DNA from: Sporisorium sorghi
Taxonomy: Eukaryota > Basidiomycota > Ustilaginomycetes > Ustilaginales > Ustilaginaceae
DNA length: 64,000 nt
Assembly: GCA_023212695.1 (NCBI GenBank)
Contig: JALCCG010000016.1
Location: 62,001 to 126,000 of the forward strand
Direction: 5' to 3'
The position numbers and the translations under genes are program-made. Positions 1 to 64,000 of this stretch are shown here, one piece after another. Positions within the stretch are counted from its first letter, which is position 1; every line of letters begins with the position of its first letter. Below the pieces are notes generated by a model. It was not told where the DNA came from. It saw nothing but the letters and a program-made list of their open reading frames with translations, and did no database searches.

Positions 1-60
1 CCTCTTTCTTTCCGGACTTTCCAATCGGTCTATGAGTGTCTTATCAAAGATTTCCTTCAT
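1..60 (-). CDS. Start of an unidentified protein, cut by the window edge
   Basis: The first 20 codons of a minus-strand gene are visible, beginning with ATG at 60-58 and the residues MKEIFDKTLIDRLESPERKR. An AAGGAGGG ribosome binding site at about 71-79 sits ten bases upstream, so the start is convincing. A candidate promoter lies further upstream, with TTTACA around 202-207 and TATGGT 17 bases on. The visible stretch is charged, has no signal peptide and is too short to assign a family. Confidence 0.7.
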   Translation of the reverse strand, partial: MKEIFDKTLIDRLESPERKR

Positions 61-140
61 CTTGTTGTTTCCCTCCTTGTATCATTGCATTTCATATGTA
101 AGCCATAAATACAAATTCTGTAGGGGACATAGAGTCCATC

Positions 141-183
141 CTTCCTGTAGCTACCATATCGTCTTCCTGAGGTTACCATACCG
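141..183. repeat. Imperfect 22-nt tandem direct repeat upstream of a gene start
   Basis: Two 21-base units at 141-161 and 163-183 differ at four positions. Both begin CTTCCTG and share TACCATA. The 22-base period equals two helical turns, and the repeat lies between the candidate promoter and the start codon at 60. It could be a regulator binding site or a leader element. Only the repetition is seen; the role is inferred. Confidence 0.4.
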
Positions 184-210
184 TTGTTCGTTGATGATGT
201 AAACCGGTTA

Positions 211-258
211 TGCCCAAAACGAAAAGGGCATCCCCATGATCATTATTGATCACGGGGA
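211..258 (-). terminator. Intrinsic terminator after glcF
   Basis: A 12-bp stem (231-242 with 247-258, one G-T wobble) closes a 4-base loop. On the minus strand it is followed by a T-rich stretch (TTTTCGTTTT). It lies 16 bases after the glcF stop and ends the glcD-glcF unit. Confidence 0.8.
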
Positions 259-273
259 CACCCATTCGTGCAA

Positions 274-1677
274 TTAATCGAGTTGATCCTCCATTCGTAC
301 CTGCTTTGCCAGGAAATCTGCGAGATGAACGGCCTCTACGCCATTTTGCAAACCGGCACGCTCGATACCCCACTTCATTTGCAGCAGGCAGCCCGGATTA
401 GAAGTCACAATGACCTTGGCCCCAGTAGCTTCCACATGCTCCATCTTATGGTCCAGCAGCGTTGTCGACATTTCCGTCTGGGTCAGGTTATATATGCCAG
501 CGGAACCGCAGCATACCTCTGCCCCCTGAAGCTCGCACAATTGCACGCCCGGAAGCTGCGACATCAGCTGGCGCGGCTCTCCCTGCACCCTCATCACGTT
601 GCGCAGGTGACAGGAATCCTGATAGGTGACGGCAACCGCCGCATCGTCCTTTCCGGCTTCCGCATGGATCGGCTCAAGCGGCCTGCCCAGGTTGTGCAGC
701 AGCTCGGAGATATCCTTCACCTGATCTGCAAAACGGACCGCCGCTTGCGAAAGAAGCTCATCCGGTTCCGCACGCATCAGATGATCGTATTCCTTCAGCA
801 AGGCACCGCATCCCCCCGCATTGCTTGCGATATAATCGACGTTCGCTTCCCCGAAAGCCCAAATATTTCGACCGGCCAGCTGCTTGGCATCACCCATCTC
901 ACCCGCATGGGCATGCAGTGCTCCGCAGCATACCTGCTCCTCCGGTATGACGATTTCGAACCCGGCCTGACGGAGCAGTCGCACGGTATTTACGTTCGTA
1001 GGTGCAAACATAACATCCATAATGCAGCCCCGGAACATGCCCACCCGGCCAACCGTATCTCCTGCCGCTGGAATAACCATAAGCCCTGAACCACTGTCAG
1101 TCGTTTCACGCCGGAAAGGAAAGCCCGCCTTGCTCCACAGCTCTTCCAGGCCATCGCCCGATACATCAGGCAGTGCCTGCTCAAGCTGCTGAAGATGGTC
1201 GGGAAACAGCTTCATGGCCCCTGAGTTTCGGGCAAACTTCTGCAGCCCTGATTTCTGATAGAAGGAAAGCGTCTTGCCAATCAGCTTCAGCCTTCTGCGA
1301 TGCGGGAACACCCCTTGCAGGAAGGTCTTGCGGACGATTCGCACAGGCATCGAATACGGCTTCTCCGCAGCAATGGCAGCCCGGGTCTGCTCGATCAATT
1401 GGCCGTACTTCACGTCCGAAGGACAAGCTGGCTCACAGGCTCTGCAGCCCAGACACAGATCCATCTGGCTACGGAAGCTTTCATCCGGCTCCATCAAGCC
1501 ATCAACAACGGCTTTCATAAGTGCAATCCGCCCACGGGGGGAGGCCGCCTCAAGTCCCGTCTCGATGAATGTTGGGCAAGCGGTCTGGCAAAATCCGCAG
1601 CGCATACAGTTTGTCAGCTGATCCTCATCCAGCGTCAGCTTCAGCGACTGGGCCAGCTTCTCATGGGTTGAATTCAT
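274..1677 (-). CDS. glcF: Glycolate oxidase iron-sulfur subunit (GlcF-like)
   Basis: This 467-residue protein has two ferredoxin-type 4Fe-4S motifs, with cysteines at 24, 27, 30, 34 and 75, 78, 81, 85. They are followed by two cysteine-rich CCG blocks near residues 250 and 389, the layout of GlcF and related heterodisulfide-reductase-like subunits. In the family it passes electrons from the flavoprotein GlcD, oxidising glycolate or a similar 2-hydroxy acid at the membrane. It starts 15 bases after the glcD stop, so the two are surely co-transcribed. Substrate is not provable from sequence; D-lactate is the main alternative. Its position beyond anmK suggests a link to oxidation of lactate or glycolate, since MurQ releases D-lactate from MurNAc-6-phosphate. 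Confidence 0.88.
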   Translation of the reverse strand: MNSTHEKLAQSLKLTLDEDQLTNCMRCGFCQTACPTFIETGLEAASPRGRIALMKAVVDGLMEPDESFRSQMDLCLGCRACEPACPSDVKYGQLIEQTRAAIAAEKPYSMPVRIVRKTFLQGVFPHRRRLKLIGKTLSFYQKSGLQKFARNSGAMKLFPDHLQQLEQALPDVSGDGLEELWSKAGFPFRRETTDSGSGLMVIPAAGDTVGRVGMFRGCIMDVMFAPTNVNTVRLLRQAGFEIVIPEEQVCCGALHAHAGEMGDAKQLAGRNIWAFGEANVDYIASNAGGCGALLKEYDHLMRAEPDELLSQAAVRFADQVKDISELLHNLGRPLEPIHAEAGKDDAAVAVTYQDSCHLRNVMRVQGEPRQLMSQLPGVQLCELQGAEVCCGSAGIYNLTQTEMSTTLLDHKMEHVEATGAKVIVTSNPGCLLQMKWGIERAGLQNGVEAVHLADFLAKQVRMEDQLD

Positions 1678-1692
1678 GCGCTCTCGCTCCCC

Positions 1693-3156
1693 TCACGGTG
1701 TTTGAATCTCCTCATCCTGCGTTGTCGTCCGTCCTACAGCTTCCGTTCGATCCTGATAAATGATCCGCTTTCTCGTTTCCGCGAACAGCTTGCCCGGGTT
1801 CATGATCTGATGCGGGTCGATCGCATCCTTGATGGATTTCATCATCTTGATGCCGGCTTCGCCCACCTTCCATTCCAAGTAAGGTGCCTTCACGATCCCA
1901 ACGCCATGCTCCCCGGTAATCGTGCCACCCATCGCAATGGCCACTTCAAAGATTTCGGCGAAGGCCTGTTCCACGCGGTGAATCTCTTCCGGATCCCGTG
2001 CATCCGTCATCGCGGTCGGATGCAGATTGCCATCCCCGGCATGACCGAATGTGCAGATCTGCACATCATATTTCTGAGCGATTCGCTGAACCTCAAGCAC
2101 CATATCCGCAATCTTCGAACGGGGAACCGTAGCATCCTCCAATATCGTTGTGGGCCGCAGACGGGATAGCGCTGCGAGCGCACTCCGTCTGGCTTCCATC
2201 ACCTTCGCCCCTTCCTCCGGAGTCTTGGCGATATTCAGCTGCACCGCACCCGATGCAAGACATATTTCCTCCAGCTGCTTCAAATCCCGCTCCACATCAT
2301 CGGCGTTGCCATCCTGTTCTATAGCCAGCATCGCTTTAGCGTGAACCGGCAGTCCGATTTTGGCAAAATCCTCGACCACCTGAAGTGTGGGCTGATCCAT
2401 AAATTCCAGCGTACACGGAAAAATATGATGGGCTATAATGTTCGAAACCGTTCGGGCAGCCGCATGGAGGTCATCATAAACGGCGACCATCGCTTTCCTG
2501 TAAGAAGGCTTCGGAATTAATTTAACCGTTGCTTCTGTGAGTATGGCTAACGTTCCGCCCGATCCTACCAATAGTCGGGTCAGATCATACCCTGCCGCAT
2601 CCTTCACCAGCTTGCCGCCTGTACGCAGGATGCTGCCATCCGGCAATACAGCCTCCAACCCCAGGACATAATCCTTGGTTGTGCCGTACTTCAAACCGCG
2701 CAGTCCGCCAGCCCCCAGGGCAATATTGCCGCCCATCGTACAGATGATCATACTGCTTGGATCCGGCGGGTAGAACAACCCGGTCCGTTCAACCGCCAGA
2801 TGAAACTGCTTTGTATTCAGACCGGTCTGGAAGGTCGCGGTCAGATTATCCGAATCGATCTCCAGCAGCTTGTTCATTCGAGTCATGACCACCACCAGCC
2901 CGCCCTGAAGCGGAATGGTGCCGCCGCACAGATTGCTGCCTGCACCTCGTGTAATGACGGGTATCCGATGCTTTGAACAAATTTTGACGATGTCGGATAC
3001 CTGCTGCGTGCTTTCGGGAAAAATCACCCCGTCCGGCATCGCTTGATATAGCGGGGTAGCATCATAACTGTAAGAAACCAGGCTTTCCGGATCGTCCTTG
3101 AACCACTCCCCGCCAACCACTTTGATCAACAACTCGCGAATAACCGATTCCAGCAC
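1693..3156 (-). CDS. glcD: FAD-linked 2-hydroxy-acid oxidase (GlcD-like)
   Basis: A 487-residue flavoprotein of the PCMH (vanillyl-alcohol oxidase) fold. It carries the FAD-binding stretch RGAGSNLCGGTIPLQGG near residue 75, a second glycine-rich block GGNIALGAGGLRG, and the C-terminal GHAGDGNLHP and GEHGVGIVK signatures of GlcD and D-lactate dehydrogenases. The start is GTG at 3156, with a GGGAGGGGG ribosome binding site seven bases upstream; no ATG fits the frame. It pairs with GlcF downstream. MurQ, in the same region, liberates D-lactate during MurNAc catabolism, so D-lactate oxidation is a sensible alternative to glycolate oxidation; this is an inference from context. Confidence 0.88.
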   Translation of the reverse strand: MLESVIRELLIKVVGGEWFKDDPESLVSYSYDATPLYQAMPDGVIFPESTQQVSDIVKICSKHRIPVITRGAGSNLCGGTIPLQGGLVVVMTRMNKLLEIDSDNLTATFQTGLNTKQFHLAVERTGLFYPPDPSSMIICTMGGNIALGAGGLRGLKYGTTKDYVLGLEAVLPDGSILRTGGKLVKDAAGYDLTRLLVGSGGTLAILTEATVKLIPKPSYRKAMVAVYDDLHAAARTVSNIIAHHIFPCTLEFMDQPTLQVVEDFAKIGLPVHAKAMLAIEQDGNADDVERDLKQLEEICLASGAVQLNIAKTPEEGAKVMEARRSALAALSRLRPTTILEDATVPRSKIADMVLEVQRIAQKYDVQICTFGHAGDGNLHPTAMTDARDPEEIHRVEQAFAEIFEVAIAMGGTITGEHGVGIVKAPYLEWKVGEAGIKMMKSIKDAIDPHQIMNPGKLFAETRKRIIYQDRTEAVGRTTTQDEEIQTP

Positions 3157-3220
3157 ATTTCATTCCCCCTCCCATTACGGGCTTTACTACGATAAATTCC
3201 CCTTGCTTCTCACGAAGTTA

Positions 3221-3258
3221 AATACGCTTTCCGTCCTGATGCTTGAATATCAATTATA
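3221..3258 (-). promoter_or_regulatory. Candidate promoter and weak cre-like site before glcD
   Basis: On the minus strand a TATAAT hexamer (3253-3258) has a poor -35 match 17 bases upstream. A cre-like 14-mer at 3221-3234 (GGAAAGCGTATTTA, 11 of 14 to the usual site) lies just downstream. The 165-base gap after anmK would allow independent transcription of glcDF. Confidence 0.35.
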
Positions 3259-3321
3259 GGAACGGCATCGAGCCCATCGTCCCTCTTCCTAAGCTAGAGA
3301 AATTCAGGCTTGCTTCTCCCA

Positions 3322-4512
3322 CTAGGGCAGCGCCAGCTTTCCCATCACGGTTGGGCGAAACGCTCCAGTAGCTGCAGGCAGATTGTTGGGAACGCCGAAC
3401 ATGAAATCATTGCCAAGCAGTGCAAAGATCACGGCTTCCTTGGCATCGTCATCAAACCCCAGCGTTCTGGAGGTCATCACCTTCTGCCCCGGCAATAACT
3501 CGCCTAACATGGAGAGCAATGTCTTGTTGCGGGCTCCTCCACCGGTCACAATCACTTCATCGATCCCGTGACGGGGAAAAACATAGTTCTCATAGCTGTC
3601 AGCAATGGAATGAGCTGTAAAAGCCGTTGCCGTTGCCATTGCGTCCTCGTCCGACAGCTTGCGCAGCTTGGCTTGTTCCAGGAACGAAACCGCATAACTG
3701 TGGCCGAACAACTCCCTCCCCGTTGATTTGGGCGGCGGGGTGCCGAAGTAAGAATGGGCCAGCATTTCGTCCAATAAAACGCGGTCCGGCTTGCCTTGGG
3801 CAGCCCAATTACCTCCGTCGTCATACAACAACCGCCCTCCGGACAGGATGTGGGCCACAGCGTCTATAACCATATTGCCGGGTCCGGTATCAAAGGCCAG
3901 CACATCCGAAGGATCCGCCCCTGCGGGCAGCGCCGTACAATTGCCGATCCCGCCGATGTTTTGCAGCAGCCTTCCACGCTCCGGGTGACGGAATAATATC
4001 CAATCCCCATACGGAGCAAACGGTGCGCCTTGGCCCCCGACCGCCATGTCCGCGGGACGAAAGTCCCCGACCACGAGCTTGCCGGTATGCTTGGCAATAG
4101 CAGAGATATCGCCGATCTGCAAAGTCGACGCGACAGCATACGGGTCGCCTTGTTCCGGTACCGGCTGATGCCAGATGGTCTGTCCGTGAGAGCTGACCAG
4201 ATCCACTTCATCGACATGCATGCCCGCATCGGCAACCGCTTCCAGAACAGCCGCTCCGAACTGATAACCGAGGAACGCATTCATATTGCATATTAGAGCA
4301 CTGTTCGAATTCGCTTCCACGCACAAATCACGCAGCCGCTGACGAAGCTCCGGCTCATATGCCTTACTGTAGTAATGCAAGAGCTCAACCGAGGCTGCAA
4401 GGCCGCTTCCCTTTATGCGGACAATCGCAGCATCGATGCCATCCAGCGAAGTGCCGGACATCAAGCCGACCACAACGGTCGGCCTTCCATCCTTCCATGG
4501 TGAGAACATCAT
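3322..4512 (-). CDS. anmK: Anhydro-N-acetylmuramic acid kinase
   Basis: A 396-residue cytoplasmic sugar kinase. The N-terminal GLMSGTSLDGIDAAIV is the AnmK signature, followed by SSHGQTIWHQP, the FDTGPGNMVID block and the C-terminal VTGGGARN nucleotide-binding motif. The enzyme hydrates and phosphorylates 1,6-anhydro-MurNAc to MurNAc-6-phosphate, which MurQ (plus strand, 12.97 kb) then converts to GlcNAc-6-phosphate and D-lactate. It starts 3 bases after the NamZ stop, so the two are translationally close. Full length for the family. Confidence 0.95.
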   Translation of the reverse strand: MMFSPWKDGRPTVVVGLMSGTSLDGIDAAIVRIKGSGLAASVELLHYYSKAYEPELRQRLRDLCVEANSNSALICNMNAFLGYQFGAAVLEAVADAGMHVDEVDLVSSHGQTIWHQPVPEQGDPYAVASTLQIGDISAIAKHTGKLVVGDFRPADMAVGGQGAPFAPYGDWILFRHPERGRLLQNIGGIGNCTALPAGADPSDVLAFDTGPGNMVIDAVAHILSGGRLLYDDGGNWAAQGKPDRVLLDEMLAHSYFGTPPPKSTGRELFGHSYAVSFLEQAKLRKLSDEDAMATATAFTAHSIADSYENYVFPRHGIDEVIVTGGGARNKTLLSMLGELLPGQKVMTSRTLGFDDDAKEAVIFALLGNDFMFGVPNNLPAATGAFRPTVMGKLALP

Positions 4513-4515
4513 CGC

Positions 4516-5694
4516 CTACGCCTCCCCATACAGCAGGTAAGGAGCCCTCATCGTTCTCCACTGTTCCGATTCCCGGGCCCACTGCGCAGCAATACGCTGA
4601 AGTCCGGCTTCTTCATGGATGTGCCTTCGGACATCCTCGCTTCCTGTGAGCAAATCAATAAAATATCGATTGCGTCCTGCCGGCGGAGTAAGCCACTGGA
4701 ACTCCTCCGGGTACATCCGGCTGACCAGATGCAGAAGCGTAAGCCCAGTACGTACAGCTTCCACTTCAGATGGCTTCGTCATGAACAGCATCACGCCTCC
4801 ACATCCTTCACCCTGATGCTTCGAGAAGGTTGGTGTCATGAACATGGGATGGGCATGGATGCCTGGAAGTCGATAGGCGTTAAACGCCTTGGCCAGCTCC
4901 TCGCCGTCGATCCACGGAGCACCGATCCATTCAAATGGCCGGGTCGTCCCTCTGCCTTCCGAAAGATTGGTCCCTTCGAAGAAGCAGGTTCCGCTGTAGA
5001 GGCGAACCGTATCCATCGTGGGAATGTTCGGGGAAGGCAGCACCCACGGAAGCCCCGTCTCGGTGTAGTCCATCCTGCGGGTCCAACCTTCCAGCCCAAT
5101 GACATCCAGATCACAGCCGGTTCCCCGCATCTCGTTAGCCATACGCGCAAATTCACCGATGGTCATCCCGGTGCAAATCGGTATCTGCCATCCGCCCACC
5201 ATCGATTCGTATCCCGGCTGCAGCAAGCCGCCTTCACAGCGTTCCCCGCCGAGCGGATTCGGCCGGTCCAGAACGAGCAGGCTCTTGCCATGTTCGGCGC
5301 ATGCCTCCATGACATACAGCAGGGTGGTCATATAGGTGTAGAAACGCACACCGAGGTCTTGAATATCGAAGATGACGGTATCGACATTCTTCAGCATATC
5401 GGCATCCGGCTTACGCCGGGAGCCGTACAGGCTGTACACAGGAACACCGTATACCGGATCTACTTCATCCTCCACGTGTTTGCCTGCCTGAAGCTGACCG
5501 CGCAGCCCATGCTCACAAGCAAACAAAGCCGTCAATTCCGAATTCGGCAAGCCTGCAATCACCTCAATAGATGAACGAAAATCCGACGTGAGCCCCGTCG
5601 GATTCGTGATGACGCCAAGGCGACAGCCTGTGATTTTCTCATGCGATAATCCCGGCAGGACATCAATTCCGCTCCGCATGTTACCCCTCATCAT
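4516..5694 (-). CDS. namZ: NamZ-type exo-beta-N-acetylmuramidase (DUF1343), apparently cytoplasmic
   Basis: A 392-residue protein of the DUF1343 family, whose characterised member in Bacillus subtilis (YbbC/NamZ) removes terminal MurNAc from peptidoglycan fragments. Visible family blocks are GVITNPTGLT, ACEHGLRG, FDIQDLGVRFYTY, LDRPNPLGG and SEGRGTTRPFEWIGAPW. It begins MMRGNMRSGIDVLPG and has no signal peptide or lipobox, unlike secreted homologues, so I infer it acts on disaccharides after import. Its ATG overlaps the stop of the preceding membrane-protein gene by 4 bases, and it is followed 3 bases later by anmK. Together these suggest internal cleavage of MurNAc-GlcNAc brought in by the ABC transporter encoded upstream. 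Confidence 0.9.
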   Translation of the reverse strand: MMRGNMRSGIDVLPGLSHEKITGCRLGVITNPTGLTSDFRSSIEVIAGLPNSELTALFACEHGLRGQLQAGKHVEDEVDPVYGVPVYSLYGSRRKPDADMLKNVDTVIFDIQDLGVRFYTYMTTLLYVMEACAEHGKSLLVLDRPNPLGGERCEGGLLQPGYESMVGGWQIPICTGMTIGEFARMANEMRGTGCDLDVIGLEGWTRRMDYTETGLPWVLPSPNIPTMDTVRLYSGTCFFEGTNLSEGRGTTRPFEWIGAPWIDGEELAKAFNAYRLPGIHAHPMFMTPTFSKHQGEGCGGVMLFMTKPSEVEAVRTGLTLLHLVSRMYPEEFQWLTPPAGRNRYFIDLLTGSEDVRRHIHEEAGLQRIAAQWARESEQWRTMRAPYLLYGEA

Positions 5695-6386
5695 ACGCTT
5701 ACACCTCTCGCTTCCGAGGCTGCAATACCGTCTTCTGCCGGCTTGGCCTCTTCCGGATTCAGTACATTATACGTAACCTTATGCTGGTATATCGCCCACA
5801 TGCCGTTAAAGAGGAATCCAAAACCAACCACGGTAAGGACCAGTGGAATCGCAACGCAGAAGGCTTGAAAGCTTGCTCCAAGCGTATAGGCCGGAAACTT
5901 CAGGAACAACTTGACGCTGTAGGCCATCGCTTTAAAGATGCCCATCCCTTCCTGAATGACAAGCTGAAAGGTGTAGAATTGGGAGATGAGCGCCATGATG
6001 ACAAAATAGGTCTGGAATACACCGATCGCGAGATAGCCGATTCCCTCTTTGCCTCCGTAATACCACCAGGTGGACCACAGAATCAGTGCCATCACTACGA
6101 AGAAGAAGCCCATAACCACAGCAGGCCCGAGGCCTTTAAGCGCACCTTGGAACACGTCCTTGAGCCTGGACTTGCCCCGTTCCGTCTTGCGATGGTAAGC
6201 ATAACAAACCCCGTAGAACAACGGCATATACAGCACCGGCAGCAGCAGTAGCGCCGCCATCAGCGGCACAAACATCACGACAACCACGAGGATCAGCGAG
6301 GTTATCATGCTGTATAAGGCCACCGCCGTAATTTCGCGGTAAACCTCAACCCCTGTCTTTTTCAACACATCATTCAGCTTGCGCAT
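5691..6386 (-). CDS. Polytopic membrane protein of the salvage operon, YesL-like in size
   Basis: About 231 residues with roughly five to six hydrophobic segments and a basic loop (YHRKTERGKSR), so an integral membrane protein. I choose the ATG at 6386 because a GAGGAGAGGAA ribosome binding site precedes it. The open frame extends to 6419, which would overlap the ATPase gene. Small membrane proteins of the DUF624/YesL kind often sit in sugar ABC transporter operons, and this one has that size and setting, but I see no signature motif. Its stop overlaps namZ by 4 bases. Function unknown. Confidence 0.75.
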   Translation of the reverse strand: MRKLNDVLKKTGVEVYREITAVALYSMITSLILVVVVMFVPLMAALLLLPVLYMPLFYGVCYAYHRKTERGKSRLKDVFQGALKGLGPAVVMGFFFVVMALILWSTWWYYGGKEGIGYLAIGVFQTYFVIMALISQFYTFQLVIQEGMGIFKAMAYSVKLFLKFPAYTLGASFQAFCVAIPLVLTVVGFGFLFNGMWAIYQHKVTYNVLNPEEAKPAEDGIAASEARGVSV

Positions 6387-6412
6387 AGATTTCCTCTCCT
6401 CTTCGTCGTTGT

Positions 6413-7519
6413 TTACCAATCAATACGCTGTTCCGTCTCAGGATCGAAGAAATGCACTTTATCAAAATTGAAAATGAATGTTTTCTCCATGCCCGGATAA
6501 CCTGTCGTTTCGGGATGAACCTTCGCGGTAACGGTCCGGTTGCCAACTCGGAAATACACCAGATTCTCCGAGCCCAGATGTTCAACGACCTGTACCTTGG
6601 TTGAATACGTATAGTCCAGATTCGAGATGACCGGTATATCCTCACCCGTAATATGCTCGGGACGCATGCCCAGAATGAGATGCTCATTCTCGTATTTGCT
6701 CAGCGCAGCCGCCATGGAATCGGGAATGACAAATTCGCCGCCCTCCATCCGAAGCACGTTTCCTTCCTTATGCACATCGATAAAGTTCATCGGCGGAGAT
6801 CCGATAAAACCGGCAACAAACATGTTTTGCGGATTCGCATACAGCTCCGTCGGTGATGCAATCTGCTGAATAATCCCGTTGTTCATCACGACAATCCGCT
6901 CGCCGAGTGTCATCGCTTCAACCTGATCATGCGTTACATATACAATGGTTGCCTCAAGACGTTTATGCAGCTCGGACAGCTCCACGCGCATCTGCACGCG
7001 AAGCTTCGCATCCAGGTTCGAGAGCGGCTCATCAAACAGGAACACCTGCGGATCGCGTACAATCGCCCGGCCCACCGCAACGCGCTGACGCTGTCCGCCG
7101 GACAGCTCGCGCGGCTTCCGATCAATCATCGACTCCAGGCCGAGAATGGAGGCGGCCTGTGATACCTTTTGCTCAATATATTCTTTAGGTTTCTTCAGAT
7201 TCTTCAAACCGAAGGAGAGATTCTCGCGAATTGTCATATGGGGATACAGGGCGTAATCCTGGAACACCATGGCGATATCCCTGTCTTTCGGATGGAGATT
7301 GTTTACCACCCGGTCGCCGATGAGGATATCACCGGATGTTTGACGCTCAAGCCCGGCAATCATGCGCAGCGAAGTGGTTTTGCCGCAGCCGGAAGGACCG
7401 ACAAATACCACAAACTCTTTATCATGAATTACAAAGTCCGACCCCGCTACAGCGGTAAAGGTCCCTTTGTTGTCGTCTACAAATTCTTTTCGTATATTAC
7501 GGAATTCTACGCGTGCCAT
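6413..7519 (-). CDS. Sugar ABC transporter ATPase (MsmX/UgpC family)
   Basis: A 368-residue ATPase with Walker A GPSGCGKTT, the Q-loop region VFQDYALYPHM, ABC signature LSGGQRQR, Walker B VFLFDEPLSNLD and a switch histidine in VTHDQVEA. A C-terminal TOBE-type domain follows (residues about 240-368, with LGMRPEHI), as in MalK, UgpC and MsmX. It powers import of an oligosaccharide through the two permeases encoded immediately upstream. It begins 14 bases after the permease stop. MsmX-type ATPases can serve several importers, so it may not be dedicated. Confidence 0.93.
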   Translation of the reverse strand: MARVEFRNIRKEFVDDNKGTFTAVAGSDFVIHDKEFVVFVGPSGCGKTTSLRMIAGLERQTSGDILIGDRVVNNLHPKDRDIAMVFQDYALYPHMTIRENLSFGLKNLKKPKEYIEQKVSQAASILGLESMIDRKPRELSGGQRQRVAVGRAIVRDPQVFLFDEPLSNLDAKLRVQMRVELSELHKRLEATIVYVTHDQVEAMTLGERIVVMNNGIIQQIASPTELYANPQNMFVAGFIGSPPMNFIDVHKEGNVLRMEGGEFVIPDSMAAALSKYENEHLILGMRPEHITGEDIPVISNLDYTYSTKVQVVEHLGSENLVYFRVGNRTVTAKVHPETTGYPGMEKTFIFNFDKVHFFDPETEQRIDW

Positions 7520-7533
7520 AACTTTGCCTCCTT

Positions 7534-8367
7534 CTAGCCTTTAACGGCTCCAATGGTGATGCCTTGCAGGAAATAGCGCTGAAGCGAGAAGAACAGGATC
7601 ATCATCGGCAGTGCCGCGACGGTGGCTCCAGCCATAAGTGCGCCGAAATCGGTTGTGTCCGCATAGACGAAGGAAGCAAGACCTACCTGAATGGTCCTCA
7701 TTTCCGCCGAATTGGTCACGAGGAAGGGCCAGAAGAAATCGTTCCATGATGCAACGAACGTGAAGATAGCGAGTACGGCGAGACCCGGTTTAGCCATAGG
7801 AAGAATGACTTTCCAAAAGATACCGAACTCTCCGCAAGCATCGATCCGCGCTGCATGAATCAAGGAGGTGGGCAGCGACGACATGTACTGCTTCATCAAG
7901 AAAATGTTGCCCACACTTACGATTCCGGGGAGCAGAATGGCCGTATATGTATTCCCGAGATCAAATACGTCAATCATCAAAATATAGAGCGGAATCAGCG
8001 TAACTTGTGCCGGAATCATCATGGTGCTGAGCAAAACCCAGAATACCGCTTTGTTCCCCGGGAACTTCAGCTTCGCAAAGGCATACCCTGCGAGCGATGC
8101 GAGAAACACGTTGGTCACCGTCAGGATGGTGGAGATTAATAAGGAGTTAAAGAGCCACCTCATTACGTTGGTTTTGCCGAAAAAACGCTCATATGGGGCT
8201 ACGGACAGCACGTCCGGGATCATTTTGGGAATAAACGAAGCGGCCGACTTGGTGTCCTGTACAGAGCCAATCAACATCCAGTACATCGGAATGATCGTCA
8301 GAACGCTCCATACCACCAGGATGACCGAAGCCACAATCAGCATGATCACTTTTGATCTTGATTTCAT
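7534..8367 (-). CDS. Carbohydrate ABC transporter permease (second subunit)
   Basis: A 277-residue inner-membrane permease of the MalG/AraQ type with six predicted membrane spans. The EAA-loop region around DACGEFGIFWKVILPMAKPGL contacts the ATPase. It is encoded between the first permease and the ATPase with short gaps (33 and 14 bases). The charged N-terminus MKSRSK followed by a hydrophobic segment is typical. Substrate is inferred from the neighbours: a MurNAc-containing sugar or disaccharide. Confidence 0.93.
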   Translation of the reverse strand: MKSRSKVIMLIVASVILVVWSVLTIIPMYWMLIGSVQDTKSAASFIPKMIPDVLSVAPYERFFGKTNVMRWLFNSLLISTILTVTNVFLASLAGYAFAKLKFPGNKAVFWVLLSTMMIPAQVTLIPLYILMIDVFDLGNTYTAILLPGIVSVGNIFLMKQYMSSLPTSLIHAARIDACGEFGIFWKVILPMAKPGLAVLAIFTFVASWNDFFWPFLVTNSAEMRTIQVGLASFVYADTTDFGALMAGATVAALPMMILFFSLQRYFLQGITIGAVKG

Positions 8368-8400
8368 GGGTGCACCCCCTTTTAGCTTCAGTGATATACG

Positions 8401-9318
8401 TTAGTACTCTACGTCGGAAGAGAAATATTTGAACTGAATGATGGAAATGACGATAATCAATGCAGCCAGTACAAAAGATTGCGCCGCCGCAAGCCCGAAT
8501 TCGTAGAAATTAAACGCCGTGCTGTAAATCAGATAGGCGATGGTGGTCGTCGCAAAGTTCGGTCCGCCCTGTGTCATCAGATACACCGAGATAAACACCT
8601 GGAAGGACGTAATGACGCCCGTCACAAGCAGATACAGCGTGGTTGGTTTCATCAGTGGCCACGTAATGCGCCAGAATTTGGACCATCCGCTGGCATGGTC
8701 AATATCCGCGGCTTCATAGAGCGATTTGGGAATCCCGCCCATGGCGGCCAGATAGAGAATAATGCCTGCACCATGCGAACCGAGCCAGTTCATCAATATG
8801 AGCGAAAAGAGGGCGGTATCCGATTTGCCAAGCCATATGACGGGATCGAATCCGAACAATCCAATGAACCGATTCAAAAGCCCGGCATTCGTCGGATCGT
8901 AAATGGCAAGCCATACGACGGAGATCGTTACGCCGGAGGCTACGGCCGGCAAATACATCGTAGCCTTGAAGAACGTTTGCCATTTGTTCTTCATCTGGAA
9001 AATGAAAAAGGACAGACCATACGTGATAACAATGTTGACCGGAACCGTGCCGATCGTGAATAAGACCGTATTCCTCATGGATTTCCAGAACACTTCATCC
9101 TGTACCATCCGTGTGTAGTTATCCGTTCCAATCCATTCGGAGCCCATAACGCTGTATTCCTGGAAGCTCATCAGAAAGGCGGAAGCAACCGGGTATAGCG
9201 TAAATACCAAGAACAACAGTACTGGAGCCAGAATGAATAAATACGCCCATCCATATTCGCGCCAGTACCCCTTCATGGGGGGACGTGAAGGCCGGGCTTG
9301 CGCCGGGGCAGTCTGCAT
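8401..9318 (-). CDS. Sugar ABC transporter permease (first subunit)
   Basis: A MalF/UgpA-type permease of about 305 residues with six membrane spans and the EAA-loop sequence EAADIDHASGWSKFWRITWPLMKPT. The ATG at 9318 is preferred over an upstream in-frame start (9339) because AAAGGAGG lies eight bases before it. It pairs with the downstream permease. The proline- and alanine-rich N-terminal tail (about 20 residues) precedes the first membrane helix. Confidence 0.92.
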   Translation of the reverse strand: MQTAPAQARPSRPPMKGYWREYGWAYLFILAPVLLFLVFTLYPVASAFLMSFQEYSVMGSEWIGTDNYTRMVQDEVFWKSMRNTVLFTIGTVPVNIVITYGLSFFIFQMKNKWQTFFKATMYLPAVASGVTISVVWLAIYDPTNAGLLNRFIGLFGFDPVIWLGKSDTALFSLILMNWLGSHGAGIILYLAAMGGIPKSLYEAADIDHASGWSKFWRITWPLMKPTTLYLLVTGVITSFQVFISVYLMTQGGPNFATTTIAYLIYSTAFNFYEFGLAAAQSFVLAALIIVISIIQFKYFSSDVEY

Positions 9319-9393
9319 TTGATTTCCTCCTTTGCGCACAGGTGAAGTATGTTCATGAAGCCTTAATTCTTACAAAGCCTAGAGCGATTCGTT

Positions 9394-9445
9394 TAAAAAG
9401 GGAGTGACCCGATTTGTTCCTGCTAAGGACAACGGGACACCCCCT
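9394..9445 (-). terminator. Hairpin between binding-protein and permease genes, likely attenuator
   Basis: An imperfect stem of about 17 pairs (9400-9420 with 9427-9445) is followed on the minus strand by TTTTTAAAC. It sits between the solute-binding protein stop and the first permease. A partial terminator here would explain the usual excess of binding protein over permease; that role is inferred. Confidence 0.6.
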
Positions 9446-9456
9446 TATAACTTCAA

Positions 9457-10851
9457 TTACTGTCCTAAAATTTGTTTGCCTTTGTCTATGAAGTCTTGTG
9501 CGATCTGCTCCGGCGTCTTCTCACCCGAGAACAACGCCTGGATGTTCGGCTTCACCACTTGCTCCTTGAATTTCTTCTGGTTGCCGGAATCTTTGGCATC
9601 GAGGCTCAAGGTCACAGGAATGTCTTTGAAGTTCGCAAAAATTTCTGCTGCTTTGATGGTCGATTCTGTTCCAAGTCCTTTGCCTGCATAGAATTCCGCC
9701 TGTGATTTGCGAACGAATGGCAGCACCAGTTCATTGGCGGAATTACCGGCTTTCGCGCCGCTCAGGCCTTCCATGATCAGGAAGGTATTCTTCGCATGCT
9801 CTTCGCCCTTATCCTTCTTCTGCTTGAAGGCTACGTAGCCTTCGCCGAACATGGAGGTTTTGCGCTCTGCCCCGTCGTTGTGCGGAACCGGCAGCAGAAC
9901 AAAGTCGATTTTCTCGCCTTGCACCGTACCGCTGTCAATGTCCTTCGCACGGTTTTGCAGCATCACATCGTAATAAGGGATTGCCTTGGATACGATGGCG
10001 GCTTCCTCTGCATAGAACCAGTCCATCCGTTTAGCGGGTTGAATCGCCGCTGTCTCAGCCGGCATATGCCCGGCTTTCATCAGATCGGAAACAAACGTCA
10101 TCGTGTCCAGAATGCGCTCATCATTCCATTGAAACTCGCCTTTATCGTTCAGGACGTCCGGCATCCCGTTGCTGCGTGTCAGCATTTCGATGAAGTCAAG
10201 GGAAGTTCCGTCCGTTACCAGCGCATAGCGCTTTTTGCCGTTCGGGAGCTTGGTGGTCAGCTTATCGGCAGCTGCCTTGAATTCGGTCCAGGTCCAGCCG
10301 TTCTCCTGAATGGACTTCCAGTCGATGCCTGCTTCTTCAAGGATCTTCTTATTGCCGCCCCATGCCCACAGGGATTGGTACAGCGGAAGACCGTATTGCT
10401 TGCCTTGGATTTGACCAAGCTCGAGTGTACCCGGGAGATAGTCGTTCTTTATCTCGTCTGTGATATAAGGGGTTAATTCCAGTGCCAGACCGGTATCCAC
10501 ATAAGCACCGTCCACCGCATGGAAATAAAGATCAGGCGGATTACCGGCATTCAGGGCTACATCGAACTTCTTCGGACCTTCAGCCCATGAAAGCACTTCG
10601 GTTTCGACTGTAATGTGCGGGTATTTTTCTTTCAAATCCGCTACATGCTCTTTCAATTCATCTTCATATTTACCATGTACCGGATAAGTCCAGACAACAA
10701 CCGTGTCCTGCTTCGGTGCAGCCTCGCCATTTCCTTCCGAAGCTGTTCCGCTTCCGCCTTCAGGAGCCTTCGCCCCGCCGGAACCGCCGCAAGCCGCGGT
10801 GAACACGAGCATTAAAGAAGCCAACAATGTAAGCCAACCTTTTTTCTTCAT
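9457..10851 (-). CDS. Extracellular solute-binding lipoprotein of the sugar importer
   Basis: A 464-residue family 1 extracellular solute-binding protein. The signal peptide ends in a lipobox with the modified cysteine at residue 21 (FTAACGG), then a glycine- and glutamate-rich linker to about residue 47, then the binding domain starting DTVVVWTYPVHGKYEDELKE. It is anchored on the outer face of the membrane and delivers sugar to the permeases encoded next. The gene lies between the MurR/RpiR regulator and the permeases. A muropeptide sugar such as MurNAc-GlcNAc is the inferred ligand because every other enzyme in the locus handles MurNAc. Confidence 0.92.
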   Translation of the reverse strand: MKKKGWLTLLASLMLVFTAACGGSGGAKAPEGGSGTASEGNGEAAPKQDTVVVWTYPVHGKYEDELKEHVADLKEKYPHITVETEVLSWAEGPKKFDVALNAGNPPDLYFHAVDGAYVDTGLALELTPYITDEIKNDYLPGTLELGQIQGKQYGLPLYQSLWAWGGNKKILEEAGIDWKSIQENGWTWTEFKAAADKLTTKLPNGKKRYALVTDGTSLDFIEMLTRSNGMPDVLNDKGEFQWNDERILDTMTFVSDLMKAGHMPAETAAIQPAKRMDWFYAEEAAIVSKAIPYYDVMLQNRAKDIDSGTVQGEKIDFVLLPVPHNDGAERKTSMFGEGYVAFKQKKDKGEEHAKNTFLIMEGLSGAKAGNSANELVLPFVRKSQAEFYAGKGLGTESTIKAAEIFANFKDIPVTLSLDAKDSGNQKKFKEQVVKPNIQALFSGEKTPEQIAQDFIDKGKQILGQ

Positions 10852-10896
10852 GTACTACTCCCCTTATCATTTATATATTTGTGGTTTCGCTATGAA

Positions 10897-11733
10897 CTAC
10901 AACCGCTTGATCGCTTGCCGGCTCTCATCCAGGTATTTCACTGAATTCTCGTAATTCCGGCTGGCGACGCCAAGATATAAAATATCGATAAGATTCAACT
11001 GCGTAATACGAGACGACATCGCGCCACTGCGAATTTCGTTCTCCGTCGAGGAGGTGTACAAGGGAATATCCACCGATCGGCTTAAGGTAGAGTCACCGTA
11101 TTTCGTAATGCCAATCGTCTTGCATCCTTTCTCTTTGGCTATGGCTGCTGCGCGAATCACTTCATCCGTTTCACCGGAATAGGAGATGCATACGGCCGCA
11201 TCATCTGGAGTCAGCAGCACCGCCGAGGTGAGCTGCACATGAGGGTCCGGAAAAGATATACATACCTTATTAATCCGCAAAAATTTCTGCTGGGCATCCA
11301 TCCCGATCAGATTCGAAGCCCCTACCCCGAACATGAAAATACGCTTAGACTGATCGAGGGCCAGTACGGCCTCCTCCACCTTCCCTTCCTCCATAATCTT
11401 CATCGTATCCCGAATCGATTGAATGTTATTGTTCGAGACGTTCTGTATAATTGCAGAAATGCTGTCATTGGGCCGAATATCCTGATATCCGGTGGCTAAT
11501 GGCTCCTGCAAGTCTCCGGCTACCTTCAGCTTCAGATCCTGATAGCCCTTGAATCCCATCGTTTTGCACAGGCGAACGATAGCAGCCTGACTGGAACCGC
11601 TTCGGACAGCAAGATCCGCGACCGACATCTGTATCATCTCTGCCGGTTCCTGCAAAATGAAGGCTGCAACCTTGCGCTCGGACGGATTTAATGAATCATA
11701 CACCTCACGCAATCGAACCAATCCGCCGTTCAT
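10897..11733 (-). CDS. murR: MurR/RpiR family transcriptional regulator
   Basis: About 278 residues: an N-terminal helix-turn-helix (residues about 1-80, with VADLAVRSGSSQAAIVRLCKTMG) and a C-terminal SIS sugar-phosphate-binding domain (GVGASNLIGMDAQQK and SYSGETDEVIRAA). I take the ATG at 11733 because a GGGGGGCAAGG sequence precedes it; the frame is open to 11829. It heads the ABC-namZ-anmK operon and faces the kinase-murQ pair, so it probably senses MurNAc-6-phosphate. The symbol is by analogy; other RpiR members would look alike. Confidence 0.88.
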   Translation of the reverse strand: MNGGLVRLREVYDSLNPSERKVAAFILQEPAEMIQMSVADLAVRSGSSQAAIVRLCKTMGFKGYQDLKLKVAGDLQEPLATGYQDIRPNDSISAIIQNVSNNNIQSIRDTMKIMEEGKVEEAVLALDQSKRIFMFGVGASNLIGMDAQQKFLRINKVCISFPDPHVQLTSAVLLTPDDAAVCISYSGETDEVIRAAAIAKEKGCKTIGITKYGDSTLSRSVDIPLYTSSTENEIRSGAMSSRITQLNLIDILYLGVASRNYENSVKYLDESRQAIKRL

Positions 11734-11814
11734 TCCTTGCCCCCCTTTACTCATAATCCTCTGATGATCATTCATATGTAATATTACTTTACACCTATTG
11801 AATGAAAGCATGAC

Positions 11815-11828
11815 TGGTATCGCTTTCA
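11815..11828 (-). promoter_or_regulatory. cre site for catabolite repression of the murR operon
   Basis: TGAAAGCGATACCA on the minus strand fits the TGNAANCGNWNNCW consensus at every position. It lies about 13-26 bases after the predicted transcription start, a position where CcpA would block elongation. Confidence 0.65.
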
Positions 11829-11847
11829 ATATCAGTGGATTGAGTTC

Positions 11848-11876
11848 ATTATAAATTGTATGAAATTATATTTCAA
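11848..11876 (-). promoter_or_regulatory. Promoter of the murR operon with embedded palindrome
   Basis: On the minus strand TTGAAA (11871-11876) and TATAAT (11848-11853) are separated by 17 bases. The palindrome TGAAATTATATTTCA (11861-11875) fills the -35 and spacer. It is the natural candidate for the MurR operator and also lies 28 bases from the -35 of the divergent kinase promoter, so one site could control both units. Confidence 0.7.
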
Positions 11877-11903
11877 TACATAATTGATGATTTAAAATTT
11901 TAT

Positions 11904-11932
11904 TTTACAACACTTCTTTTTTCTCCTATACT
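11904..11932 (+). promoter_or_regulatory. Promoter of the kinase-murQ unit
   Basis: TTTACA (11904-11909) and TATACT (11927-11932) are separated by 17 bases, a near-consensus sigma-A promoter. It predicts transcription from about 11939, twenty bases before the kinase start. Confidence 0.72.
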
Positions 11933-11958
11933 GGATATAGAAAGCGAAGTGGTTCAAT

Positions 11959-12915
11959 ATGGAAATTCATATCGGTGTTGATGGTGGCGGCACAAAGACT
12001 GATGCAACCGCTATCCACAGCAGCGGAGAGGTATTGTCCCGTTTTACCGGAGGTTCCACAAATCCTTATATTGTAACGTTCGATAAAGCGATGGCGGAAC
12101 TCCAGAACGTGTTGGATGGGCTCCTGACACCTCTGAATGATGAGTCATTTTCATTAACATCAATATGTCTTGGGATGTCAGGTATAAGTTCTGTGGATGA
12201 ACGTCGGCGTGTTCAATTACACCTTCTTTCCTATTTTCAGCAGCGGCTGCCCTCCATACGCATATACATGCGTTCGGAAGCCGAGATTTCATTAATGGCT
12301 GTGCTGGAGCGTCAGCATGGAATGCTCGCCATCTCGGGAACCGGCTCCAATACTTACGGTATCACCCAATCCGGAGATATCCACCGCGTCGGCGGCTGGG
12401 GGCATCTTCTCGGGGATGAAGGCAGCGGTTACCAGATTGGGCTTCAGACCCTGAAATCGGTAATCAAGAGTCATGAAGGCATTACACCGCCCACTATCAT
12501 GACCAGCCTGATTGTTGAATCCTACCCTCTCCAGCATATTACCGATCTCAAATCTTACATTTACCAGCCCGCTATAACGAAACAGCATATCGCTTCCTTC
12601 GCCCGCTGCTGCATTGAAGCAGCGGAAGCCGGGGATGAAGCGGCACTCCGTATCATCCGGCAGCAGGCTGAAGAGCTGGCCGATACAACTAGCGCTCTCA
12701 TCAGGCAGCAAGCTGAATTCGAAGAGAGTGATCTGGTATGGATCGGCTCGATATTCAAGCATTCGCCAGATTTCCGGAAGGCGTACTGCGACTCCCTGCT
12801 AATGCGTTATCCTCAGCTGCGATTTCCCGAAGGGAACCGTGAACGAACACCCGCGCATGGTGCGGCCCTGTTAGCCTGCAAGCTATTTACAGACGGCGTC
12901 TCTGACTTGCTGTAG
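11959..12915 (+). CDS. BadF/BadG-family amino-sugar kinase (GlcNAc/MurNAc kinase)
   Basis: A 318-residue ASKHA-fold kinase of the BadF/BadG/BcrA family. The phosphate-1 loop GVDGGGTKTDATAI is at residues 5-18, with GTGSNTYG and GWGHLLGDEGSGYQIG further on. Family members phosphorylate GlcNAc, and in Clostridium MurK phosphorylates both MurNAc and GlcNAc. With an ABC importer instead of a PTS, imported MurNAc would need exactly such a kinase before MurQ. The ribosome binding site is weak. It is followed 55 bases later by murQ. Specificity for MurNAc over GlcNAc is inferred. Confidence 0.88.
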   Translation: MEIHIGVDGGGTKTDATAIHSSGEVLSRFTGGSTNPYIVTFDKAMAELQNVLDGLLTPLNDESFSLTSICLGMSGISSVDERRRVQLHLLSYFQQRLPSIRIYMRSEAEISLMAVLERQHGMLAISGTGSNTYGITQSGDIHRVGGWGHLLGDEGSGYQIGLQTLKSVIKSHEGITPPTIMTSLIVESYPLQHITDLKSYIYQPAITKQHIASFARCCIEAAEAGDEAALRIIRQQAEELADTTSALIRQQAEFEESDLVWIGSIFKHSPDFRKAYCDSLLMRYPQLRFPEGNRERTPAHGAALLACKLFTDGVSDLL

Positions 12916-12970
12916 CATTCACATCATCAGTGCCCGTCCATATTCCAAGGCAAAAAAGGAGACCTGTCTC

Positions 12971-13882
12971 ATGACGAATACTCTAAGTCAATTGACAACC
13001 GAACAGCCTCATGAACATACGCAGAACATTGATCAGTTGAGCTCAGAACAAATTATGATCCTTATTAATAACGAGGATAGTCTGATCACCGAAACGATTC
13101 GTGAACAGATCCCTCTTATAGCCCGAGCAGCGGATCTCGTGGTAGAAGCTTTCGAGAATGGCGGCAGATTGTTCTACATAGGCGCAGGAACCAGCGGTCG
13201 AATCGGTATCCTTGACGCATCCGAATGCCCACCTACCTACGGGACGGATCCGTCCATGGTGCAAGGGTTGATCGCAGGCGGCTTCAGAGCCGTGAAGGAG
13301 GCGATTGAAGGTGCGGAGGATAGCGAGGAATTGGGTGCCCAGGACATCAATGAAAACGGTATCAGCAAGAAGGACGTTATCATTGGGATCGCCGCCAGCG
13401 GACGCACGCCTTATGTTCTTGGAGCTATGCGACGTGCCAAGGAACTCGGAGCGGTTGTTGTCGGGCTCTGCAATAACTACGAATCGCCCATGCATCAGTA
13501 TGCGGATTTTGTGATTGAAGCCGTCGTTGGCCCTGAGGTCATTATGGGCTCCACGCGCATGAAGGCCGGTACATCGCAAAAGCTGATCCTCAATATGCTG
13601 ACAACAACGGCCATGATTCGAATTGGCAAGGTGTACAAAAACCTGATGGTCGACCTCAACCCTTCGAATAACAAGCTTGTGCATCGTGCCAAACGCATCA
13701 TTACGCTTGCAACAGGTGCATCGGAGGAGGAAGTGGAGAAGGCTTACCATGAAGCCGGTGCCCATGTCAAAACAGCAATTGTTATGCTCTTGGCGAATGT
13801 CAGTGCTGCGGAGGCATCCACGCTGCTTGATGGTACCCGCGGATTCGTTCGCGGTGCGATTGATCTAAAGGCGTCCAAGTAA
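12971..13882 (+). CDS. murQ: N-acetylmuramic acid 6-phosphate etherase
   Basis: A 303-residue SIS-domain lyase. Signature stretches are GAGTSGRIGILDASECPPTYG (about residues 72-92), IGIAASGRTPYVLGA and GSTRMKAGTSQKLILNM. It cleaves the D-lactyl ether of MurNAc-6-phosphate, giving GlcNAc-6-phosphate and D-lactate in the cytoplasm. It is preceded by AAGGAG nine bases from the ATG and follows the kinase gene, which makes its substrate; AnmK on the opposite strand feeds the same intermediate. A strong terminator follows. Confidence 0.96.
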   Translation: MTNTLSQLTTEQPHEHTQNIDQLSSEQIMILINNEDSLITETIREQIPLIARAADLVVEAFENGGRLFYIGAGTSGRIGILDASECPPTYGTDPSMVQGLIAGGFRAVKEAIEGAEDSEELGAQDINENGISKKDVIIGIAASGRTPYVLGAMRRAKELGAVVVGLCNNYESPMHQYADFVIEAVVGPEVIMGSTRMKAGTSQKLILNMLTTTAMIRIGKVYKNLMVDLNPSNNKLVHRAKRIITLATGASEEEVEKAYHEAGAHVKTAIVMLLANVSAAEASTLLDGTRGFVRGAIDLKASK

Positions 13883-13923
13883 AGCAATGGGCTTGTTATG
13901 CTGTGTAAGCCTTCCATGAATAG

Positions 13924-13977
13924 AAACGGGATATCTCCAGGTCCATGTTGGCCTGTACGATATCCCGTTTATTTTTT
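13924..13977 (+). terminator. Intrinsic terminator after murQ
   Basis: An 11-bp perfect stem (13924-13934 with 13960-13970) is followed by ATTTTTT. It closes the kinase-murQ unit. Confidence 0.85.
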
Positions 13978-14009
13978 GCTGTTTTATCGGATACTCACTG
14001 CCTATGATC

Positions 14010-14876
14010 TCATCTGTCCATGCCCTGCTTCATTCCAACCTGTTGTTCGCTCCATTCCCACAGGCGAGCGGCAAGTTTTGTATCCCTTGCCTTCTCTGTG
14101 GTTTTGTCCGGCTGGCACTTGACGTAATATTCCCCTGTCACATGCTCTACTTCAGGACTAGAGGCCAGATAAATCGCTGTCCGGGCACCTTCGAGCGCCG
14201 TTAAGAAGAACGGGCGAAGCAGCTTATAGACCGCTTTACCGAAGCCTGTATCCCGGTTTACACCAAGACTGGTGCTTACGGCGCCGGGATGGAGTGCATT
14301 GACCGTCACCCGCGTCGGCTGCAGTCGGCGCGCCAGCTCTTTGGTGAATAAAATATTGGCCAACTTCGACTGCGCATAACCCTTGGCCACATTGAATCCC
14401 TTCGCCAGATTAGGATCTTCCCAGTGGATGCTTCCAACCTTATGCGCCCCCGAGGATACGTTCACGATCCGACCCTGCCGTGCACGCTGGAGGGGTTCAA
14501 GCAGCTCGTTTGTCAACAGGAAATGACCTAAATGATTAACGCCGATCATGGCTTCGTACCCGTCCTTCGTCAACTCCCGCTTAATGGTAACCACACCGGC
14601 ATTGTTCACCAGAACATCGAGTTTGTTGTGCTTGGCCTTAAAATCGGCAGCAAATGCCCGAATGCTGTCAAAAGAGCCCAGATCCAGCGTCATCAGTTCA
14701 AGCTCTGTGCTTCCGCTCTCTTCCAGCGCCTGGTGAAGCGCCGCTTCCCCTCTGGATTGGCTCCGGCATGCCATCACAACATGCGCCCCCAATTTGGCAA
14801 GCTCAATCGTTGTAGCCAGGCCCATACCAGAGTTAGCCCCTGTTACAATAATGATACTCCCTGCCATGTCATTCAT
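14010..14876 (-). CDS. Short-chain dehydrogenase/reductase, retinol-dehydrogenase-like
   Basis: A 288-residue SDR with the nucleotide-binding TGANSGMG, NNAG (VNNAGVV), NVSSGAH and the catalytic YAQSK. The C-terminal part (YYVKCQPDKTTEKARD) resembles the retinol-dehydrogenase-like subgroup that reduces or oxidises lipophilic alcohols with NADP(H). An AGGAGGTC ribosome binding site precedes the ATG at 14876. It is convergent with murQ and downstream of tagO, but a terminator separates it from tagO. Substrate unknown. Confidence 0.85.
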   Translation of the reverse strand: MNDMAGSIIIVTGANSGMGLATTIELAKLGAHVVMACRSQSRGEAALHQALEESGSTELELMTLDLGSFDSIRAFAADFKAKHNKLDVLVNNAGVVTIKRELTKDGYEAMIGVNHLGHFLLTNELLEPLQRARQGRIVNVSSGAHKVGSIHWEDPNLAKGFNVAKGYAQSKLANILFTKELARRLQPTRVTVNALHPGAVSTSLGVNRDTGFGKAVYKLLRPFFLTALEGARTAIYLASSPEVEHVTGEYYVKCQPDKTTEKARDTKLAARLWEWSEQQVGMKQGMDR

Positions 14877-14914
14877 CCGCAGACCTCCTCTTACTTCCTA
14901 CCCTATCATGCTAA

Positions 14915-14954
14915 CAAAAAATCCCGCCACCAACATCAATTTGGAGACGGGACT
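14915..14954 (-). terminator. Intrinsic terminator after the TagO/WecA gene
   Basis: A GC-rich stem of about ten pairs (14921-14932 with 14943-14953) is followed on the minus strand by ATTTTTTG, 41 bases after the gene. Confidence 0.8.
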
Positions 14955-14995
14955 TAGATAACGTACAGATGTAATTCAGACAAAGGATCAGCGCC

Positions 14996-15961
14996 TTAGG
15001 CTCCGCTCCCATTCATCGCCAGTATGATCGCAGCCAGACCGAAACACAGATTCAGCAAGCACAGAAATACCAGTGTCTGCTTCTGATTCAGCCCCGTTGC
15101 CAGCAAACGATAATGCGCCTGGGAAGCGTCGGCCTGATAAATCGGTTTGGATTGAAGCATTCTGCGGATAACCACAATGATATTATCGAAGATCGGCACA
15201 CCCAGAGCAAAGATGGGAACGAACAAGGAAGCCAAGGTGGCCCCTTTAAACGCGCCATCCAGAGCAATGATCCCTAGTATAAACCCAAGGAAGGTTGCAC
15301 CGGCATCCCCCATGAATACTCTGGCCGGCGGCTTATTGTACCGCAAATAGCCAAGCGCAGCACCCACGAGAACGACCGCAAGCAGCGCGGATTCGCCTCT
15401 GCCCATCGTAATGGCCACTACAAACAACGTGCCTCCGGATATGGCTGAGAGTCCTCCGGCTAGTCCGTCAATGCCGTCCGAGAAATTAATGACGGTCGTT
15501 ACACCAAAAATCCATAATATTGTCAAGATGAGTTGCAGCCATTCCGGCAAATTGATATATTGCCCCGTGAACGGATTGTTGAATCCTTCAAACGCAATGC
15601 CGTAGCTGTATACAACGACAGCCGCGCTCATCTGAACAATGAACTTCGGCAGTGAAGCCAGTTCCTTGCCCTGGGACTTATACCAATCGTCCACAAGACC
15701 AATCCCAAGAATCAGGGCACTACCGATAAAGATACCTACCGCTTCCCTGGAAATGGTACCGGTAAGTGCAAAATATGTGATAAAAAATCCGATGAATATG
15801 GCGATGCCCGCTGTCAGCGGTATCGGTTCGCGGTGTATTTTCCGCTCGCTGTCCGGCCTTGGCTTGTCCACAAAATCAATCTTGATCGCAAGTTTGCGAA
15901 ATGGCGGAATCAATACCAGGACCAGCACCATGGATATGACAAACGCTGCTAAATAGAGCAT
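14996..15961 (-). CDS. tagO: Undecaprenyl-phosphate GlcNAc-1-phosphate transferase (TagO/WecA/MraY family)
   Basis: About 321 residues with ten or eleven membrane spans. The family's acidic and glycan-binding motifs are present: GLVDDWYKS, NFSDGIDGLAGG, FMGDAGATFLGF and the cytoplasmic loop QAHYRLL. It transfers GlcNAc-1-phosphate (or a related sugar phosphate) to undecaprenyl phosphate, starting wall teichoic acid or other envelope glycan synthesis. The ATG at 15961 is preceded by GGGAGGAAACC; an open frame to 16063 has no ribosome binding site. It stands alone between terminators. A different UDP-sugar donor is possible. Confidence 0.85.
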   Translation of the reverse strand: MLYLAAFVISMVLVLVLIPPFRKLAIKIDFVDKPRPDSERKIHREPIPLTAGIAIFIGFFITYFALTGTISREAVGIFIGSALILGIGLVDDWYKSQGKELASLPKFIVQMSAAVVVYSYGIAFEGFNNPFTGQYINLPEWLQLILTILWIFGVTTVINFSDGIDGLAGGLSAISGGTLFVVAITMGRGESALLAVVLVGAALGYLRYNKPPARVFMGDAGATFLGFILGIIALDGAFKGATLASLFVPIFALGVPIFDNIIVVIRRMLQSKPIYQADASQAHYRLLATGLNQKQTLVFLCLLNLCFGLAAIILAMNGSGA

Positions 15962-16040
15962 GGTTTCCTCCCAATAAATGATGAATAATGGAGAACATTG
16001 CAATCTAAGTATATGACTTATAAGGAACTCTATCAACCTA

Positions 16041-16090
16041 TCAAAAGAAAAAGACTGCCACATCAGTAGAATGATCTACTTAGCAGCAGC
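16041..16090 (-). terminator. Intrinsic terminator of the 26-residue small gene
   Basis: On the minus strand AGTAGA and TCTACT pair around a TCAT loop, flanked by a further CTGC/GCAG pairing. TCTTTTTCTTTT follows. It lies 17 bases after the small gene's stop and before tagO, so the small gene is its own transcription unit. Confidence 0.6.
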
Positions 16091-16106
16091 CCTCCGGACT
16101 CACAGG

Positions 16107-16187
16107 TTAAGACTCCTTCTTGTTCACCACAAGTCCGATGATCATAACGATAAGTGCCAGCAAAGCAATCAACTGATCGATGGTCAT
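16107..16187 (-). CDS. 26-residue holin-like small membrane protein (type I toxin-like)
   Basis: The reading frame runs from ATG (16187) to TAA (16107). The protein has a short polar start (MTIDQ), one continuous hydrophobic helix of about 16 residues, and a charged end NKKES. An AAGGAGG sequence lies nine bases before the ATG. This layout matches the putative holin-like small peptides widespread in Bacilli, some of which are the toxin half of type I toxin-antitoxin pairs. A terminator follows directly. No antitoxin RNA can be assigned; a weak plus-strand promoter (TTGTTC at about 16120, CATAAC 17 bases on) would read antisense to it. The coding call is good; the toxin role is inference. Confidence 0.65.
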   Translation of the reverse strand: MTIDQLIALLALIVMIIGLVVNKKES

Positions 16188-16318
16188 GGCGGAAAGCCTC
16201 CTTATGACAGGATGGCTCTTGCCCGGACTATACATCTCACTCTCCCGTTAAATGCCTTACTTACTTTCCCCACTACCATCCTATGAGGGCTCGCTCCCGA
16301 TTTATGACGAGATCCCAG

Positions 16319-16362
16319 AAAAAAAACCTGCCCCCGTTCAGCGAACGGTTGAAAGGGCAGGT
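16319..16362 (-). terminator. Intrinsic terminator of the deo operon
   Basis: A perfect 8-bp stem (16326-16333 with 16355-16362), with an inner CCGTT/AACGG pairing, is followed on the minus strand by a run of eight T. It lies 110 bases after pdp. Confidence 0.85.
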
Positions 16363-16472
16363 GGTACATCGTGCTGACACACCGGGCAGAGCTCCCTCTC
16401 CCCCTATCTTGAAGAGTCTTCGCTTCGCCTGACGGTGATCAGCGTTATGGCTTGATCGGATTAGGATTTAAC

Positions 16473-17774
16473 CTACTCCGTTACGATATCATAGATCAAT
16501 ACAGGTGCATCCGCATGATCAGCAATTCGAATGCTTTCATACAGCTTCTGCTTCACGTCGTCCACGTTCTCGCGGTTGGCATGAATCGTGACGAGGGAGT
16601 CACCCTTCTTCACGGTGTCGCCAACTTTCTTGTTCAGCATCAGGCCTACAGCCAGATCTATCTCGGATTCCTTCGTTGCACGTCCGGCCCCAAGCAGCAT
16701 CGCCGCGGTACCGATCTCATCCGCTACCAGTTCGGCGACAACGCCGTCCTGCTGTGCAGGAAGCTCTATCAGATATTGCGCCTTCGGCAGCCGGTCGGGA
16801 TGATCCACCACAGACGAATCGCCGCCTTGGTTCTGGATGAACTCCTTGAACTTCTCCAGTGCCTTGCCGTTTCGGATAACCTCACGCAGCTTCTCCTCGG
16901 CATCTTCAAGCGAGTCTGCCTTCTGCGCCAGATAAACCATCTGTCTGCCCAGAGCCAGGCACAGCTCCTCCAGATCCTTCGGACCTTCGCCGCGCAGCGC
17001 ATCAATCGCTTCCTGAACCTCCAACGAGTTGCCGATCGCAGCCCCAAGGGGCTGGCTCATATCGGAGATGACGGCCATCGTTTTGCGGCCGACGTTGTTG
17101 CCGATGCTAACCATGGCATGCGCCAATTCCTTGGCGTCCTCCACGGTTTTCATGAACGCGCCCGCACCGGTTTTAACATCCAATACGATCGCATCGGAAC
17201 CTGCAGCAATTTTCTTGCTCATGATAGAGCTGGCAATCAGCGGAATGGAATTGACGGTTGCCGTCACATCCCGCAGTGCATACAGCTTTTTATCAGCCGG
17301 GGTGAGGTTCCCGGTTTGGCCGATTACAGCAATTTTATGTTGATTCACAAGGTTCACAAATTCGTCTTTGCTGATCTCCACGTGGAAGCCTTCAATGGAC
17401 TCCAGCTTGTCAATCGTTCCTCCGGTATGACCGAGACCGCGTCCGGACATCTTCGCTACGGGAATGTCCAGAGCCGCTACGAGCGGTGCCAATACAAGCG
17501 TTGTCGTATCGCCAACACCCCCGGTGGAGTGCTTATCAACCTTGATTCCCTCAATTGCGGACAGATCAATCGTTTCTCCGGAGTTTACCATCGCCATCGT
17601 CAAGTCCGCCCGCTCCCGGTCGGACATGTCCTGGAAATAGATCGCCATATTCATGGCACTTACCTGATAATCAGGAATATCTCCCTTGGTATATCCATCG
17701 ATAAAGAAATTGATCTCTTCTGTTGTCAGTTCCTTGCCGTCGCGTTTCTTCGCAATTAAATCAACCATTCTCAT
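16473..17774 (-). CDS. pdp: Pyrimidine-nucleoside phosphorylase
   Basis: A 433-residue cytoplasmic enzyme of the thymidine phosphorylase family. The phosphate- and nucleoside-binding blocks [12 protein letters not shown] (residues about 81-92) and the family signature [17 protein letters not shown] (about 110-126) are intact, as is [11 protein letters not shown]. It splits thymidine, deoxyuridine and uridine into base plus (deoxy)ribose-1-phosphate. Last gene of the deo operon, 108 bases after deoD; DeoB and DeoC process its sugar product. Confidence 0.96.
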
Positions 17775-17882
17775 CGTACATTCTCCTCACTGTTTGCGAT
17801 GATTGTGTTCTTTCTATGGGCAGCACTACAAAGGCGAATGGTTCGACCGATCGCTGCTGCCCCCGGATTCCTTCGTCATTCC

Positions 17883-18590
17883 TTACAACGAAATCGCCGT
17901 ATCCAGCGCTACTTCCATCATCTCGTTAAACGTGGTTTGGCGCTCCTCGGAGGAAGTCTCTTCCCCTGTCAGCAAATGGTCACTTACCGTCAGGATTGTC
18001 AGGGCATTCACACCGAACCGTGCCGCAATCGTGTAGAGAGCCGTTGTCTCCATCTCTACGCCCAGCACGCCATGCTGCATCAGCTTCTCAACCACCGACT
18101 TGTCCTCACGGTAAAATACATCGGATGTGAACACATTGCCGACATGCATCTTCAAGCCCTTGTCCTTGCCGCGCTCATATGCACCAAGCAGCAGCGGGAA
18201 GCTGGCAATCGGAGAGAAATCATAGCCGCTAAAGTGATGGCGGTTCATACCGGAATCCGAGCATGCTGCCTGAGCCAGAATGACGTCGCGCACACGAACA
18301 TGCTCCTGCATCGCGCCGCAGGTTCCGACACGGAACAAATTTTTGACGCCATAATCACGAATGAGTTCGTTGACATAGATACCGATGGAAGGCACGCCCA
18401 TGCCCGAGCCCTGCACGGAGATGCGCTTTCCCTTATAAGTTCCCGTAAATCCGAGCATCCCCCGCACTTCGTTGTAGCAGGTTACATCCTCCAGATACGT
18501 CTCGGCAATAAATTTAGCCCGCAGCGGATCGCCTGGCAGCAGAATCGATTCTGCGATATCTCCCGGCTTCGCTCCAATATGTGTACTCAT
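17883..18590 (-). CDS. deoD: Purine-nucleoside phosphorylase
   Basis: A 235-residue trimeric/hexameric-type PNP (MTAP/PNP class I). Evidence is the N-terminal [22 protein letters not shown], the block [14 protein letters not shown], and the nucleoside-binding [13 protein letters not shown]. The ATG at 18590 follows GGAGG by nine bases; a TTG six bases earlier is unlikely. It releases purine base and (deoxy)ribose-1-phosphate. It follows deoB by 24 bases. Confidence 0.96.
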
Positions 18591-18614
18591 GTGCAAATTC
18601 CTCCACTTTTCGAT

Positions 18615-19799
18615 TTATTTCAAATCATTCAAAAAGCTTATGCCATGCTCCGGCAGCTTCACCCCGAAATTGTCTGCAACCGTGGCCCCAATGTCGGCAA
18701 AGGTCTTGCGCAGCGGCAACTCCTTGCCTTCCGCAAAACGCGGGGAGTAGACAAGCAGCGGTACGTATTCCCGCGTATGATCCGTCCCTTTGTAAGTAGG
18801 ATCATTCCCGTGGTCTGCCGTGATGATCAGAAGATCATCGTTTGTCATTTTCTCGAACACCTCTGGCAGGCGCTGGTCATAATCCTCCAATGCCTGGCCA
18901 TATCCTTTCGGATCGCGGCGGTGCCCGTACACCGCATCGAAATCCACGAGGTTTATGAAGCTCAGACCCTTGAAGGAATCATCCATGGTCTGCACCATTT
19001 TGTCCATGCCGTCCATATTCGATACGGTTCTGACAGCCTTCGTAATGCCTTCACCATCATAAATATCGGAGATTTTGCCGAGGGCAATCACTTCGAGTCC
19101 TGCATCCTTCATCTCGTTCATGGTTGTGCGTCCAAAAGGCTTCAAGGCATAATCATGCCGGTTCGCGGTACGCTTGAAGCTGCCTACCTCGCCAGTGAAC
19201 GGACGCGCAATAATCCGGCCGAGCATATAAGGATCTTCCAGCGTAATTTCGCGGCAGAACTCGCAAATTTCATACAGTTCCTTCAGGGGAACCACATCCT
19301 CATGCGCCGCGATTTGCAGCACAGAGTCCGCCGAGGTATAAATAATCAGCGCGCCTGTCTTTACATGCTCCTCGCCAAGCTCTTCAATGATCTCCGTTCC
19401 GCTTGCCGGCTTGTTGCCGATAACCTTGCGTCCGGTCTTCGCTTCAATCCGCTGAATCAGCTCATCCGGAAAACCGTCCGGGAACACTCGGAAAGGCGTA
19501 TCAATATACAGGCCCATGATCTCCCAATGACCTGTCATCGTATCCTTGCCGTTCGAAGCTTCCTGCATCTTCGTATAATAAGCCCGAGGCTTATCGGCAG
19601 CAGGCACTCCTTCGATCTCGCGGATGTTGGACAGTCCAAGTGATGCCATATTCGGCATGTTCAGTCCGCCGCATTCACGGGCAATATGCCCCAGCGTGTC
19701 TGAACCTATATCATCAAAATCAGCCGCATCCGGTGCCTCACCGATGCCTACAGAATCCAGTACGATCAAGTGAATTCGGTCAAAACGTTCCATATCCAT
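18615..19799 (-). CDS. deoB: Phosphopentomutase
   Basis: A 394-residue member of the alkaline phosphatase superfamily. Metal-ligand motifs [11 protein letters not shown] (residues about 13-23) and [19 protein letters not shown] are present, with the phospho-acceptor threonine region [12 protein letters not shown]. It interconverts deoxyribose-1-phosphate and deoxyribose-5-phosphate, linking DeoD and Pdp to DeoC. It lies between nupC and deoD in the operon and is of normal family length. Confidence 0.96.
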
Positions 19800-19872
19800 G
19801 CTCCCCCTCTTATATGATCTCAGAAATCAAACTATCCATAAGGCTCGCTTGTTGTTTACTTCCATCCCTTGG

Positions 19873-21051
19873 TTACAGGAACAGTCCGGCAATCGTTGCA
19901 GACAGTACACTAACCAGCGTTGCACCGTACAACAGCTTCAAGCCGAAACGCGCAACCACATTCCCCTGCTTCTCGTTCAGCCCCTTCACCGCACCGGAAA
20001 TAATGCCGATGGAGGAGAAGTTTGCGAAGGACACCAGGAATACGGACACGATACCGATGGTGCGCTCGGACAGATTCGTAAAGTTGGCCAGATTCAGCAT
20101 GGCAACAAACTCATTCGATACAAGCTTCGTTGCCATAATACTGCCGGCGTCCACTGCCTCTTTCCAAGGCACACCCATGACAAAAGCAAAGGGAGCAAAG
20201 ATAAATCCTAGCAGCTCTTGGAAAGATATCCCGAAAATCATATCAAAGATGCCGTTGATCATCGCGATCAATGCAACAAATCCGAGAAGCATCGCGGCAA
20301 CGGTAATCGCTACCTTGAAACCGTCCATGATATATTCGCCCAGCATCTCGAAGAAGGATTGTTTCTCCTCTTCCTGCACTTCCAGGATATCCTCATCCTT
20401 ATCCACCTTATATGGGTTGACGATGGAAGCAATAATAAATCCGCCAAACAGGTTGAGTACCAGCGCGGTTACCACGTACCTTGGCTCGATCATGGTCATA
20501 TACGCACCTACGATCGACATCGATACTGTGGACATCGCGGAAGCACAGAGCGTATACATGCGATGCTTCGGAATTAACGCGATCTGTTTTTTAACCGATA
20601 TAAACACCTCGGATTGCCCCAGGATCGCGGAAGCTACCGCATTGTAAGACTCCAGCTTTCCCATGCCGTTGACTTTACTTAAGACGAGACCGATATATCT
20701 TACGATAAACGGCAGTACCTTAATATATTGAAGTATACCAATCAACGCGGAAATAAACACGATGGGCAGCAAGACGTTCAGGAAGAACGGACCATCACCT
20801 TCAATGGCAAAGCCGCCAAATACAAACCCGATTCCGGCTCCGGCGTAGTCAAGCAGCGCTTTAAACGTATTCGCTATCCCTTTAACAAGATACTCGCCGA
20901 CATTGGTGTTCAGCAGGATAAATCCCAGGATCAGCTGAAGCACAATCATCACAGCCAGCGGACGATAACGAATTTTGCGCTTATCATTACTGATAAGGAA
21001 CGCAAGACCGAATACGACCAGCAAACCTAGTATGGCGATTAAAAATTTCAT
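19873..21051 (-). CDS. nupC: Concentrative nucleoside transporter (NupC family)
   Basis: A 392-residue CNT-family symporter with about nine to ten membrane segments. Conserved stretches include [31 protein letters not shown] and [23 protein letters not shown]. It imports nucleosides with a proton or sodium ion. Position between deoC and deoB makes it the uptake step for the deoxynucleoside catabolic pathway. Starts 76 bases after deoC. Confidence 0.94.
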
Positions 21052-21127
21052 CGTCGTTGCTCCCCCATAGGTGAATTTTTATGATATAACACGGTTACCC
21101 GATGATCATTCAGAACTGCTGGTTACA

Positions 21128-21793
21128 TTAATAGGATGAGCTGGACTGGCCGCCCTCCATGATTTTCACGCCGGAGCTTGCACCGATTCGGGTTGCGCCC
21201 GCTTTGATCATGGCTTCCATATCTTCTTTGCTGCGAACGCCGCCGGACGCCTTAACGCCGGTGTTCTGACCAACGGTCTTGCGCATCAAGGCAACATCCT
21301 CCGGAGTAGCTCCGCCTGTAGAGAAGCCTGTAGAGGTCTTAACAAAATCCGCTCCCGCTTTCACGGACAACTCGGATGCACGCACCTTTTCTTCCTCGGT
21401 CAGAAGGCTTGTCTCAATGATGACCTTAACCAGCGCTTTGCCCTTAGCTGCATCCACTACAGCTTGGATATCCTTAAGCACGAGCTCATCATTACGATCT
21501 TTAAGCGCCCCGATGTTAATGACCATATCCACTTCTCCAGCCCCATTGGCAATAGCGTCCTTCGCTTCAAATGCTTTGGCTGCTGTTGTCGAAGCTCCCA
21601 GCGGGAAGCCGATAACGGTACATACTTTAACCTTAGTGCCCGCAAGCTGCTCAGCACAGTAGGATACCCAAGTCGGGTTCACACAAACCGAAGCAAATTC
21701 GTATTTTTTGGCCTCATCCGTAAGTTTCGTAATCTCGGCTTGGGTTGCATCCGCCTTCAACAGTGTGTGGTCAATCATTCCTGCTATATTCAT
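21128..21793 (-). CDS. deoC: Deoxyribose-phosphate aldolase
   Basis: About 221 residues of the class I aldolase TIM-barrel. The Schiff-base lysine is in [14 protein letters not shown], a second active-site lysine in [10 protein letters not shown], and KVIIETSLL precedes them. It cleaves deoxyribose-5-phosphate to acetaldehyde and glyceraldehyde-3-phosphate. The ATG at 21793, nine bases after an AGGGAGTG sequence, is preferred to an in-frame GTG at 21805 which lies inside that sequence. First gene of the deo operon. Confidence 0.95.
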
Positions 21794-21831
21794 CTGGTTA
21801 AACACTCCCTAATATAATTTTTGTAATTTTG

Positions 21832-21845
21832 TAAAAGCGCTCTCA
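21832..21845. promoter_or_regulatory. cre site in the deo leader
   Basis: TAAAAGCGCTCTCA matches 12 of 14 positions of the near-palindromic cre sequence and sits about 20-33 bases after the predicted deo transcription start. Catabolite repression of deo by CcpA is known in Bacillus. Confidence 0.6.
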
Positions 21846-21871
21846 TTACGCTTAAACCTGTAGACGGGACC

Positions 21872-21900
21872 ATCATATCACAGCTATGAACATATGTAAA
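21872..21900 (-). promoter_or_regulatory. deo operon promoter
   Basis: On the minus strand TTTACA (21895-21900) and TATGAT (21872-21877) are spaced by 17 bases, placing transcription start near 21865, about 70 bases before deoC. Confidence 0.75.
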
Positions 21901-21923
21901 ACACATGATGAAAATATGTTCAT
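21886..21923. promoter_or_regulatory. Candidate DeoR operator overlapping the deo promoter
   Basis: Ten-base arms ATGAACATAT (21886-21895) and ATATGTTCAT (21914-21923) form a perfect inverted repeat that covers the -35 box. The core ATATGTTC recurs in a palindrome upstream of deoR (23213-23229), which supports one regulator binding both. Confidence 0.6.
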
Positions 21924-22083
21924 TCCGATTTATGGCAATGATATTTATCATTGTTCGCTTAACAACTTGCCATCATTCAGGAATAATCTAACAACTCTTT
22001 GTTTACTATGCTCTATACCCTGTCGGGGTAAACATAAACAGAAGATACGGTCCCTTCACTAGTCCGTCACATATTCCACAGCA

Positions 22084-22152
22084 CAAACACACCTCATGAA
22101 GGTGAGCACGAAGCCGATCCGCTTCGATGATCACCGCAATGAGGTGTGTTTG
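22084..22152. terminator. Long hairpin between deoR and the deo operon
   Basis: Perfect 14-base arms (22084-22097 and 22139-22152) enclose a second, nearly complete stem in which GGTGA pairs with TCACC and GAAGC with GCTTC. It starts 30 bases after the deoR stop and probably ends deoR transcripts, but the T-tract is poor. An RNA-stabilising or recoded mobile repeat role cannot be excluded. Confidence 0.55.
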
Positions 22153-22181
22153 ATCCTTCTTGTGCATCGACATGCACGATT

Positions 22182-23120
22182 TCATGAAAGCAAGGCTTGC
22201 GCCGTAAACTGATCCGTCACAAGTATGTTGGCATATTTACCGATTAGCGCAGCTCTTATGGCATCTACCTTTCGCTGTCCGCCTGCAACGAGAATGGATT
22301 TCTCCTTGTGCCGCAAATCCTCCAAATCGATGCCGACCGTACGGCTGTTGATATCCTCACTGCACACCCGGCCCTCGGCGTCAAAAAACCTGGAGCAGAT
22401 ATCACCTGCGCCGACCTGCTGCAGCAGCTTCTGTTCTTTCTCGCTCAGGTAGCCGAGTCGAAAGAGGAGCGCATCTTCATGCACCGTGCCCACCGTAAAC
22501 ATGGCAATGTTGGCTTGCTTGCCTAATTGAATGATTCGCTGGATATGCCTGTCCCTCTCAACCATTTCCTTCAGTTCCATCGTGTCAAATATGACGGGCA
22601 GCGGCAAATATCTCGCCATCGTATGGTACGCCTCCGCGAAGAGATTGACAATCTCCGCTGCATACGTGTTCACATGCGAATGGCTGACCCCGCCTTTCAG
22701 CTGCACGACCTCTACGCCACGGACCGATTTCTGCTGCAGCTGTAGCGCCACGGCATGCATGGTCGTTCCCCAGGTCACGCCGATAATGTCGGCATCCTGA
22801 ACCGTTTCATGCAAATAATCGGCTGCCCTTTTGCTGATATGCTTCTGAATTTCACGATACTCATTGATGGGAGAATAGCTAATAAGCACTTCCTCCAGCT
22901 TGTATACCTTCTTGACCCTCTCGCCCAAAGCATCGAGATTCTCAAGCGGGTCCACAATGCTGATCTGCACATACCCCTGCTCTTTAGCGTGCTGAAGAAG
23001 CCTTGAAACCGTAGGGCGTGAAACGCCGAGCCTGGTGGCGATATCCTGCTGGCTGTAATCCGACATATAGTACAATCTTGCGGCCTCGATACTGAGACGC
23101 TGTTTATCCTGTTCCATCAT
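22182..23120 (-). CDS. deoR: SorC/DeoR-type sugar-binding regulator of the deo operon
   Basis: About 312 residues: an N-terminal helix-turn-helix (YSQQDIATRLGVSRPTVSRLLQHAKEQGY, residues about 21-50) and a C-terminal SorC-type sugar-phosphate-binding domain (DIIGVTWGTTMHAVA, GGVSHSHVNTYA, and VAGGQRKVDAIRAAL near the end). The Bacillus homologue binds deoxyribose-5-phosphate and represses deo genes. I place the start at the ATG-ATG pair (23120), preceded by AAGTGGG; the open frame extends to 23159. It is transcribed in the same direction as the deo operon but separated from it by a hairpin and the operon promoter. Confidence 0.88.
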   Translation of the reverse strand: MMEQDKQRLSIEAARLYYMSDYSQQDIATRLGVSRPTVSRLLQHAKEQGYVQISIVDPLENLDALGERVKKVYKLEEVLISYSPINEYREIQKHISKRAADYLHETVQDADIIGVTWGTTMHAVALQLQQKSVRGVEVVQLKGGVSHSHVNTYAAEIVNLFAEAYHTMARYLPLPVIFDTMELKEMVERDRHIQRIIQLGKQANIAMFTVGTVHEDALLFRLGYLSEKEQKLLQQVGAGDICSRFFDAEGRVCSEDINSRTVGIDLEDLRHKEKSILVAGGQRKVDAIRAALIGKYANILVTDQFTAQALLS

Positions 23121-23212
23121 CCAACCCACTTTGTTGTGTCGTATACAATTTGGGTACATTATACAGCGTTCTTATGCGGATTTCGATAGCCATGCAAAAG
23201 AAGCACATAAAT

Positions 23213-23229
23213 TTGCGATATGTTCGCAA
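23213..23229. promoter_or_regulatory. Candidate autoregulatory operator upstream of deoR
   Basis: TTGCGA and TCGCAA form a perfect inverted repeat around TATGT. It shares ATATGTTC with the operator at the deo promoter. On the minus strand a TATAAT (about 23159-23164) lies between it and deoR, with only a weak -35. Confidence 0.5.
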
Positions 23230-23376
23230 TTTGATGTGCAGCATCATAGGAATTCCTGTGTCAACCAACTGCCTCCTTGCAAAAACAGACAAGCACCCGC
23301 GCAGCACATGCTATCGCTGAAAACTCAGTCGCTTCACACGTTAACAACGGGCACTTGCCACTTACCATCTACCAGC

Positions 23377-24111
23377 CTATACCGGCTGATTGTATTCGAG
23401 CGGAGATACTCGGCCATAGGAAGCCTTGGCACCTTGGATCGGAGCCGCCCAGCCTACGGCGTTCACGATCACCTGCTGAATGTCCGGCAGGTGATAGGTA
23501 GGGAACGCTTCGTGACCCGGTCTGAAATAGAACAGCTTGCCGCGCCCCCGCTTATAACAGCAGCCGCTGCGGAACACCTCGCCGCCTTCAAACCAGGAGA
23601 CAAACACCAGTTCATCCGGTGCCGGAATCTCAAAGCGTTCTCCGTACATTTCCTCCTGCGGAACTTCAATATACTCTCCGAGCCCGCTAACGATAGGATG
23701 GCTTGGATCAATAACCCATAAGCGTTCCTTCTCGCCATCATCACGCCATTTCAGGGCGCCAGTATTCGTGCCGAGAAGGCGCTGAAAAATCTTCGATCCA
23801 TGCCCGGAATGGAGCACAATGATCCCCATGCCGTCCAGTACGCGCTGGCGTACTTTTTCCACGATATCATCTCTCACTTCACCGTGTGCCACATGCCCCC
23901 ACCAGAGCAGAACGTCTGTTGAAGCTAGCACTTCATCTGTCAGACCATGTTCCGGATCATCCAAAACGGCTGTACGTACATAAAACTCGGCATCCTTCTC
24001 CAGAAAGTCCGCAATCGTCCGGTGTATGCCTTCGGGGTAAATTTTTGCAATCTGTTCATTATGTCTCTCGTGCCGATATTCATTCCATACCGTTACATTA
24101 ATCCTAGCCAT
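23377..24111 (-). CDS. ThuA-like protein (first copy)
   Basis: A 244-residue ThuA-family protein with a class I glutamine-amidotransferase-like fold. Features are an N-terminal [13 protein letters not shown], the central [26 protein letters not shown] and the C-terminal [17 protein letters not shown] block. Family members are tied to trehalose or other disaccharide metabolism and to keto-sugar chemistry, but the reaction is not settled. It faces an AraC regulator gene across about 195 bases, which probably controls it. A second, divergent ThuA member lies at 27.6-28.3 kb. Confidence 0.85.
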
Positions 24112-24201
24112 GGTTAGTGACCTCCCAAAGTATGATCATTCTGCGTTCTTCCGACCAAAATCAGCAAATAACATCCATCGTTCGTTGGCAAACCATTTAA
24201 A

Positions 24202-24230
24202 TTCACTCCAAGTATAGGCTGTGTTACAAT
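24202..24230 (+). promoter_or_regulatory. Promoter of the AraC-type gene
   Basis: TTCACT (24202-24207), 17 bases, then TACAAT (24225-24230) with an upstream TG giving an extended -10. It overlaps the ATG at 24229, which therefore cannot be the translation start. Confidence 0.65.
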
Positions 24231-24306
24231 GAACGGGAATGTGAGAAAGTTACTCTTTTTGTACAAAAACGACTTTGCGTTTTTTTTGGGGAGAGAGGGT
24301 GTATTC

Positions 24307-25194
24307 GTGCTATCGATGAACGCGGACTATGTACCAAGAATCAAACTCATGGGATTTGTCTCCTACAAGAACCCCTGGATTCATTTCAAGCGGAATACGC
24401 ACGAGTTTATTCTGTATTTTGTGAAGAGCGGCGAGCTTCATCTTCAGGAGAATGGTGTTGCCCATGTGCTCAAGAAAGGCGACTTGCTCGTGCTTGAACC
24501 GCATCTGGACCATGAGGGGACCCGCAAGCATACCTGCGACTACTACTATATTCATTTTGAACATCCGGATATTCATCCAGCACCGGACCGTCCCTTATCC
24601 CTGCTTGCCAAACAATGGATAATGGGTGAGAGCGACCCCGCAGGCAAGGATAGCAACAGGCAGCTATACTTCCCTAAGACCTGCACCTTGACTCAGAAAA
24701 AAAGCCTCCATCATATGCACCATGCCTTGGGTGAAATGCTGCAGCTGTACAGACGCAAGCACTTCAACCGCAGTTTGACCGCGCTCAAATTCATGGAAAT
24801 GCTGATCGAGCTGTCCCGCGAGAGCCTCTTCGACGAGCTGGAGAACGACAGCCCGCATACCAAGTCCTACATGAAGGTGCATGCATTGCTGGATTACATC
24901 CATGAACACTACGCCCAGAAGATCATCAGCTCGGAAATCGAGCAGCGCTTCGAATGCAATTATGACTACATCAACCGGGTGTTCGCCAAGCTCACTGGCC
25001 TTACGATCATGCGCTACGTGAACCAAGTCCGGATTCATCATGCCAAGGAGCTGATTGAGGCCACCCATCTCAGCTTCGGGGAGATCGGGTATCTGACCGG
25101 CCTGGATGATCCATTCTATTTCAGCAAGGTGTTCAAAAAATACGTTGGCATGTCCCCCAATCAATACTATAAACAGGTGCATGAGAAGGAATAA
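24307..25194 (+). CDS. AraC family transcriptional regulator
   Basis: About 295 residues. The N-terminal cupin-like ligand domain (with LHLQENGVAHVLKKGDLLVLEPHLDHEG) is followed by two C-terminal helix-turn-helix motifs; the second ends in the AraC signature IGYLTGLDDPFYFSKVFKKYVGMSPNQYY. The start is GTG at 24307, with a GGGAGAGAGGG sequence seven bases upstream; the next ATG (24316) is the alternative. Divergent from the first thuA-like gene, so sugar-responsive control of that gene is likely. Confidence 0.85.
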   Translation: MLSMNADYVPRIKLMGFVSYKNPWIHFKRNTHEFILYFVKSGELHLQENGVAHVLKKGDLLVLEPHLDHEGTRKHTCDYYYIHFEHPDIHPAPDRPLSLLAKQWIMGESDPAGKDSNRQLYFPKTCTLTQKKSLHHMHHALGEMLQLYRRKHFNRSLTALKFMEMLIELSRESLFDELENDSPHTKSYMKVHALLDYIHEHYAQKIISSEIEQRFECNYDYINRVFAKLTGLTIMRYVNQVRIHHAKELIEATHLSFGEIGYLTGLDDPFYFSKVFKKYVGMSPNQYYKQVHEKE

Positions 25195-25217
25195 AGCGGC
25201 GATCAGCCGCTTTTTTG
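25193..25217 (+). terminator. Intrinsic terminator after the AraC gene
   Basis: AAGCGGC pairs with GCCGCTT around GATCA, followed by TTTTTT. It begins at the araC stop codon. Confidence 0.85.
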
Positions 25218-25297
25218 TTGAAAAAATCTGGTGTAGATGGAACATTAATGGACGGAATGCGTTAGTTTAAGTAGCGAATGCCAAGGAGGGGATTATC

Positions 25298-25798
25298 ATA
25301 AGATTCAAGTCGTTGTATGTTGTGCTCAGTGTTGTAGTCGTTTTTCTCATATCAGCTTGCGCCAATGGCGTTACTGGCTCAGATTCGCAGATCGGGTTAG
25401 CGGAGCCTTATCGCTTGGCGCTGGATGAATTAATATCAACCGATACAGCCCTCAATGACGGCATGGAGTTCATTTCACTGGATTTCGATGAACAGCTTCC
25501 ATTAGAGGATGCAGATAAGCAGAGCATCGAGGAATACCTGCAAAGCCAATATAACGTGAAGATTTATCATCTCACCTATGAACAATTGGTTGCGCAAGGG
25601 TTATATGACGCTGGCGACACCAAACGTAAAGGGATTTTACTGAGCATCGAAAAGCAGGAGCAATCGGATCAGAACAACATGACTATCGAGGTAAGCAAGT
25701 ATCGTTCGAATGAGGGCGGGCTCACCGCAAAAGTAACTCTAGCTTACCAACAGGATCAATGGAAAGTGGTTAATTCTACGCCTACAAAAGAAAGTTAA
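25298..25798 (+). CDS. Small lipoprotein, probably started from AUA
   Basis: About 166 residues: a basic start (RFK), a hydrophobic stretch and a lipobox ending LISAC, then a soluble domain with no family I recognise. The only strong ribosome binding site, AAGGAGGGG at 25283-25291, is six bases before an in-frame ATA (25298). The first ordinary start, TTG at 25313, is 21 bases away and would lose the basic n-region. I therefore read the start as ATA, giving a normal signal peptide. Sequencing error or a recent ATG-to-ATA mutation are alternatives. It lies between terminator-flanked neighbours and has no operon partner. Confidence 0.6.
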   Translation: MRFKSLYVVLSVVVVFLISACANGVTGSDSQIGLAEPYRLALDELISTDTALNDGMEFISLDFDEQLPLEDADKQSIEEYLQSQYNVKIYHLTYEQLVAQGLYDAGDTKRKGILLSIEKQEQSDQNNMTIEVSKYRSNEGGLTAKVTLAYQQDQWKVVNSTPTKES

Positions 25799-25900
25799 GG
25801 GAGTATTTCCGGTTTTGCCGAAAACGCTGAATGTAGTAACGTTTGGATACGGGATGGCAGTACATTTGGGGAAGTTATTCTTGCCCCCATGCTGTTCGGG

Positions 25901-26800
25901 CTAACCCCTATCTTCTCTGATGTACATATTCTCGTCTTGCAATCGAACGAGCACCTTACCAAAGCTGCCTCCTTGCCGAAGCGGAACCTCGTCAGTCGGA
26001 TAATGATTGTCCAGATGCCTCGAGACGATGCCACGAACCCGCTCATCCACAGTCAAGCCGTGCATATTCAACCATTTGATCGTATCATGGAATGCCGCCT
26101 CTTTGGAAAGCGTTGTTGTTTTCACCTCTCGGGTTACCAGCGATTGATAAGAGTAGCCCTTCAGCAGCAGTAATTGGGTCAGGTAAATCATCTCCAAATG
26201 CTCGGTCTTTCGGGGGCGATCAGTGACAAGCGGCCATATCTCGTCAACCAGGCTGTGCTCCCTGAAACCTACCGCCAAGCTCATGTAGCAGAACGCCCTC
26301 GCGCAGCTCAGTACCCTCTCCACACTGGCCCAATCAACCAAAACCGGGCACATGGAGACAAAGACAAGATCAAAGGCTCGCTCCCATCCTTTTGCCTCAA
26401 GATCAATATTTTCGAAAGGTTCGTGTACCACCTTGACCGTTCCATTGACCAAGGCTGAACTATTCTGCTGCAGGAGCTCGACCAACGGAAGGGAGGTTTC
26501 CACCGCGGTTACATCCGCTCCCCGCTCCGCGAAGGGTACGGAAAAGCCACCCGACGCCGCACCTATATCCAGAACAGAAGATCCTGAAAATTCAACACCC
26601 TGGTCCTCCAGCCAGTTCATAATCCGTCTAGCCCTTTGTCTGCCTTCTTCGCTGAACACTTCTTTATTGAATGACTTAGCCGATGAATCAAATGAATGAG
26701 CCGGGTCGATGCCGGCCCTCTTCATCTTGTTTACACCCGTATACGGATCTTCCTTCCATGCTTTTTCCCATACCGCCGAATCAAACAGTTCATGGCTCAT
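25901..26800 (-). CDS. Class I SAM-dependent methyltransferase
   Basis: About 299 residues. The Rossmann-fold motif I is SSVLDIGAASGGFSVPFAERG, followed by the acidic loop VTAVETSLP and the motif DLVFVSMCPVLVDW. The N-terminal MSHELFDSAVWEKAWKEDPY resembles small-molecule methyltransferases that act with radical or cobalamin partners, but I cannot name the substrate. The ATG at 26800 follows AGGTGA by eight bases; the GTG at 26812 is less likely. Convergent with the lipoprotein gene. Confidence 0.8.
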   Translation of the reverse strand: MSHELFDSAVWEKAWKEDPYTGVNKMKRAGIDPAHSFDSSAKSFNKEVFSEEGRQRARRIMNWLEDQGVEFSGSSVLDIGAASGGFSVPFAERGADVTAVETSLPLVELLQQNSSALVNGTVKVVHEPFENIDLEAKGWERAFDLVFVSMCPVLVDWASVERVLSCARAFCYMSLAVGFREHSLVDEIWPLVTDRPRKTEHLEMIYLTQLLLLKGYSYQSLVTREVKTTTLSKEAAFHDTIKWLNMHGLTVDERVRGIVSRHLDNHYPTDEVPLRQGGSFGKVLVRLQDENMYIREDRG

Positions 26801-27048
26801 TGTATATATCACCTATTTTCTCACGATTTTTATGACTCAATTGAAAAACCAACACGGAGGTCTATTCATAATCATTCTTCACATGGGGTCGGGAATGGCT
26901 AAACGTTCCTGTCCTTCTGACCGATATGTGAACACGCTTCATGAAAAGAGAAAGGACGAAACCTGCGCAACAACAATCGGGCGTTCTGGCCCAGGATTGT
27001 CATGCTCGCCTTCACCAGCTCGGGCAGTAACGTATCTCCATGAAATCA

Positions 27049-27519
27049 CTAAGATTTAGCGAGGTTCATTTTCGGCGGGATATATCCGAGCTGCCTGCCT
27101 ATTTTCACAATTTGTCCTCTATGATGAAATTCGTGCGTGATGGCATGGGTAAATAGCCATAATTCGGTTAACTCTACGCTGTCACTCTGCCAGGATGCTT
27201 GAACGGTAGGATCCCATTGGTTTTTAAATTCATTCAGAAATTCATAAACCAGGGCATCCGTTTTCTTAAAAACTTCACGCGTTCCCTGCACATTGACAAC
27301 GGATTCTGGTTTTAATCTGGGAAGTGATTTGCCAAGGCCACGATTCCCCAACCATACCCGATAACAATCAGCTACATGAACATGCAGACTCCGAATAGAA
27401 ACTCCGCCCAGGGCTTCAACTTCTTTAACATAATCCGTGGGGGACATAGTTTCGCAGTAACGAAATAATGATTCCCTTGTACGCTTAATCAAATCATACT
27501 GGCTTTTGAATACATCCAT
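27049..27519 (-). CDS. DinB-family protein (first copy)
   Basis: A 156-residue DinB/YfiT-type four-helix protein. The metal-binding histidines are visible as SLHVHVADCYRVWLG near residue 45 and THEFHHRGQI near residue 131, the usual three-histidine set. Family members act as metal-dependent thiol transferases, for instance with bacillithiol, in detoxification. The 230 bases between it and the methyltransferase gene show nothing recognisable. It is a monocistronic gene. Confidence 0.85.
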   Translation of the reverse strand: MDVFKSQYDLIKRTRESLFRYCETMSPTDYVKEVEALGGVSIRSLHVHVADCYRVWLGNRGLGKSLPRLKPESVVNVQGTREVFKKTDALVYEFLNEFKNQWDPTVQASWQSDSVELTELWLFTHAITHEFHHRGQIVKIGRQLGYIPPKMNLAKS

Positions 27520-27636
27520 CTTCTTCCCCTCCTTTTGATAATAAGCTACGTATGATTAAATTTCGGATTTCCCCACCTAGTTAATCGCCATACAAAGCGC
27601 TAAAAAATACCGCCGTTAATAGCGATGCACATAAAA

Positions 27637-28299
27637 TTAGGATGTCGCATCACTACTCTTCGCCCCCCGAACAGCCCACATTCCGCTATTCCGAATCAGC
27701 TTACGCACGGATTCCACCTGGAAAGATGGAAGATGATGCCCCGGCATCAGATATACCACGCGGCCAGAGCCATATGTATGTGCCCACGCAGCAGGCCACC
27801 GCTGGCCATCATGCACATATTCGGCAAGTATAACCGCTGATTCATGCGGACTCAGCTCGAACCGGAACGGTTCTTCATCTATTGTAAAATCGCTTAAGTT
27901 CTCCACAATAGGGTGACTCCCCCGATTATATCGAATTGGCAGTGACGTATAGTCCGGATGTCCCGTAACCCTGCCGCCGATTAATTTTTCGAGCTCTTGG
28001 CTTTGCTGCAGTGAGATACCGTTATGGATGACTAGCAGGCCGCCACCGTTTCTCACATAGGATATGAGCGCTTGCACCTGATCTGGGGTGATCTCCAGAT
28101 CCGAGAAATCCGCGTACGATATGAACAGATCATAGCCCTCCAGCTTATCCTCCTGAAGCACGGCGTAATCATCCGTACATTCAACGTCCATAGGTTCAAA
28201 TATGGTTTGTAATTCGTGATCAATATGCGCAAAAGGATGATATTTCGCTCCCTCGTATTGTCCAAGCGCAATTGCTTTCATATTGATATTCATATTCAT
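27637..28299 (-). CDS. ThuA-like protein (second copy)
   Basis: About 220 residues of the ThuA family, with YDLFISYADFSD, GGGLLVIHNGISLQQSQELEKLIGG and the C-terminal GSGRVVYLMPGHHLPSFQ matching the blocks of the first copy. I start at the ATG of 28299 (ATGAATATG, after GGAGAGGAG); an ATG 6 bases downstream is equally possible. Role probably in sugar metabolism, as for the family. No operon partner is visible. Confidence 0.8.
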   Translation of the reverse strand: MNMNINMKAIALGQYEGAKYHPFAHIDHELQTIFEPMDVECTDDYAVLQEDKLEGYDLFISYADFSDLEITPDQVQALISYVRNGGGLLVIHNGISLQQSQELEKLIGGRVTGHPDYTSLPIRYNRGSHPIVENLSDFTIDEEPFRFELSPHESAVILAEYVHDGQRWPAAWAHTYGSGRVVYLMPGHHLPSFQVESVRKLIRNSGMWAVRGAKSSDATS

Positions 28300-28634
28300 A
28301 GTCTCCTCTCCTTCCCATTGATCAGGGTCGCTCTTGTCCTTCATAATCCATCAAGATCAGCTGTTCGCCAAGGTGCGCATTGGGGGGTCCATCACAAGCT
28401 AAAAAATAATGCGATCGGCAGACACATCCGGCGGCACGGCCGCTAGATAACCATCACTTGTCACCCATGGGCTAACAAATGCTGACGCGGTATAGTGGAT
28501 TGCATAAAGTGCGGCTTCGTTTAAATCGATACCCGCCATTCACCCCCATTATCGATTCAATCATGCCCGTTAAAAATCATATTACAGACTTCAAAGACTC
28601 TTATTGTCTTTAATTGACTTAAAAAAAGGAAGGA
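28300..28634. other. Intergenic region with decayed coding sequence
   Basis: This stretch has no intact gene. It contains the Rrf2 fragment listed separately. Just beside it, a minus-strand open stretch of about 37 codons at roughly 28398-28515 (reading SAFVSPWVTSDGYLAAVPPD in its middle) ends with a stop and has no start. It looks like the tail of a lost gene, which I cannot identify. Confidence 0.35.
28516..28569 (-). pseudogene. Rrf2 gene fragment duplicated from the neighbouring regulator
   Basis: These 54 bases match the segment at 28829-28882 inside the intact Rrf2 gene at 48 positions (six substitutions, no gaps). The match covers the end of the DNA-recognition helix and the wing (ESITGVNGGYRLKR in the intact gene). 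The flanks do not match, so this is a remnant of a second rrf2 copy. Confidence 0.7.
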
Positions 28635-29036
28635 TCATATAACGATGTTATGTTCACGTACAAGATCCGACATTTTCTGATTTCTCAACAGTTCTTCCAT
28701 CTTCTCTTCTGCCGACAACACCACCTTCTGAATCGGGCATCCTGGTCCATGATCGAAACTGCAATCGAACAAGGAAGCCGAACCTTCAATCGCATGGATA
28801 ATATCCAGAAACGAAATATCTTCCCAATTTCGTTTGAGGCGATAGCCGCCATTCACCCCCGTTATCGATTCGATCATGCCCGCCTTCACCAACTTGGTCA
28901 GTATTTTGGACAGATAGGTGGGAGACACACTTTGTCGCTCCGCCAACTGCTGTACGCCTATTGGCTTCTGGGGAGTCGCCGCAGTAAGAAAGAGCATCGT
29001 ATGGAGGGCATAGTCTGTAGCCTTGGAGTACTTCAT
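28635..29036 (-). CDS. Rrf2 family transcriptional regulator
   Basis: A 133-residue winged-helix regulator starting MKYSKATDYALHTMLFL. The recognition helix is VSPTYLSKILTKLVKAGMIES and the wing VNGGYRLKR. Two cysteines (FDCSFDHGPGC) lie where IscR and NsrR carry cluster ligands, but the usual third is missing, so cluster binding is doubtful; thiol-based or ligand sensing is possible. Divergent from the RidA gene, with a good promoter of its own and palindromes in the shared region. Confidence 0.9.
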   Translation of the reverse strand: MKYSKATDYALHTMLFLTAATPQKPIGVQQLAERQSVSPTYLSKILTKLVKAGMIESITGVNGGYRLKRNWEDISFLDIIHAIEGSASLFDCSFDHGPGCPIQKVVLSAEEKMEELLRNQKMSDLVREHNIVI

Positions 29037-29070
29037 TCAACATCACCTCAATTAGGGACTTCACAGGTCT

Positions 29071-29099
29071 ATAATAGCTATTTTGTTTCATTACGTCAA
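29071..29099 (-). promoter_or_regulatory. Promoter of the Rrf2 gene
   Basis: On the minus strand TTGACG (29094-29099), 17 bases, TATTAT (29071-29076). The 10-base palindrome AATAGCTATT (29073-29082) overlaps the -10 and may be an autoregulatory site. Confidence 0.7.
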
Positions 29100-29227
29100 G
29101 AAGAAAACATGTGCTTTACGCCATATTGAACCATATTCATGTTTCTGGCTTGCATACATCGAGTTTCTTCACATGATCAATTTTGAGCTCAAGCCCTTCT
29201 TAGTCTCACTTCGTACACTATCCTTTT

Positions 29228-29257
29228 TGATAGTACCTATCAATAATGTGCGTACTA
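29228..29257. promoter_or_regulatory. Nested palindromes upstream of the RidA gene
   Basis: TGATAGTACCTATCA (29228-29242) is a perfect inverted repeat with 6-base arms. It overlaps a second one formed by TAGTAC (29231-29236) and GTACTA (29252-29257). The ATAG/CTAT core resembles the palindrome at the Rrf2 promoter, so Rrf2 control of both genes is plausible. Confidence 0.45.
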
Positions 29258-29314
29258 TTTTTTTATATACTTTCAATCTATACTAACCTTACTTCAAGTA
29301 AAGGAGAGAAAAAA

Positions 29315-29698
29315 ATGACGAATATCAAAAGCTACAATCACAGTCTTTGGGATCACGGCATCACCCAGGGTTACTCCGTAAACGGAACTATCTACATTTC
29401 GGGGCAATTTTCCCACGACACGGAGGGCACGTTCGTTGGCAAAGGCGATATCGAGGCACAAACCCGGCAAACGCTGGAAAATCTAGATCGCGTACTGGCG
29501 GGATTTGATGTCACGAGGTCGAACCTCGCTTATGTGGAGATCTATTTAACAAACGCTGAAGAACATTTCGATCCGGTCATCAGACTGTTCAAGGAATACG
29601 TAGGACAACACCGGCCGGCTGGCTGTCTCCTCGGCGTGACCTATCTTGCGTCCGCTGAACAATGGATTGAAATAAGCGCCGTTGCACACACGGACTAA
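29315..29698 (+). CDS. RidA/YjgF family protein
   Basis: A 127-residue RidA-fold protein. The AAAGGAGAG site eight bases upstream fixes the ATG at 29315, although the frame is open from 29246. Conserved blocks are GTIYISGQFSHD, ARTQ-like QTRQTLENLDRVLAGF and HRPAGCLLGVTYLAS; the arginine of HRPAG is in the region that binds the imine substrate in RidA. RidA hydrolyses reactive enamine/imine intermediates of amino-acid metabolism; members of this subgroup may act differently. Divergent from Rrf2. Confidence 0.88.
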   Translation: MTNIKSYNHSLWDHGITQGYSVNGTIYISGQFSHDTEGTFVGKGDIEAQTRQTLENLDRVLAGFDVTRSNLAYVEIYLTNAEEHFDPVIRLFKEYVGQHRPAGCLLGVTYLASAEQWIEISAVAHTD

Positions 29699-29780
29699 CT
29701 CGTCACCGTGGTCGGCACAGCAGGTGCGGCCCGAGCTTTGGATCACCCTCCGGTTTAGACAAAATTATAGATCGTAAAAA

Positions 29781-29812
29781 CACAAAAAGCCGCAACGATG
29801 CGGCTTTTACGT
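29781..29812. terminator. Bidirectional intrinsic terminator
   Basis: AAAAGCCGC (29785-29793) pairs with GCGGCTTTT (29800-29808) around a 6-base loop, with A and T tracts on either side. It serves the RidA gene and the convergent TetR gene. Confidence 0.85.
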
Positions 29813-29850
29813 GTGTATCATTTTCTCGCAAGGCTGCTCCGGCCATTTCA

Positions 29851-30453
29851 TTATCGTTCAATCGATATCCCCTTTAATAACAGCTTGACCGCATTGACAT
29901 GCAGAGCTGCATACTCGTCCCCGCTTAGATTTGGCATCGTTAGGCAGAGCTGCGTTGCTCCAGCCAATGTGGACATTACACCAAAACTCAACGTTTCGAT
30001 ATCTTCATTAATAAAGACGCCTTGGTCGATCCCCGTTTGCAGCACTTGCCTTATTGCACGATAGGCTGCTTCTGTGATCTCTCTCAATGTAGCCAATGAC
30101 TCGGATTCGCCAGAAAGTGTTCTGGCATACTCTTCGAGTGCTTGGACTAATGGACTTTCACAATCTCTGCCGAATAAATCAGCCATTTCAATCAGCTGTT
30201 CGCTGGGAGACGTGGAATGCTCCATCAAATGAAGCCACTTTTGTGACATTTGTTCCGCATGCTGGGTAAGCAATTGGAGAAAGAGCACCTCTTTATTTTT
30301 GAAATGATGATACAAATTGCCTTTACTCATCTGTGTCGATGCACACAAGTCGTCCATTGTGGCTCGGTCATAACCTTTTTCAATAAATAATAACTTGGCA
30401 TGGTTTAATATGATCGTTTTTGCTTCTTTTGCTGGCAGTCGCCTTCTGGTCAT
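29851..30453 (-). CDS. TetR/AcrR family repressor
   Basis: A 200-residue repressor. The N-terminal helix-turn-helix is ATMDDLCASTQMSKGNLYHHFKNKEVLFLQLL (about residues 30-61), with the helical ligand domain behind. It lies 17 bases after the CPBP protease gene and is probably co-transcribed with it. A 30-bp palindrome at the promoter of that pair (31345-31374) is the likely operator, so autoregulation is expected. Ligand unknown. Confidence 0.9.
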   Translation of the reverse strand: MTRRRLPAKEAKTIILNHAKLLFIEKGYDRATMDDLCASTQMSKGNLYHHFKNKEVLFLQLLTQHAEQMSQKWLHLMEHSTSPSEQLIEMADLFGRDCESPLVQALEEYARTLSGESESLATLREITEAAYRAIRQVLQTGIDQGVFINEDIETLSFGVMSTLAGATQLCLTMPNLSGDEYAALHVNAVKLLLKGISIER

Positions 30454-30470
30454 ATGTTCCTCCCGGAACC

Positions 30471-31328
30471 TTATGAACGGTTCCTTTGATGCTTGAAAAA
30501 TTGAAAAGCCCCATATGAGATAACAATAGCAAAAATCCCAAAGAATGCAAACGGCATATCCAGCGTGTGACGGTATACAATGCTTTGCAGTCCCATATTA
30601 TCCAACGTCGATGATCCATATCCCCAAATGGATGTATTAAAAATATTCGTGGCAAAATGGATCCCGATGGGAGCAGCCAGACCATTGGTGTGGTAAGCAA
30701 CGATCCCCAGAAAGAAGGCCCCCAGCAGGTAATACAATGGTCCAAAAACCCCGTAGTTTAGCATTTCGGGATTAAAACCATGGATCAAGGCAAAGGTTAG
30801 GGAAGTGGCAAAGATGGACCAGAATACCCCGCCTCTTAATGATCTGAACATACGGTACATATAACCTCTGAAGAAAATCTCTTCAGCAGCACTTTGCAGC
30901 AAAATCAAAGGAGCGGTAATGAGGAGTACACCTAACCATGGAAGCGGATCAAAATGAAGCGTAAAAGCTTGAGGATGTACGCCTATATCCACAAGCAAAT
31001 ACAGGATAAGGGCAAATAAATACCATAAAAAATAACGTACAAACTTCCGGAAATCAGGCCTATTACCTTCAAACAAAAATGTTCTAAAACGAATTTTGAA
31101 GAAATATCTGGTGACTAGGAAGACTCCGAGAATCAGGAAAACAAAGGACAAATACAGCGTGATCAGACCAGGCAGTCCTGAGCGAGTAGCGGGAATCAAG
31201 TTATGAAGCAGACTGAGCCACAATAAAGTGCCGCCCTGCCAAATCATAAAAATGATGATGAAGCCTGCTAAAGATTTGACGCTGAACGGTATCAGCGGTT
31301 GAAGGCCATATTTTTTTTCCAATGACAT
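30471..31328 (-). CDS. CPBP family intramembrane glutamic endopeptidase
   Basis: A 285-residue membrane protein with about eight hydrophobic segments. It carries the CPBP (Abi/CAAX) motifs EEIFFRGYMYRMF, FALIHGFNP and GIHFATNIFN, which hold the catalytic glutamates and histidines. Members process membrane proteins or serve in bacteriocin immunity. It is the first gene of an operon with the TetR gene. No bacteriocin genes are seen nearby. Confidence 0.88.
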   Translation of the reverse strand: MSLEKKYGLQPLIPFSVKSLAGFIIIFMIWQGGTLLWLSLLHNLIPATRSGLPGLITLYLSFVFLILGVFLVTRYFFKIRFRTFLFEGNRPDFRKFVRYFLWYLFALILYLLVDIGVHPQAFTLHFDPLPWLGVLLITAPLILLQSAAEEIFFRGYMYRMFRSLRGGVFWSIFATSLTFALIHGFNPEMLNYGVFGPLYYLLGAFFLGIVAYHTNGLAAPIGIHFATNIFNTSIWGYGSSTLDNMGLQSIVYRHTLDMPFAFFGIFAIVISYGAFQFFKHQRNRS

Positions 31329-31344
31329 TCACCCATCTCTCATT

Positions 31345-31374
31345 TTATTTACAGACTATATAGTCGGTAAATAA
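31345..31374. promoter_or_regulatory. TetR operator: 30-bp near-perfect palindrome
   Basis: The centre GACTATATAGTC (31354-31365) is a perfect palindrome. One mismatched pair separates it from outer arms TTATTTAC (31345-31352) and GTAAATAA (31367-31374). The site lies directly after the -10 box of the promoter for the CPBP-TetR unit. Confidence 0.75.
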
Positions 31375-31403
31375 AATATACATATCTGATTTTGGTCTGT
31401 CAA
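31375..31403 (-). promoter_or_regulatory. Promoter of the CPBP-TetR unit
   Basis: On the minus strand a perfect TTGACA (31398-31403) is 17 bases from TATATT (31375-31380). Transcription would start inside the palindromic operator. Confidence 0.78.
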
Positions 31404-31441
31404 CATTGAACAAGAGTTTTGACGCTCACTTATCTTTGCAC

Positions 31442-31616
31442 TTCTCCACATATGTTCACAAACACTGGATAACTTTCATGGAATATGCGACTTAAATTCA
31501 ATTTACACGAATCTAGCGTGGATAATGTTCATAACTCTGTGTATAAAGAACTCCAAAACGATGTTATGCACAGTCCATTAAGAGTCTCACTGCTGTGAGA
31601 GCTTGAATTATCCACA
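31442..31616. other. Cluster of DnaA boxes
   Basis: Three 9-mers fit TTATNCACA exactly: TTATCCACA at 31608-31616 (plus), TTATGCACA at 31564-31572 (plus) and TGTGTATAA at 31538-31546 (reverse). Two more differ at one position: CGTGGATAA at 31517-31525 (reverse) and TTCTCCACA at 31442-31450 (plus). Three exact matches in 80 bases is far above chance. The stretch is AT-rich and has no gene. It lies upstream of the CPBP promoter and behind the HAD gene's terminator. It may be a DnaA-titrating cluster, as known in B. subtilis, or a DnaA-regulated promoter region. Confidence 0.65.
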
Positions 31617-31658
31617 ATATAGAATTTGGATTTTTCTGCATATCGCTAAGGTATATTA

Positions 31659-31703
31659 AAAAAAGCGAAGACAAGGGAAGCTCCTCCCTGTCTTCGCTTA
31701 TGA
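31659..31703 (-). terminator. Intrinsic terminator after the HAD phosphatase gene
   Basis: A stem of about 15 pairs (AAGCGAAGACA with TGTCTTCGCTT at its base) is followed on the minus strand by a run of seven T. Confidence 0.85.
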
Positions 31704-31757
31704 ATTTAGGCCTGCCCGCGGCAGCGCCCGATTTTGGGTCATATGATGTAACCTGTC

Positions 31758-32540
31758 CTATATCAGGCCCGCATACTCCAATCCATGGCGAATGCCGCCA
31801 TCGTTCACATGCCTGGTTACATAATCAGCAAGCGGCTTCACTTCCTCATGCGCATTATCCATGGCAATACCGAGCCCTACATAAGACAGCATTTCCTTGT
31901 CGTTAAGCCCGTCCCCGAAGGCCACGGCTTCCTCGGCGGTAATCCCGAGATGCTTCAGCACAGCCTCGATCCCCTTGGCTTTCGAACCGCCTCCCGGAAT
32001 GACATCCATAGCGACCCGATGCCAGCGCACAAAGCTCACATCGCTGAACGGAGCCTCTGCAGAGGTATACAGCTCTTCCTCATGCGCCTCACAGTACAGC
32101 AGCGCTTGATATACCTTGGCCTCTTTCCAATAGCTGCTGCGGTATCCAGGAACTTCGACCCTCAGATCGTAAAAAGACTCGGCAACATACGGATGCTCCT
32201 CATGGTTTGCAAATCCCGCTTCCGCACCTTGCATCACAATCGGGTGATTGTGCGCAAGCGCCGTATTTTCCAACAGCTCCAACGTCTTCTCGGAGATCGG
32301 GTGCTCGTATACCGCTTTCCCTTGATACACGACATAAGATCCGTTAAAACTTACGAAGGAATCGACACCTAGCTGCCTAGCATAATGCTCAAAATAGTAC
32401 GGCGCCCGCCCTGTGGCAATAAAAACGTCGATCCCGTTCTTTTTCAACAGATGAATCGCATCGATCGTATCCTGTGGAATTTCCTTCTCTTCATTCACAA
32501 GCGTTCCATCTATATCAAAAAACACGGCTTTGTACGTCAT
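31758..32540 (-). CDS. Cof-type HAD hydrolase
   Basis: A 260-residue HAD-superfamily phosphatase of the Cof/type IIB group. Motif I is FFDIDGTLVNEE (residues 8-19), motif II IATGRAPYY, and motif IV AFGDGLNDKEML. These cytoplasmic enzymes dephosphorylate sugar phosphates, FMN or similar. It is followed (upstream on the chromosome) by an RNase H gene with a 29-base gap, so the two may share a transcript. Confidence 0.9.
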   Translation of the reverse strand: MTYKAVFFDIDGTLVNEEKEIPQDTIDAIHLLKKNGIDVFIATGRAPYYFEHYARQLGVDSFVSFNGSYVVYQGKAVYEHPISEKTLELLENTALAHNHPIVMQGAEAGFANHEEHPYVAESFYDLRVEVPGYRSSYWKEAKVYQALLYCEAHEEELYTSAEAPFSDVSFVRWHRVAMDVIPGGGSKAKGIEAVLKHLGITAEEAVAFGDGLNDKEMLSYVGLGIAMDNAHEEVKPLADYVTRHVNDGGIRHGLEYAGLI

Positions 32541-32569
32541 CGTATGGTTTCCTCCTGTTAATTTTCTCT

Positions 32570-33232
32570 TTATTTGCGCCCGTAATCGGCCTTAATCTCT
32601 CCCCAGCTCTTCGTCTGCCATTTCAACACCTTGTTCTCATAGGTATTGGTTCTAAGCCAGTGCTCTGCCCGGTCCACCAGATCCCAGATTTCCTTGGTTG
32701 ATGCATCCCGCGGGAGTGTAGACACCACCTTCTTCTGCTTCAGCCACTTGAGCGCATTCATGGAATCGCTGTACACCGTTTTGGTGCTTCCTATTTTCTT
32801 CAAATAAGCTAACGCATGAACGATCGCCAGAAACTCGCCGAGGTTATTCGTCCCCTTCTGGATGGGTCCGCATGAGAATAGAATATCCCCGGTTTGAGTA
32901 TCTACACCTTTATATTCCACAGGTCCCGGATTTCCCCGCGTTCCCACGTCCACTGAGATGCTATCGTAATCGATCTCTCCCGGATCTATGTCAGGTGAAG
33001 CACTGCTTCGCTTGAAACCCTTGGATGCTGCACTTCCGGCACCGCTTCCGGACTGCTGTCCCCAGTAATTCTTATAGCCCTCAGCATAAGCCTTCTCCGC
33101 TTCGCTTCGGGATTCGAACGCCTTGAATTTAGCGCCAGTAAACTGGTTCACCTGCTGCTGGCATTCGGCCCAGCTTGTATAAATTCCGGGCACCTTACCT
33201 ACCCAGACTACATAAAATTTCTGCTTCGCCAT
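32570..33232 (-). CDS. rnhA: RNase HI with N-terminal RNA/DNA-hybrid-binding domain
   Basis: About 220 residues. The N-terminal 55 residues (KFYVVWVGKVPGIYTSWAEC and FKAFESRSEAEKAYAEG) form the hybrid-binding domain called viroplasmin in databases. A linker and an RNase H domain follow, starting at ISVDVGTRGNPGP. The catalytic acids appear as the D of SVDVG, E of NLGEFLAIVHAL, D of VYSDSMNALKW and the D near the C-terminus (IKADYG). It removes RNA from RNA-DNA hybrids. The second of two adjacent ATGs is spaced best from GGAGG. Despite the domain name there is nothing viral here. Confidence 0.88.
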   Translation of the reverse strand: MAKQKFYVVWVGKVPGIYTSWAECQQQVNQFTGAKFKAFESRSEAEKAYAEGYKNYWGQQSGSGAGSAASKGFKRSSASPDIDPGEIDYDSISVDVGTRGNPGPVEYKGVDTQTGDILFSCGPIQKGTNNLGEFLAIVHALAYLKKIGSTKTVYSDSMNALKWLKQKKVVSTLPRDASTKEIWDLVDRAEHWLRTNTYENKVLKWQTKSWGEIKADYGRK

Positions 33233-33260
33233 CATAAACCTCCATCCTGAGCTAACCTCT

Positions 33261-33485
33261 CTAGCGTACTATATCACATCCCCCAAAACCAACAAAAAAA
33301 GCGCCATCGTCTCCGATCCGCTTTCTGTGTTTGACCTTATGCAATTGTTCTTGTTTCGTAGGTTTGACTCTCACATGCTGTGACAGTGAACTATAATCTT
33401 CATTGGTCTTTCTCATCATCGCGGCTGACCATGTGCCGGCACGTTCCGCTTGGCGGAGCGCTTTTTGTGTTTTGGTACGGGCCAT
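33261..33485 (-). CDS. Small basic protein of unknown function
   Basis: A 74-residue, lysine- and arginine-rich protein beginning MARTKTQKALRQAERAGTW. An AAGGAGTGTG site precedes the ATG at 33485; the frame is open further but those residues lack a start signal. The basic N-terminus and the KHRKR stretch suggest nucleic acid or ribosome association, which is only a guess. It sits 29 bases before the RNase H gene on the same strand and could be co-transcribed. Confidence 0.65.
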   Translation of the reverse strand: MARTKTQKALRQAERAGTWSAAMMRKTNEDYSSLSQHVRVKPTKQEQLHKVKHRKRIGDDGAFFVGFGGCDIVR

Positions 33486-33591
33486 GAGGCTCACACTCCT
33501 TATATTATGGAATTCCCCTATATTGTACGGCAAACCCGAAGGGAATGGAACGAAAAGCTCGCGCAGACTCCCACTCCCTTTACACAGCTGT

Positions 33592-34260
33592 TCATTTCCA
33601 TCCATCAAACGCAAGGGCCTTGTCCCGATAAACGATCTTCACTCCGTCATGCGTCTGGTATTCCAGCCCGTTCAGCTTCGCCTCAGCCTCGTCATCACGT
33701 TCGTCACTTCCGACCGTGACCTTATCCTGATCTACATTCGTAATGGTCCACGATCCGCTCGCGTTGTCCAGCGAATATCTTCGGTTCGTCTGCGACAGCA
33801 GACTCTCCTTCAGCTCCCTGGATTCCGAGACGTAGACATAGACACCATCTGCCCCTTCGCTTCCATAAGGCTCCGAAACGCGGATAACGGCCTTCTCCTC
33901 GTCCATCCCCATAGAATGAATCAGCCCGAGCATATGCTCCTTGTGCTTCTCGTACTCCTCCTTGGGCATCCCCATCAAATCCGCAGCACGATATTCCTTC
34001 TCGTTATATCCGAAAATAATGCGGTCGCTGATAACATCCCTGTACGAATCGCTGACAATCCCGTCCAGCTCCGCCTGATACTTCGGGTAGTCCATCTGAA
34101 AATGCAGCAAACTATATTCGGCCGTCTCCAGCTGCTCAACCTGCTTCACAATTTGTTCCTTCTCCGGATCCGACAGAGCTGACTCGCTGCACGCGGACAA
34201 TGCCAGCACAGATAACGCTGCAAGCAGCGATAATAATAAAGATTTCATATTTTGTCTCAT
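33592..34260 (-). CDS. Lipoprotein of unknown function
   Basis: About 222 residues. The signal peptide (MRQNMKSLLLSLLAALSVLALSAC) ends in a lipobox, followed by an acidic, soluble domain with two sections, the second beginning near AVIRVSEPYGSEGADGVYVYV. I do not recognise the family. The ATG at 34260 has GGGAGGAAGACACAG before it; a second ATG 12 bases on would also keep the signal peptide. Divergent from a WYL regulator gene. Confidence 0.75.
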   Translation of the reverse strand: MRQNMKSLLLSLLAALSVLALSACSESALSDPEKEQIVKQVEQLETAEYSLLHFQMDYPKYQAELDGIVSDSYRDVISDRIIFGYNEKEYRAADLMGMPKEEYEKHKEHMLGLIHSMGMDEEKAVIRVSEPYGSEGADGVYVYVSESRELKESLLSQTNRRYSLDNASGSWTITNVDQDKVTVGSDERDDEAEAKLNGLEYQTHDGVKIVYRDKALAFDGWK

Positions 34261-34294
34261 CTGTGTCTTCCTCCCCTTTCTTTCTATAAAGCTA

Positions 34295-34303
34295 TGATAT
34301 AAT
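34295..34303 (+). promoter_or_regulatory. Extended -10 promoter for the WYL regulator gene
   Basis: TGATATAAT is an extended -10 element (TG, one base, TATAAT at 34298-34303). The -35 region is poor, as is usual for this promoter class. The ribosome binding site follows 34 bases later. Confidence 0.55.
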
Positions 34304-34354
34304 ACGGAATCATTGGAGAATAGACCCAATAAGGATAGGAGGGTTCAACCCGAT

Positions 34355-35311
34355 ATGAAATTGGAGCGGCTCATATCCATGATTTATATGCTGCTGAACA
34401 ACGAAATTCTCTCGGCGTCTGCCTTGGCTGAGAAATATAACGTATCCCAGAGAACCATTTATCGGGACATTGACGCAATCTGCGCAGCCGGCATTCCGGT
34501 TGTATCCTATCAAGGGGTGAACGGCGGATATGGCATCATGGAACAGTATAAGATGGACAGAAGCCTGCTTGGCTCTTACGACGTCAGCGCCTTAATCACG
34601 ATCCTGCACAGCATGTCAACCGTGTTTGAGGATGAACGGGCAATGGATACCATACAGCGGCTGCAGACCATTGACCGTTCCGGCAGCTCTGCATCGCAAG
34701 GATTGTCCATGGATATCGGGAGCTGGCGGTCACACCATGAATCGCTTCGTCTTCTGCGCGGCGCCATTACGGATCAACACGTGATTTCCTTTCAATACAT
34801 CAGCGCCAAAAATGAGCGGATTTACAGGAAGGTTGAGCCCCTTCGGCTTATGTATAAATATAGCGTCTGGTATGTGTACGGATTCTGCAGAACCCGGGCC
34901 GACTACCGGGAATTCCGCATATCAAGAATGTCGGAGCTCTCTGCATCCGCTGAGCCCTTTCAGCGCAAACATTCGGAGGAGCACACCCAAGGCCCCCATC
35001 TTCAAGAGCGGCAGCACCACAGGAACGAAACGCATGCATGGAAAGCTTCCTCAGATGGCATTGAAGTCGTGCTGCATGTATCAACTCAAGCTTTGGCGAA
35101 GGCAATGGACCATTTCTATGATGTCCAGCGGGAATTTTGTGAGGACGGATCACTCCGCCTTACATTTAAAATCGACCATCCGGACTCCGGGTGGCTCTGG
35201 TCCACCCTGCTGAGCTTTGGTGAGGATATCGAGATCATAGAGCCTGCCAGCTTAAGGACACGCATGCAATCGAAGCTAGAAAAAATGCTGCAGCTTTATG
35301 CAAAAGTATGA
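34355..35311 (+). CDS. HTH/WYL-domain transcriptional regulator (YafY-like)
   Basis: About 318 residues. An N-terminal DeoR-like winged helix (MKLERLISMIYMLLNNEILSASALAEKYNVSQRTIYRDIDAI) is followed by a WYL domain with the core YKYSVWYVYGFCRTRADYREFRISRM. The ATG at 34355 is set by AGGAGGG eleven bases upstream. WYL regulators respond to nucleotides or nucleic acid signals; the target is probably the DinB gene directly downstream on the same strand, though a terminator intervenes. Confidence 0.88.
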   Translation: MKLERLISMIYMLLNNEILSASALAEKYNVSQRTIYRDIDAICAAGIPVVSYQGVNGGYGIMEQYKMDRSLLGSYDVSALITILHSMSTVFEDERAMDTIQRLQTIDRSGSSASQGLSMDIGSWRSHHESLRLLRGAITDQHVISFQYISAKNERIYRKVEPLRLMYKYSVWYVYGFCRTRADYREFRISRMSELSASAEPFQRKHSEEHTQGPHLQERQHHRNETHAWKASSDGIEVVLHVSTQALAKAMDHFYDVQREFCEDGSLRLTFKIDHPDSGWLWSTLLSFGEDIEIIEPASLRTRMQSKLEKMLQLYAKV

Positions 35312-35334
35312 CAGTCCGCTGTCATACTTTTTTA
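35303..35334 (+). terminator. Intrinsic terminator overlapping the WYL gene stop
   Basis: AAAGTATGACAG (35303-35314) pairs perfectly with CTGTCATACTTT (35319-35330), followed by T-rich sequence. Confidence 0.88.
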
Positions 35335-35386
35335 TTTACACTGATCTCAACAAAACCAAATCACGAAGCTAAAGGGGACAATGCTC

Positions 35387-35908
35387 ATGAATTATCCCGT
35401 CAAAATGTATGAATACCATGCTTGGGCGAATCAAGCCATATTCAACCGTCTGCTGGAGCTGCCGGGCGATGTATACAACCGGAAAATAACGAGCATTTTC
35501 CCGACCGTATCCGAAGCGTTGACTCACATCTACACAACGGATCTCGGTTGGATGAAGATATTGTCCGGGATGGACATGAACGCTGCTTTAGCGGATGCCT
35601 ACCTGCTTCGCGAGAAGCTGGAAACAATTTTGCTGGAGGACCTGAATCTTCGGTTTATCGAGCTGTCAGAACAATTCACGGCCTTTCTGTCTCAGCATCC
35701 GGATCTTGAGCAGAGCATTCGGCTGGATAATCCCTATGCCGGCATCCGGGATACCCGCTTCTCCGAAATCGTGCTGCACATCGTGAATCATGGCACCTAC
35801 CGTCGGGGAAATATTACCGCCATGCTGCGACAGCTCGGAAGCTCCTCCACGATGACCGATTACGCTTTTTTTTGGTACCGGAGTGAGTCGGAGCAGGTCC
35901 TCAAGTGA
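35387..35908 (+). CDS. DinB-family protein (second copy)
   Basis: About 173 residues of the DinB four-helix fold. Metal-binding candidates are the histidines in YEYHAWANQA, EALTHIYTTDLGW and LHIVNHGTYRRGNITAMLRQLG. Thiol-dependent detoxification is the family's general role. I prefer the ATG at 35387, nine bases after AAGGGG, to the ATG at 35381. It is downstream of the WYL regulator and of a terminator, and convergent with the ectoine operon. Confidence 0.85.
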   Translation: MNYPVKMYEYHAWANQAIFNRLLELPGDVYNRKITSIFPTVSEALTHIYTTDLGWMKILSGMDMNAALADAYLLREKLETILLEDLNLRFIELSEQFTAFLSQHPDLEQSIRLDNPYAGIRDTRFSEIVLHIVNHGTYRRGNITAMLRQLGSSSTMTDYAFFWYRSESEQVLK

Positions 35909-35991
35909 GGATTCGAAGAATCGAAGGCTCCTTTCTTGACTCGCAAGTGGCTAGCTGTTCCTACTGTACGAAACCCGACATACTGCCATAT

Positions 35992-36032
35992 AAAAAAAGC
36001 CTGCTTCGAAAAACCAGGTTCCGAGCAGGCTA
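35992..36032 (-). terminator. Terminator of the ectoine operon
   Basis: AGCCTGCT pairs with AGCAGGCT around an 18-base loop; on the minus strand TTTTTTT follows. It lies 17 bases after the last gene of the ehu-ect operon. Confidence 0.85.
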
Positions 36033-36048
36033 TGCCTTGTCACGCGTT

Positions 36049-36578
36049 CTATAATTTGCGACCTTCCGTCAACCGCACCCAGAAGCCGCCTTTGAAGCTT
36101 TTCGGTTCATGAGAGATGATAAACGCCTGCGGCGACATTTTGCCCAGCGTCTCCATCAGACGGCGCTCGTTCTTCCGTTTCACGAGAACCTGCAGCAGAG
36201 CCGCTTGCCGTCCTTGCCATCCGCTTCCCATGCGGTCACGCCGTATCCCTTCTCCCGCAGGTTCATCGCCAGGTTGGTCTCTACGGAATTTACAATGACC
36301 TGTACCACGATGTACCCGAGTGCCAAATACTCCTCGATCCGGCTGCCGGCATATACCCCAAGGCCGAAGCCCAGGCAATAAGCCGCCATATTAAAGGGAT
36401 TGTCCAGATTTTGCAGAACGAGATTCAGACCGAGCAAGTAAACGAATACCTCCAGCATGGCAAGAAGAGAGGCTACCCCTCTTCTGCCTTTGATCATCAG
36501 AATCAAGCGCAGCGTAAAAATGGAGACATAGACTACGTTGATGCCGATGATCGAGCCGATAAGCGACAGCGAGATCAT
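36049..36578 (-). pseudogene. UPF0316 (DUF2179) membrane protein gene, frameshifted
   Basis: The first part (36578 to about 36201) encodes three membrane helices and the start of the DUF2179 domain (VASLLAMLEVFVYLLGLNLVL, then GYGVTAWEADGKDGKRL). The frame then runs into a stop at 36180. The rest of the domain (VLVKRKNERRLMETLGKMSP and SFKGGFWVRLTEGRK) continues in another frame to 36049. A single missing base near 36195-36201 explains this. Its ATG overlaps the ectD stop by 4 bases, so it belongs to the ectoine operon. Sequencing error, true loss, or a programmed shift are all possible. Confidence 0.8.
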
Positions 36579-37483
36579 CGAGAATCACGGGCAGCAATGT
36601 ACTCCGGCCTAGGGCTCTGACCCGAGTAGGGCTGAACGATCTTATTTTCCACACTGTTATAGACCATGAAAATATTGCTGCGCGGCATAGGCGTGATATT
36701 GCTGTTCGAGCCGTGCATAATGTTGCAGTCAAACAGCACGATCGATCCCGCTTTGCCAACAGGTGTATCAATTCCGCCTTCCTTCACCAAGCGTGTCAGA
36801 CTGTCATGGTCAGGAACGCCATATTCCTGCTTGCGCAGCGAATCCTTGAAGTGATTATCCGGTGTCTTGCCAACGCAAGCCACAAACTCCTTATGGGATC
36901 CAGGCACGACCATGAGCGGGCCATTAAAGGGATAGTTATCCTCTAGTGCGATGGAGCAGCTCAAAGCCCTCATCCGCGGCATGCCGTCCTCCACGTGCCA
37001 CGTTTCGAAATCGGAGTGCCAGTAGAACTCCTTGCCCGTAAAACCCGGCTTGTAATTGATGCGCGATTGATGGATATAGGTCTCGCTTCCCAGCAGATAT
37101 TCCACAATGGCCAGGAGTCTCGGATGCTGGGACAGCTCCTGGAATACCGCATGGCTGTGATGCACCGCGAACACCGAACGCACTTCGTCACCGCCTGGCT
37201 CTCGAATAACTTCATCCTTCTCCGACTCTCTCGCGGTCACCTGCAGACTGCGGGCTTCCGCCTGATAGTGCTGCAGTTCCTCCCGATCGAAGAAACCTTC
37301 CAGAAACAAATATCCGTTGCGCTCATAGAATTCGGATTGCTCCAGTGTTATAGAAGCATCCGGTGTCCAGTCCGAATACACCACAGGATCCTGTCTCTTT
37401 AAGAGCCTTGGCTCTGAATGCAATCTCGAAGGATAAACGTCCATCTCTTTTTCCTGAAAGGCCGATACCTGATTATGACTCAT
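36575..37483 (-). CDS. ectD: Ectoine hydroxylase
   Basis: A 302-residue Fe(II)/2-oxoglutarate dioxygenase. The EctD signature region reads SRINYKPGFTGKEFYWHSDFETWHVEDGMPRMRAL; its H-x-D pair (HSD) and the later histidine in DCNIMHGSN form the iron site. PGSHKEFVAC and the arginine in MPRSNIFMVYNS are also typical. It converts ectoine to 5-hydroxyectoine. It overlaps ectC and the following membrane-protein gene by 4 bases each, indicating coupled translation. Confidence 0.95.
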   Translation of the reverse strand: MSHNQVSAFQEKEMDVYPSRLHSEPRLLKRQDPVVYSDWTPDASITLEQSEFYERNGYLFLEGFFDREELQHYQAEARSLQVTARESEKDEVIREPGGDEVRSVFAVHHSHAVFQELSQHPRLLAIVEYLLGSETYIHQSRINYKPGFTGKEFYWHSDFETWHVEDGMPRMRALSCSIALEDNYPFNGPLMVVPGSHKEFVACVGKTPDNHFKDSLRKQEYGVPDHDSLTRLVKEGGIDTPVGKAGSIVLFDCNIMHGSNSNITPMPRSNIFMVYNSVENKIVQPYSGQSPRPEYIAARDSR

Positions 37484-37890
37484 CGCATGTCATCTCCTTT
37501 GATCGATATGGGGGCAAGCAGCGGGTAGGTTCCTTCCTCGTCATGAACTTCAGCCCCCGTCAGCGGCGGATTGAACACGCAGACCATCCGCATCTGGGAA
37601 CGAGCTCTCAAATAATGCTTTTCATGTCCATCCAGTGCGTACATCATCCCCGGAGAGATGGGGTAAGTCTCACCCCCGACCACCTGGATCTCACCCTCTC
37701 CCTCGATGCAATATACAGCCTCGACATGATTTTTGTACCAGATCAGCGTCTCGGTTCCGGCCTTAATGATGGTGTCATTGAGGGAGAAGCCCATGCCGTC
37801 TTTGGTGAGCAGGAGTCTTCTCGAATTCCAAGTCTTCGCATCGATATCGTCCTTCGTATCCACAATCTCTTTCAAATGTTTAACAATCAT
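37480..37890 (-). CDS. ectC: Ectoine synthase
   Basis: A 136-residue cupin enzyme beginning MIVKHLKEIVDTKDDI. The barrel motifs include ETLIWYKNHVEAVYCIEGEGE and GMMYALDGHEKHYLRA with metal-binding residues. It closes N-gamma-acetyl-diaminobutyrate to ectoine. It overlaps ectB and ectD by 4 bases on either side. Full length. Confidence 0.97.
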   Translation of the reverse strand: MIVKHLKEIVDTKDDIDAKTWNSRRLLLTKDGMGFSLNDTIIKAGTETLIWYKNHVEAVYCIEGEGEIQVVGGETYPISPGMMYALDGHEKHYLRARSQMRMVCVFNPPLTGAEVHDEEGTYPLLAPISIKGDDMR

Positions 37891-39179
37891 GACAACCTCT
37901 CCTCTGCTGCTAATTGTTTCACGCTGTTTATAAATATCCCCAATCCCTGCTCCAATGTGTCCAACTCAATCGTCAGCGGTGGCATGAGTTTCGCTACTTC
38001 ACTGTGCGGACCTGACGTTTCCATAATCAGTCCCTGCTCGAAGGCGATTTCAGACAATCTGCCTGCGAGCTCCGGCTTATTAAAGGCAAATCCCTGGATC
38101 AGCCCCCTGCCCCGTATTTCACCGCTGAGCTGTGGATAATCCTTAGCTATACAATCCAAGGATTCGCGAATCTGATTCTCGCGAATACCGATATCAAGCT
38201 GAAAATCTTCCGTTTCCCAATAATTCAGCGCTGCCGCTGCAGCAACGAATCCAAGATTGTTGCCCCGGAAGGTGCCGTTATGCTCGCCCGGCTCCCAAAT
38301 ATCGATCTCCGGCTTCATCAGCGTGAGCGCCATCGGCAAGCCGAAGCCGCCGATCGATTTCGAGAGGCATATGATGTCCGGCTCAATACCGGCATCATCA
38401 AAGCTGAAGAACGGACCCGTTCGGCCGCAGCCCATCTGGATATCATCCAGAATGAGCAGCATCCCCTTATCCTTGCAGATGCGCGCAAGCTTTTGCAGCC
38501 ATTCCCCGCTCGCAGCGTTCAACCCGCCTTCACCTTGTACAGCTTCAACGATAACCGCCGCCGGAAGCGGAATACCGCTCCCCGGATCATCCAGAAGCTT
38601 CTCCATATATGCCATCGTATCCACGTCATCGCCGAAGTAACCGTCATAAGGCATAAATACCGAGTGGCTCAGATCCACGCCAGCACCCTGCCGCTTGAAG
38701 GAATTGCCGGTAACAGCCAGTGAGCCGAGGGACATGCCGTGAAAGGCATTCGTGAAGCACAGAACGGTGCTGCGCCCTGTCACCTTCCGCGCGATCTTGA
38801 GCGCTGCCTCTACCGCATTCGTGCCGGTCGGACCGGGGAACATCACTTTATAATCCCAGCCTCGCGGCTTTAGAATGACTTCCTGAAAGCGGGTCAGAAA
38901 GGTCTCCTTCGCTTCGGTAGCCATATCCAGACTGTGTGTAACACCATCCTGCATCATATAATCAACCAGCTTCTGTCGAATCTTCTCATTGTTGTGTCCG
39001 TAATTTAACGCGCCGGCGCCGGCAAAAAAATCAATGTATTCATTGCCTTGCGTATCCCACAGCCTTGCATTCCGAGCCTTGTCAAAGACCGTCTGGAAGC
39101 TGCGGCAATAACTTCTTACTTCCGATTCCAGATTGTTAAACACCGTAAGCTTCGGTTTCTCCATGACTTGATTGTCCAT
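37887..39179 (-). CDS. ectB: Diaminobutyrate-2-oxoglutarate transaminase
   Basis: A class III PLP aminotransferase of about 430 residues. Key blocks are FAGAGALNYGHNN, FPGPTGTNAVEAALKIARK, the FHGMSLGSLAVTGN loop, the aspartate of LLILDDIQMGCGRTG, and the PLP lysine in CLSKSIGGFGLPM. It makes L-2,4-diaminobutyrate from aspartate semialdehyde using glutamate. The ATG at 39179 follows GGAGGG; an ATG at 39206 overlaps ectA and lacks a site. Confidence 0.96.
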   Translation of the reverse strand: MDNQVMEKPKLTVFNNLESEVRSYCRSFQTVFDKARNARLWDTQGNEYIDFFAGAGALNYGHNNEKIRQKLVDYMMQDGVTHSLDMATEAKETFLTRFQEVILKPRGWDYKVMFPGPTGTNAVEAALKIARKVTGRSTVLCFTNAFHGMSLGSLAVTGNSFKRQGAGVDLSHSVFMPYDGYFGDDVDTMAYMEKLLDDPGSGIPLPAAVIVEAVQGEGGLNAASGEWLQKLARICKDKGMLLILDDIQMGCGRTGPFFSFDDAGIEPDIICLSKSIGGFGLPMALTLMKPEIDIWEPGEHNGTFRGNNLGFVAAAAALNYWETEDFQLDIGIRENQIRESLDCIAKDYPQLSGEIRGRGLIQGFAFNKPELAGRLSEIAFEQGLIMETSGPHSEVAKLMPPLTIELDTLEQGLGIFINSVKQLAAEERLS

Positions 39180-39195
39180 AATTCCCTCCATTGGT

Positions 39196-39708
39196 CTAAA
39201 TGTCATTGAAAAAGGGGCCTATCACGAATAATGGCTCATCTTCATGTGACGTTCCATCCGGGAACATCTCCGCTCCATAACCTACGGTTACGGTGCTGGG
39301 AATGGATTTCTCCTCGGCATAACCGAGAAATAACCGGCGGGATGCCATGTTGCTTGGCGATACCGTTGTTTCAATGAAGCGAACGCCGTGACATGCCCTC
39401 TGGTTCATGAGTCCTGTCAGCATGGCCTTCGCAATCCCTTGCCTCCGATGCGAGCCGGCAACGGCCACCTGCCATACAAACAGCGTTTCCGGATTACGCG
39501 GTGAGCGGAATGCAGAGATAAAACCGATGATGTCTCCTTCGTGCTCGGCGATCATACAGGTATCATTGAAATAGTCTCCAAGCAGCATATAGCAATAGGG
39601 GGAATTCAGATCTAGTGATCCGGTATCTCTTACGAGCTCCCACACCCGGGCGCCATCCTGCGCTTCCGGTCTGCGATAAACGATGTCCACTCCAGTATCA
39701 ACAATCAT
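39196..39708 (-). CDS. ectA: L-2,4-diaminobutyrate acetyltransferase
   Basis: A GNAT-fold acetyltransferase of about 170 residues. The acetyl-CoA loop is VAVAGSHRRQGIAKAMLTGL, and the EctA-typical stretches LDLNSPYCYMLLGDYF and FIETTVSPSNMASRRLF are intact. It acetylates diaminobutyrate for ectoine synthesis. I take the ATG at 39708 with AGAGGTG ten bases upstream. No ectoine-specific aspartokinase gene is present in the operon. Confidence 0.95.
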   Translation of the reverse strand: MIVDTGVDIVYRRPEAQDGARVWELVRDTGSLDLNSPYCYMLLGDYFNDTCMIAEHEGDIIGFISAFRSPRNPETLFVWQVAVAGSHRRQGIAKAMLTGLMNQRACHGVRFIETTVSPSNMASRRLFLGYAEEKSIPSTVTVGYGAEMFPDGTSHEDEPLFVIGPFFNDI

Positions 39709-39752
39709 TCTATACAAGCACCTCTTTCCATGATCAGTCCCCTGCTCATTTT

Positions 39753-40595
39753 TCAATTAGAGCGGAATCGCTGCAGAAAGTTTTGCAGCCGCTCGCTCCG
39801 GGGATTATCGAATATCTCCTCCGGCGTCCCCTGCTCGACGATCAAGCCGTCCGCACCGAATATGACCCGGTCGGCGATTTCCTTGGCAAAATCCATTTCA
39901 TGCGTAATCAGCATCATCGCCATATCGCCTTCTTCCGCGATTTCCCAGATCACCTCCAGCACCTCGCCTACCAGCTCCGGATCCAGAGCCGAGGTCACCT
40001 CGTCGAACACCATCACCTTCGGCCGCATGACCAGCGCTCGTGCGATAGCAACACGCTGCTTCTGCCCCCCGGACAGATTGGCCGGGTACATCTTCAGCTT
40101 GTCGTCCAAGCCGACTTTGCCCAGCATGGAGACGGCCCGCTCCTCCGCCTCCTCCTTGGATAAACCCAGCACTTTGCGCGGAGCCTCCGTCACATTGCGA
40201 AGCACACTCATATGCGGGAACAGATTAAAATGCTGGAAAACCATACCGACGCTGCAGCGCATTCGGTGCAAATGCTTCTCGTTTGCCCGAACAAGCCTGC
40301 CCTTCTCTTGCATATGCCAGAGAAGCTCACCATCAACCTCGATGGTGCCTTCAGTCGGTTCCTCCAGTGTCATTAACATCCGCCCCATCGTCGTTTTGCC
40401 CGAGCCGCTCGGACCAATAACAGCCACCTTTTCTCCAGGCTGCATCTCCAGATCGATGCCTTTAAGCACCTGGAGATTACCAAACGACTTCGTCACGCCC
40501 TTGTATCTCACCATCGGCTTCACTTCCGCTGCCGGGTTTGGATCAGGCTGCGGCACCTCGGCTCCGGCAAACGCATCAATCACTACTGCGTTCAA
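39753..40595 (-). CDS. ehuA: Ectoine/hydroxyectoine ABC transporter ATPase
   Basis: A 280-residue polar-amino-acid-type ATPase: Walker A GPSGSGKTT, signature LSGGQKQR, Walker B VMVFDEVTSALD and switch ITHEMDFA. The start is TTG at 40595, six bases after AAGGAGGG; about 30 residues precede the ATPase core. It lies between ehuD and ectA, with 12- and 44-base gaps. The Ehu assignment rests on the linkage to ectABCD and the ehuBCDA gene order. Confidence 0.88.
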   Translation of the reverse strand: MNAVVIDAFAGAEVPQPDPNPAAEVKPMVRYKGVTKSFGNLQVLKGIDLEMQPGEKVAVIGPSGSGKTTMGRMLMTLEEPTEGTIEVDGELLWHMQEKGRLVRANEKHLHRMRCSVGMVFQHFNLFPHMSVLRNVTEAPRKVLGLSKEEAEERAVSMLGKVGLDDKLKMYPANLSGGQKQRVAIARALVMRPKVMVFDEVTSALDPELVGEVLEVIWEIAEEGDMAMMLITHEMDFAKEIADRVIFGADGLIVEQGTPEEIFDNPRSERLQNFLQRFRSN

Positions 40596-40607
40596 TAGAC
40601 TCCCTCC

Positions 40608-41270
40608 TTATTTTCCACGCTGCAGATTCATTCGTTTCTCCAGCCTTTGCACCAGCAAAGACGCGATATAACTGATAATTAGAAACAGAATGCCAACCAG
40701 CGTATACGGCTCGAATGCACGAAACGACTGGGAAACGATATTCTTGGCTGTCAGCATCATCTCAACAAGCGTAATGGCACACAGAATCGGTGTTTCCTTA
40801 AACATGACAATCAAATAATTGCCCAGCACCGGAATAATAGGCGGCACCGCTTGCGGCAGAATAATGCTCCGCCAGGTTTGGGCTTTCGTGTAATTCAGAG
40901 CAGTTGCAGCTTCCCACTGCCCCTTGGGGACCCCTTCGATGCCAGAACGATACACTTCGGACAGATACGTGCTGTAATGCAGCCCAAGACCGATCACCCC
41001 GGCATAGAAGGCCGGAATGGAGATTCCGGTAAGGAGCGGCAGACTGTAGTACAGGAAGAAGACCTGAACCAGCAGCGGTGTATTGCGGATAAATTCGATA
41101 AGACCTTTGGTCATGAGCGACACAGGCTTCCACTGGCTTCGAGCAGCAAAGGCAAGCAGCAGTCCGATTATCAAGGCCACCACAAAAGCGCAGAGCGTCA
41201 CCCATACCGTCATTTTTAATGCACTCAGCAATTCCGGCAGGATATCAAACACATAATTCCAATCCCACAT
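40608..41270 (-). CDS. ehuD: Ectoine/hydroxyectoine ABC transporter permease
   Basis: A 220-residue permease of the polar amino acid (HisM/GlnP) family with about five membrane helices and the loop GVPKGQWEAATALNYTKAQTWRSIILPQA. A GGGGAGG site precedes the ATG, and only three bases separate it from ehuC. It forms the channel with EhuC. Confidence 0.88.
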   Translation of the reverse strand: MWDWNYVFDILPELLSALKMTVWVTLCAFVVALIIGLLLAFAARSQWKPVSLMTKGLIEFIRNTPLLVQVFFLYYSLPLLTGISIPAFYAGVIGLGLHYSTYLSEVYRSGIEGVPKGQWEAATALNYTKAQTWRSIILPQAVPPIIPVLGNYLIVMFKETPILCAITLVEMMLTAKNIVSQSFRAFEPYTLVGILFLIISYIASLLVQRLEKRMNLQRGK

Positions 41271-41273
41271 CCG

Positions 41274-41936
41274 CTATAGCCTCCCCGCCGTCCATTTACG
41301 CTCCAGCAGCCGAACTGCCATCGAGACAAGCGTAGCTATGACAAAATACATAAGAAGCAGCAGCACCAGAATCTCGGTTGTCCAGGAAATATAGTTGTTG
41401 CGCAACACCATGGCCTGATACGTCAGATCCGCCATCGTGATGAAATAGACAAGTGACGTAGATTTGATGAGTTCCACCAGCTGATTTCCGAATGGCGGGA
41501 GCATTCGCAGTGAAGCTTGAGGCAATATAACATTCCACATCCTTTGCCATGGCTTCATATTAAGCGCCACCGAAGCTTCCCACTGTCCTTTTGGAACAGC
41601 CAGCACCGCGCTTCGGACAATCTCGGAGCCATATGCGCCAAAGTTGAATCCAATCGCAAGGATGGCTGCCAGCATTTTGGGAAGCTCAATGCCGATAAAC
41701 GGAAGAGCAAAATACAACCAGAACAGCTGCACCAGCAAGGAGGTTCCCCGAAAGATTTCCACATACACGGCTGTAACCGTGCGGACGATCCACAGCTTCG
41801 ACAGTCTGGATAAACCGGCTGCGAAGGACATGGCAATGGCCAGAACAGCTGAAAAGAAGGCGACCAAAACCGTAATCTCCGCTCCTTTCAGCAGAGTAGG
41901 AAGAAAATCGATCCATGAATTCGGCATACTATTCAC
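41274..41936 (-). CDS. ehuC: Ectoine/hydroxyectoine ABC transporter permease
   Basis: A 220-residue permease closely similar in layout to EhuD, with the loop AVPKGQWEASVALNMKPWQRMWNVILPQA. It overlaps the end of ehuB by 8 bases if the GTG at 41936 is used; an ATG at 41927 is the alternative. Translational coupling to ehuB is likely either way. Confidence 0.88.
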   Translation of the reverse strand: MNSMPNSWIDFLPTLLKGAEITVLVAFFSAVLAIAMSFAAGLSRLSKLWIVRTVTAVYVEIFRGTSLLVQLFWLYFALPFIGIELPKMLAAILAIGFNFGAYGSEIVRSAVLAVPKGQWEASVALNMKPWQRMWNVILPQASLRMLPPFGNQLVELIKSTSLVYFITMADLTYQAMVLRNNYISWTTEILVLLLLMYFVIATLVSMAVRLLERKWTAGRL

Positions 41937-42795
41937 CGCAAAGCGCAGCGGCTGTCATCTCGCCCGGCAGCTCTTCTTCGGTAAATCCAAACTTCTGCAA
42001 GATCTCCAGCAGCTCACCTGACTCCTTCATTTTTTCAAGCTCCGCATTATAAGCCTCCTGGAATTCGGTATCCGCTTGACGGAATGCCGTGGCCCCATAG
42101 CCCCGAACGCTTTCACCGTCGATGACCGGCTGTTCGAAATCCGCGACGCGTTCGATGTTGTCATCGCTGGCCGAATCCAGCATCGCCTGCAGGGACGGTC
42201 CCGTCATGGTAATCGCCTGCACCCGGTCTGCCTGGAGGGCACTGATGGCCGAGGCCTGATCGGGAACCTGTATGATCCGGTCCGAAGGGATGCCTGACTT
42301 CTCCATATAGCCGATTTCAACCGCGCCAGTCATGACGGCCACCTTCGCCTGATCATCCTTGGCAATATCTTCGTAACTTCCGAGTCCACTTGGATTCCCT
42401 TGCTTCACGGCAAGAGCTTCCCCTATGCTGTACTCCGGATTAGCAAACAAAACGGCGGAGCAGCGGTCCGGATTGATGAACATGCCTGCAGTGATCAGGT
42501 CAAACCGTTCCGCCTGAAGCCCGGCAACCAGGGAGCCGAACTCCGTAAGCTCACCTCTCATCTCCTTAATGCCAAGTCGCTCCAGAATGACACGGGCAAT
42601 CTCAACGGCTTCGCCTGTAAGCTCCCCGCTGGCCTCTTTGTAGGCATAAGGCTTCTCATTGGCAAAACCTACGGTAATATACCCCTGCTCTTTGGCCCGT
42701 TCCAGCGTGCTCCCCTTATCGCCGCAGGCCGCGAGCGATACCACCATAACCAATGACAACAACAGCACAACAACTTTCTTCAACACCTTCCACAA
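41929..42795 (-). CDS. ehuB: Ectoine/hydroxyectoine-binding lipoprotein
   Basis: A family 3 solute-binding lipoprotein of about 285 residues. The signal peptide ends with the lipobox SLAAC, and the mature part starts DKGSTLERAKEQGYITVGFANEKPYAYKE, typical of EhuB and polar amino acid binders. No ATG is in frame near the start: TTG at 42795 and GTG at 42786 are the choices, each with imperfect ribosome binding sites. First gene of the ectoine operon, about 470 bases after the transcription start, behind a riboswitch. Confidence 0.88.
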   Translation of the reverse strand: MWKVLKKVVVLLLSLVMVVSLAACGDKGSTLERAKEQGYITVGFANEKPYAYKEASGELTGEAVEIARVILERLGIKEMRGELTEFGSLVAGLQAERFDLITAGMFINPDRCSAVLFANPEYSIGEALAVKQGNPSGLGSYEDIAKDDQAKVAVMTGAVEIGYMEKSGIPSDRIIQVPDQASAISALQADRVQAITMTGPSLQAMLDSASDDNIERVADFEQPVIDGESVRGYGATAFRQADTEFQEAYNAELEKMKESGELLEILQKFGFTEEELPGEMTAAALCGE

Positions 42796-43067
42796 CCTTT
42801 CGCAATGACTTTGTCGTTCCTAAAAACGGCATGAGGAAATTATCCATGTTAACACATGAGTTAACTCGGATATGTGACATTCAGACACACTTGCACAGTC
42901 CAGGGGCTCAGGGGAGAGGTTGCATCCATTTCCCTGTGCCTTGTAAACCCAAACCGTCTGACTGATTCAATTGGCTAAACATTAGCAGGCATTGCCCTCC
43001 TCTTTTGCAGAATACAAAAAGACCACCAAACAGGGGATCTAGACATAGCTCCGCCAGCAGGGGGTCA

Positions 43068-43108
43068 AAAAATAGAGAAAAGGCCCCTATAGAGAATAAA
43101 GGGCCTTT
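43068..43108 (-). terminator. Riboswitch-controlled intrinsic terminator
   Basis: On the minus strand AAAGGCCC and GGGCCTTT (43101-43108 and 43078-43085) form an 8-bp stem, followed by TCTCTATTTTTT. It lies 39 bases after the riboswitch aptamer and before ehuB, and is the expected expression platform. Confidence 0.82.
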
Positions 43109-43146
43109 GTTATGAACATCCATTATGTATACAAGACCCATCCACT

Positions 43147-43268
43147 GCTGACGAGGTTAGCTGACGGACTCGGGTAAGATGGTACCCTACACTCGTGAAT
43201 TCAAGTGACTCGCCCCTGATGAAACTGGTTCCCCCGCTCTCCGGAAATGTATGCCGGAAACTAAGCGT
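43147..43268 (-). promoter_or_regulatory. ydaO/yuaA-type c-di-AMP riboswitch
   Basis: Read on the minus strand, the leader shows the conserved blocks of the ydaO RNA in order: CGCTTAG; a small TCCGG/CCGGA hairpin; GAGCGGGGGAACC; GGGGCGAGTC; GTAGGGTACC and TACCCGA; and the highly conserved 3' segment CCGTCAGCTAACCTCGTCAGC (one base over is trimmed here to its core GTCAGCTAACCTCG). These strands form the pseudo-symmetric c-di-AMP pocket in known structures. The element begins at the predicted transcription start and is followed by a terminator, so ligand binding should stop transcription into ehuB-ectD. In the family, c-di-AMP turns off genes for potassium and osmolyte uptake and cell-wall turnover. 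Confidence 0.9.
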
Positions 43269-43274
43269 GTGTTC

Positions 43275-43303
43275 ATGATAAAGGGAAGCTCAGTAAAAGT
43301 CAA
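43275..43303 (-). promoter_or_regulatory. Promoter of the ectoine operon
   Basis: On the minus strand TTGACT (43298-43303), 17 bases, TATCAT (43275-43280). Transcription would start near 43268, immediately before the riboswitch aptamer. Confidence 0.78.
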
Positions 43304-43774
43304 ACCCCTGGAGCTGCATTTTCTGGAAATTCGGAGGTGAAATCAGGGCTCTTCCAAGGCATATTAGTAGCCATAATCTCCACAAATTCAGGGCTGTCCC
43401 CTGCCTGTCGCCTCCTTGTTCGGAGGTGTGTTTTTCGCTATACAGCAGGCATTGCGCCCATCAGATAACAGATAATTCATGCGGTAGATCATTCATGACA
43501 TGAATCATGAACGATGCAGAGGAGACAAGCCCTCAACTTCGAAACAGAATTTTTTTTTCAACACGATCCATTATAAGCTTTGTTAGCCCCCAATTTCGCT
43601 ATTCCAATATCATCACGATCGCTTTTTTTCGCTATTCGTTTATAGACTGATTCCTCAGAGGCTATCGTACATTCTTAAAATAATAGGTATATATCTATCA
43701 TTTATAAGCTGTTAACCCATGCGGCTAAGAGAGCATTTGCGTAGTATAAAGCAAATCTAAAGGAGGTGCTTGAT
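43304..43774. other. Gene-free region between the ectoine promoter and the collagen-like gene
   Basis: No convincing gene. It holds a CCTCC/GGAGG hairpin followed by TGTGTTTTT on the plus strand (about 43411-43436) and an inverted repeat built from TTCATGA and TCATGAA (about 43492-43512). A 24-codon minus-strand frame (43300-43374) has a weak GGAG site and overlaps the ectoine promoter. AT-rich sequence before the collagen-like gene (43660-43710) should contain its promoter; CATTTATA at about 43699 is loosely like a sigma-K -10, which I cannot confirm. Confidence 0.4.
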
Positions 43775-44722
43775 TTGGATTGTTCTTCTAGAAAGAGAAA
43801 ATTGTGTGCTCTTAAAAAGATAGAGAAAAAAGTACTGCACGCCAAGAAAAAAAGATGTCCTGATAACGGCAATAGTGGTAAAGGTGGACACAAGCCGATT
43901 CGTCGCCACTGTGTCAGAGGTCCCCGCGGACCGGTTGGACCGCAGGGACCTCTTGGACCAGTCGGACCTATGGGGCCGGTTGGAGCTCTTGGACCCGTTG
44001 GACCGGTCGGGCCAGCTGGGCCAATTGGGCCTGCTGGACCTGCTGGATCGTCAACAGGCATTCCGGGTCCAACAGGACCTGCAGGACCCGTTGGACCTGT
44101 TGGACCTGTCGGTGCTGCTGGAGCTGCTGGAGCGATCGGACCCGTTGGTCCTGCTGGAGCCGTCGGCCCTACTGGGCCAACAGGGGCTACTGGGTTGCCA
44201 GGTGGAGGAGCGATCATTCCTTTCGCATCCGGCATACCTCTTGCGCTTACAACCATTGTTGGAGGTTTGGTCGGAACGGTTGGTCTCGTAGGCTTCGGTA
44301 TTTCGGGTCCAACCGTTACGCTCGCTGGCGGAACGATCGACCTTACGGGTGCGGGAGGTACTGCGCTTGACTTTGCTTTCAATACGCCTCGCGCAGGCAC
44401 CATCACGGCAATTTCCGCAACCTTCAGCAACACCTTGGCACTCGACCTGCTTGGAACTACTGTTACGGTCACAGCCCAGCTGTACAGCGCTCCGGCTACA
44501 AGCAATATCTTCACGCCAATCCCCGGTGCCCTTGTCACATTGGCTCCCCCATATACCGGCGCAGTCACATTGGGTACGGTCAGCAACGGCTTCTTGGATG
44601 GCCTGGCTATTCCGGTTGCAGCAAATACCCGCTTGTTGATGGTATTCTCCACAACAGCAACAGGTCTGACTCTGATCACTGCAACTGCCGGTTACGGCAG
44701 TGCTGGCGTCAGTATTATATAA
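43775..44722 (+). CDS. Collagen-like, exosporium-type glycoprotein (BclA/BclB-like)
   Basis: About 315 residues in three parts. Residues 1-45 are rich in lysine, arginine and cysteine ([16 protein letters not shown]), with no signal peptide. Residues about 46-150 are Gly-X-Y repeats, mostly GPV, GPA and GAA. The C-terminal 165 residues form a hydrophobic, threonine-rich domain starting [19 protein letters not shown], which matches the BclB-type C-terminal domain. Such proteins form hair-like filaments on spores. The start is TTG at 43775, eight bases after AAAGGAGG; the GTG at 43766 lies inside that site. Single gene closed by a strong terminator. Confidence 0.85.
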
Positions 44723-44754
44723 TTTGCCCTATCCCGTATCTGTCATATATAACA

Positions 44755-44784
44755 AAGAAGCCCCGAGCATGCTCGGGGCTTCTT
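44755..44784. terminator. Bidirectional terminator between convergent genes
   Basis: AAGAAGCCCCGAGC pairs perfectly with GCTCGGGGCTTCTT around a two-base turn (a continuous palindrome). It serves the collagen-like gene and the convergent SDR gene. Confidence 0.88.
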
Positions 44785-44792
44785 CATATGGT

Positions 44793-45536
44793 TTAAACCG
44801 CTGTATATCCGCCATCCACCAGCAAGGTGGTGCCAGTAATAAAGGATGCGTCTTCGCTGGCAAGAAACAGCACGGCTTTAGCTACTTCTTCAGGCTGCCC
44901 CAAGCGCCCCATCGGATGCAGGCCGACCAAGTGCTGCGTGATCGCTTCAGTTCTTCCCTGAATAAGCGGAGTATCGATATAACCCGGGCACACTGCATTG
45001 ACCCGGATTCCTCTGGAGGCATAATCAGCGCCCATCGACTGCGTCAGCAGCTTAACGCCGCCTTTAGCCGAAGCATATGCGGTTACTCCTGCTTTTCCGA
45101 CATGGCTATGGATCGATCCGCAGTTTACAATAGCCCCGCCCGATCCCTGGGATAACAGCTGCTGGATTACATATTTATCACAGAGAAACACGCCTGTAAG
45201 ATTAATATCAATCGTTCTCTGCCAATTCTCCATCGTTAACTGATCTGCGGGAGCGTCATGCGCAATGCCTGCATTCGCAAACAAGATATCCACACGCCCA
45301 TACTGCTTGACCGTCTGTTCAACCATGTTGGCAACATCCTGCTCCTTGGTTACATCGGTTTTGACAAACAGGGTGTTAAACCCCGCTGCACTTAATTCGT
45401 CTGAAACAGCTTGTCCCCGGTCAGAGAAATCCGCAATAACAACGCTGGCTCCCTCTTTAACAAAAAGCCTTACCGTTGCCTCGCCAATCCCGCTGGCGCC
45501 TCCTGTTACGATAACAACCTTCGATTGAAATCTCAT
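44793..45536 (-). CDS. Short-chain dehydrogenase/reductase
   Basis: A 247-residue classical SDR: cofactor loop TGGASGIGEAT, ANAG, the serine of NCGSIHSHVG, catalytic YASAK and the C-terminal SFITGTTLLVDGGYTAV. The aspartate in VVIADFSD suggests NAD preference. It lies 52 bases after the flavin-reductase gene on the same strand and may be the third gene of a quinone-response operon. Substrate unknown. Confidence 0.88.
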   Translation of the reverse strand: MRFQSKVVIVTGGASGIGEATVRLFVKEGASVVIADFSDRGQAVSDELSAAGFNTLFVKTDVTKEQDVANMVEQTVKQYGRVDILFANAGIAHDAPADQLTMENWQRTIDINLTGVFLCDKYVIQQLLSQGSGGAIVNCGSIHSHVGKAGVTAYASAKGGVKLLTQSMGADYASRGIRVNAVCPGYIDTPLIQGRTEAITQHLVGLHPMGRLGQPEEVAKAVLFLASEDASFITGTTLLVDGGYTAV

Positions 45537-45588
45537 CCGTTAACCACTCCTCCTATATCGTTGAATTATTTATCGTATCTCGCCTGCG

Positions 45589-46200
45589 TTATAATGGCCG
45601 CTCAATGGTGAACATATCTCCCAGAGCAGCATAGATGTTCCCCGCCATACGGCTCACAGGCTTCAGCTTGGCAGCGTCAATCCGGCCCTTCTCGTAGAGT
45701 TCCTCCGATACGTGAAACCTTACCACGCGGACGATCAGCAGATCAGCAGCTGGCCTCTGTTCTGCGTCATTCAAGGCAACCGCCTGTTCCAGTACACATT
45801 CCATGCGAATCTTGCTTTCCTGAATGCCGGGAACGGCAACAGCCTCACTGGCCACCGGCGTCAGATTCGTTCGTTCAATCTCGCTTTCATGCGGTAGAAG
45901 ATTCGCAGCCGTTTCATTCACGGCTGCCACGTTATCTTCGTCCACGATATGGATGACAAGCTCACCCTTAAGCATGGCATTCCTCGCCGTATCCTTTGCG
46001 ATGCCATTCTTTCGCTGAACCGAAACGGACAGCATGGGAGGATTGCTGGACACAATCGAGAAATAGCTGAACGGCGCCGCGTTCAGCACGCCATCCGCTG
46101 ATAATGTTGTAACAAAAGCGATCGGTCGGGGGACAACACTGCCAATCAAAAGCTTGTAATTGTCCCGTTCGTCTTGGACTTTTGGATCAATGGATATCAT
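45589..46200 (-). CDS. Flavin reductase family protein
   Basis: About 203 residues of the flavin reductase-like (FMN-binding split-barrel) family, with GSVVPRPIAFVTTLSADGVLNAAPFSYFSIVSSNPPMLSVSVQ. Members reduce free FMN or bind flavin for partner enzymes. The ATG at 46200 is one base past the dioxygenase stop (46202), so the two are tightly coupled; they may act together on quinones or other aromatics. Confidence 0.88.
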   Translation of the reverse strand: MISIDPKVQDERDNYKLLIGSVVPRPIAFVTTLSADGVLNAAPFSYFSIVSSNPPMLSVSVQRKNGIAKDTARNAMLKGELVIHIVDEDNVAAVNETAANLLPHESEIERTNLTPVASEAVAVPGIQESKIRMECVLEQAVALNDAEQRPAADLLIVRVVRFHVSEELYEKGRIDAAKLKPVSRMAGNIYAALGDMFTIERPL

Positions 46201-46201
46201 T

Positions 46202-47149
46202 TCACTTGCCCCTCTCCAGTGTACGAATTTGGATCGGCTCCAGTCCTTCCTCAATTCGGAGGCGTTCCGGCTCCAACCACGCAGGAAGTTTCAATCGTTC
46301 ACCCAATGAACGGAGATCCTCATCCATCGTAAATCCAGGCACATCCGTGGCAATCTCAAACAATATGCCCCCTCGTTCCCTAAAATATAACGATTTAAAA
46401 TAATTGCGGTTCATCATATCGGTGGATGCGTACCCGTACTTCTTCACCCATTCCTTCCATTCACCGAGTTCCATATCGTCTTTTGCCCGCCAAGCAATAT
46501 GATGAGCAGTTCCGGCACCTCCAGCGCCCCAAGAGATATCCCGCATCGGAAGATCAATCATATTCCCGCAGGGTCCCGCGGACGCATACCGGGCATAGTT
46601 CACATCCTCCCCAATGAATGTAAGTCCCAGTACCTGCTCAAGCGCCTCCTTCGTTTCCTTCCACTTGCTGCTGAACAGCACCGCACCGCCGAATCCTTTA
46701 ATTGCTGTCTCCGAAGTAATGTCATCCACGCTCCACCCGCTCATCGATCCGCTGTCCCGCTCAACCAGTTCCAGGCGAAGCCCATCACGATCAGAGAATT
46801 GAAGATAAGGCTCATTAAACCTGAACGCTTTCATAACCGAGACGCCAAAACTCCGCAACCGCTGCTCCCAGTAGGAAAGAGCGCCTATAGGCACTGCAAA
46901 TGTGATATAACCGACCTGCCCCCCTCCATGCATGCCTCTTCGCGAAGCAGAAGACGGAAAGAACGTAATAATCGTTCCTGGCTGCCCTGCCTCATCCCCG
47001 AAATACAAATGATAAACCTCTGGCGCATCATAATTGACCGTCCTCTTCACCATTCTTAACCCAAGCACGCCAGTATAAAAATCAACGTTCCTCTGCGGAT
47101 CCTGTGCATAAGCCGTAATATGATGAATGCCTGCCGTTTGTAACGTCAT
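46202..47149 (-). CDS. Ring-cleaving dioxygenase, VOC fold (MhqO/MhqA-like)
   Basis: A 315-residue protein with two VOC (glyoxalase-fold) halves. The first begins GIHHITAYAQDPQRNVDFYTGVLGLRMVKRTVNYD; the second contains AHHIAWRAKDD. Metal ligands would be the early histidine, a histidine of HHIAW and a late glutamate (GILFEIATD). Homologues in B. subtilis are induced by hydroquinones under MhqR. A perfect 16-bp palindrome of the MhqR-box type overlaps its promoter, supporting this role. Confidence 0.88.
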   Translation of the reverse strand: MTLQTAGIHHITAYAQDPQRNVDFYTGVLGLRMVKRTVNYDAPEVYHLYFGDEAGQPGTIITFFPSSASRRGMHGGGQVGYITFAVPIGALSYWEQRLRSFGVSVMKAFRFNEPYLQFSDRDGLRLELVERDSGSMSGWSVDDITSETAIKGFGGAVLFSSKWKETKEALEQVLGLTFIGEDVNYARYASAGPCGNMIDLPMRDISWGAGGAGTAHHIAWRAKDDMELGEWKEWVKKYGYASTDMMNRNYFKSLYFRERGGILFEIATDVPGFTMDEDLRSLGERLKLPAWLEPERLRIEEGLEPIQIRTLERGK

Positions 47150-47222
47150 GTTTCTTCTCCCCCTTATCGAACGTTATTTGGTAGATGATCATAGTTATTT
47201 GAATACAATCTCAATTTATAAT

Positions 47223-47263
47223 ATCTTTAATTAAAGATTATATATTTTCCTATTTGTTGTCAA
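47223..47263 (-). promoter_or_regulatory. Promoter with MhqR-box-like palindrome
   Basis: ATCTTTAATTAAAGAT (47223-47238) is a perfect palindrome. On the minus strand it covers and follows the -10 box TATAAT (47237-47242); TTGACA is at 47258-47263, a short 15-base spacer. The ATCT/AGAT ends resemble the B. subtilis MhqR site. Confidence 0.6.
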
Positions 47264-47298
47264 GCAAGATATTCTGTTCCAAGCCCCTTTCCCTTCAT

Positions 47299-47339
47299 AA
47301 AAAAGCCGTCAAGAACGAATACCCGTTCTTAACGGCTTC
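47299..47339 (-). terminator. Intrinsic terminator after the AI-2E family gene
   Basis: AAGCCGTTAAGAACG pairs with CGTTCTTGACGGCTT (one mismatch) around a 6-base loop, followed on the minus strand by TTTTTTA. Confidence 0.85.
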
Positions 47340-47367
47340 ACTTTTTACATTCAGCTCATTTCTGAGC

Positions 47368-48447
47368 TCAAGCTTTTTCCCATTTTTCCTTAAAGAACAG
47401 CTGATACACTCTGGTAACCACAATTTTAATGATCATATACACGGGCACCACGATCAGAATTCCGATAATCCCGCCAAGATCCTGTCCCACCAGAACGAGG
47501 ATGATGATTGTAATCGGGTGAATGGCCAGCTGTTTACCAAAGATATACGGTCCAATCAGGTTATCCTGAACTTGCTGAGCGGCCAGAATGACAACGAGGG
47601 ACCAGATCGCCGTTCCCGGGGATTGGATGAACCCGATGATAACGATCGGGATGGAGGACAGAATGGCCCCGATAAACGGAATAAAGTTTGCAAAGAACGC
47701 TACCACTGTAAGCAGCAAGGCATACGGCAGCCCAATAATGAGGAAGCCGAAGTACATCAAGACGCCCAAAGCCAAATTGACGAGCACCCGTCCCACGATA
47801 AACCCTTTGAGTGCGCTATTGATTTCATCCAGTACCGAAGCACCCACTTCCTTGAAGCGGTTCGGCATAAAGCTGACAATCATCTTCCCAAACTTCCCGC
47901 CTTCCTTCAGCATGTAGTAGAGCATGATCGGGAACGTAAACAATACAATGGCAAAGTTCGATACAATCGAGAACAGATTCATAATGTAATTCGTGAGGAA
48001 CGTAAAGCCTTGATTCAAATAGTCGGTTAATTGGGTAAGTGGATTAGAATCCTCCGGAAATATCTCCTTGAACAAACCGTTATTTTCCCATTCCTGCAGC
48101 TGTTCCCCTAATGCAGCAAACAACGCAGGCGCATTGTCCACAAGCGCAATGATTTGATCACGCAGGGACGGCCACACTCCGATAATGAATCCCGTGAATA
48201 TACCGGCAAATACGACATAAATGAGCAGAATCGCCAGCGAGCGATTGAGCTTTCGCTTTTCCAGAAGATCAACCAGCGGCCTGAGCAGGTAATAGAAAAA
48301 TCCCGATAGCATCAAAGGCACGAGGATAATGGAGAAGAACGAAAGAATCGGTCTGAATATAAAATTCACCAGCGATCCCAAGTAAATAATGATCAGAACC
48401 AGGATCACGGCAAGACACAATTTGAAAAACTTATTCATTTTCAGCAA
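47368..48447 (-). CDS. AI-2E family transporter (PerM-like)
   Basis: A 359-residue membrane protein with about eight hydrophobic segments. The central block AFFANFIPFIGAILSSIPIVIIG and the C-terminal GPYIFGKQLAIHPITIIILVLVGQDLGGIIG are family signatures. Despite the name, most members are not quorum-signal exporters; some move sodium/protons or lipids. A GGAGAAGGGG sequence is ten bases before TTG (48447) and twenty before ATG (48438). A four-codon frame (ATG CTG TTT TGC stop) sits between, which could couple initiation. Confidence 0.85.
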   Translation of the reverse strand: MLKMNKFFKLCLAVILVLIIIYLGSLVNFIFRPILSFFSIILVPLMLSGFFYYLLRPLVDLLEKRKLNRSLAILLIYVVFAGIFTGFIIGVWPSLRDQIIALVDNAPALFAALGEQLQEWENNGLFKEIFPEDSNPLTQLTDYLNQGFTFLTNYIMNLFSIVSNFAIVLFTFPIMLYYMLKEGGKFGKMIVSFMPNRFKEVGASVLDEINSALKGFIVGRVLVNLALGVLMYFGFLIIGLPYALLLTVVAFFANFIPFIGAILSSIPIVIIGFIQSPGTAIWSLVVILAAQQVQDNLIGPYIFGKQLAIHPITIIILVLVGQDLGGIIGILIVVPVYMIIKIVVTRVYQLFFKEKWEKA

Positions 48448-48618
48448 AACAGCATGCCCCTTCTCCTACTTTTTTCAATCATCGTATCATGACAACGAGT
48501 TGTGATACAAATAGCAACCGTGACAGCTTGTATGAAATGAAGACGCTGCCGCATCCACCGTTTAAAAACATCGGTTGCACACCATACTGCGGATATATAC
48601 TTCTCCTAACGGCTCACG

Positions 48619-48624
48619 TATAAT
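48619..48624 (+). promoter_or_regulatory. Candidate -10 box for the cardiolipin synthase gene
   Basis: TATAAT lies 50 bases before the cls start with a poor -35. The AGGAGGAT ribosome binding site follows at about 48655. Evidence is limited to the hexamer and position. Confidence 0.4.
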
Positions 48625-48673
48625 ATGAAGCATTGCAAGGGCAAGGCTATAGTTTAGGAGGATAATTAAAAAC

Positions 48674-50122
48674 ATGCATGTTACTTCCATTATTCTTGGT
48701 CTGATCATCATTCTGAATATTGTGTTCTCCATGTTCGTGGTCTTTAGGGAACGGCGGGATGCCGGCTCGACTTGGGCATGGCTGTTGGTGCTGTCCTTTA
48801 TACCCATTCTCGGGTTTATTCTGTACCTGCTGTTCGCTCAAAACTTAAGAAGAATCCGACTCTTTCATTGGGATGACCTGCAGAAAACCGGTATTGAGAA
48901 GGTGTTACTGTCCCAGATGGAAGGAATGAGTTCCGGGGAATACCCGTTTCGCAACCAGGCCGCCAAGGATAACAGCGATTTGATTCATATGCACATCAAC
49001 GAAAATCAGGCTATTCTTACGGACGACAACGACGTCGAGATTTTCACGGATGGACGCAAGAAGTTTGAACGACTGTTTCAGGATATTGAGGAAGCCAAAG
49101 TCTACATACACATTCAATACTATATTATCCGTCGTGATGAGCTTGGCAAGAAGTTGATGACCCTGTTAACCAAAAAGGTAAAAGAAGGCGTGAAAGTCCG
49201 GGTTCTATACGATGAGCTCGGCTCACGTCAATTAACCAAGGGATTCTTCAAGGCATTTCGCGAAGCTGGTGGTGAAGCCGAGGCCTTCTTCCCTTCCAAG
49301 CTGCGCTTCATTAATCTGCGCTTAAATTACCGAAATCACCGGAAGCTGGCGATCATTGATGGCAATATCGGCTATGTCGGAGGTTTTAATGTCGGGGATG
49401 AGTATTTGGGCCTGAACTCCAAATTCGGGTATTGGCGTGATACCCATCTGCGCATCTTAGGCGAAGCCGTCTACGCGATGCAGGTTCGTTTCATTCTGGA
49501 CTGGAACCAGGCTTCTCACCATAATGACATCTCCTATGAATCCAATCTGTTTCCCAAAATCAATTCACCGGGTAATGTCGGCATTCAGATTGTCACCAGC
49601 GGTCCCGATTCAAGATACGAGCACATCAAGAACGGTTATATCAAAATGATCTCGTCCGCCAAACAATCAATTTATATCCAGACGCCCTATTTTATCCCGG
49701 ATGCAAGCCTGCTTGATGCGCTTCGCATTGCGGCGCTGTCCGGTGTAGAGGTTCACCTGATGATCCCGGATAAACCGGATCATCCCTTTGTGTACTGGGC
49801 AACCTTGTCCTACATCGGGGAGATGCTGAGAACGGGTGCTAACGTATATCTATACAATAACGGGTTCATTCATGCCAAAACCATCATCATTGATGAGAAA
49901 ATCTCATCCGTTGGCACGGCGAACATTGATGTTCGCAGCTTCAAGCTCAATTTCGAAGTGAATGCCTTCCTGTACGATGAGCAGCTGTCGAAACGATTGA
50001 CTCGAATATTCCACCATGATCTTCGTGTATCCAGCCAGCTCACCATGAAGCAGTATCTTGAACGCTCGAGATGGGTCAAGTTCAAGGAGTCGATCTCCCG
50101 TCTGCTGTCACCTATTCTGTAG
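48674..50122 (+). CDS. cls: Cardiolipin synthase
   Basis: A 482-residue phospholipase D superfamily enzyme. Two N-terminal membrane helices (residues about 1-25 and 33-58) precede two HKD catalytic motifs, NHRKLAIIDGNIGYVGGFN (about residue 217) and HAKTIIIDEKISSVGTANID (about 397). It condenses two phosphatidylglycerols to cardiolipin at the membrane. The ATG has AGGAGGAT eleven bases upstream. Full length for Firmicutes Cls. Single gene. Confidence 0.95.
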   Translation: MHVTSIILGLIIILNIVFSMFVVFRERRDAGSTWAWLLVLSFIPILGFILYLLFAQNLRRIRLFHWDDLQKTGIEKVLLSQMEGMSSGEYPFRNQAAKDNSDLIHMHINENQAILTDDNDVEIFTDGRKKFERLFQDIEEAKVYIHIQYYIIRRDELGKKLMTLLTKKVKEGVKVRVLYDELGSRQLTKGFFKAFREAGGEAEAFFPSKLRFINLRLNYRNHRKLAIIDGNIGYVGGFNVGDEYLGLNSKFGYWRDTHLRILGEAVYAMQVRFILDWNQASHHNDISYESNLFPKINSPGNVGIQIVTSGPDSRYEHIKNGYIKMISSAKQSIYIQTPYFIPDASLLDALRIAALSGVEVHLMIPDKPDHPFVYWATLSYIGEMLRTGANVYLYNNGFIHAKTIIIDEKISSVGTANIDVRSFKLNFEVNAFLYDEQLSKRLTRIFHHDLRVSSQLTMKQYLERSRWVKFKESISRLLSPIL

Positions 50123-50145
50123 GACGAACCCGTACACTGCTTTAA

Positions 50146-50301
50146 ATAGATTCGGATGCACATGAAGACTTTGACCGACTGGCAGAGGGCGGCAAGGTCA
50201 TTGACCCGCTGAAGATTCAGTTCTGGGGAGCGCTGTTCGGTGTGCTGGAGGACAAGTTCGGCGTATTATGGCAAGTTACAACAGAAGCTCAAATCAATTA
50301 A
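50146..50301 (+). pseudogene. C-terminal remnant of a PhnB-like VOC protein
   Basis: A 51-codon open stretch begins after an in-frame stop and has no start codon. It reads AHEDFDRLAEGGKVIDPLKI, then WGALFGVLEDKFGVLWQV, which is the C-terminal half of PhnB-type glyoxalase-fold proteins. The N-terminal half is missing. A terminator follows at 50303-50341, probably inherited from the lost gene. Confidence 0.75.
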
Positions 50302-50302
50302 A

Positions 50303-50341
50303 CGAAGAAGGCCCTTCAAGTTACCTTGGAGGGCCTTCTTC
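50303..50341. terminator. Bidirectional intrinsic terminator
   Basis: GAAGAAGGCCCT pairs perfectly with AGGGCCTTCTTC around a 14-base loop. It serves the VOC remnant and possibly the azoreductase gene 87 bases away. Confidence 0.8.
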
Positions 50342-50427
50342 TCATATTAGCTCCGTGGTTAGAGAGCCGCGGCTGGTATAACGTTTTTATTGAAAACTCA
50401 ATAATGGATGTGTTATTCCAACACCGG

Positions 50428-51084
50428 TTAACCTGCCTCCGACGGTTTTTCTCCACTCCACCGCTCGGCAATCTCGGCAGCCGCCAAACGGCTTGTATCC
50501 AGAATATCGTTTTTATCCAGAACAGCGTGCCCCTGCGCACGGATGATCTGATAATCGGTAATGCCCAGAAATTCGAACATGGATTTCAAATACTTATGCG
50601 AATATTCAACCTCACTATACCAATCGTTCTCGGTATATACCCCATCACTGCCCTGAATCACCACAACGCTTCGGCCATCCGTAAGGAGTCCCTCGGAACC
50701 GCTTTCGGTGTATCTGAACGTTTCCTGCGGTATGATGATGTTGTCCAAATAATCCTTCAGCCTGGAAGGGACGTTAAAATTATGCAGCGGCATAGCGATC
50801 ACATATTTCGTAGCCCTCTTGAACTGCTGCAAGATTTCTGCCATCCGGCCCATCACCTTCTCCTCATCTTCTGTTAGAAGCTCCCCGGTTTCAAGCTTTC
50901 CCCACCCGTTCAACAAATTCACATCAATGGCAGGCACATGCTCTCGATATAAATCAATCTGTTCGAGCACGCTCTCAGGACTATGTGCGCGATACTGACT
51001 TATGAAATGATCCAACACCTGCAAGCTTAGAGAATCTGCACTTACAACTCTAGGATGGGCATTAATGACAAGTACTCTTTCCAT
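50428..51084 (-). CDS. azoR: FMN-dependent NADH:quinone oxidoreductase / azoreductase
   Basis: About 218 residues with the flavodoxin-like fold. It begins MERVLVINAHPRVVSADSLSLQVLDHFI. Family-typical stretches are YVIAMPLHNFNVPSRLKDYLDNII and VVVIQGSDGVYTENDWYSEVEYSHKYLKSMFEFLGI. AzoR proteins reduce quinones and azo dyes by two electrons. ATG at 51084 or 51093. The promoter region shares a 16-bp operator with the MarR-type gene upstream, so it is probably induced by quinones or other electrophiles. Confidence 0.9.
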   Translation of the reverse strand: MERVLVINAHPRVVSADSLSLQVLDHFISQYRAHSPESVLEQIDLYREHVPAIDVNLLNGWGKLETGELLTEDEEKVMGRMAEILQQFKRATKYVIAMPLHNFNVPSRLKDYLDNIIIPQETFRYTESGSEGLLTDGRSVVVIQGSDGVYTENDWYSEVEYSHKYLKSMFEFLGITDYQIIRAQGHAVLDKNDILDTSRLAAAEIAERWSGEKPSEAG

Positions 51085-51195
51085 ATGAACCATTCACTCC
51101 TTTAATATGTTGTTTGTTCCAGATAACCGATAACCCGTAATGACGAAGTGAATCCACCTCCTTGTTAGAATCAAGATTCAGTTGTGAAGCTCATT

Positions 51196-51224
51196 ATTTT
51201 ATATATATTTGTTTGTACATACAA
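51196..51224 (-). promoter_or_regulatory. azoR promoter with MarR operator
   Basis: On the minus strand TTGTAT (51219-51224), 17 bases, TAAAAT (51196-51201). The 16-mer TTGTTTGTACATACAA (51209-51224, plus strand) covers the -35. It differs by one base from a 16-mer at the marR promoter (51722-51737). Confidence 0.68.
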
Positions 51225-51255
51225 TTATTATTCGTGAAAATAAAGACCTCAGTCC

Positions 51256-51678
51256 TTATTCTAATTGATCGCTAACCTCATAGAGCCGCAGTGATAATTC
51301 GTCGCCTTCAGCGTTGCCTAAGATGGCACCATACCGGCTGCGCAGATGGTTCCAGCATTCGTGAATAACCTCTTCGAGCGCCTTCCCTTTATCCGTTGTG
51401 TAGATCAGCGACATCCTTCCCTCTACCCGATTATACACAAGGCCTTTGACGGCCAGCTTCTCAATCAGTCGGGTAACCGTAGAAGGCTGAAGATGGAGAA
51501 TTTCGCCTAATTCCTTCTGCGAGATCCCTTCCTTCTCATATACAGCCATAAGTAAATAAGCATACGTTGGTGATAATCCGCTTGCGGCAAACTCGTCTTC
51601 TGCCATCTTCGTAATCACCCGGCTAAGACGATTGGCTGTAAAGTACAGGCATTCTTTGATATACGTATTCAGCATCAT
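51256..51678 (-). CDS. MarR family regulator adjacent to azoR
   Basis: A 140-residue winged-helix repressor: SQKELGEILHLQPSTVTRLIEKLAVKGLVYNRVEGR is the helix-turn-helix and wing. The ATG at 51678 follows AAGAGGTAGCC; the frame is open to 51786. A single cysteine near the N-terminus (KECLYF) could sense electrophiles as in OhrR or YodB, by inference. Its own promoter and that of azoR carry nearly identical operators, which indicates autoregulation and control of azoR. Confidence 0.88.
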   Translation of the reverse strand: MMLNTYIKECLYFTANRLSRVITKMAEDEFAASGLSPTYAYLLMAVYEKEGISQKELGEILHLQPSTVTRLIEKLAVKGLVYNRVEGRMSLIYTTDKGKALEEVIHECWNHLRSRYGAILGNAEGDELSLRLYEVSDQLE

Positions 51679-51721
51679 GGCTACCTCTTTCGCTAAGTTC
51701 ATCACGATGATCAACCATTTA

Positions 51722-51765
51722 TTGTTTGCACATACAAATATAATGGATTTCCAAATAAAAGTAAA
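51722..51765 (-). promoter_or_regulatory. marR promoter with second copy of the operator
   Basis: On the minus strand TTTACT (51760-51765), 17 bases, TATATT (51737-51742). The operator TTGTTTGCACATACAA (51722-51737) follows the -10 directly and would cover the transcription start. Confidence 0.7.
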
Positions 51766-51805
51766 GCGGCAGTTTCCCCATAACACTTGGAGTCTTCCGC
51801 CGCTT
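51764..51805 (-). terminator. Terminator after the VOC gene, overlapping the marR promoter
   Basis: AAGCGGC pairs with GCCGCTT around a 28-base loop; on the minus strand TTTACTTTTATTT follows. The T-rich part overlaps the marR -35 box. Confidence 0.5.
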
Positions 51806-51859
51806 CATTTTATGGTTTCTATGCTTCATTACGGTTTGTGCTTTTAATGTGAATCACTT

Positions 51860-52270
51860 TTATTCTACGTGACCCGGATCCATGTACATGACTTCCCACA
51901 GATGACCATCTGGATCCTGGAAGCTCCATCCATACATAAATCCATGATCCACCGGGTCATTGGAAGGCGATCCCCCTGCAGCGAGTGCATGATTCACGAT
52001 TTCGTCTACCTGCTCACGACTGTCTGCCGACAATGCCAGAATAACTTCCGTTGTATTGGCCGCATTGGACAAATCTTTCTTCGTGAAAGTTTTGAAATAA
52101 TCCTCGGTGAGCAGCATCGCAAAAATATTGTCGCCGATTACCAGGCAGGCTGCGTTCTTATCCGTAAATTGCGCGTTAAATTCAAAACCGATTTTCGAGA
52201 AGAATTCCTTCGTTTTCTCCAGGTCCTTTACAGGCAGGTTCACAAAAATATTATCGCATTTCAACGCCAT
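51860..52270 (-). CDS. VOC (glyoxalase-fold) family protein
   Basis: A 136-residue single-domain protein starting MALKCDNIFVNLPVKDLEKTKEFFSKIGFEF and ending GWSFQDPDGHLWEVMYMDP. The late glutamate of WEVMY is the usual metal ligand, while the early histidine is replaced (NIFVNLPV), so a lactoylglutathione-lyase activity is unlikely. Related proteins act as antibiotic-binding or unknown enzymes. Function not assignable. Precedes the marR gene on the same strand. Confidence 0.85.
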   Translation of the reverse strand: MALKCDNIFVNLPVKDLEKTKEFFSKIGFEFNAQFTDKNAACLVIGDNIFAMLLTEDYFKTFTKKDLSNAANTTEVILALSADSREQVDEIVNHALAAGGSPSNDPVDHGFMYGWSFQDPDGHLWEVMYMDPGHVE

Positions 52271-52356
52271 CTCGGGATCACCTCATTTTATTTGATAGAC
52301 TCATCTTAACACGGGCAGCAGTACAACATTTCTCTTCACTTGCTATGTTCAAACCA

Positions 52357-53103
52357 TTATTCGTCGAATTCAGTGAAAAACACATCCGTCAAAATGGCCT
52401 CCGCTCTCTTCAAGCTGGGGGAATCCAGCCTGCGGAGCATGCTCAGGATCCTCTCGATCTCCTCCGTTTCACTTCCGAAAACTGATAGCGGAACCCCCTC
52501 AGTCTTGAGTTGGTCTTCGGGGAGGCACAGTTCGCCAGCTTCCCCTTGAATCAGGCTCGGCACCTCGCTGTCTTCAAAGTTAACCCAAGATGCATCGATC
52601 GTATCCTGCATACTGCGATTCAAAAATTGCAGTTCATCCTCGCTGTATCTTCGCAAGAAAAGGCTGATTCCGAGATCCATTTGCTCGTGCAGCGCACCAT
52701 GCAGCTTGAAGATCTCTCTTCCGGCAGGAGTCAGCGTAAATATGATTTCCTTTTTGTTATCCGGCAGATTCTCCATATGGAGAATCTGTTTATCAACCAA
52801 TCTTTTGGTTATTTTGGAGACGCTGCCCTTCGGAATCCCGAACTGTTTGGAAATCGTGATCCCGTTAACAGGCTCCAATCTGCCTACCGCATCCACCACG
52901 TGCAGCATCGTGACGGTCATTTCCCTCAGCAACTCGATTAGCTCCGGCTGATTGCAGCGTTGTATCATCCACTGTCTCTCTTCGTCATCCTCGGCCTGGA
53001 ATTTCTTCTGCAGCACGGAAACCTTCTGCTTTAATTCAAGGATCCATTGATCCTTCCGAGAGGTTCGTTCCGAAGAAGAAGCAAAATTCCGGTCTATTTC
53101 CAT
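52357..53103 (-). CDS. MarR-type regulator with extended N- and C-termini
   Basis: A 248-residue protein. The winged helix is central (VNGITISKQFGIPKGSVSKITKRLVDKQILHMENLPDNKKEIIFTLTPAGREIFKLH). It is preceded by a 60-residue, charged and probably coiled-coil N-terminal part, and followed by an acidic tail of about 75 residues with no match I know. That makes it about 100 residues longer than typical MarR proteins. It faces a short remnant gene at 53276; two GTTTCC-type palindromes lie between. Confidence 0.82.
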   Translation of the reverse strand: MEIDRNFASSSERTSRKDQWILELKQKVSVLQKKFQAEDDEERQWMIQRCNQPELIELLREMTVTMLHVVDAVGRLEPVNGITISKQFGIPKGSVSKITKRLVDKQILHMENLPDNKKEIIFTLTPAGREIFKLHGALHEQMDLGISLFLRRYSEDELQFLNRSMQDTIDASWVNFEDSEVPSLIQGEAGELCLPEDQLKTEGVPLSVFGSETEEIERILSMLRRLDSPSLKRAEAILTDVFFTEFDE

Positions 53104-53168
53104 ATCCGTATCTCCTTACGCTCGGCTATCGTCCTATTTAGTATAACAAGATCCTGGAACTAATTAAA

Positions 53169-53229
53169 GTTTCCTTGGAAACAATATTGACTTAATGGGC
53201 ATGGATATATTAATTTGTTCCCTAGAAAC
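53169..53229. promoter_or_regulatory. Two related palindromes upstream of the extended MarR-type gene
   Basis: GTTTCCTTGGAAAC (53169-53182) is a perfect inverted repeat. GTTCCCTAGAAAC (53217-53229) is a less perfect version 48 bases away, close to a whole number of helical turns. TTGACT (53188-53193) lies between them on the plus strand. They are probably operators of the MarR-type regulator. Confidence 0.5.
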
Positions 53230-53275
53230 ATATTTATAATCACGGAGACAATATTCCTGAGAAGAGAGGTCATTT

Positions 53276-53374
53276 ATGAGAGCCGTTATTGTGTTTGATC
53301 ATCCCTATGGCGGAAGGCATCCGAAAATGTTGCCCATCGAAGAAGTTTTTCTGAAGCACGGGTTCGTTTTCTGA
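53276..53374 (+). pseudogene. Truncated NAD(P)H-quinone-reductase-like gene
   Basis: A 32-codon frame with a good GAGAGG ribosome binding site begins MRAVIVFDHPYGGR, the opening of flavodoxin-fold NAD(P)H oxidoreductases. It continues with HPKMLPIEEVFLKHGFVF and stops. The rest of the flavodoxin domain is absent, so an internal deletion probably left only the ends. It is divergent from the MarR-type regulator, the normal position for its target gene. Confidence 0.6.
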
Positions 53375-53422
53375 ACCATACGCAGCAGCGTTTCAGCCGA
53401 CTGTAAGCTGTACCCATGAATC

Positions 53423-53468
53423 GAAAAAAAGATGCCTCCAGGCAGCGTCAAATCGCCTGAAAGGCATC
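53423..53468 (-). terminator. Intrinsic terminator after the chitinase gene
   Basis: GATGCCT pairs with AGGCATC and CAGGC with GCCTG within one hairpin (53431-53467), followed on the minus strand by TTTTTTT. Confidence 0.88.
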
Positions 53469-53494
53469 CATTTAATTTGATTCCGTCATGTTTA

Positions 53495-56400
53495 TTAGTT
53501 CAATAACTCCGCTACGCGCAGCAATCTCATGACAGTTACAACCGTTTGAGCTTTCGTCACATGGGATTGCGGATCCAGCTTGGCAGCGGATACCCCCTGC
53601 ATAATCTTCTGTTCCACTACGAAGGCGACGGACAACTTCGCATAGGACGACACCTTGGAGTGATCTTTGAATTTGTTTAACAGCCCTTGACCAGCCTCAT
53701 TCTTCTTGCCTGCATATTCCAGTACACTGCTCAGGATAACAGCCAATTCCTCACGGGTAATCAGACTGTTTGGATCAAAGATATCGCCTGTACGCCCCTT
53801 CACCAGCCCTGCTGCCTTGGCAGCCGCAATTTCTTTGGCATAAGGGGCATTCGCGCTCACATCCTGGAAATTAGCAAGGCTATCATCTGGAAGAATACCC
53901 AGCCCTTTCACGACAATGGATATCATTTCGGCACGGGTAATGTTTTTATTCGCACCAAACGTGCTGATGCTCTCCCCAGACACAATCATCTTCGCAGCCG
54001 CTTGTGCCACGTCTTCCTGTGCCCAAGAAGGAATCCTATCGTTAAACCGGACATCCTGCTGAAGCAGAACATAAATACCGCTTCCCGTCCTCCTCATCTC
54101 CACGGTAACCGTACCGTCCGCATTATCCTTATACAAGGTTGGAGAGGATCGAAGCTCATTTGTGCCTGATATATAAACCACTCCGCCCGCGCGCTTTGTA
54201 TCTATCTTTTTGGCATCCACGGTTACCAGCTCACTGACATAGGATTTCCCGTAATGTTTCAGCTCCGTAGTTGTTTTATCCGCGTTCAGCTGCTCGAGCT
54301 TGAACAACAGCGGAGAAGTCAGAGTTTCTTTACCCTTAAGCAGGGATGCCACGCTCGTTGCATCGGCTGCACCGGGAGCCACAATGGAGACTTTCACATG
54401 GCCGGAAACCGAGATCAGCGAAGCCGGAATCCGATATTCTGTGCCGTTTACGATAACGGACAGACTTGCCTGGGCTCCTTTTTTCGCGATGGCTGCAATC
54501 ACTTCTTGTGGAATCTCAAACTCAGCCTGCTTCGCACCCGTGCCCGCATGAATCTGGAAGCTGGAAGAGTCCGAAAGGTTAATGCTATTAACTGCTGCCG
54601 TTGGCACGGTAACCACTGCCTTATCTCCCTCAAGCACAACTTTTGCTTCCAGTTCATCCTTTCCTTTAGGCGGCTGCGGCGTCGAAGGCGTAGTAGAACC
54701 GGATCCGCTTGATCCGCCGGAACCCTCAGATCCGCCTGTGCTGTTGCCAGAAGTCGTAACGCTCAGTAGATTCGAAGCGCTGGATACGCGGTTAATTTCA
54801 TCCCCCGCCCGATCCACAGCAAGCACATGAATCTTGTAATTCGTTAGAGCGTTAAGGCCATTAATGATATAACCCTTCTCGGTGACTGAACCTGCCAATG
54901 CATGGTTCACATAGACTTCGTACCCCGTTGCCCCTGGCACTGCATCCCATGTGACTTGAATGGAGCTGGAGTCGGCATTGACCCGTTGAAGATTCGTTGG
55001 GGCCTGTAATGCTGAAGCATTGACTTTGCCGTTAACCGGCAGGTCATGGACTAATTGGGTGGTTAATGTTTTATTACGATCACCGCTTATTTCCCAGCTC
55101 ATGACACCTGCAATATCCAACGATTTCACGATGGAAGCCGTATACTTCATGGTGTTCTTATCGTTGTAGGTGATGAACACTTTATTCTGATCATTGTACA
55201 GATAAGGCACCTTAGCCGATTCGTTCCAATATCTCTTGTACCCGTTCTTGTCGATGTAGTTGTTCTCGAGATCACTGAAATCGAAAATGGCATTTTCCCA
55301 AGACTTCAAATCAGTCCCGCCCTTATTGCAAGTCTGATACTGACCGAGTGGCCCGCAGCCATCCCAGCCCTTGCCATAGTAGGGTACTCCCACAATCAAT
55401 TTATGCTGTGGTACCCCGCCATTCAGATGGCCTAACAATCCGCCAAGCACATGATTTCTTGGAGCAGAAGACTTTGAAAGAGCTTTATCATAGAACAATG
55501 GTGAATTATGATGACCAAACGGGTCATCTTTGCCACTATAGTCATAAGTCATAATATTAATGAAATCCAGATACTGGACTGAATTCGCAAAATCTGCGTT
55601 AACGGTAAAGTTATCTCCCTGACCGGAAGCAATCGTCAGCAGATAATATTTTCCATCTTCTGACCCCGCAGCATCCAATGCCTCGCGAACGGTTTTCATT
55701 AATAATGTGAAGTTTTCTTTATCCTCCGGTGCTCTGGAGTTTTCTTCCACCCCACCTTCGACCGGGTACTCCCAATCGATATCCAAACCGTCAAGCTTGT
55801 AGTCCCGGAGGAATTTCACAGCAGAGTTAGCAAAAGCACGGCGTGTTTCTTCCGTCATGGCTACATTAGAAAAATTTCTAGACCAGGACCAGCCGCCTAC
55901 TGAAACCATAAGCTTCAAATGAGGGTTCGATGCCTTGATGGATTCGAAAGCTGCGAAATTCTGAAAATCAAATGTCGGATCTCCAATCACAATTTCTCCG
56001 TCATGGACGTATCGATCCTGTGCAGGAATATTAGGGTCTTCGCAGGCTCTCGGCCCGCTCCCGTATTTTTTCCAGCATATATCGGCGAAGGCATAGTTAA
56101 TGTGGGTGATCTGTGATACATCCAAGTCACCAGGATGAAAATTACGCTCTTCGGTACTAGCTGACCAAGAAGTGTAGTACGTAATATTGTTATAATTGCT
56201 GCCAGGCACTACCGACACAGCTTCGCTTTCAGGCGAAGTCCATAGGCTGTTATGACCCACTATCTTATACGAATAGGTCTTTCCTTCTTCCAGTCCAGCA
56301 GCTACATATCGGCTCCCGCTACTCGAGCCAACCTTTACCCCATCCTGATAAATGTCGTAACTTGTGGCCCCGGGCACCGGTGCCCAGCCAAGTGAAGCCG

Positions 56401-57196
56401 TAGATCGTGTAGTAGTGACTACTTGTAACCCTCGAGGTTGAGCCAGCTCCCCCCATTTAAGGGTAACAGCATTACTATTGGCGGATGCTTCCAAAGCTCC
56501 ATTCACACTTCTCTGTGCACCTACTTTAAAAGTATAAGTCTCTCCTGCTTCCAAAGGTCCATAAGTAGCCGTGGTAACGGAGTTTTCCCAAGTGCCGCCT
56601 TTCCATGCTCCATTAATATAAATGTCATAGGCTTCGGCCCCGGGACTCGAACCCCAACTCAGCGTAACCGTATCTTCCGTTGCATCTTCAATCTTAAGAT
56701 GACTTGGAGGAGTCAACGGTGCATCTTTATATTCAGCTTCATCTTTGGTTGTGGTGAATTCCAATACATTGCTTTTGTGTTCTTTTTTCACGTCGCCGTC
56801 CCAAGTAATATAGATTCGGTAGGTCGTTTCAGGTGTCAATCCGGTCACCGCACGAGTCCAGAAGTTTCCCCATGCCAGCCAGTTGCCTGAATCCGCGTCC
56901 CACACTTGTATATTATTTTCACCTTCGACGGGTTTGAAATCCCATTGAAATATCGCCATGTTATGAGAGACACTTTCAATACGAAGATTCTGCGGCGCCA
57001 ACGGATCCTGAGATCCATAAGTTGCGCTTGTTACCGTCAACGGATCGACGCTGGAACTGACTGCCGGTATGTCTGAGGGAGGGGCACCATCTGAAGCATA
57101 GGATACAGGCGCGTTGAGAAGAGGGGTAAAGATAAGGATTAGAGCCAGAAACCATACCACCCATTTCGGGTGCTTTTTCGTCATAAATGAGTTCAC
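53495..57196 (-). CDS. Modular GH18 chitinase with fibronectin III and S-layer homology domains
   Basis: About 1233 residues from GTG at 57196, set by AGAGGTG six bases upstream. Order: signal peptide (1-35), three FnIII domains (about 65-155, 163-250, 253-335), a GH18 barrel (about 336-720) with DGLDIDWEYP, whose last glutamate (about residue 476) is the catalytic acid, and MSWEISGD closing the barrel. Then a fourth FnIII (about 732-820), a Gly/Ser linker, a beta-rich region and three SLH domains in the last 185 residues. It hydrolyses chitin and is held on the cell wall by the SLH domains. FnIII domains in front of the barrel and no chitin-binding module are notable. A cre site and palindrome lie upstream. 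Confidence 0.93.
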   Translation of the reverse strand: MNSFMTKKHPKWVVWFLALILIFTPLLNAPVSYASDGAPPSDIPAVSSSVDPLTVTSATYGSQDPLAPQNLRIESVSHNMAIFQWDFKPVEGENNIQVWDADSGNWLAWGNFWTRAVTGLTPETTYRIYITWDGDVKKEHKSNVLEFTTTKDEAEYKDAPLTPPSHLKIEDATEDTVTLSWGSSPGAEAYDIYINGAWKGGTWENSVTTATYGPLEAGETYTFKVGAQRSVNGALEASANSNAVTLKWGELAQPRGLQVVTTTRSTASLGWAPVPGATSYDIYQDGVKVGSSSGSRYVAAGLEEGKTYSYKIVGHNSLWTSPESEAVSVVPGSNYNNITYYTSWSASTEERNFHPGDLDVSQITHINYAFADICWKKYGSGPRACEDPNIPAQDRYVHDGEIVIGDPTFDFQNFAAFESIKASNPHLKLMVSVGGWSWSRNFSNVAMTEETRRAFANSAVKFLRDYKLDGLDIDWEYPVEGGVEENSRAPEDKENFTLLMKTVREALDAAGSEDGKYYLLTIASGQGDNFTVNADFANSVQYLDFINIMTYDYSGKDDPFGHHNSPLFYDKALSKSSAPRNHVLGGLLGHLNGGVPQHKLIVGVPYYGKGWDGCGPLGQYQTCNKGGTDLKSWENAIFDFSDLENNYIDKNGYKRYWNESAKVPYLYNDQNKVFITYNDKNTMKYTASIVKSLDIAGVMSWEISGDRNKTLTTQLVHDLPVNGKVNASALQAPTNLQRVNADSSSIQVTWDAVPGATGYEVYVNHALAGSVTEKGYIINGLNALTNYKIHVLAVDRAGDEINRVSSASNLLSVTTSGNSTGGSEGSGGSSGSGSTTPSTPQPPKGKDELEAKVVLEGDKAVVTVPTAAVNSINLSDSSSFQIHAGTGAKQAEFEIPQEVIAAIAKKGAQASLSVIVNGTEYRIPASLISVSGHVKVSIVAPGAADATSVASLLKGKETLTSPLLFKLEQLNADKTTTELKHYGKSYVSELVTVDAKKIDTKRAGGVVYISGTNELRSSPTLYKDNADGTVTVEMRRTGSGIYVLLQQDVRFNDRIPSWAQEDVAQAAAKMIVSGESISTFGANKNITRAEMISIVVKGLGILPDDSLANFQDVSANAPYAKEIAAAKAAGLVKGRTGDIFDPNSLITREELAVILSSVLEYAGKKNEAGQGLLNKFKDHSKVSSYAKLSVAFVVEQKIMQGVSAAKLDPQSHVTKAQTVVTVMRLLRVAELLN

Positions 57197-57306
57197 CGTT
57201 TTCACCTCTGTCGATATATTTCGATTGCAAAGGATACAGCATTTTTCCATGAATGTCTGTTCTCTCGGTGTCATCGGGTTATATCCATGATGGCTTGCCC
57301 CATTTC

Positions 57307-57347
57307 GAATTTCGCCCGAAATTCAACTTATTTTGAAAGCGGTTACT
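57307..57347. promoter_or_regulatory. cre site and palindrome upstream of the chitinase gene
   Basis: TGAAAGCGGTTACT (57334-57347) fits the cre consensus completely, predicting CcpA-mediated repression by glucose. GAATTTC (57307-57313) and GAAATTC (57318-57324) form a perfect inverted repeat around GCCC, a possible second operator. I could not settle the promoter. Confidence 0.55.
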
Positions 57348-57640
57348 ATTTTTTCCAGATGGATTGTGTAACGTTTATCATATCCCCCTCTTCATTCCAG
57401 TATATCAATCTCTTATCCCAACGCTCTGCTACAGCCTCCCTTCAAAGAACTTCATATATTTTTAATGCATATTCATATTTGTATCATGGAACCTAACCTC
57501 TCTATTGAGAAGGGATACATTTCCATAAACATGGGATAAAATCTTGTGATTTTATATTCTGTTAATAAATTCAATCTATATAGAATCAGCTAGTGTCCAC
57601 TAAACGAATGTTTTGCATAAAAAAGAAAAGGAGTACCATC

Positions 57641-57751
57641 ATAAAAAAACTCAAGCAGCCGTTACATCTGCTCAAGGGGAAGCGTTCCATATTCAGCCCG
57701 TTGAATTATCCGATCCCAAAAGCAACGAAGTGCCATAATGAAGCCTTCTAG
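57641..57751 (+). other. Short frame with a ribosome binding site but ATA start
   Basis: AAAGGAG (57627-57633) is seven bases before an ATA that opens 36 codons, starting KKLKQPLHLLKGKRS and ending at TAG. No family is recognisable. The ATA-for-ATG pattern also occurs at the lipoprotein gene (25298). Either a decayed gene or a very small one with an unusual start. Confidence 0.3.
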
Positions 57752-57829
57752 GATTCCAAGCGGGGCGGGGCGATTAAACCCACTGTACGAATGGAGCCGG
57801 TCCAGTAATCAAAGCAGACGTATGAGCTG

Positions 57830-57855
57830 AAAAAGAGCCCTCCAGGGGCTCTTTT
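57830..57855. terminator. Bidirectional intrinsic terminator
   Basis: AAAAGAGCCC pairs with GGGCTCTTTT around a short loop, with A and T tracts on both sides. It ends the NTF2-like gene on the minus strand. Confidence 0.82.
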
Positions 57856-57899
57856 GTCTATTCACTTCCCTATGTAAGCAAACCATAATAATCTTCGAT

Positions 57900-58268
57900 C
57901 TACTTCATCGAACTTAAATGCTCATGCTTTAATTTCCATGATCCCTCGACATCTCGAATAAACACATTGGTGGCTCTGCCGCTCCCGGACATAAATGTCC
58001 CCTGGTGATAACCCTCGAAGTGATAGGTGTAGATACACACCGCCGAATGGGCATCACTCGCAATCCATTCCACATCCTCCGCCCGGTATACCTCCTCCCG
58101 AATGGCATCCCACGCCTGCTCGAAATACAACCTGATCTCATCCAAGGTCGTGCAGCTCCGGTCCGAAAACCAATAAACCGCCTCTTCATCCAGCAGCCGG
58201 GCCACTTGATCAAAGTCATGTGTGTTCGTAGCCGCAATATAAGCCTCAAGTGCGTTCTGATATGACAT
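57900..58268 (-). CDS. NTF2-like (SnoaL/DUF4440-type) protein
   Basis: A 122-residue single-domain protein starting MSYQNALEAYIAATNTHDFDQVARLLDEEAVYWFSDRS and ending SWKLKHEHLSSMK. It has the cone-shaped fold of the NTF2 superfamily, used by small enzymes and binding proteins. The acidic pair in THDFDQV and the FSDRSCTTLDEIR stretch are typical. No substrate can be named. Single gene before the chitin-binding fragment. Confidence 0.85.
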   Translation of the reverse strand: MSYQNALEAYIAATNTHDFDQVARLLDEEAVYWFSDRSCTTLDEIRLYFEQAWDAIREEVYRAEDVEWIASDAHSAVCIYTYHFEGYHQGTFMSGSGRATNVFIRDVEGSWKLKHEHLSSMK

Positions 58269-58317
58269 TTCGCTTAACCTCCCATCTCTAATCCATTATA
58301 AGGATGGCACATTTTTT

Positions 58318-58473
58318 TTACTGAACCTTTTTCCACACACCGGCTTGGCCAGGCGTTTCCCCTTTGGTCCACCATTTTGCTTCACAAACAGCTCCATTGT
58401 AAGATACCCGTTCACCGCCAATGTAAGCCTTGGAGCTGTTCCAAGCCACGGTTGCTTTGTTAAAGTCCTGCGA
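58318..58473 (-). pseudogene. Orphan chitin-binding module (CBM5/12) fragment
   Basis: The last 45 codons of this frame read VAWNSSKAYIGGERVSYNGA, CEAKWWTKGETPGQAG and VWKKVQ, the complete aromatic-rich CBM5/12 chitin-binding module. There is no signal peptide and no catalytic domain upstream, and the sequence before residue SQDFNK has no match. It looks like the 3' end of a lost chitinase, close to the present chitinase gene that lacks such a module. Confidence 0.75.
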
Positions 58474-58475
58474 CT

Positions 58476-58662
58476 TCTCCATAAAACAGAACGTACACAG
58501 GAACTCAACGTTGAACAGGTTCTCAACACGCCGGATGAGCACGAAGATATCATTGCCCTCACCGATCGTCTGACCTCTTCCCTGGCTGAGGCAATTGAAG
58601 CCGCTGAGGAAGTAGTCCGGCTGCTGCGTGGGCATATAAAAAATGAAGGAACACACAGATGA
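58476..58662 (+). pseudogene. Unidentified coding remnant on the plus strand
   Basis: An open stretch of about 61 codons with protein-like composition reads QELNVEQVLNTPDEHEDII, then ALTDRLTSSLAEAIEAAEEV, and ends at TGA. The helical, acidic character is like PhoU/DUF47-type proteins, but the match is too weak to name. It has no start and abuts the chitin-binding fragment on the other strand, so the locus is a junction of gene debris. Confidence 0.35.
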
Positions 58663-58680
58663 TCTGTATGCTCCTTCGGC
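58634..58680 (-). terminator. Intrinsic terminator after the GTPase-associated gene
   Basis: GAAGGAGCATACAG and CTGTGTGTTCCTTC pair almost completely around a short loop; on the minus strand ATTTTTTATAT follows. It ends the four-gene GTPase module. Confidence 0.78.
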
Positions 58681-58690
58681 CTCATTATAT

Positions 58691-61600
58691 TCAATTTCCG
58701 CTGCCAGGCTCATTCTCAGATGTCTCATTTATTTCAGATGTTCCATTCTCAGGCGTCTGCTCTTCAGAAAGCGCACTTTCATCGGACAGCTCATAAGATA
58801 CGCCATCCACAACAACCTTGTCGATTAGGGACACATCCAGCGGTTTATCCAACTTCACGATGATTTTGCTTGTATATGGCAGGTTCTGCTGTGAGTCATT
58901 GTCGGTTCCTGAGGACCCCGGTTCTTCTCCACTATCAACCGACTCGGAAGAGTCTGAGCCTGCTCCTTCTGCGTCTCCCACTGTTGTGCCCAAATTCGAA
59001 TTCGTCTGATCCTGGCTCGAACCAGAATCCGTTCCTGTTGGAGCGGTGTCCGCTCCCCCTGTTGTTTCATCCGCGCACGTCCGCGATAGTTCAGGACTTG
59101 CCGCTTCAAACAATGGGTTTGCATCCTGACCCAGGACCTGGAGATTCTCCATATTGAAATCCCGGCAAGCCGCCGATTGTTTGAAATGGAAGCTCAGTTC
59201 AGTCAAGCCCTTCTGTTCACCTTCTTCCACTACGGACGCCGTCAACAGCGGCTGCTCCGGAACGGTATCCTGCGAAACAGGAGGTACGCTAACTGGAGGC
59301 GTAACGACTGAATTCGGATCAGCAGGATCCGAAGGTGTCTTCCCGTTTTGCACCATGAGAAAGATACCGCCTGCCAAGATGAGGACAAGTGCAGCTGAAG
59401 CTATTTTTACGAACCTCGGATGGCTTCGGATAAATCTCATGAATGGCGAAGCCAGCTCAGCCCTAACCTTCGTATAGACCCCTTTAAGAACAGGGTCAGG
59501 GTTACTAAAATAAGTCTTCACATACTCCTTATTCTTGAATGCTTCGCGGTCATGGGTCTTGAAGTACTGGACGATCGCGGCAGCATAAGCCGGCACGAGA
59601 CCCCGTGGTTTAACGAATACCGGCTGCTTCGCAGACCATTGAATATACTGGTAGACCACTTCAGGACTCTTGCTGTACTTATGTACATAATCCAGCAGGC
59701 CACGGTAGTCAATAGCGCCGGAATGAATCTCCGTGCAGAAGGCCAAGGTGATGCTTTCAAAATGGGATGGCGCCACATCCTGCTGCAGCCACCTCCGCAT
59801 AATATGCTGGGTGCGCTCCCGCTCCTCGGTTGAAAGATCGGCAAGCACCTCCGCTTTAACTTCGGTTCTGCTGCACCACTGGTACAGCGCCAGCATGACA
59901 GCCGCTTTGGAGCGTATTCGGGAATCAAAACGTTCTACCCACCCTTTGAATTCCTTGGGCATTTGCAGAAATCCAATGTCCAGAAGCTGCTTCCGGTTCA
60001 ATTGCTCAGGCTCCAATTCTCGCAAGAGAAAGAGGTTGGCTGCATAAATCATTCGGTCTGCAAATGCGGTCCCGCCTTGGTAACGACCGATCCCCCGCTC
60101 TTCGTGATGCTCCAGGGAATCCAATTGATCCAGCACGGCGTTGACCGCTCTTACAGGATCTGCATCATGCTGTAATTTATCGATGAGCTGGGCTTCAGCC
60201 AGCCTAACATAATTCTCCTGTTCCAGCAGAAGGGGATGGTTCCTCACCCATAGACTGATCAGATCAACCAGATCCGTTGGCGTTGCCCTCTGTTTCATAC
60301 TGGCTTTCATATAAGGATCGAACATCAGCGCAGGCAGCCCCGGGCTGGTCAGCACCCTGGCATAGAAGGCACGGCTTAGAGCCGGACTGCCCTCCAGCAA
60401 GCCATAAATCGCCTGGGTCACATCTTGACGCTGCTTCGACAAGGCATTATTTAATGAGCGAATAAAATATTCCACAATCATGTCATTGTGCTGTCTAGGG
60501 TTGATGCTGTGATAGTCCTTCACGGACCCGGCAATCGCCGGATCGGGAACCTGTCCTCCCTTCACAAGCTCAAACTCATGGGCAAACAGGGCAAGGAACA
60601 GATCATCCAGCCGTTTCTTTAAACCCAGAGCCCCGGCTGGCTCCAGATAGAGCAGCAAGGCACGAAGCACAGCAAACTTATGGTCGGTATACAGATCTTC
60701 ACGGCCCTCTTCGATCTGGAACAGCACGCATAAATCGTCGTAGCTATCCAGAGAAATCTGGCGGGACGGCTCCATATCCGAGAGCATCTGCTCCGCGAAG
60801 GCAAAAAAACGTTCGGATCGGGCCAGATCCAGCACTGTATCCCATGCAAAATCAAGATAAGGCTGCTCGGACCATTTCAAATCCGCATTAATGACCCTTC
60901 CGGCAGCAAGCTCAAATAAATAGTCCTTCTCAATGTTGCGGTCATTCAGGCGCAGGCCGCCCTTCTCCACGAACATGAGATGAAGTCCCTTCTTGCTGTA
61001 GGGTTCCTTGGCATACGTTACGAACCCAAGCACCCGGCGCAGCGCATAAGGCAGTCGGCCAAACAACACAAAGAGCAGCTGCTCCGCCTTCGCGGACAAC
61101 TGTTCCACCGGTACATCCAGTACGATATACACCTTTTTCTTACCCGCAGCTGCGGTTATCGATGCATAGAGCAGTTGCTTGAATACCTTCTCGTCAATGC
61201 CCAGCTCCTGCAGTAAGGCCGGGGTTTGGTCAGGCGAGACAGGAACTTGCGGGTGAGCCTGAACCGGCATGGCAGATAACTCCGGCAGCTCTATCCCCTC
61301 TTCAATATCGTAATGATTGGCAAAAGAGGCCTGAAGCCAAGTCCGGTAAGCGGAATGCTCATCTTCCAGAAATCCGTCAGGAATCACATAATGGTGCGTA
61401 AAAAAAGCGCTGCGAAGTCCCGTGAAATCCGCTGGCTGAAACACACTGCGCCCCAGCACCGTCTCCCCTGTTTCCGTATGGAACAGATGAAGAGCGGCAG
61501 GATAAGCCTCGGCGTCCTTCTCGCTGCGTGCCGTAAGCTCTGCCGGAGCTTCATACTGGCAAAAGGGATGCAGCACCTTTTTGATATAAGAGGGTTCCAA

Positions 61601-61708
61601 TCCTGACGAGCGCGCAACCGTATCAAATCCTTCAGCCGAGCGAAACACGCCCCGCCGTTCCCTCGTGTACATTTGCTGCTGTATGTTTCGGAAAGGGAAA
61701 TCCGGCAC
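58691..61708 (-). CDS. GTPase-associated protein (GAP1-like) with a membrane anchor and acidic tail
   Basis: A 1005-residue protein. The N-terminal 150 residues (starting PDFPFRNIQQQMYTRERRG) match my recollection of the GAP1-N2 domain found beside double-GTPases. Residues about 160-760 are helical (GAP1-M/C-like), with ALRRVLGFVTYAKEP. One membrane helix near residues 769-787 (IASAALVLILAGGIFLMV) is followed by a low-complexity tail rich in Ser, Thr, Asp, Glu and Gly. Start is GTG, one base overlapping the GTPase stop, with GGAGG eight bases upstream. It should have a large inner part and a roughly 215-residue outer tail. No enzyme motif seen. Family naming is from memory; function unproven. 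Confidence 0.7.
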   Translation of the reverse strand: MPDFPFRNIQQQMYTRERRGVFRSAEGFDTVARSSGLEPSYIKKVLHPFCQYEAPAELTARSEKDAEAYPAALHLFHTETGETVLGRSVFQPADFTGLRSAFFTHHYVIPDGFLEDEHSAYRTWLQASFANHYDIEEGIELPELSAMPVQAHPQVPVSPDQTPALLQELGIDEKVFKQLLYASITAAAGKKKVYIVLDVPVEQLSAKAEQLLFVLFGRLPYALRRVLGFVTYAKEPYSKKGLHLMFVEKGGLRLNDRNIEKDYLFELAAGRVINADLKWSEQPYLDFAWDTVLDLARSERFFAFAEQMLSDMEPSRQISLDSYDDLCVLFQIEEGREDLYTDHKFAVLRALLLYLEPAGALGLKKRLDDLFLALFAHEFELVKGGQVPDPAIAGSVKDYHSINPRQHNDMIVEYFIRSLNNALSKQRQDVTQAIYGLLEGSPALSRAFYARVLTSPGLPALMFDPYMKASMKQRATPTDLVDLISLWVRNHPLLLEQENYVRLAEAQLIDKLQHDADPVRAVNAVLDQLDSLEHHEERGIGRYQGGTAFADRMIYAANLFLLRELEPEQLNRKQLLDIGFLQMPKEFKGWVERFDSRIRSKAAVMLALYQWCSRTEVKAEVLADLSTEERERTQHIMRRWLQQDVAPSHFESITLAFCTEIHSGAIDYRGLLDYVHKYSKSPEVVYQYIQWSAKQPVFVKPRGLVPAYAAAIVQYFKTHDREAFKNKEYVKTYFSNPDPVLKGVYTKVRAELASPFMRFIRSHPRFVKIASAALVLILAGGIFLMVQNGKTPSDPADPNSVVTPPVSVPPVSQDTVPEQPLLTASVVEEGEQKGLTELSFHFKQSAACRDFNMENLQVLGQDANPLFEAASPELSRTCADETTGGADTAPTGTDSGSSQDQTNSNLGTTVGDAEGAGSDSSESVDSGEEPGSSGTDNDSQQNLPYTSKIIVKLDKPLDVSLIDKVVVDGVSYELSDESALSEEQTPENGTSEINETSENEPGSGN

Positions 61709-62970
61709 TAGTCATCCCTCCCCTCAATATACTTCAGCTTGTACAGAAGCCAGATGAACGGTTCGTCCACCCGGATCGGGCTGACCACGCTCTGCAGCTT
61801 CTGATCCACAGGGTTGCTGCCTAAGGCAGACACGGCAAAATACGCTGTATTCGAAAAATATACATCCATCGTGCCCTTGAACGGACGGTCGACCTTCTCG
61901 ATAAAGCGGCGAATCTCGCCATCGATATTTTCAAACTCGGTCATGTTCAAATGCTTGCGGTGCACCATATTGTTGAATATGTTGCTGTTCAGCTTCACAT
62001 ATTCGCCATCCTCATCCTTAAGCGCATGAAGCATATCGCTCTTGGTTAGGACGACAGCTGTCGGAATATCCGTTTTGCCCTTGTCCTCATAAGCAATGAA
62101 ATCACCGAACATGGTGAGGACAACATCGCGAGGTTCATCGTACTGGGATACCCATTCGCCTGGCTGATCGCCGAACTTCAAACGGATTTTCTCCCGAATG
62201 GAGCGAATCTGGAGCGGATCGACCATAAACAGAATGCCCGCGGAGTTCTTGATGTGCTGTCCATGAAGTCCCAGGTAGTCCTCGTCCACCATGCCTTCAC
62301 CCGCCACGTCAAAAAATACAAGCGTTAACGGCGGCTTCGATTCATCCTTGAACACGAATTGAAATATAAAAGGCTCCTGCATCTTCTCCTTCTGAGTAGA
62401 CGCCAGCAAATCTCCGCGTTCAAACAACGGTTCCTCATATCCGGTGCGGAACTTGCGGCTGATCTCCGCATTCAGCGGCATACAGGCCGCATCGAAGTGA
62501 TCCGCCGTCGTATGCTGCAATGTATGGATCAGCGAAGTCATATACACCGACTTGCCCACTTGGGATGCACCGATAATCGAGATAATGTTGCTCGGTACCT
62601 TCCCTGCGGTCACAGGCAGCTCATTATGGCATTTCGGGCATAAGCGTCTGCGTGTGACGACACCGTAGCGGTCGTTCAATCCAACCAGCACATGATCCGA
62701 ATAAATGTGATGTTCCTCCGGTATGTCGCTTGGCCGGATGATAGCCTCAATATCATAGACCGAATCCAGCCCAAAGCGTTCGCGGTAACGATTCAGCTCG
62801 TCGTCTTCCCCAAGCGCATAATCCTCGTCGTCCTCACGGTCGTGGGCAGCCCGGAAGACAACCTCCTTCGGCGTGAACTTACTGAAACAGTAAGGGCACA
62901 CAATATCATAAAACAGCGGCCTTGGCTCCGGCTCCGGCTTCTTCTTGAAAATATCAAAAATGCCCATCAT
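61708..62970 (-). CDS. Zinc-ribbon double-GTPase-type P-loop NTPase (DO-GTPase2-like)
   Basis: A 420-residue protein. Cysteine pairs CPYC (25-28) and CPKC (111-114) form a zinc ribbon split by a charged insert. The GTPase domain has Walker A GASQVGKS (134-141), switch-II/Walker B FFDVAGEG (D221, G224) and the specificity motif TKSD (309-312). The C-terminus (about 340-420) is compact and ends VDEPFIWLLYKLKYIEG. The double-GTPase type is named from the characteristic zinc-ribbon layout and the GAP1-like partner. It probably acts as a switch that signals to the membrane partner encoded next. The gene overlaps that partner by one base; GGAGGTACAA precedes the ATG. Confidence 0.78.
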   Translation of the reverse strand: MMGIFDIFKKKPEPEPRPLFYDIVCPYCFSKFTPKEVVFRAAHDREDDEDYALGEDDELNRYRERFGLDSVYDIEAIIRPSDIPEEHHIYSDHVLVGLNDRYGVVTRRRLCPKCHNELPVTAGKVPSNIISIIGASQVGKSVYMTSLIHTLQHTTADHFDAACMPLNAEISRKFRTGYEEPLFERGDLLASTQKEKMQEPFIFQFVFKDESKPPLTLVFFDVAGEGMVDEDYLGLHGQHIKNSAGILFMVDPLQIRSIREKIRLKFGDQPGEWVSQYDEPRDVVLTMFGDFIAYEDKGKTDIPTAVVLTKSDMLHALKDEDGEYVKLNSNIFNNMVHRKHLNMTEFENIDGEIRRFIEKVDRPFKGTMDVYFSNTAYFAVSALGSNPVDQKLQSVVSPIRVDEPFIWLLYKLKYIEGRDD

Positions 62971-63043
62971 TTGTACCTCCCTCTAAACCTCTGGATTGCA
63001 TGGACGCTTTCGTTGTTGTCACTGTGTTCTATCTCTGCTCTCT

Positions 63044-63685
63044 CTATCTATACACCAGCTCATACCGTTGTCCATACTTCTTCCCGTCCGTAAAAAACAG
63101 GCGTACATAATCGTTCTTACCGACCTCAATGACGGGCAGTACATTCCGTCCGGCCGCAAAATCCGTAACGAACGGGTACAATATCCCGTCTTCCTTGTTC
63201 ACCGGATAAGCTCCCTCTTTCTTCACATAGCAGAGAGCCTCCTTCGGTACAGGCACTTCGGCTGTAACCTGAATTTCAATCGTTTTATAGGATTGCAGCC
63301 AGCGGCTTTTTTCGCGAATGGAGTATACCAGCATGGCTTTACCGGTGCTGAACTGAATGCAGTTCGCTTCATCGGGCTGTGTGATCAAAGTGGTCTCCCC
63401 GTTTTCAGAAGAGAAGGCATACACCGTATATGAGATCTGCCCAACACCATCCACACGATCCCGATAACCATTATTCGCCTTGTATTCGTCTCTGGTATAC
63501 AAGCGCAGGCTGCCAAGATGCGGATCTCCATTCGATGCGGCGAATTCGTCATCCATCACACGTTGAATGTATACCGCTTGAAGACCAGGCGGCCAGTTCC
63601 AGCGAATCGTGCAGAAACCTTCGTCCAATTGATGGCTTAATCCCTGAATAACCCAATCTCCGGGCTCCGCATTTTTATACTGCAT
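63044..63685 (-). CDS. Beta-rich protein of the GTPase module
   Basis: About 213 residues. Alternating hydrophobic strands (for example CTIRWNWPPGLQAVYIQRV and ISYTVYAFSSENGETTLIT) suggest fibronectin-III-like or other beta-sandwich domains. There is no signal peptide or membrane helix. ATG at 63685 follows GGGGGC. It is 16 bases after the upstream membrane-protein gene and 73 bases before the GTPase gene, so it belongs to the same transcript. I recognise no family signature. An adaptor or ligand-binding part of the module is a guess. Confidence 0.65.
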   Translation of the reverse strand: MQYKNAEPGDWVIQGLSHQLDEGFCTIRWNWPPGLQAVYIQRVMDDEFAASNGDPHLGSLRLYTRDEYKANNGYRDRVDGVGQISYTVYAFSSENGETTLITQPDEANCIQFSTGKAMLVYSIREKSRWLQSYKTIEIQVTAEVPVPKEALCYVKKEGAYPVNKEDGILYPFVTDFAAGRNVLPVIEVGKNDYVRLFFTDGKKYGQRYELVYR

Positions 63686-63701
63686 ATCGAACGCCCCCTG
63701 C

Positions 63702-64000
63702 TTAAAATCCTCGGCTTGTCGAATCATTCGGCCGTTGTCCACGTCCTGTTCGGCCCGGCCGCTGCGTGCCGCCAGTTAACCTGCCGTTCTCCTTGACAGG
63801 TATCACCAGCGTGAACAAGGTCATCATACCTGCGAGGATGAAGCATGCCAAGAGACGCACACTGGCATCTCTGACTTCTCCCCCGGAGAGGCCAAATTCC
63901 AGAACAACGCCCGCCAGTAAGCCCGATACCGCACCGCCTATGCTAAAACTGCGCGCGAGATAACGGTTGTCAAACACCAGGCCGAGCGCCAGACCCATGG
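63702..64000 (-). CDS. Membrane protein, N-terminal part outside the window
   Basis: The C-terminal 98 or more codons are visible. They encode two hydrophobic segments, FSIGGAVSGLLAGVVLEFGL and ASVRLLACFILAGMMTLFTLV, then a basic tail (GGTQRPGRTGRGQRPND). The frame continues to the window edge, so the ATG at 63998 may be internal. It is the most upstream visible gene of the GTPase module, 16 bases before the beta-rich protein. Role unknown; perhaps the membrane platform of the system. Confidence 0.6.
   Translation of the reverse strand, partial: MGLALGLVFDNRYLARSFSIGGAVSGLLAGVVLEFGLSGGEVRDASVRLLACFILAGMMTLFTLVIPVKENGRLTGGTQRPGRTGRGQRPNDSTSRGF

Follow-up and report, generated by a model that had tools for sequence, protein, structure and literature searches.

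An open question about ectoine (ect) genes is how they sense osmotic need, and the mechanism at one well-studied ect promoter is called not yet clear in a passage of a review (PMC5924519) from which the words "riboswitch" and "c-di-AMP" are absent. The question is raised again by an operon for ectoine import and synthesis that lies in a 64-kb stretch of DNA (the window, meaning the whole stretch analyzed) behind a leader of the ydaO type. That ydaO riboswitches occur near osmoprotectant synthesis and transport genes is already known (PMC7288161 and PMC9960051, in the passages available).

The ehu-ect Operon

The gene order ehuB-C-D-A-ectA-B-C-D, as given by the initial annotation, was borne out, with each gene scoring above its NCBIfam cut-off. 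The genes are contiguous on one strand, with overlaps or gaps of no more than 12 nt, and form a compact import-plus-synthesis operon that is followed by a ninth gene.

41929-42783, minus strand: ehuB, ectoine/hydroxyectoine binding lipoprotein (TIGR02995, 292.4 bits, cut-off 190.9; match to PDB 2q88)
41274-41936, minus strand: ehuC, permease (TIGR03004, 240.7 bits, cut-off 196.95)
40608-41270, minus strand: ehuD, permease (TIGR03003, 293.1 bits, cut-off 205.2)
39753-40595, minus strand: ehuA, ATPase (TIGR03005, 378.1 bits, cut-off 345.4)
39196-39756, minus strand: ectA, diaminobutyrate acetyltransferase (TIGR02406, 175.4 bits, cut-off 120.6)
37887-39206, minus strand: ectB, diaminobutyrate transaminase (TIGR02407, 657.1 bits, cut-off 552.2)
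37480-37890, minus strand: ectC, ectoine synthase (NF009806, 196.5 bits, cut-off 128; PF06339)
36575-37483, minus strand: ectD, ectoine hydroxylase (TIGR02408, 379.1 bits, cut-off 336.5; match to PDB 3emr)
36049-36578, minus strand: ninth gene, membrane-type with DUF5698 and DUF2179, overlapping ectD, frame broken in this assembly

For ehuB, a TTG start at 42783 is suggested by the leader alignment (by eye), the longest ORF running from 42795. The frame of the ninth gene is intact in locus L012, and a DUF5698 match lies behind ectD in 28 of the 80 named ect loci surveyed below; no credible solved relative of its protein was found by sequence (best E 0.77), and DUF2179 is grouped with PII-like folds. 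Between 35850 and 42800, on both strands, neither promoter-like motifs (5, against 5.8 in shuffles) nor terminator-like ones (2, against 5.7) were in excess.

The nearest named genome is that of Paenibacillus glucanolyticus NBRC 15330 (EctC 99%, EhuB and EctD 100%), and the assembly looks mixed, with this window looking like P. glucanolyticus. Passages of PMC6915088 report ehuBCDA-ectABCD in 37 of 41 ect-bearing Paenibacilli, including P. lautus Y4.12MC10, whose operon has the gene order of the window and is without ectR. This fits the distinction drawn in the initial annotation between the present operon and EctR control. The text available of the same paper describes no regulatory leader for the P. 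lautus operon, the word "leader" occurring 0 times.

The c-di-AMP Aptamer and Its Promoter

When the window was searched against Rfam (cmscan), the sole match above gathering score was to RF00379 (c-di-AMP/ydaO), at 43277-43131 with 70.6 bits, ahead of the compact ehuBCDA-ectABCD. The Infernal/Rfam check proposed with the initial annotation thus supports a ydaO-type aptamer on the minus strand, and its place at the head of import and synthesis together is supported as well. The conserved ydaO blocks that had been described are likewise there, with the GTCAGCTAACCTCG core present and 47 of the 56 upper-case consensus positions identical; the window aptamer is a sound RF00379 member.

43131-43277, minus strand: c-di-AMP (ydaO) aptamer (RF00379, 70.6 bits, cut-off 38, E 2.3e-14, match over the whole model, 1-134)
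43178-43182, minus strand: pseudoknot loop strand CCAUC of the aptamer, partner GAUGG at 43142-43138 (helix 8 of a 14-sequence ydaO alignment)
43275-43303, minus strand: promoter TTGACT-17-TATCAT, kept as TTGAC[AT]-17-TAnnAT in 12 of 12 Paenibacillus leaders
42844-42869, minus strand: dyad CCGAGTTAAC-n6-GTTAACATGG, a possible mRNA hairpin or operator

The fold was assessed in an alignment of 14 ydaO RNAs (that of the window, five from ect loci and eight from the window's own assembly), which, because it was built from known hits, tests the coherence of the fold and not its discovery. Standard pairs filled 88.9% of the cells of the Rfam helices and the CCAUC:GAUGG pseudoknot, compared with 40-56% in slid controls, and 13 pairs were changed on both sides. 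For the pseudoknot helix, 77.1% of cells were paired, with changes on both sides in two of its five pairs. The ligand can be made, since diadenylate cyclase (DAC) domain matches were found in both the window's assembly (three) and P. glucanolyticus (three). Binding of c-di-AMP, OFF polarity and a salt response would be carried over to this leader by analogy with the RF00379 family.

The TTGACT/TATCAT promoter of the initial annotation was located at 43303-43275. By motif scan alone, one promoter was found where 1.5 would be expected in shuffles of the same kilobase, but it is credible because the hexamer pair and its 17-nt spacing are kept in all 12 aligned Paenibacillus leaders; three Brevibacillus leaders of the same alignment are without TTGAC[AT]-17-TAnnAT. 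Transcription is expected to start at about 43270-43268, at the foot of the aptamer. The leader continues for about 230 nt between T2 (the second of the two hairpins described below) and ehuB. The dyad pattern CCNAGTWNAN-n-TTWACNNGG recurs about 60-90 nt 5' of ehuB in six of the 80 named loci, all six of them ydaO-ehuB leaders, with imperfect copies in further leaders (by eye, in the leader alignment).

Three observations concern the surroundings of the leader. It is flanked by a 19-nt direct repeat (84% alike, 43462-43444 and 43002-42984, 460 nt apart); a gene for a collagen-like repeat protein (PF01391, 43766-44722, plus strand) lies upstream of it on the opposite strand; and its comparison with plasmid records gave one match, 62% covered at 75.5%, to a 2.7-Mb Paenibacillus cellulosilyticus record.

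An intact aptamer could sit in a leader that no longer answers c-di-AMP in the cell, with expression set by an osmotically responsive promoter or by a protein at the dyad near ehuB. Several bacteria are reported to have ect promoters that respond to osmotic conditions (passages of PMC5924519), and an unresponsive riboswitch with two terminators has been described (PMC11218506, in the part available). The aptamer core, the pseudoknot strands and the promoter have, however, been kept in 12 related leaders whose flanks have diverged, which argues for use, and we regard an unresponsive leader as quite improbable. That this operon carries a working c-di-AMP OFF switch, whichever hairpin it acts through, is in our view likely.

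Two Terminator-Like Hairpins

43067-43108 (stem 43108-43079), minus strand: T1, terminator-like hairpin GGCCC...GGGGCC with interrupted U tract
43016-43066, minus strand: T2, second terminator-like hairpin GACC.CC...GG.GGUC with UUUUU, invariant 5' part CCC.UGCUGGCGGAGCU
43135-43155, minus strand: aptamer 3' strand CUCGUCAGCAG-uggau-GGGUC, by complementarity the candidate partner of the T2 5' arm (43066-43049)

The initial annotation had placed one intrinsic terminator in the leader. The T1 hairpin is indeed there, but it is probably not the main switch terminator, as the complementarity of its arm to the aptamer does not exceed that of shuffles, whereas that of the T2 arm lies beyond nearly all of them. 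T2 follows T1 directly, just outside the interval of that annotation, and was missed there. The T2 hairpin is followed by at least five U in all 12 leaders, in four of which one or two other bases precede the U run. Neither hairpin was among the results of a simple terminator scan of the window confined to loops of 3-8.

No other block outside the aptamer stays invariant over so long a stretch of the 12-leader alignment as the 5' part of T2, CCC.UGCUGGCGGAGCU. Such constancy is not expected of a terminator loop. The block is for the most part the complement of the aptamer 3' strand (GACCC with GGGUC, CUGCUGGC with GUCAGCAG, GAG with CUC). Across 13 leaders (the 12 ect leaders and L028), the duplex of the T2 5' arm with the aptamer 3' strand was computed at -21.5 to -28.1 kcal/mol and was matched by 0-14 of 500 dinucleotide shuffles per leader, tests that are not independent because the leaders are related. 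L028 has the arm sequence, and the T2 hairpin was not seen there. The corresponding duplex of the T1 5' arm was equalled by 52-373 of 500 shuffles in the 12 leaders; this arm shows no pairing with the aptamer beyond that of shuffled sequences. With an aptamer that does not vary and leaders that are related, the T2-aptamer pairing can show no covariation. Ligand and pairing should exclude each other, since in the ligand-bound state CUCGU belongs to the core helix and GAUGG to the pseudoknot.

The end of the conserved block, GCUAUG at 43049-43044, is kept as well (GCUGUG in one leader), and only its G pairs with the aptamer. A short upstream ORF in T2 (GGAGCUAUG...) was rejected as conserved coding, as in L016 it meets a stop after two codons (by eye). 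The T2 16-mer occurs exactly in 11 of 295 Paenibacillaceae genomes, eight of them ydaO-ehuB leaders, and at up to one mismatch in 104 of the 295.

For the free leaders, equilibrium folding gave T2 a probability of 0.00 in 10 of 12, the remaining two having 0.28 and 0.13; with the aptamer imposed it was 0.83-1.00 in all 12, T1 remaining at 0.97-1.00 in both states. The expected aptamer-arm register reached 0.49-0.99 in 11 of 12 leaders and 0.00 in L019. When the apical arm was shuffled, the mean T2 probability was 0.09 compared with 0.03 for the native leaders (12 leaders); when the aptamer strand was shuffled it was 0.19 compared with 0.05, and 0.11 when another aptamer stretch was shuffled (nine of the 12 leaders). 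A clear rise of T2 was seen only in L018 and L021, with low values in most leaders. Equilibrium folding was accordingly withdrawn as proof of T2 switching, as T2 stays low with a shuffled arm or aptamer strand; the computation is unspecific, probably through pairing of the C-rich arm with further G-rich stretches of the aptamer. With folding controls unspecific and covariation impossible, the T2 mechanism draws on complementarity and conservation, from which we think that T2 would be the main switch terminator.

The limits of the scored terminator scan are shown by the first Syntrophomonas terminators and the main Brevibacillus-type terminators, for which it gave no equilibrium coupling; in L084, coupling was seen for the second hairpin, and in L026 for the first. 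For the pairing of tail to terminator in Brevibacillus-type leaders, values as low were reached by 6-221 of 500 shuffles in seven leaders and by 487 of 500 for L209, which is only suggestive of a specific pairing in some of these leaders.

T1 could still be the real terminator, and switching might take place only there, with T2 a back-up or constitutive terminator-like hairpin whose complementarity is incidental. The T1 fold is present in every one of the 12 leaders, its distance from the aptamer is the usual one, and its arm allows GGGUC to pair with GGCCC. The scored scan retained T1 in 10 leaders and T2 in only 8 of the 12 (with modest scores), and the equilibrium folding controls do not single out T2; at the c-di-GMP riboswitch Bc1, moreover, the response to ligand is masked by the distal one of its two terminators (PMC11218506, in the part available). 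Nevertheless, besides the shuffle result for its arm, the T1 U tract is interrupted in several leaders (by eye), and the T2 arm is invariant over a block largely coinciding with the stretch complementary to the aptamer. A switch at T1 only is considered unlikely.

Proposed Mechanism

The reading preferred here, a ydaO OFF switch acting by termination on ehuBCDA-ectABCD as a single unit and centered on T2, is held as a whole with moderate confidence. At high c-di-AMP, when there is no osmotic need, the ligand would hold the aptamer 3' strand, CUCGU being part of the core helix and GAUGG of the pseudoknot; with the strand so held, T2 would fold and transcription would stop before ehuB. As c-di-AMP falls, the aptamer 3' strand would pair with the T2 5' arm (GACCC, CUGCUGGC and GAG, about 16 bp across T1), T2 could no longer fold, and the import and synthesis of ectoine and hydroxyectoine would be expressed together. 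T1 may serve as a first, weaker checkpoint, or as a spacer hairpin that brings both strands together.

Distribution and Evolution of the Pairing

A genome collection held 309 relatives of ectC, the best 80 of which were fetched as the named loci. Rfam found RF00379 in 8 of the first 14 of these, and our own ydaO model (R1; E up to 10, default filters) placed ydaO in the fetched stretch of 24 of the 80, at least six of which are too short upstream to judge. In 19 it stands before ehuB, ectA or an ABC gene ahead of ect: 15 times before ehuB, three times directly before ectA (two Syntrophomonadaceae and one Firmicutes MAG), and once, in L084 (assigned by hand), before an ABC gene pair with best matches to betaine/choline types under their cut-offs, ahead of ectABC. 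In the other five, ydaO closely follows the ect operon and stands in front of a radical SAM gene of the KamA family (above the TIGR00238 cut-off, below that of AblA); these are L026 (11369-11506), L027, L028, L029 and L038, and in L028 UGACCCUGCUGGCGGAG stands after the first hairpin. One named locus, L013 (P. lautus NBRC 15380), has no ehu or ectA match in the fetched stretch and only an ectD piece beside ectC, and is possibly an eroded ectoine locus.

A second sample of 398 genomes from the class of Brevibacillus and 398 from the phylum of Syntrophomonas yielded 48 ect loci (44 and 4) from 48 and 7 genomes over the cut-off, with fragments, weak matches and genomes already in hand left out; the 80-locus and 48-locus sets share some genomes. 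ydaO was found in 12 of the 48, two of which are too short upstream: seven times before ehuB and five times before ectA, three of these five between ehuA and ectA. Rfam found RF00379 in all 12 loci tried (10 of the sampled 12, together with L088 and L072). Three matches are weak (39.9-44 bits), with a degenerate core (GCCAGCCAGCCUCG in L187); they come from the related loci L187 (4605-4466), L189 (7322-7464) and L191 (4769-4620), lie between ehuA and ectA, and may represent a decayed or a variant aptamer.

Other ydaO copies in the same genomes also have recognizable neighbors. Besides ehuB, the genes behind the P. glucanolyticus sites are three of the NlpC/P60 type (one scanned and scoring under the specific cut-offs, the other two judged by eye), a TrkH gene, an unassigned gene with kdpA behind it, and one with a weak resemblance to wall-binding proteins; the stretch behind one further site is unassigned. 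Two of these riboswitches, L105 and L107, are separated by about 1 kb, and each has an NlpC/P60-type gene behind it. Syntrophomonas zehnderi has five RF00379 matches; the genes behind four of them concern compatible solutes, namely ectA, a gene resembling glutamate 2,3-aminomutase (637 bits, under the cut-off of 650), one for a ProV-type ATPase, and one for a permease whose best matches are choline/betaine types, below cut-off; the fifth stretch is too short. The window's assembly (23.17 Mb, 469 contigs) contains 10 RF00379 matches, with the ydaO stretches of L004 and L010 at 36-38% G+C compared with about 46-52% for the other eight.

A quick EctB tree was built from 123 rows, 6 of 129 loci being omitted for a short or broken EctB. 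The 13 Paenibacillus ydaO rows (including the window and one duplicate) form one starred clade, and a second clade holds the eight Brevibacillus-like rows, of which six have ydaO ahead of ehuB and two ahead of ectA. Presence and absence of ydaO require at least seven changes on this tree over the judgeable rows, some of them on weak branches. The association of ydaO with ehu and ect might be held to be chance or lineage baggage without regulatory meaning, as 41 of the 56 named ehuB-first operons are without ydaO (one of the 41 being too short upstream) and only 15 have it. However, with eight RF00379 matches in about 6.1 Mb of P. glucanolyticus, a place within 1 kb upstream would be very unlikely to arise by chance, and the EctB tree shows ydaO ahead of ehuB or ectA on several separated branches, with the changes counted above; we find mere chance or baggage hardly credible. 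The recurrence of the pairing in other Bacillota argues for function.

A broader statement would be that two terminators stand in series under one aptamer, the distal one controlled through the 16-bp pairing of arm and core strand across T1 as a two-checkpoint OFF switch, and that Bacillota have repeatedly acquired, and widely use, c-di-AMP riboswitches to control the import and synthesis of ectoine. This joint claim is put forward tentatively, with somewhat less than even confidence.

Comparison With Known Systems

The ydaO/kimA and yuaA/ktrAB riboswitches of Bacillus subtilis have aptamers of the same family, RF00379, and control K+ importers (PMC7288161, in the passages available), whereas the window leader stands before ectoine import and synthesis. 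The ydaO/kimA leader is switched OFF by termination (PMC9960051, in part), the same mode that is proposed for the window. Unlike these two B. subtilis riboswitches, the window has two successive terminator-like hairpins.

Closer in some respects is ablA of Dehalobacter sp. CF, where tandem Na+ and c-di-AMP riboswitches occur and c-di-AMP lowers read-through in vitro, and where, according to the passages available, bases of the aptamer core are predicted to pair with the 5' arm of the terminator in the absence of ligand (White et al., 2022, PMC9337991). It shares with the window a c-di-AMP aptamer before an osmolyte-synthesis gene and a predicted pairing of core bases with a terminator arm, but differs in that the window has no Na+ aptamer match, has ectoine as its osmolyte, and carries two hairpins after one aptamer. 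A tandem-aptamer logic gate for Na+ plus c-di-AMP was not found in the window leader: no second Rfam family exceeded its score in the 64-kb window, and the best sub-threshold matches within 42780-43110 had E values of at least 2. Candidates for a second known aptamer 3' of T1 were rejected, there being nothing credible by Rfam in the window (best E 2), and the best match after T1 in L021 (E 0.057) belonging to an sRNA family far under its cut-off.

Bc1 of B. thuringiensis, as described in the available part of PMC11218506, resembles the window in having one cyclic-dinucleotide aptamer, here for c-di-GMP, followed by two intrinsic terminators 28 bp apart (in the window, terminator-like hairpins). 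It differs in ligand class, and its T2 is intact with ligand, whereas the T2 arm of the window is complementary to the aptamer.

No report of a c-di-AMP riboswitch before ect genes was found in the titles, abstracts and passages of the open literature; the tables of Block (2010) and Nelson (2013) may list ect genes. The ehu-ect operon itself is known (PMC6915088, in the passages available), and the position of its riboswitch was not found in print within this scope, yet it recurs.

Implications

These findings suggest that the Bacillota concerned use c-di-AMP to decide ectoine uptake and synthesis, and a c-di-AMP riboswitch offers a concrete, testable input to the osmotic sensing of ect genes. 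If this is true, a messenger with an established role in controlling K+ uptake would in addition govern when ectoine takes the place of K+, and the riboswitch could serve as a simple handle for the production of ectoine and hydroxyectoine.
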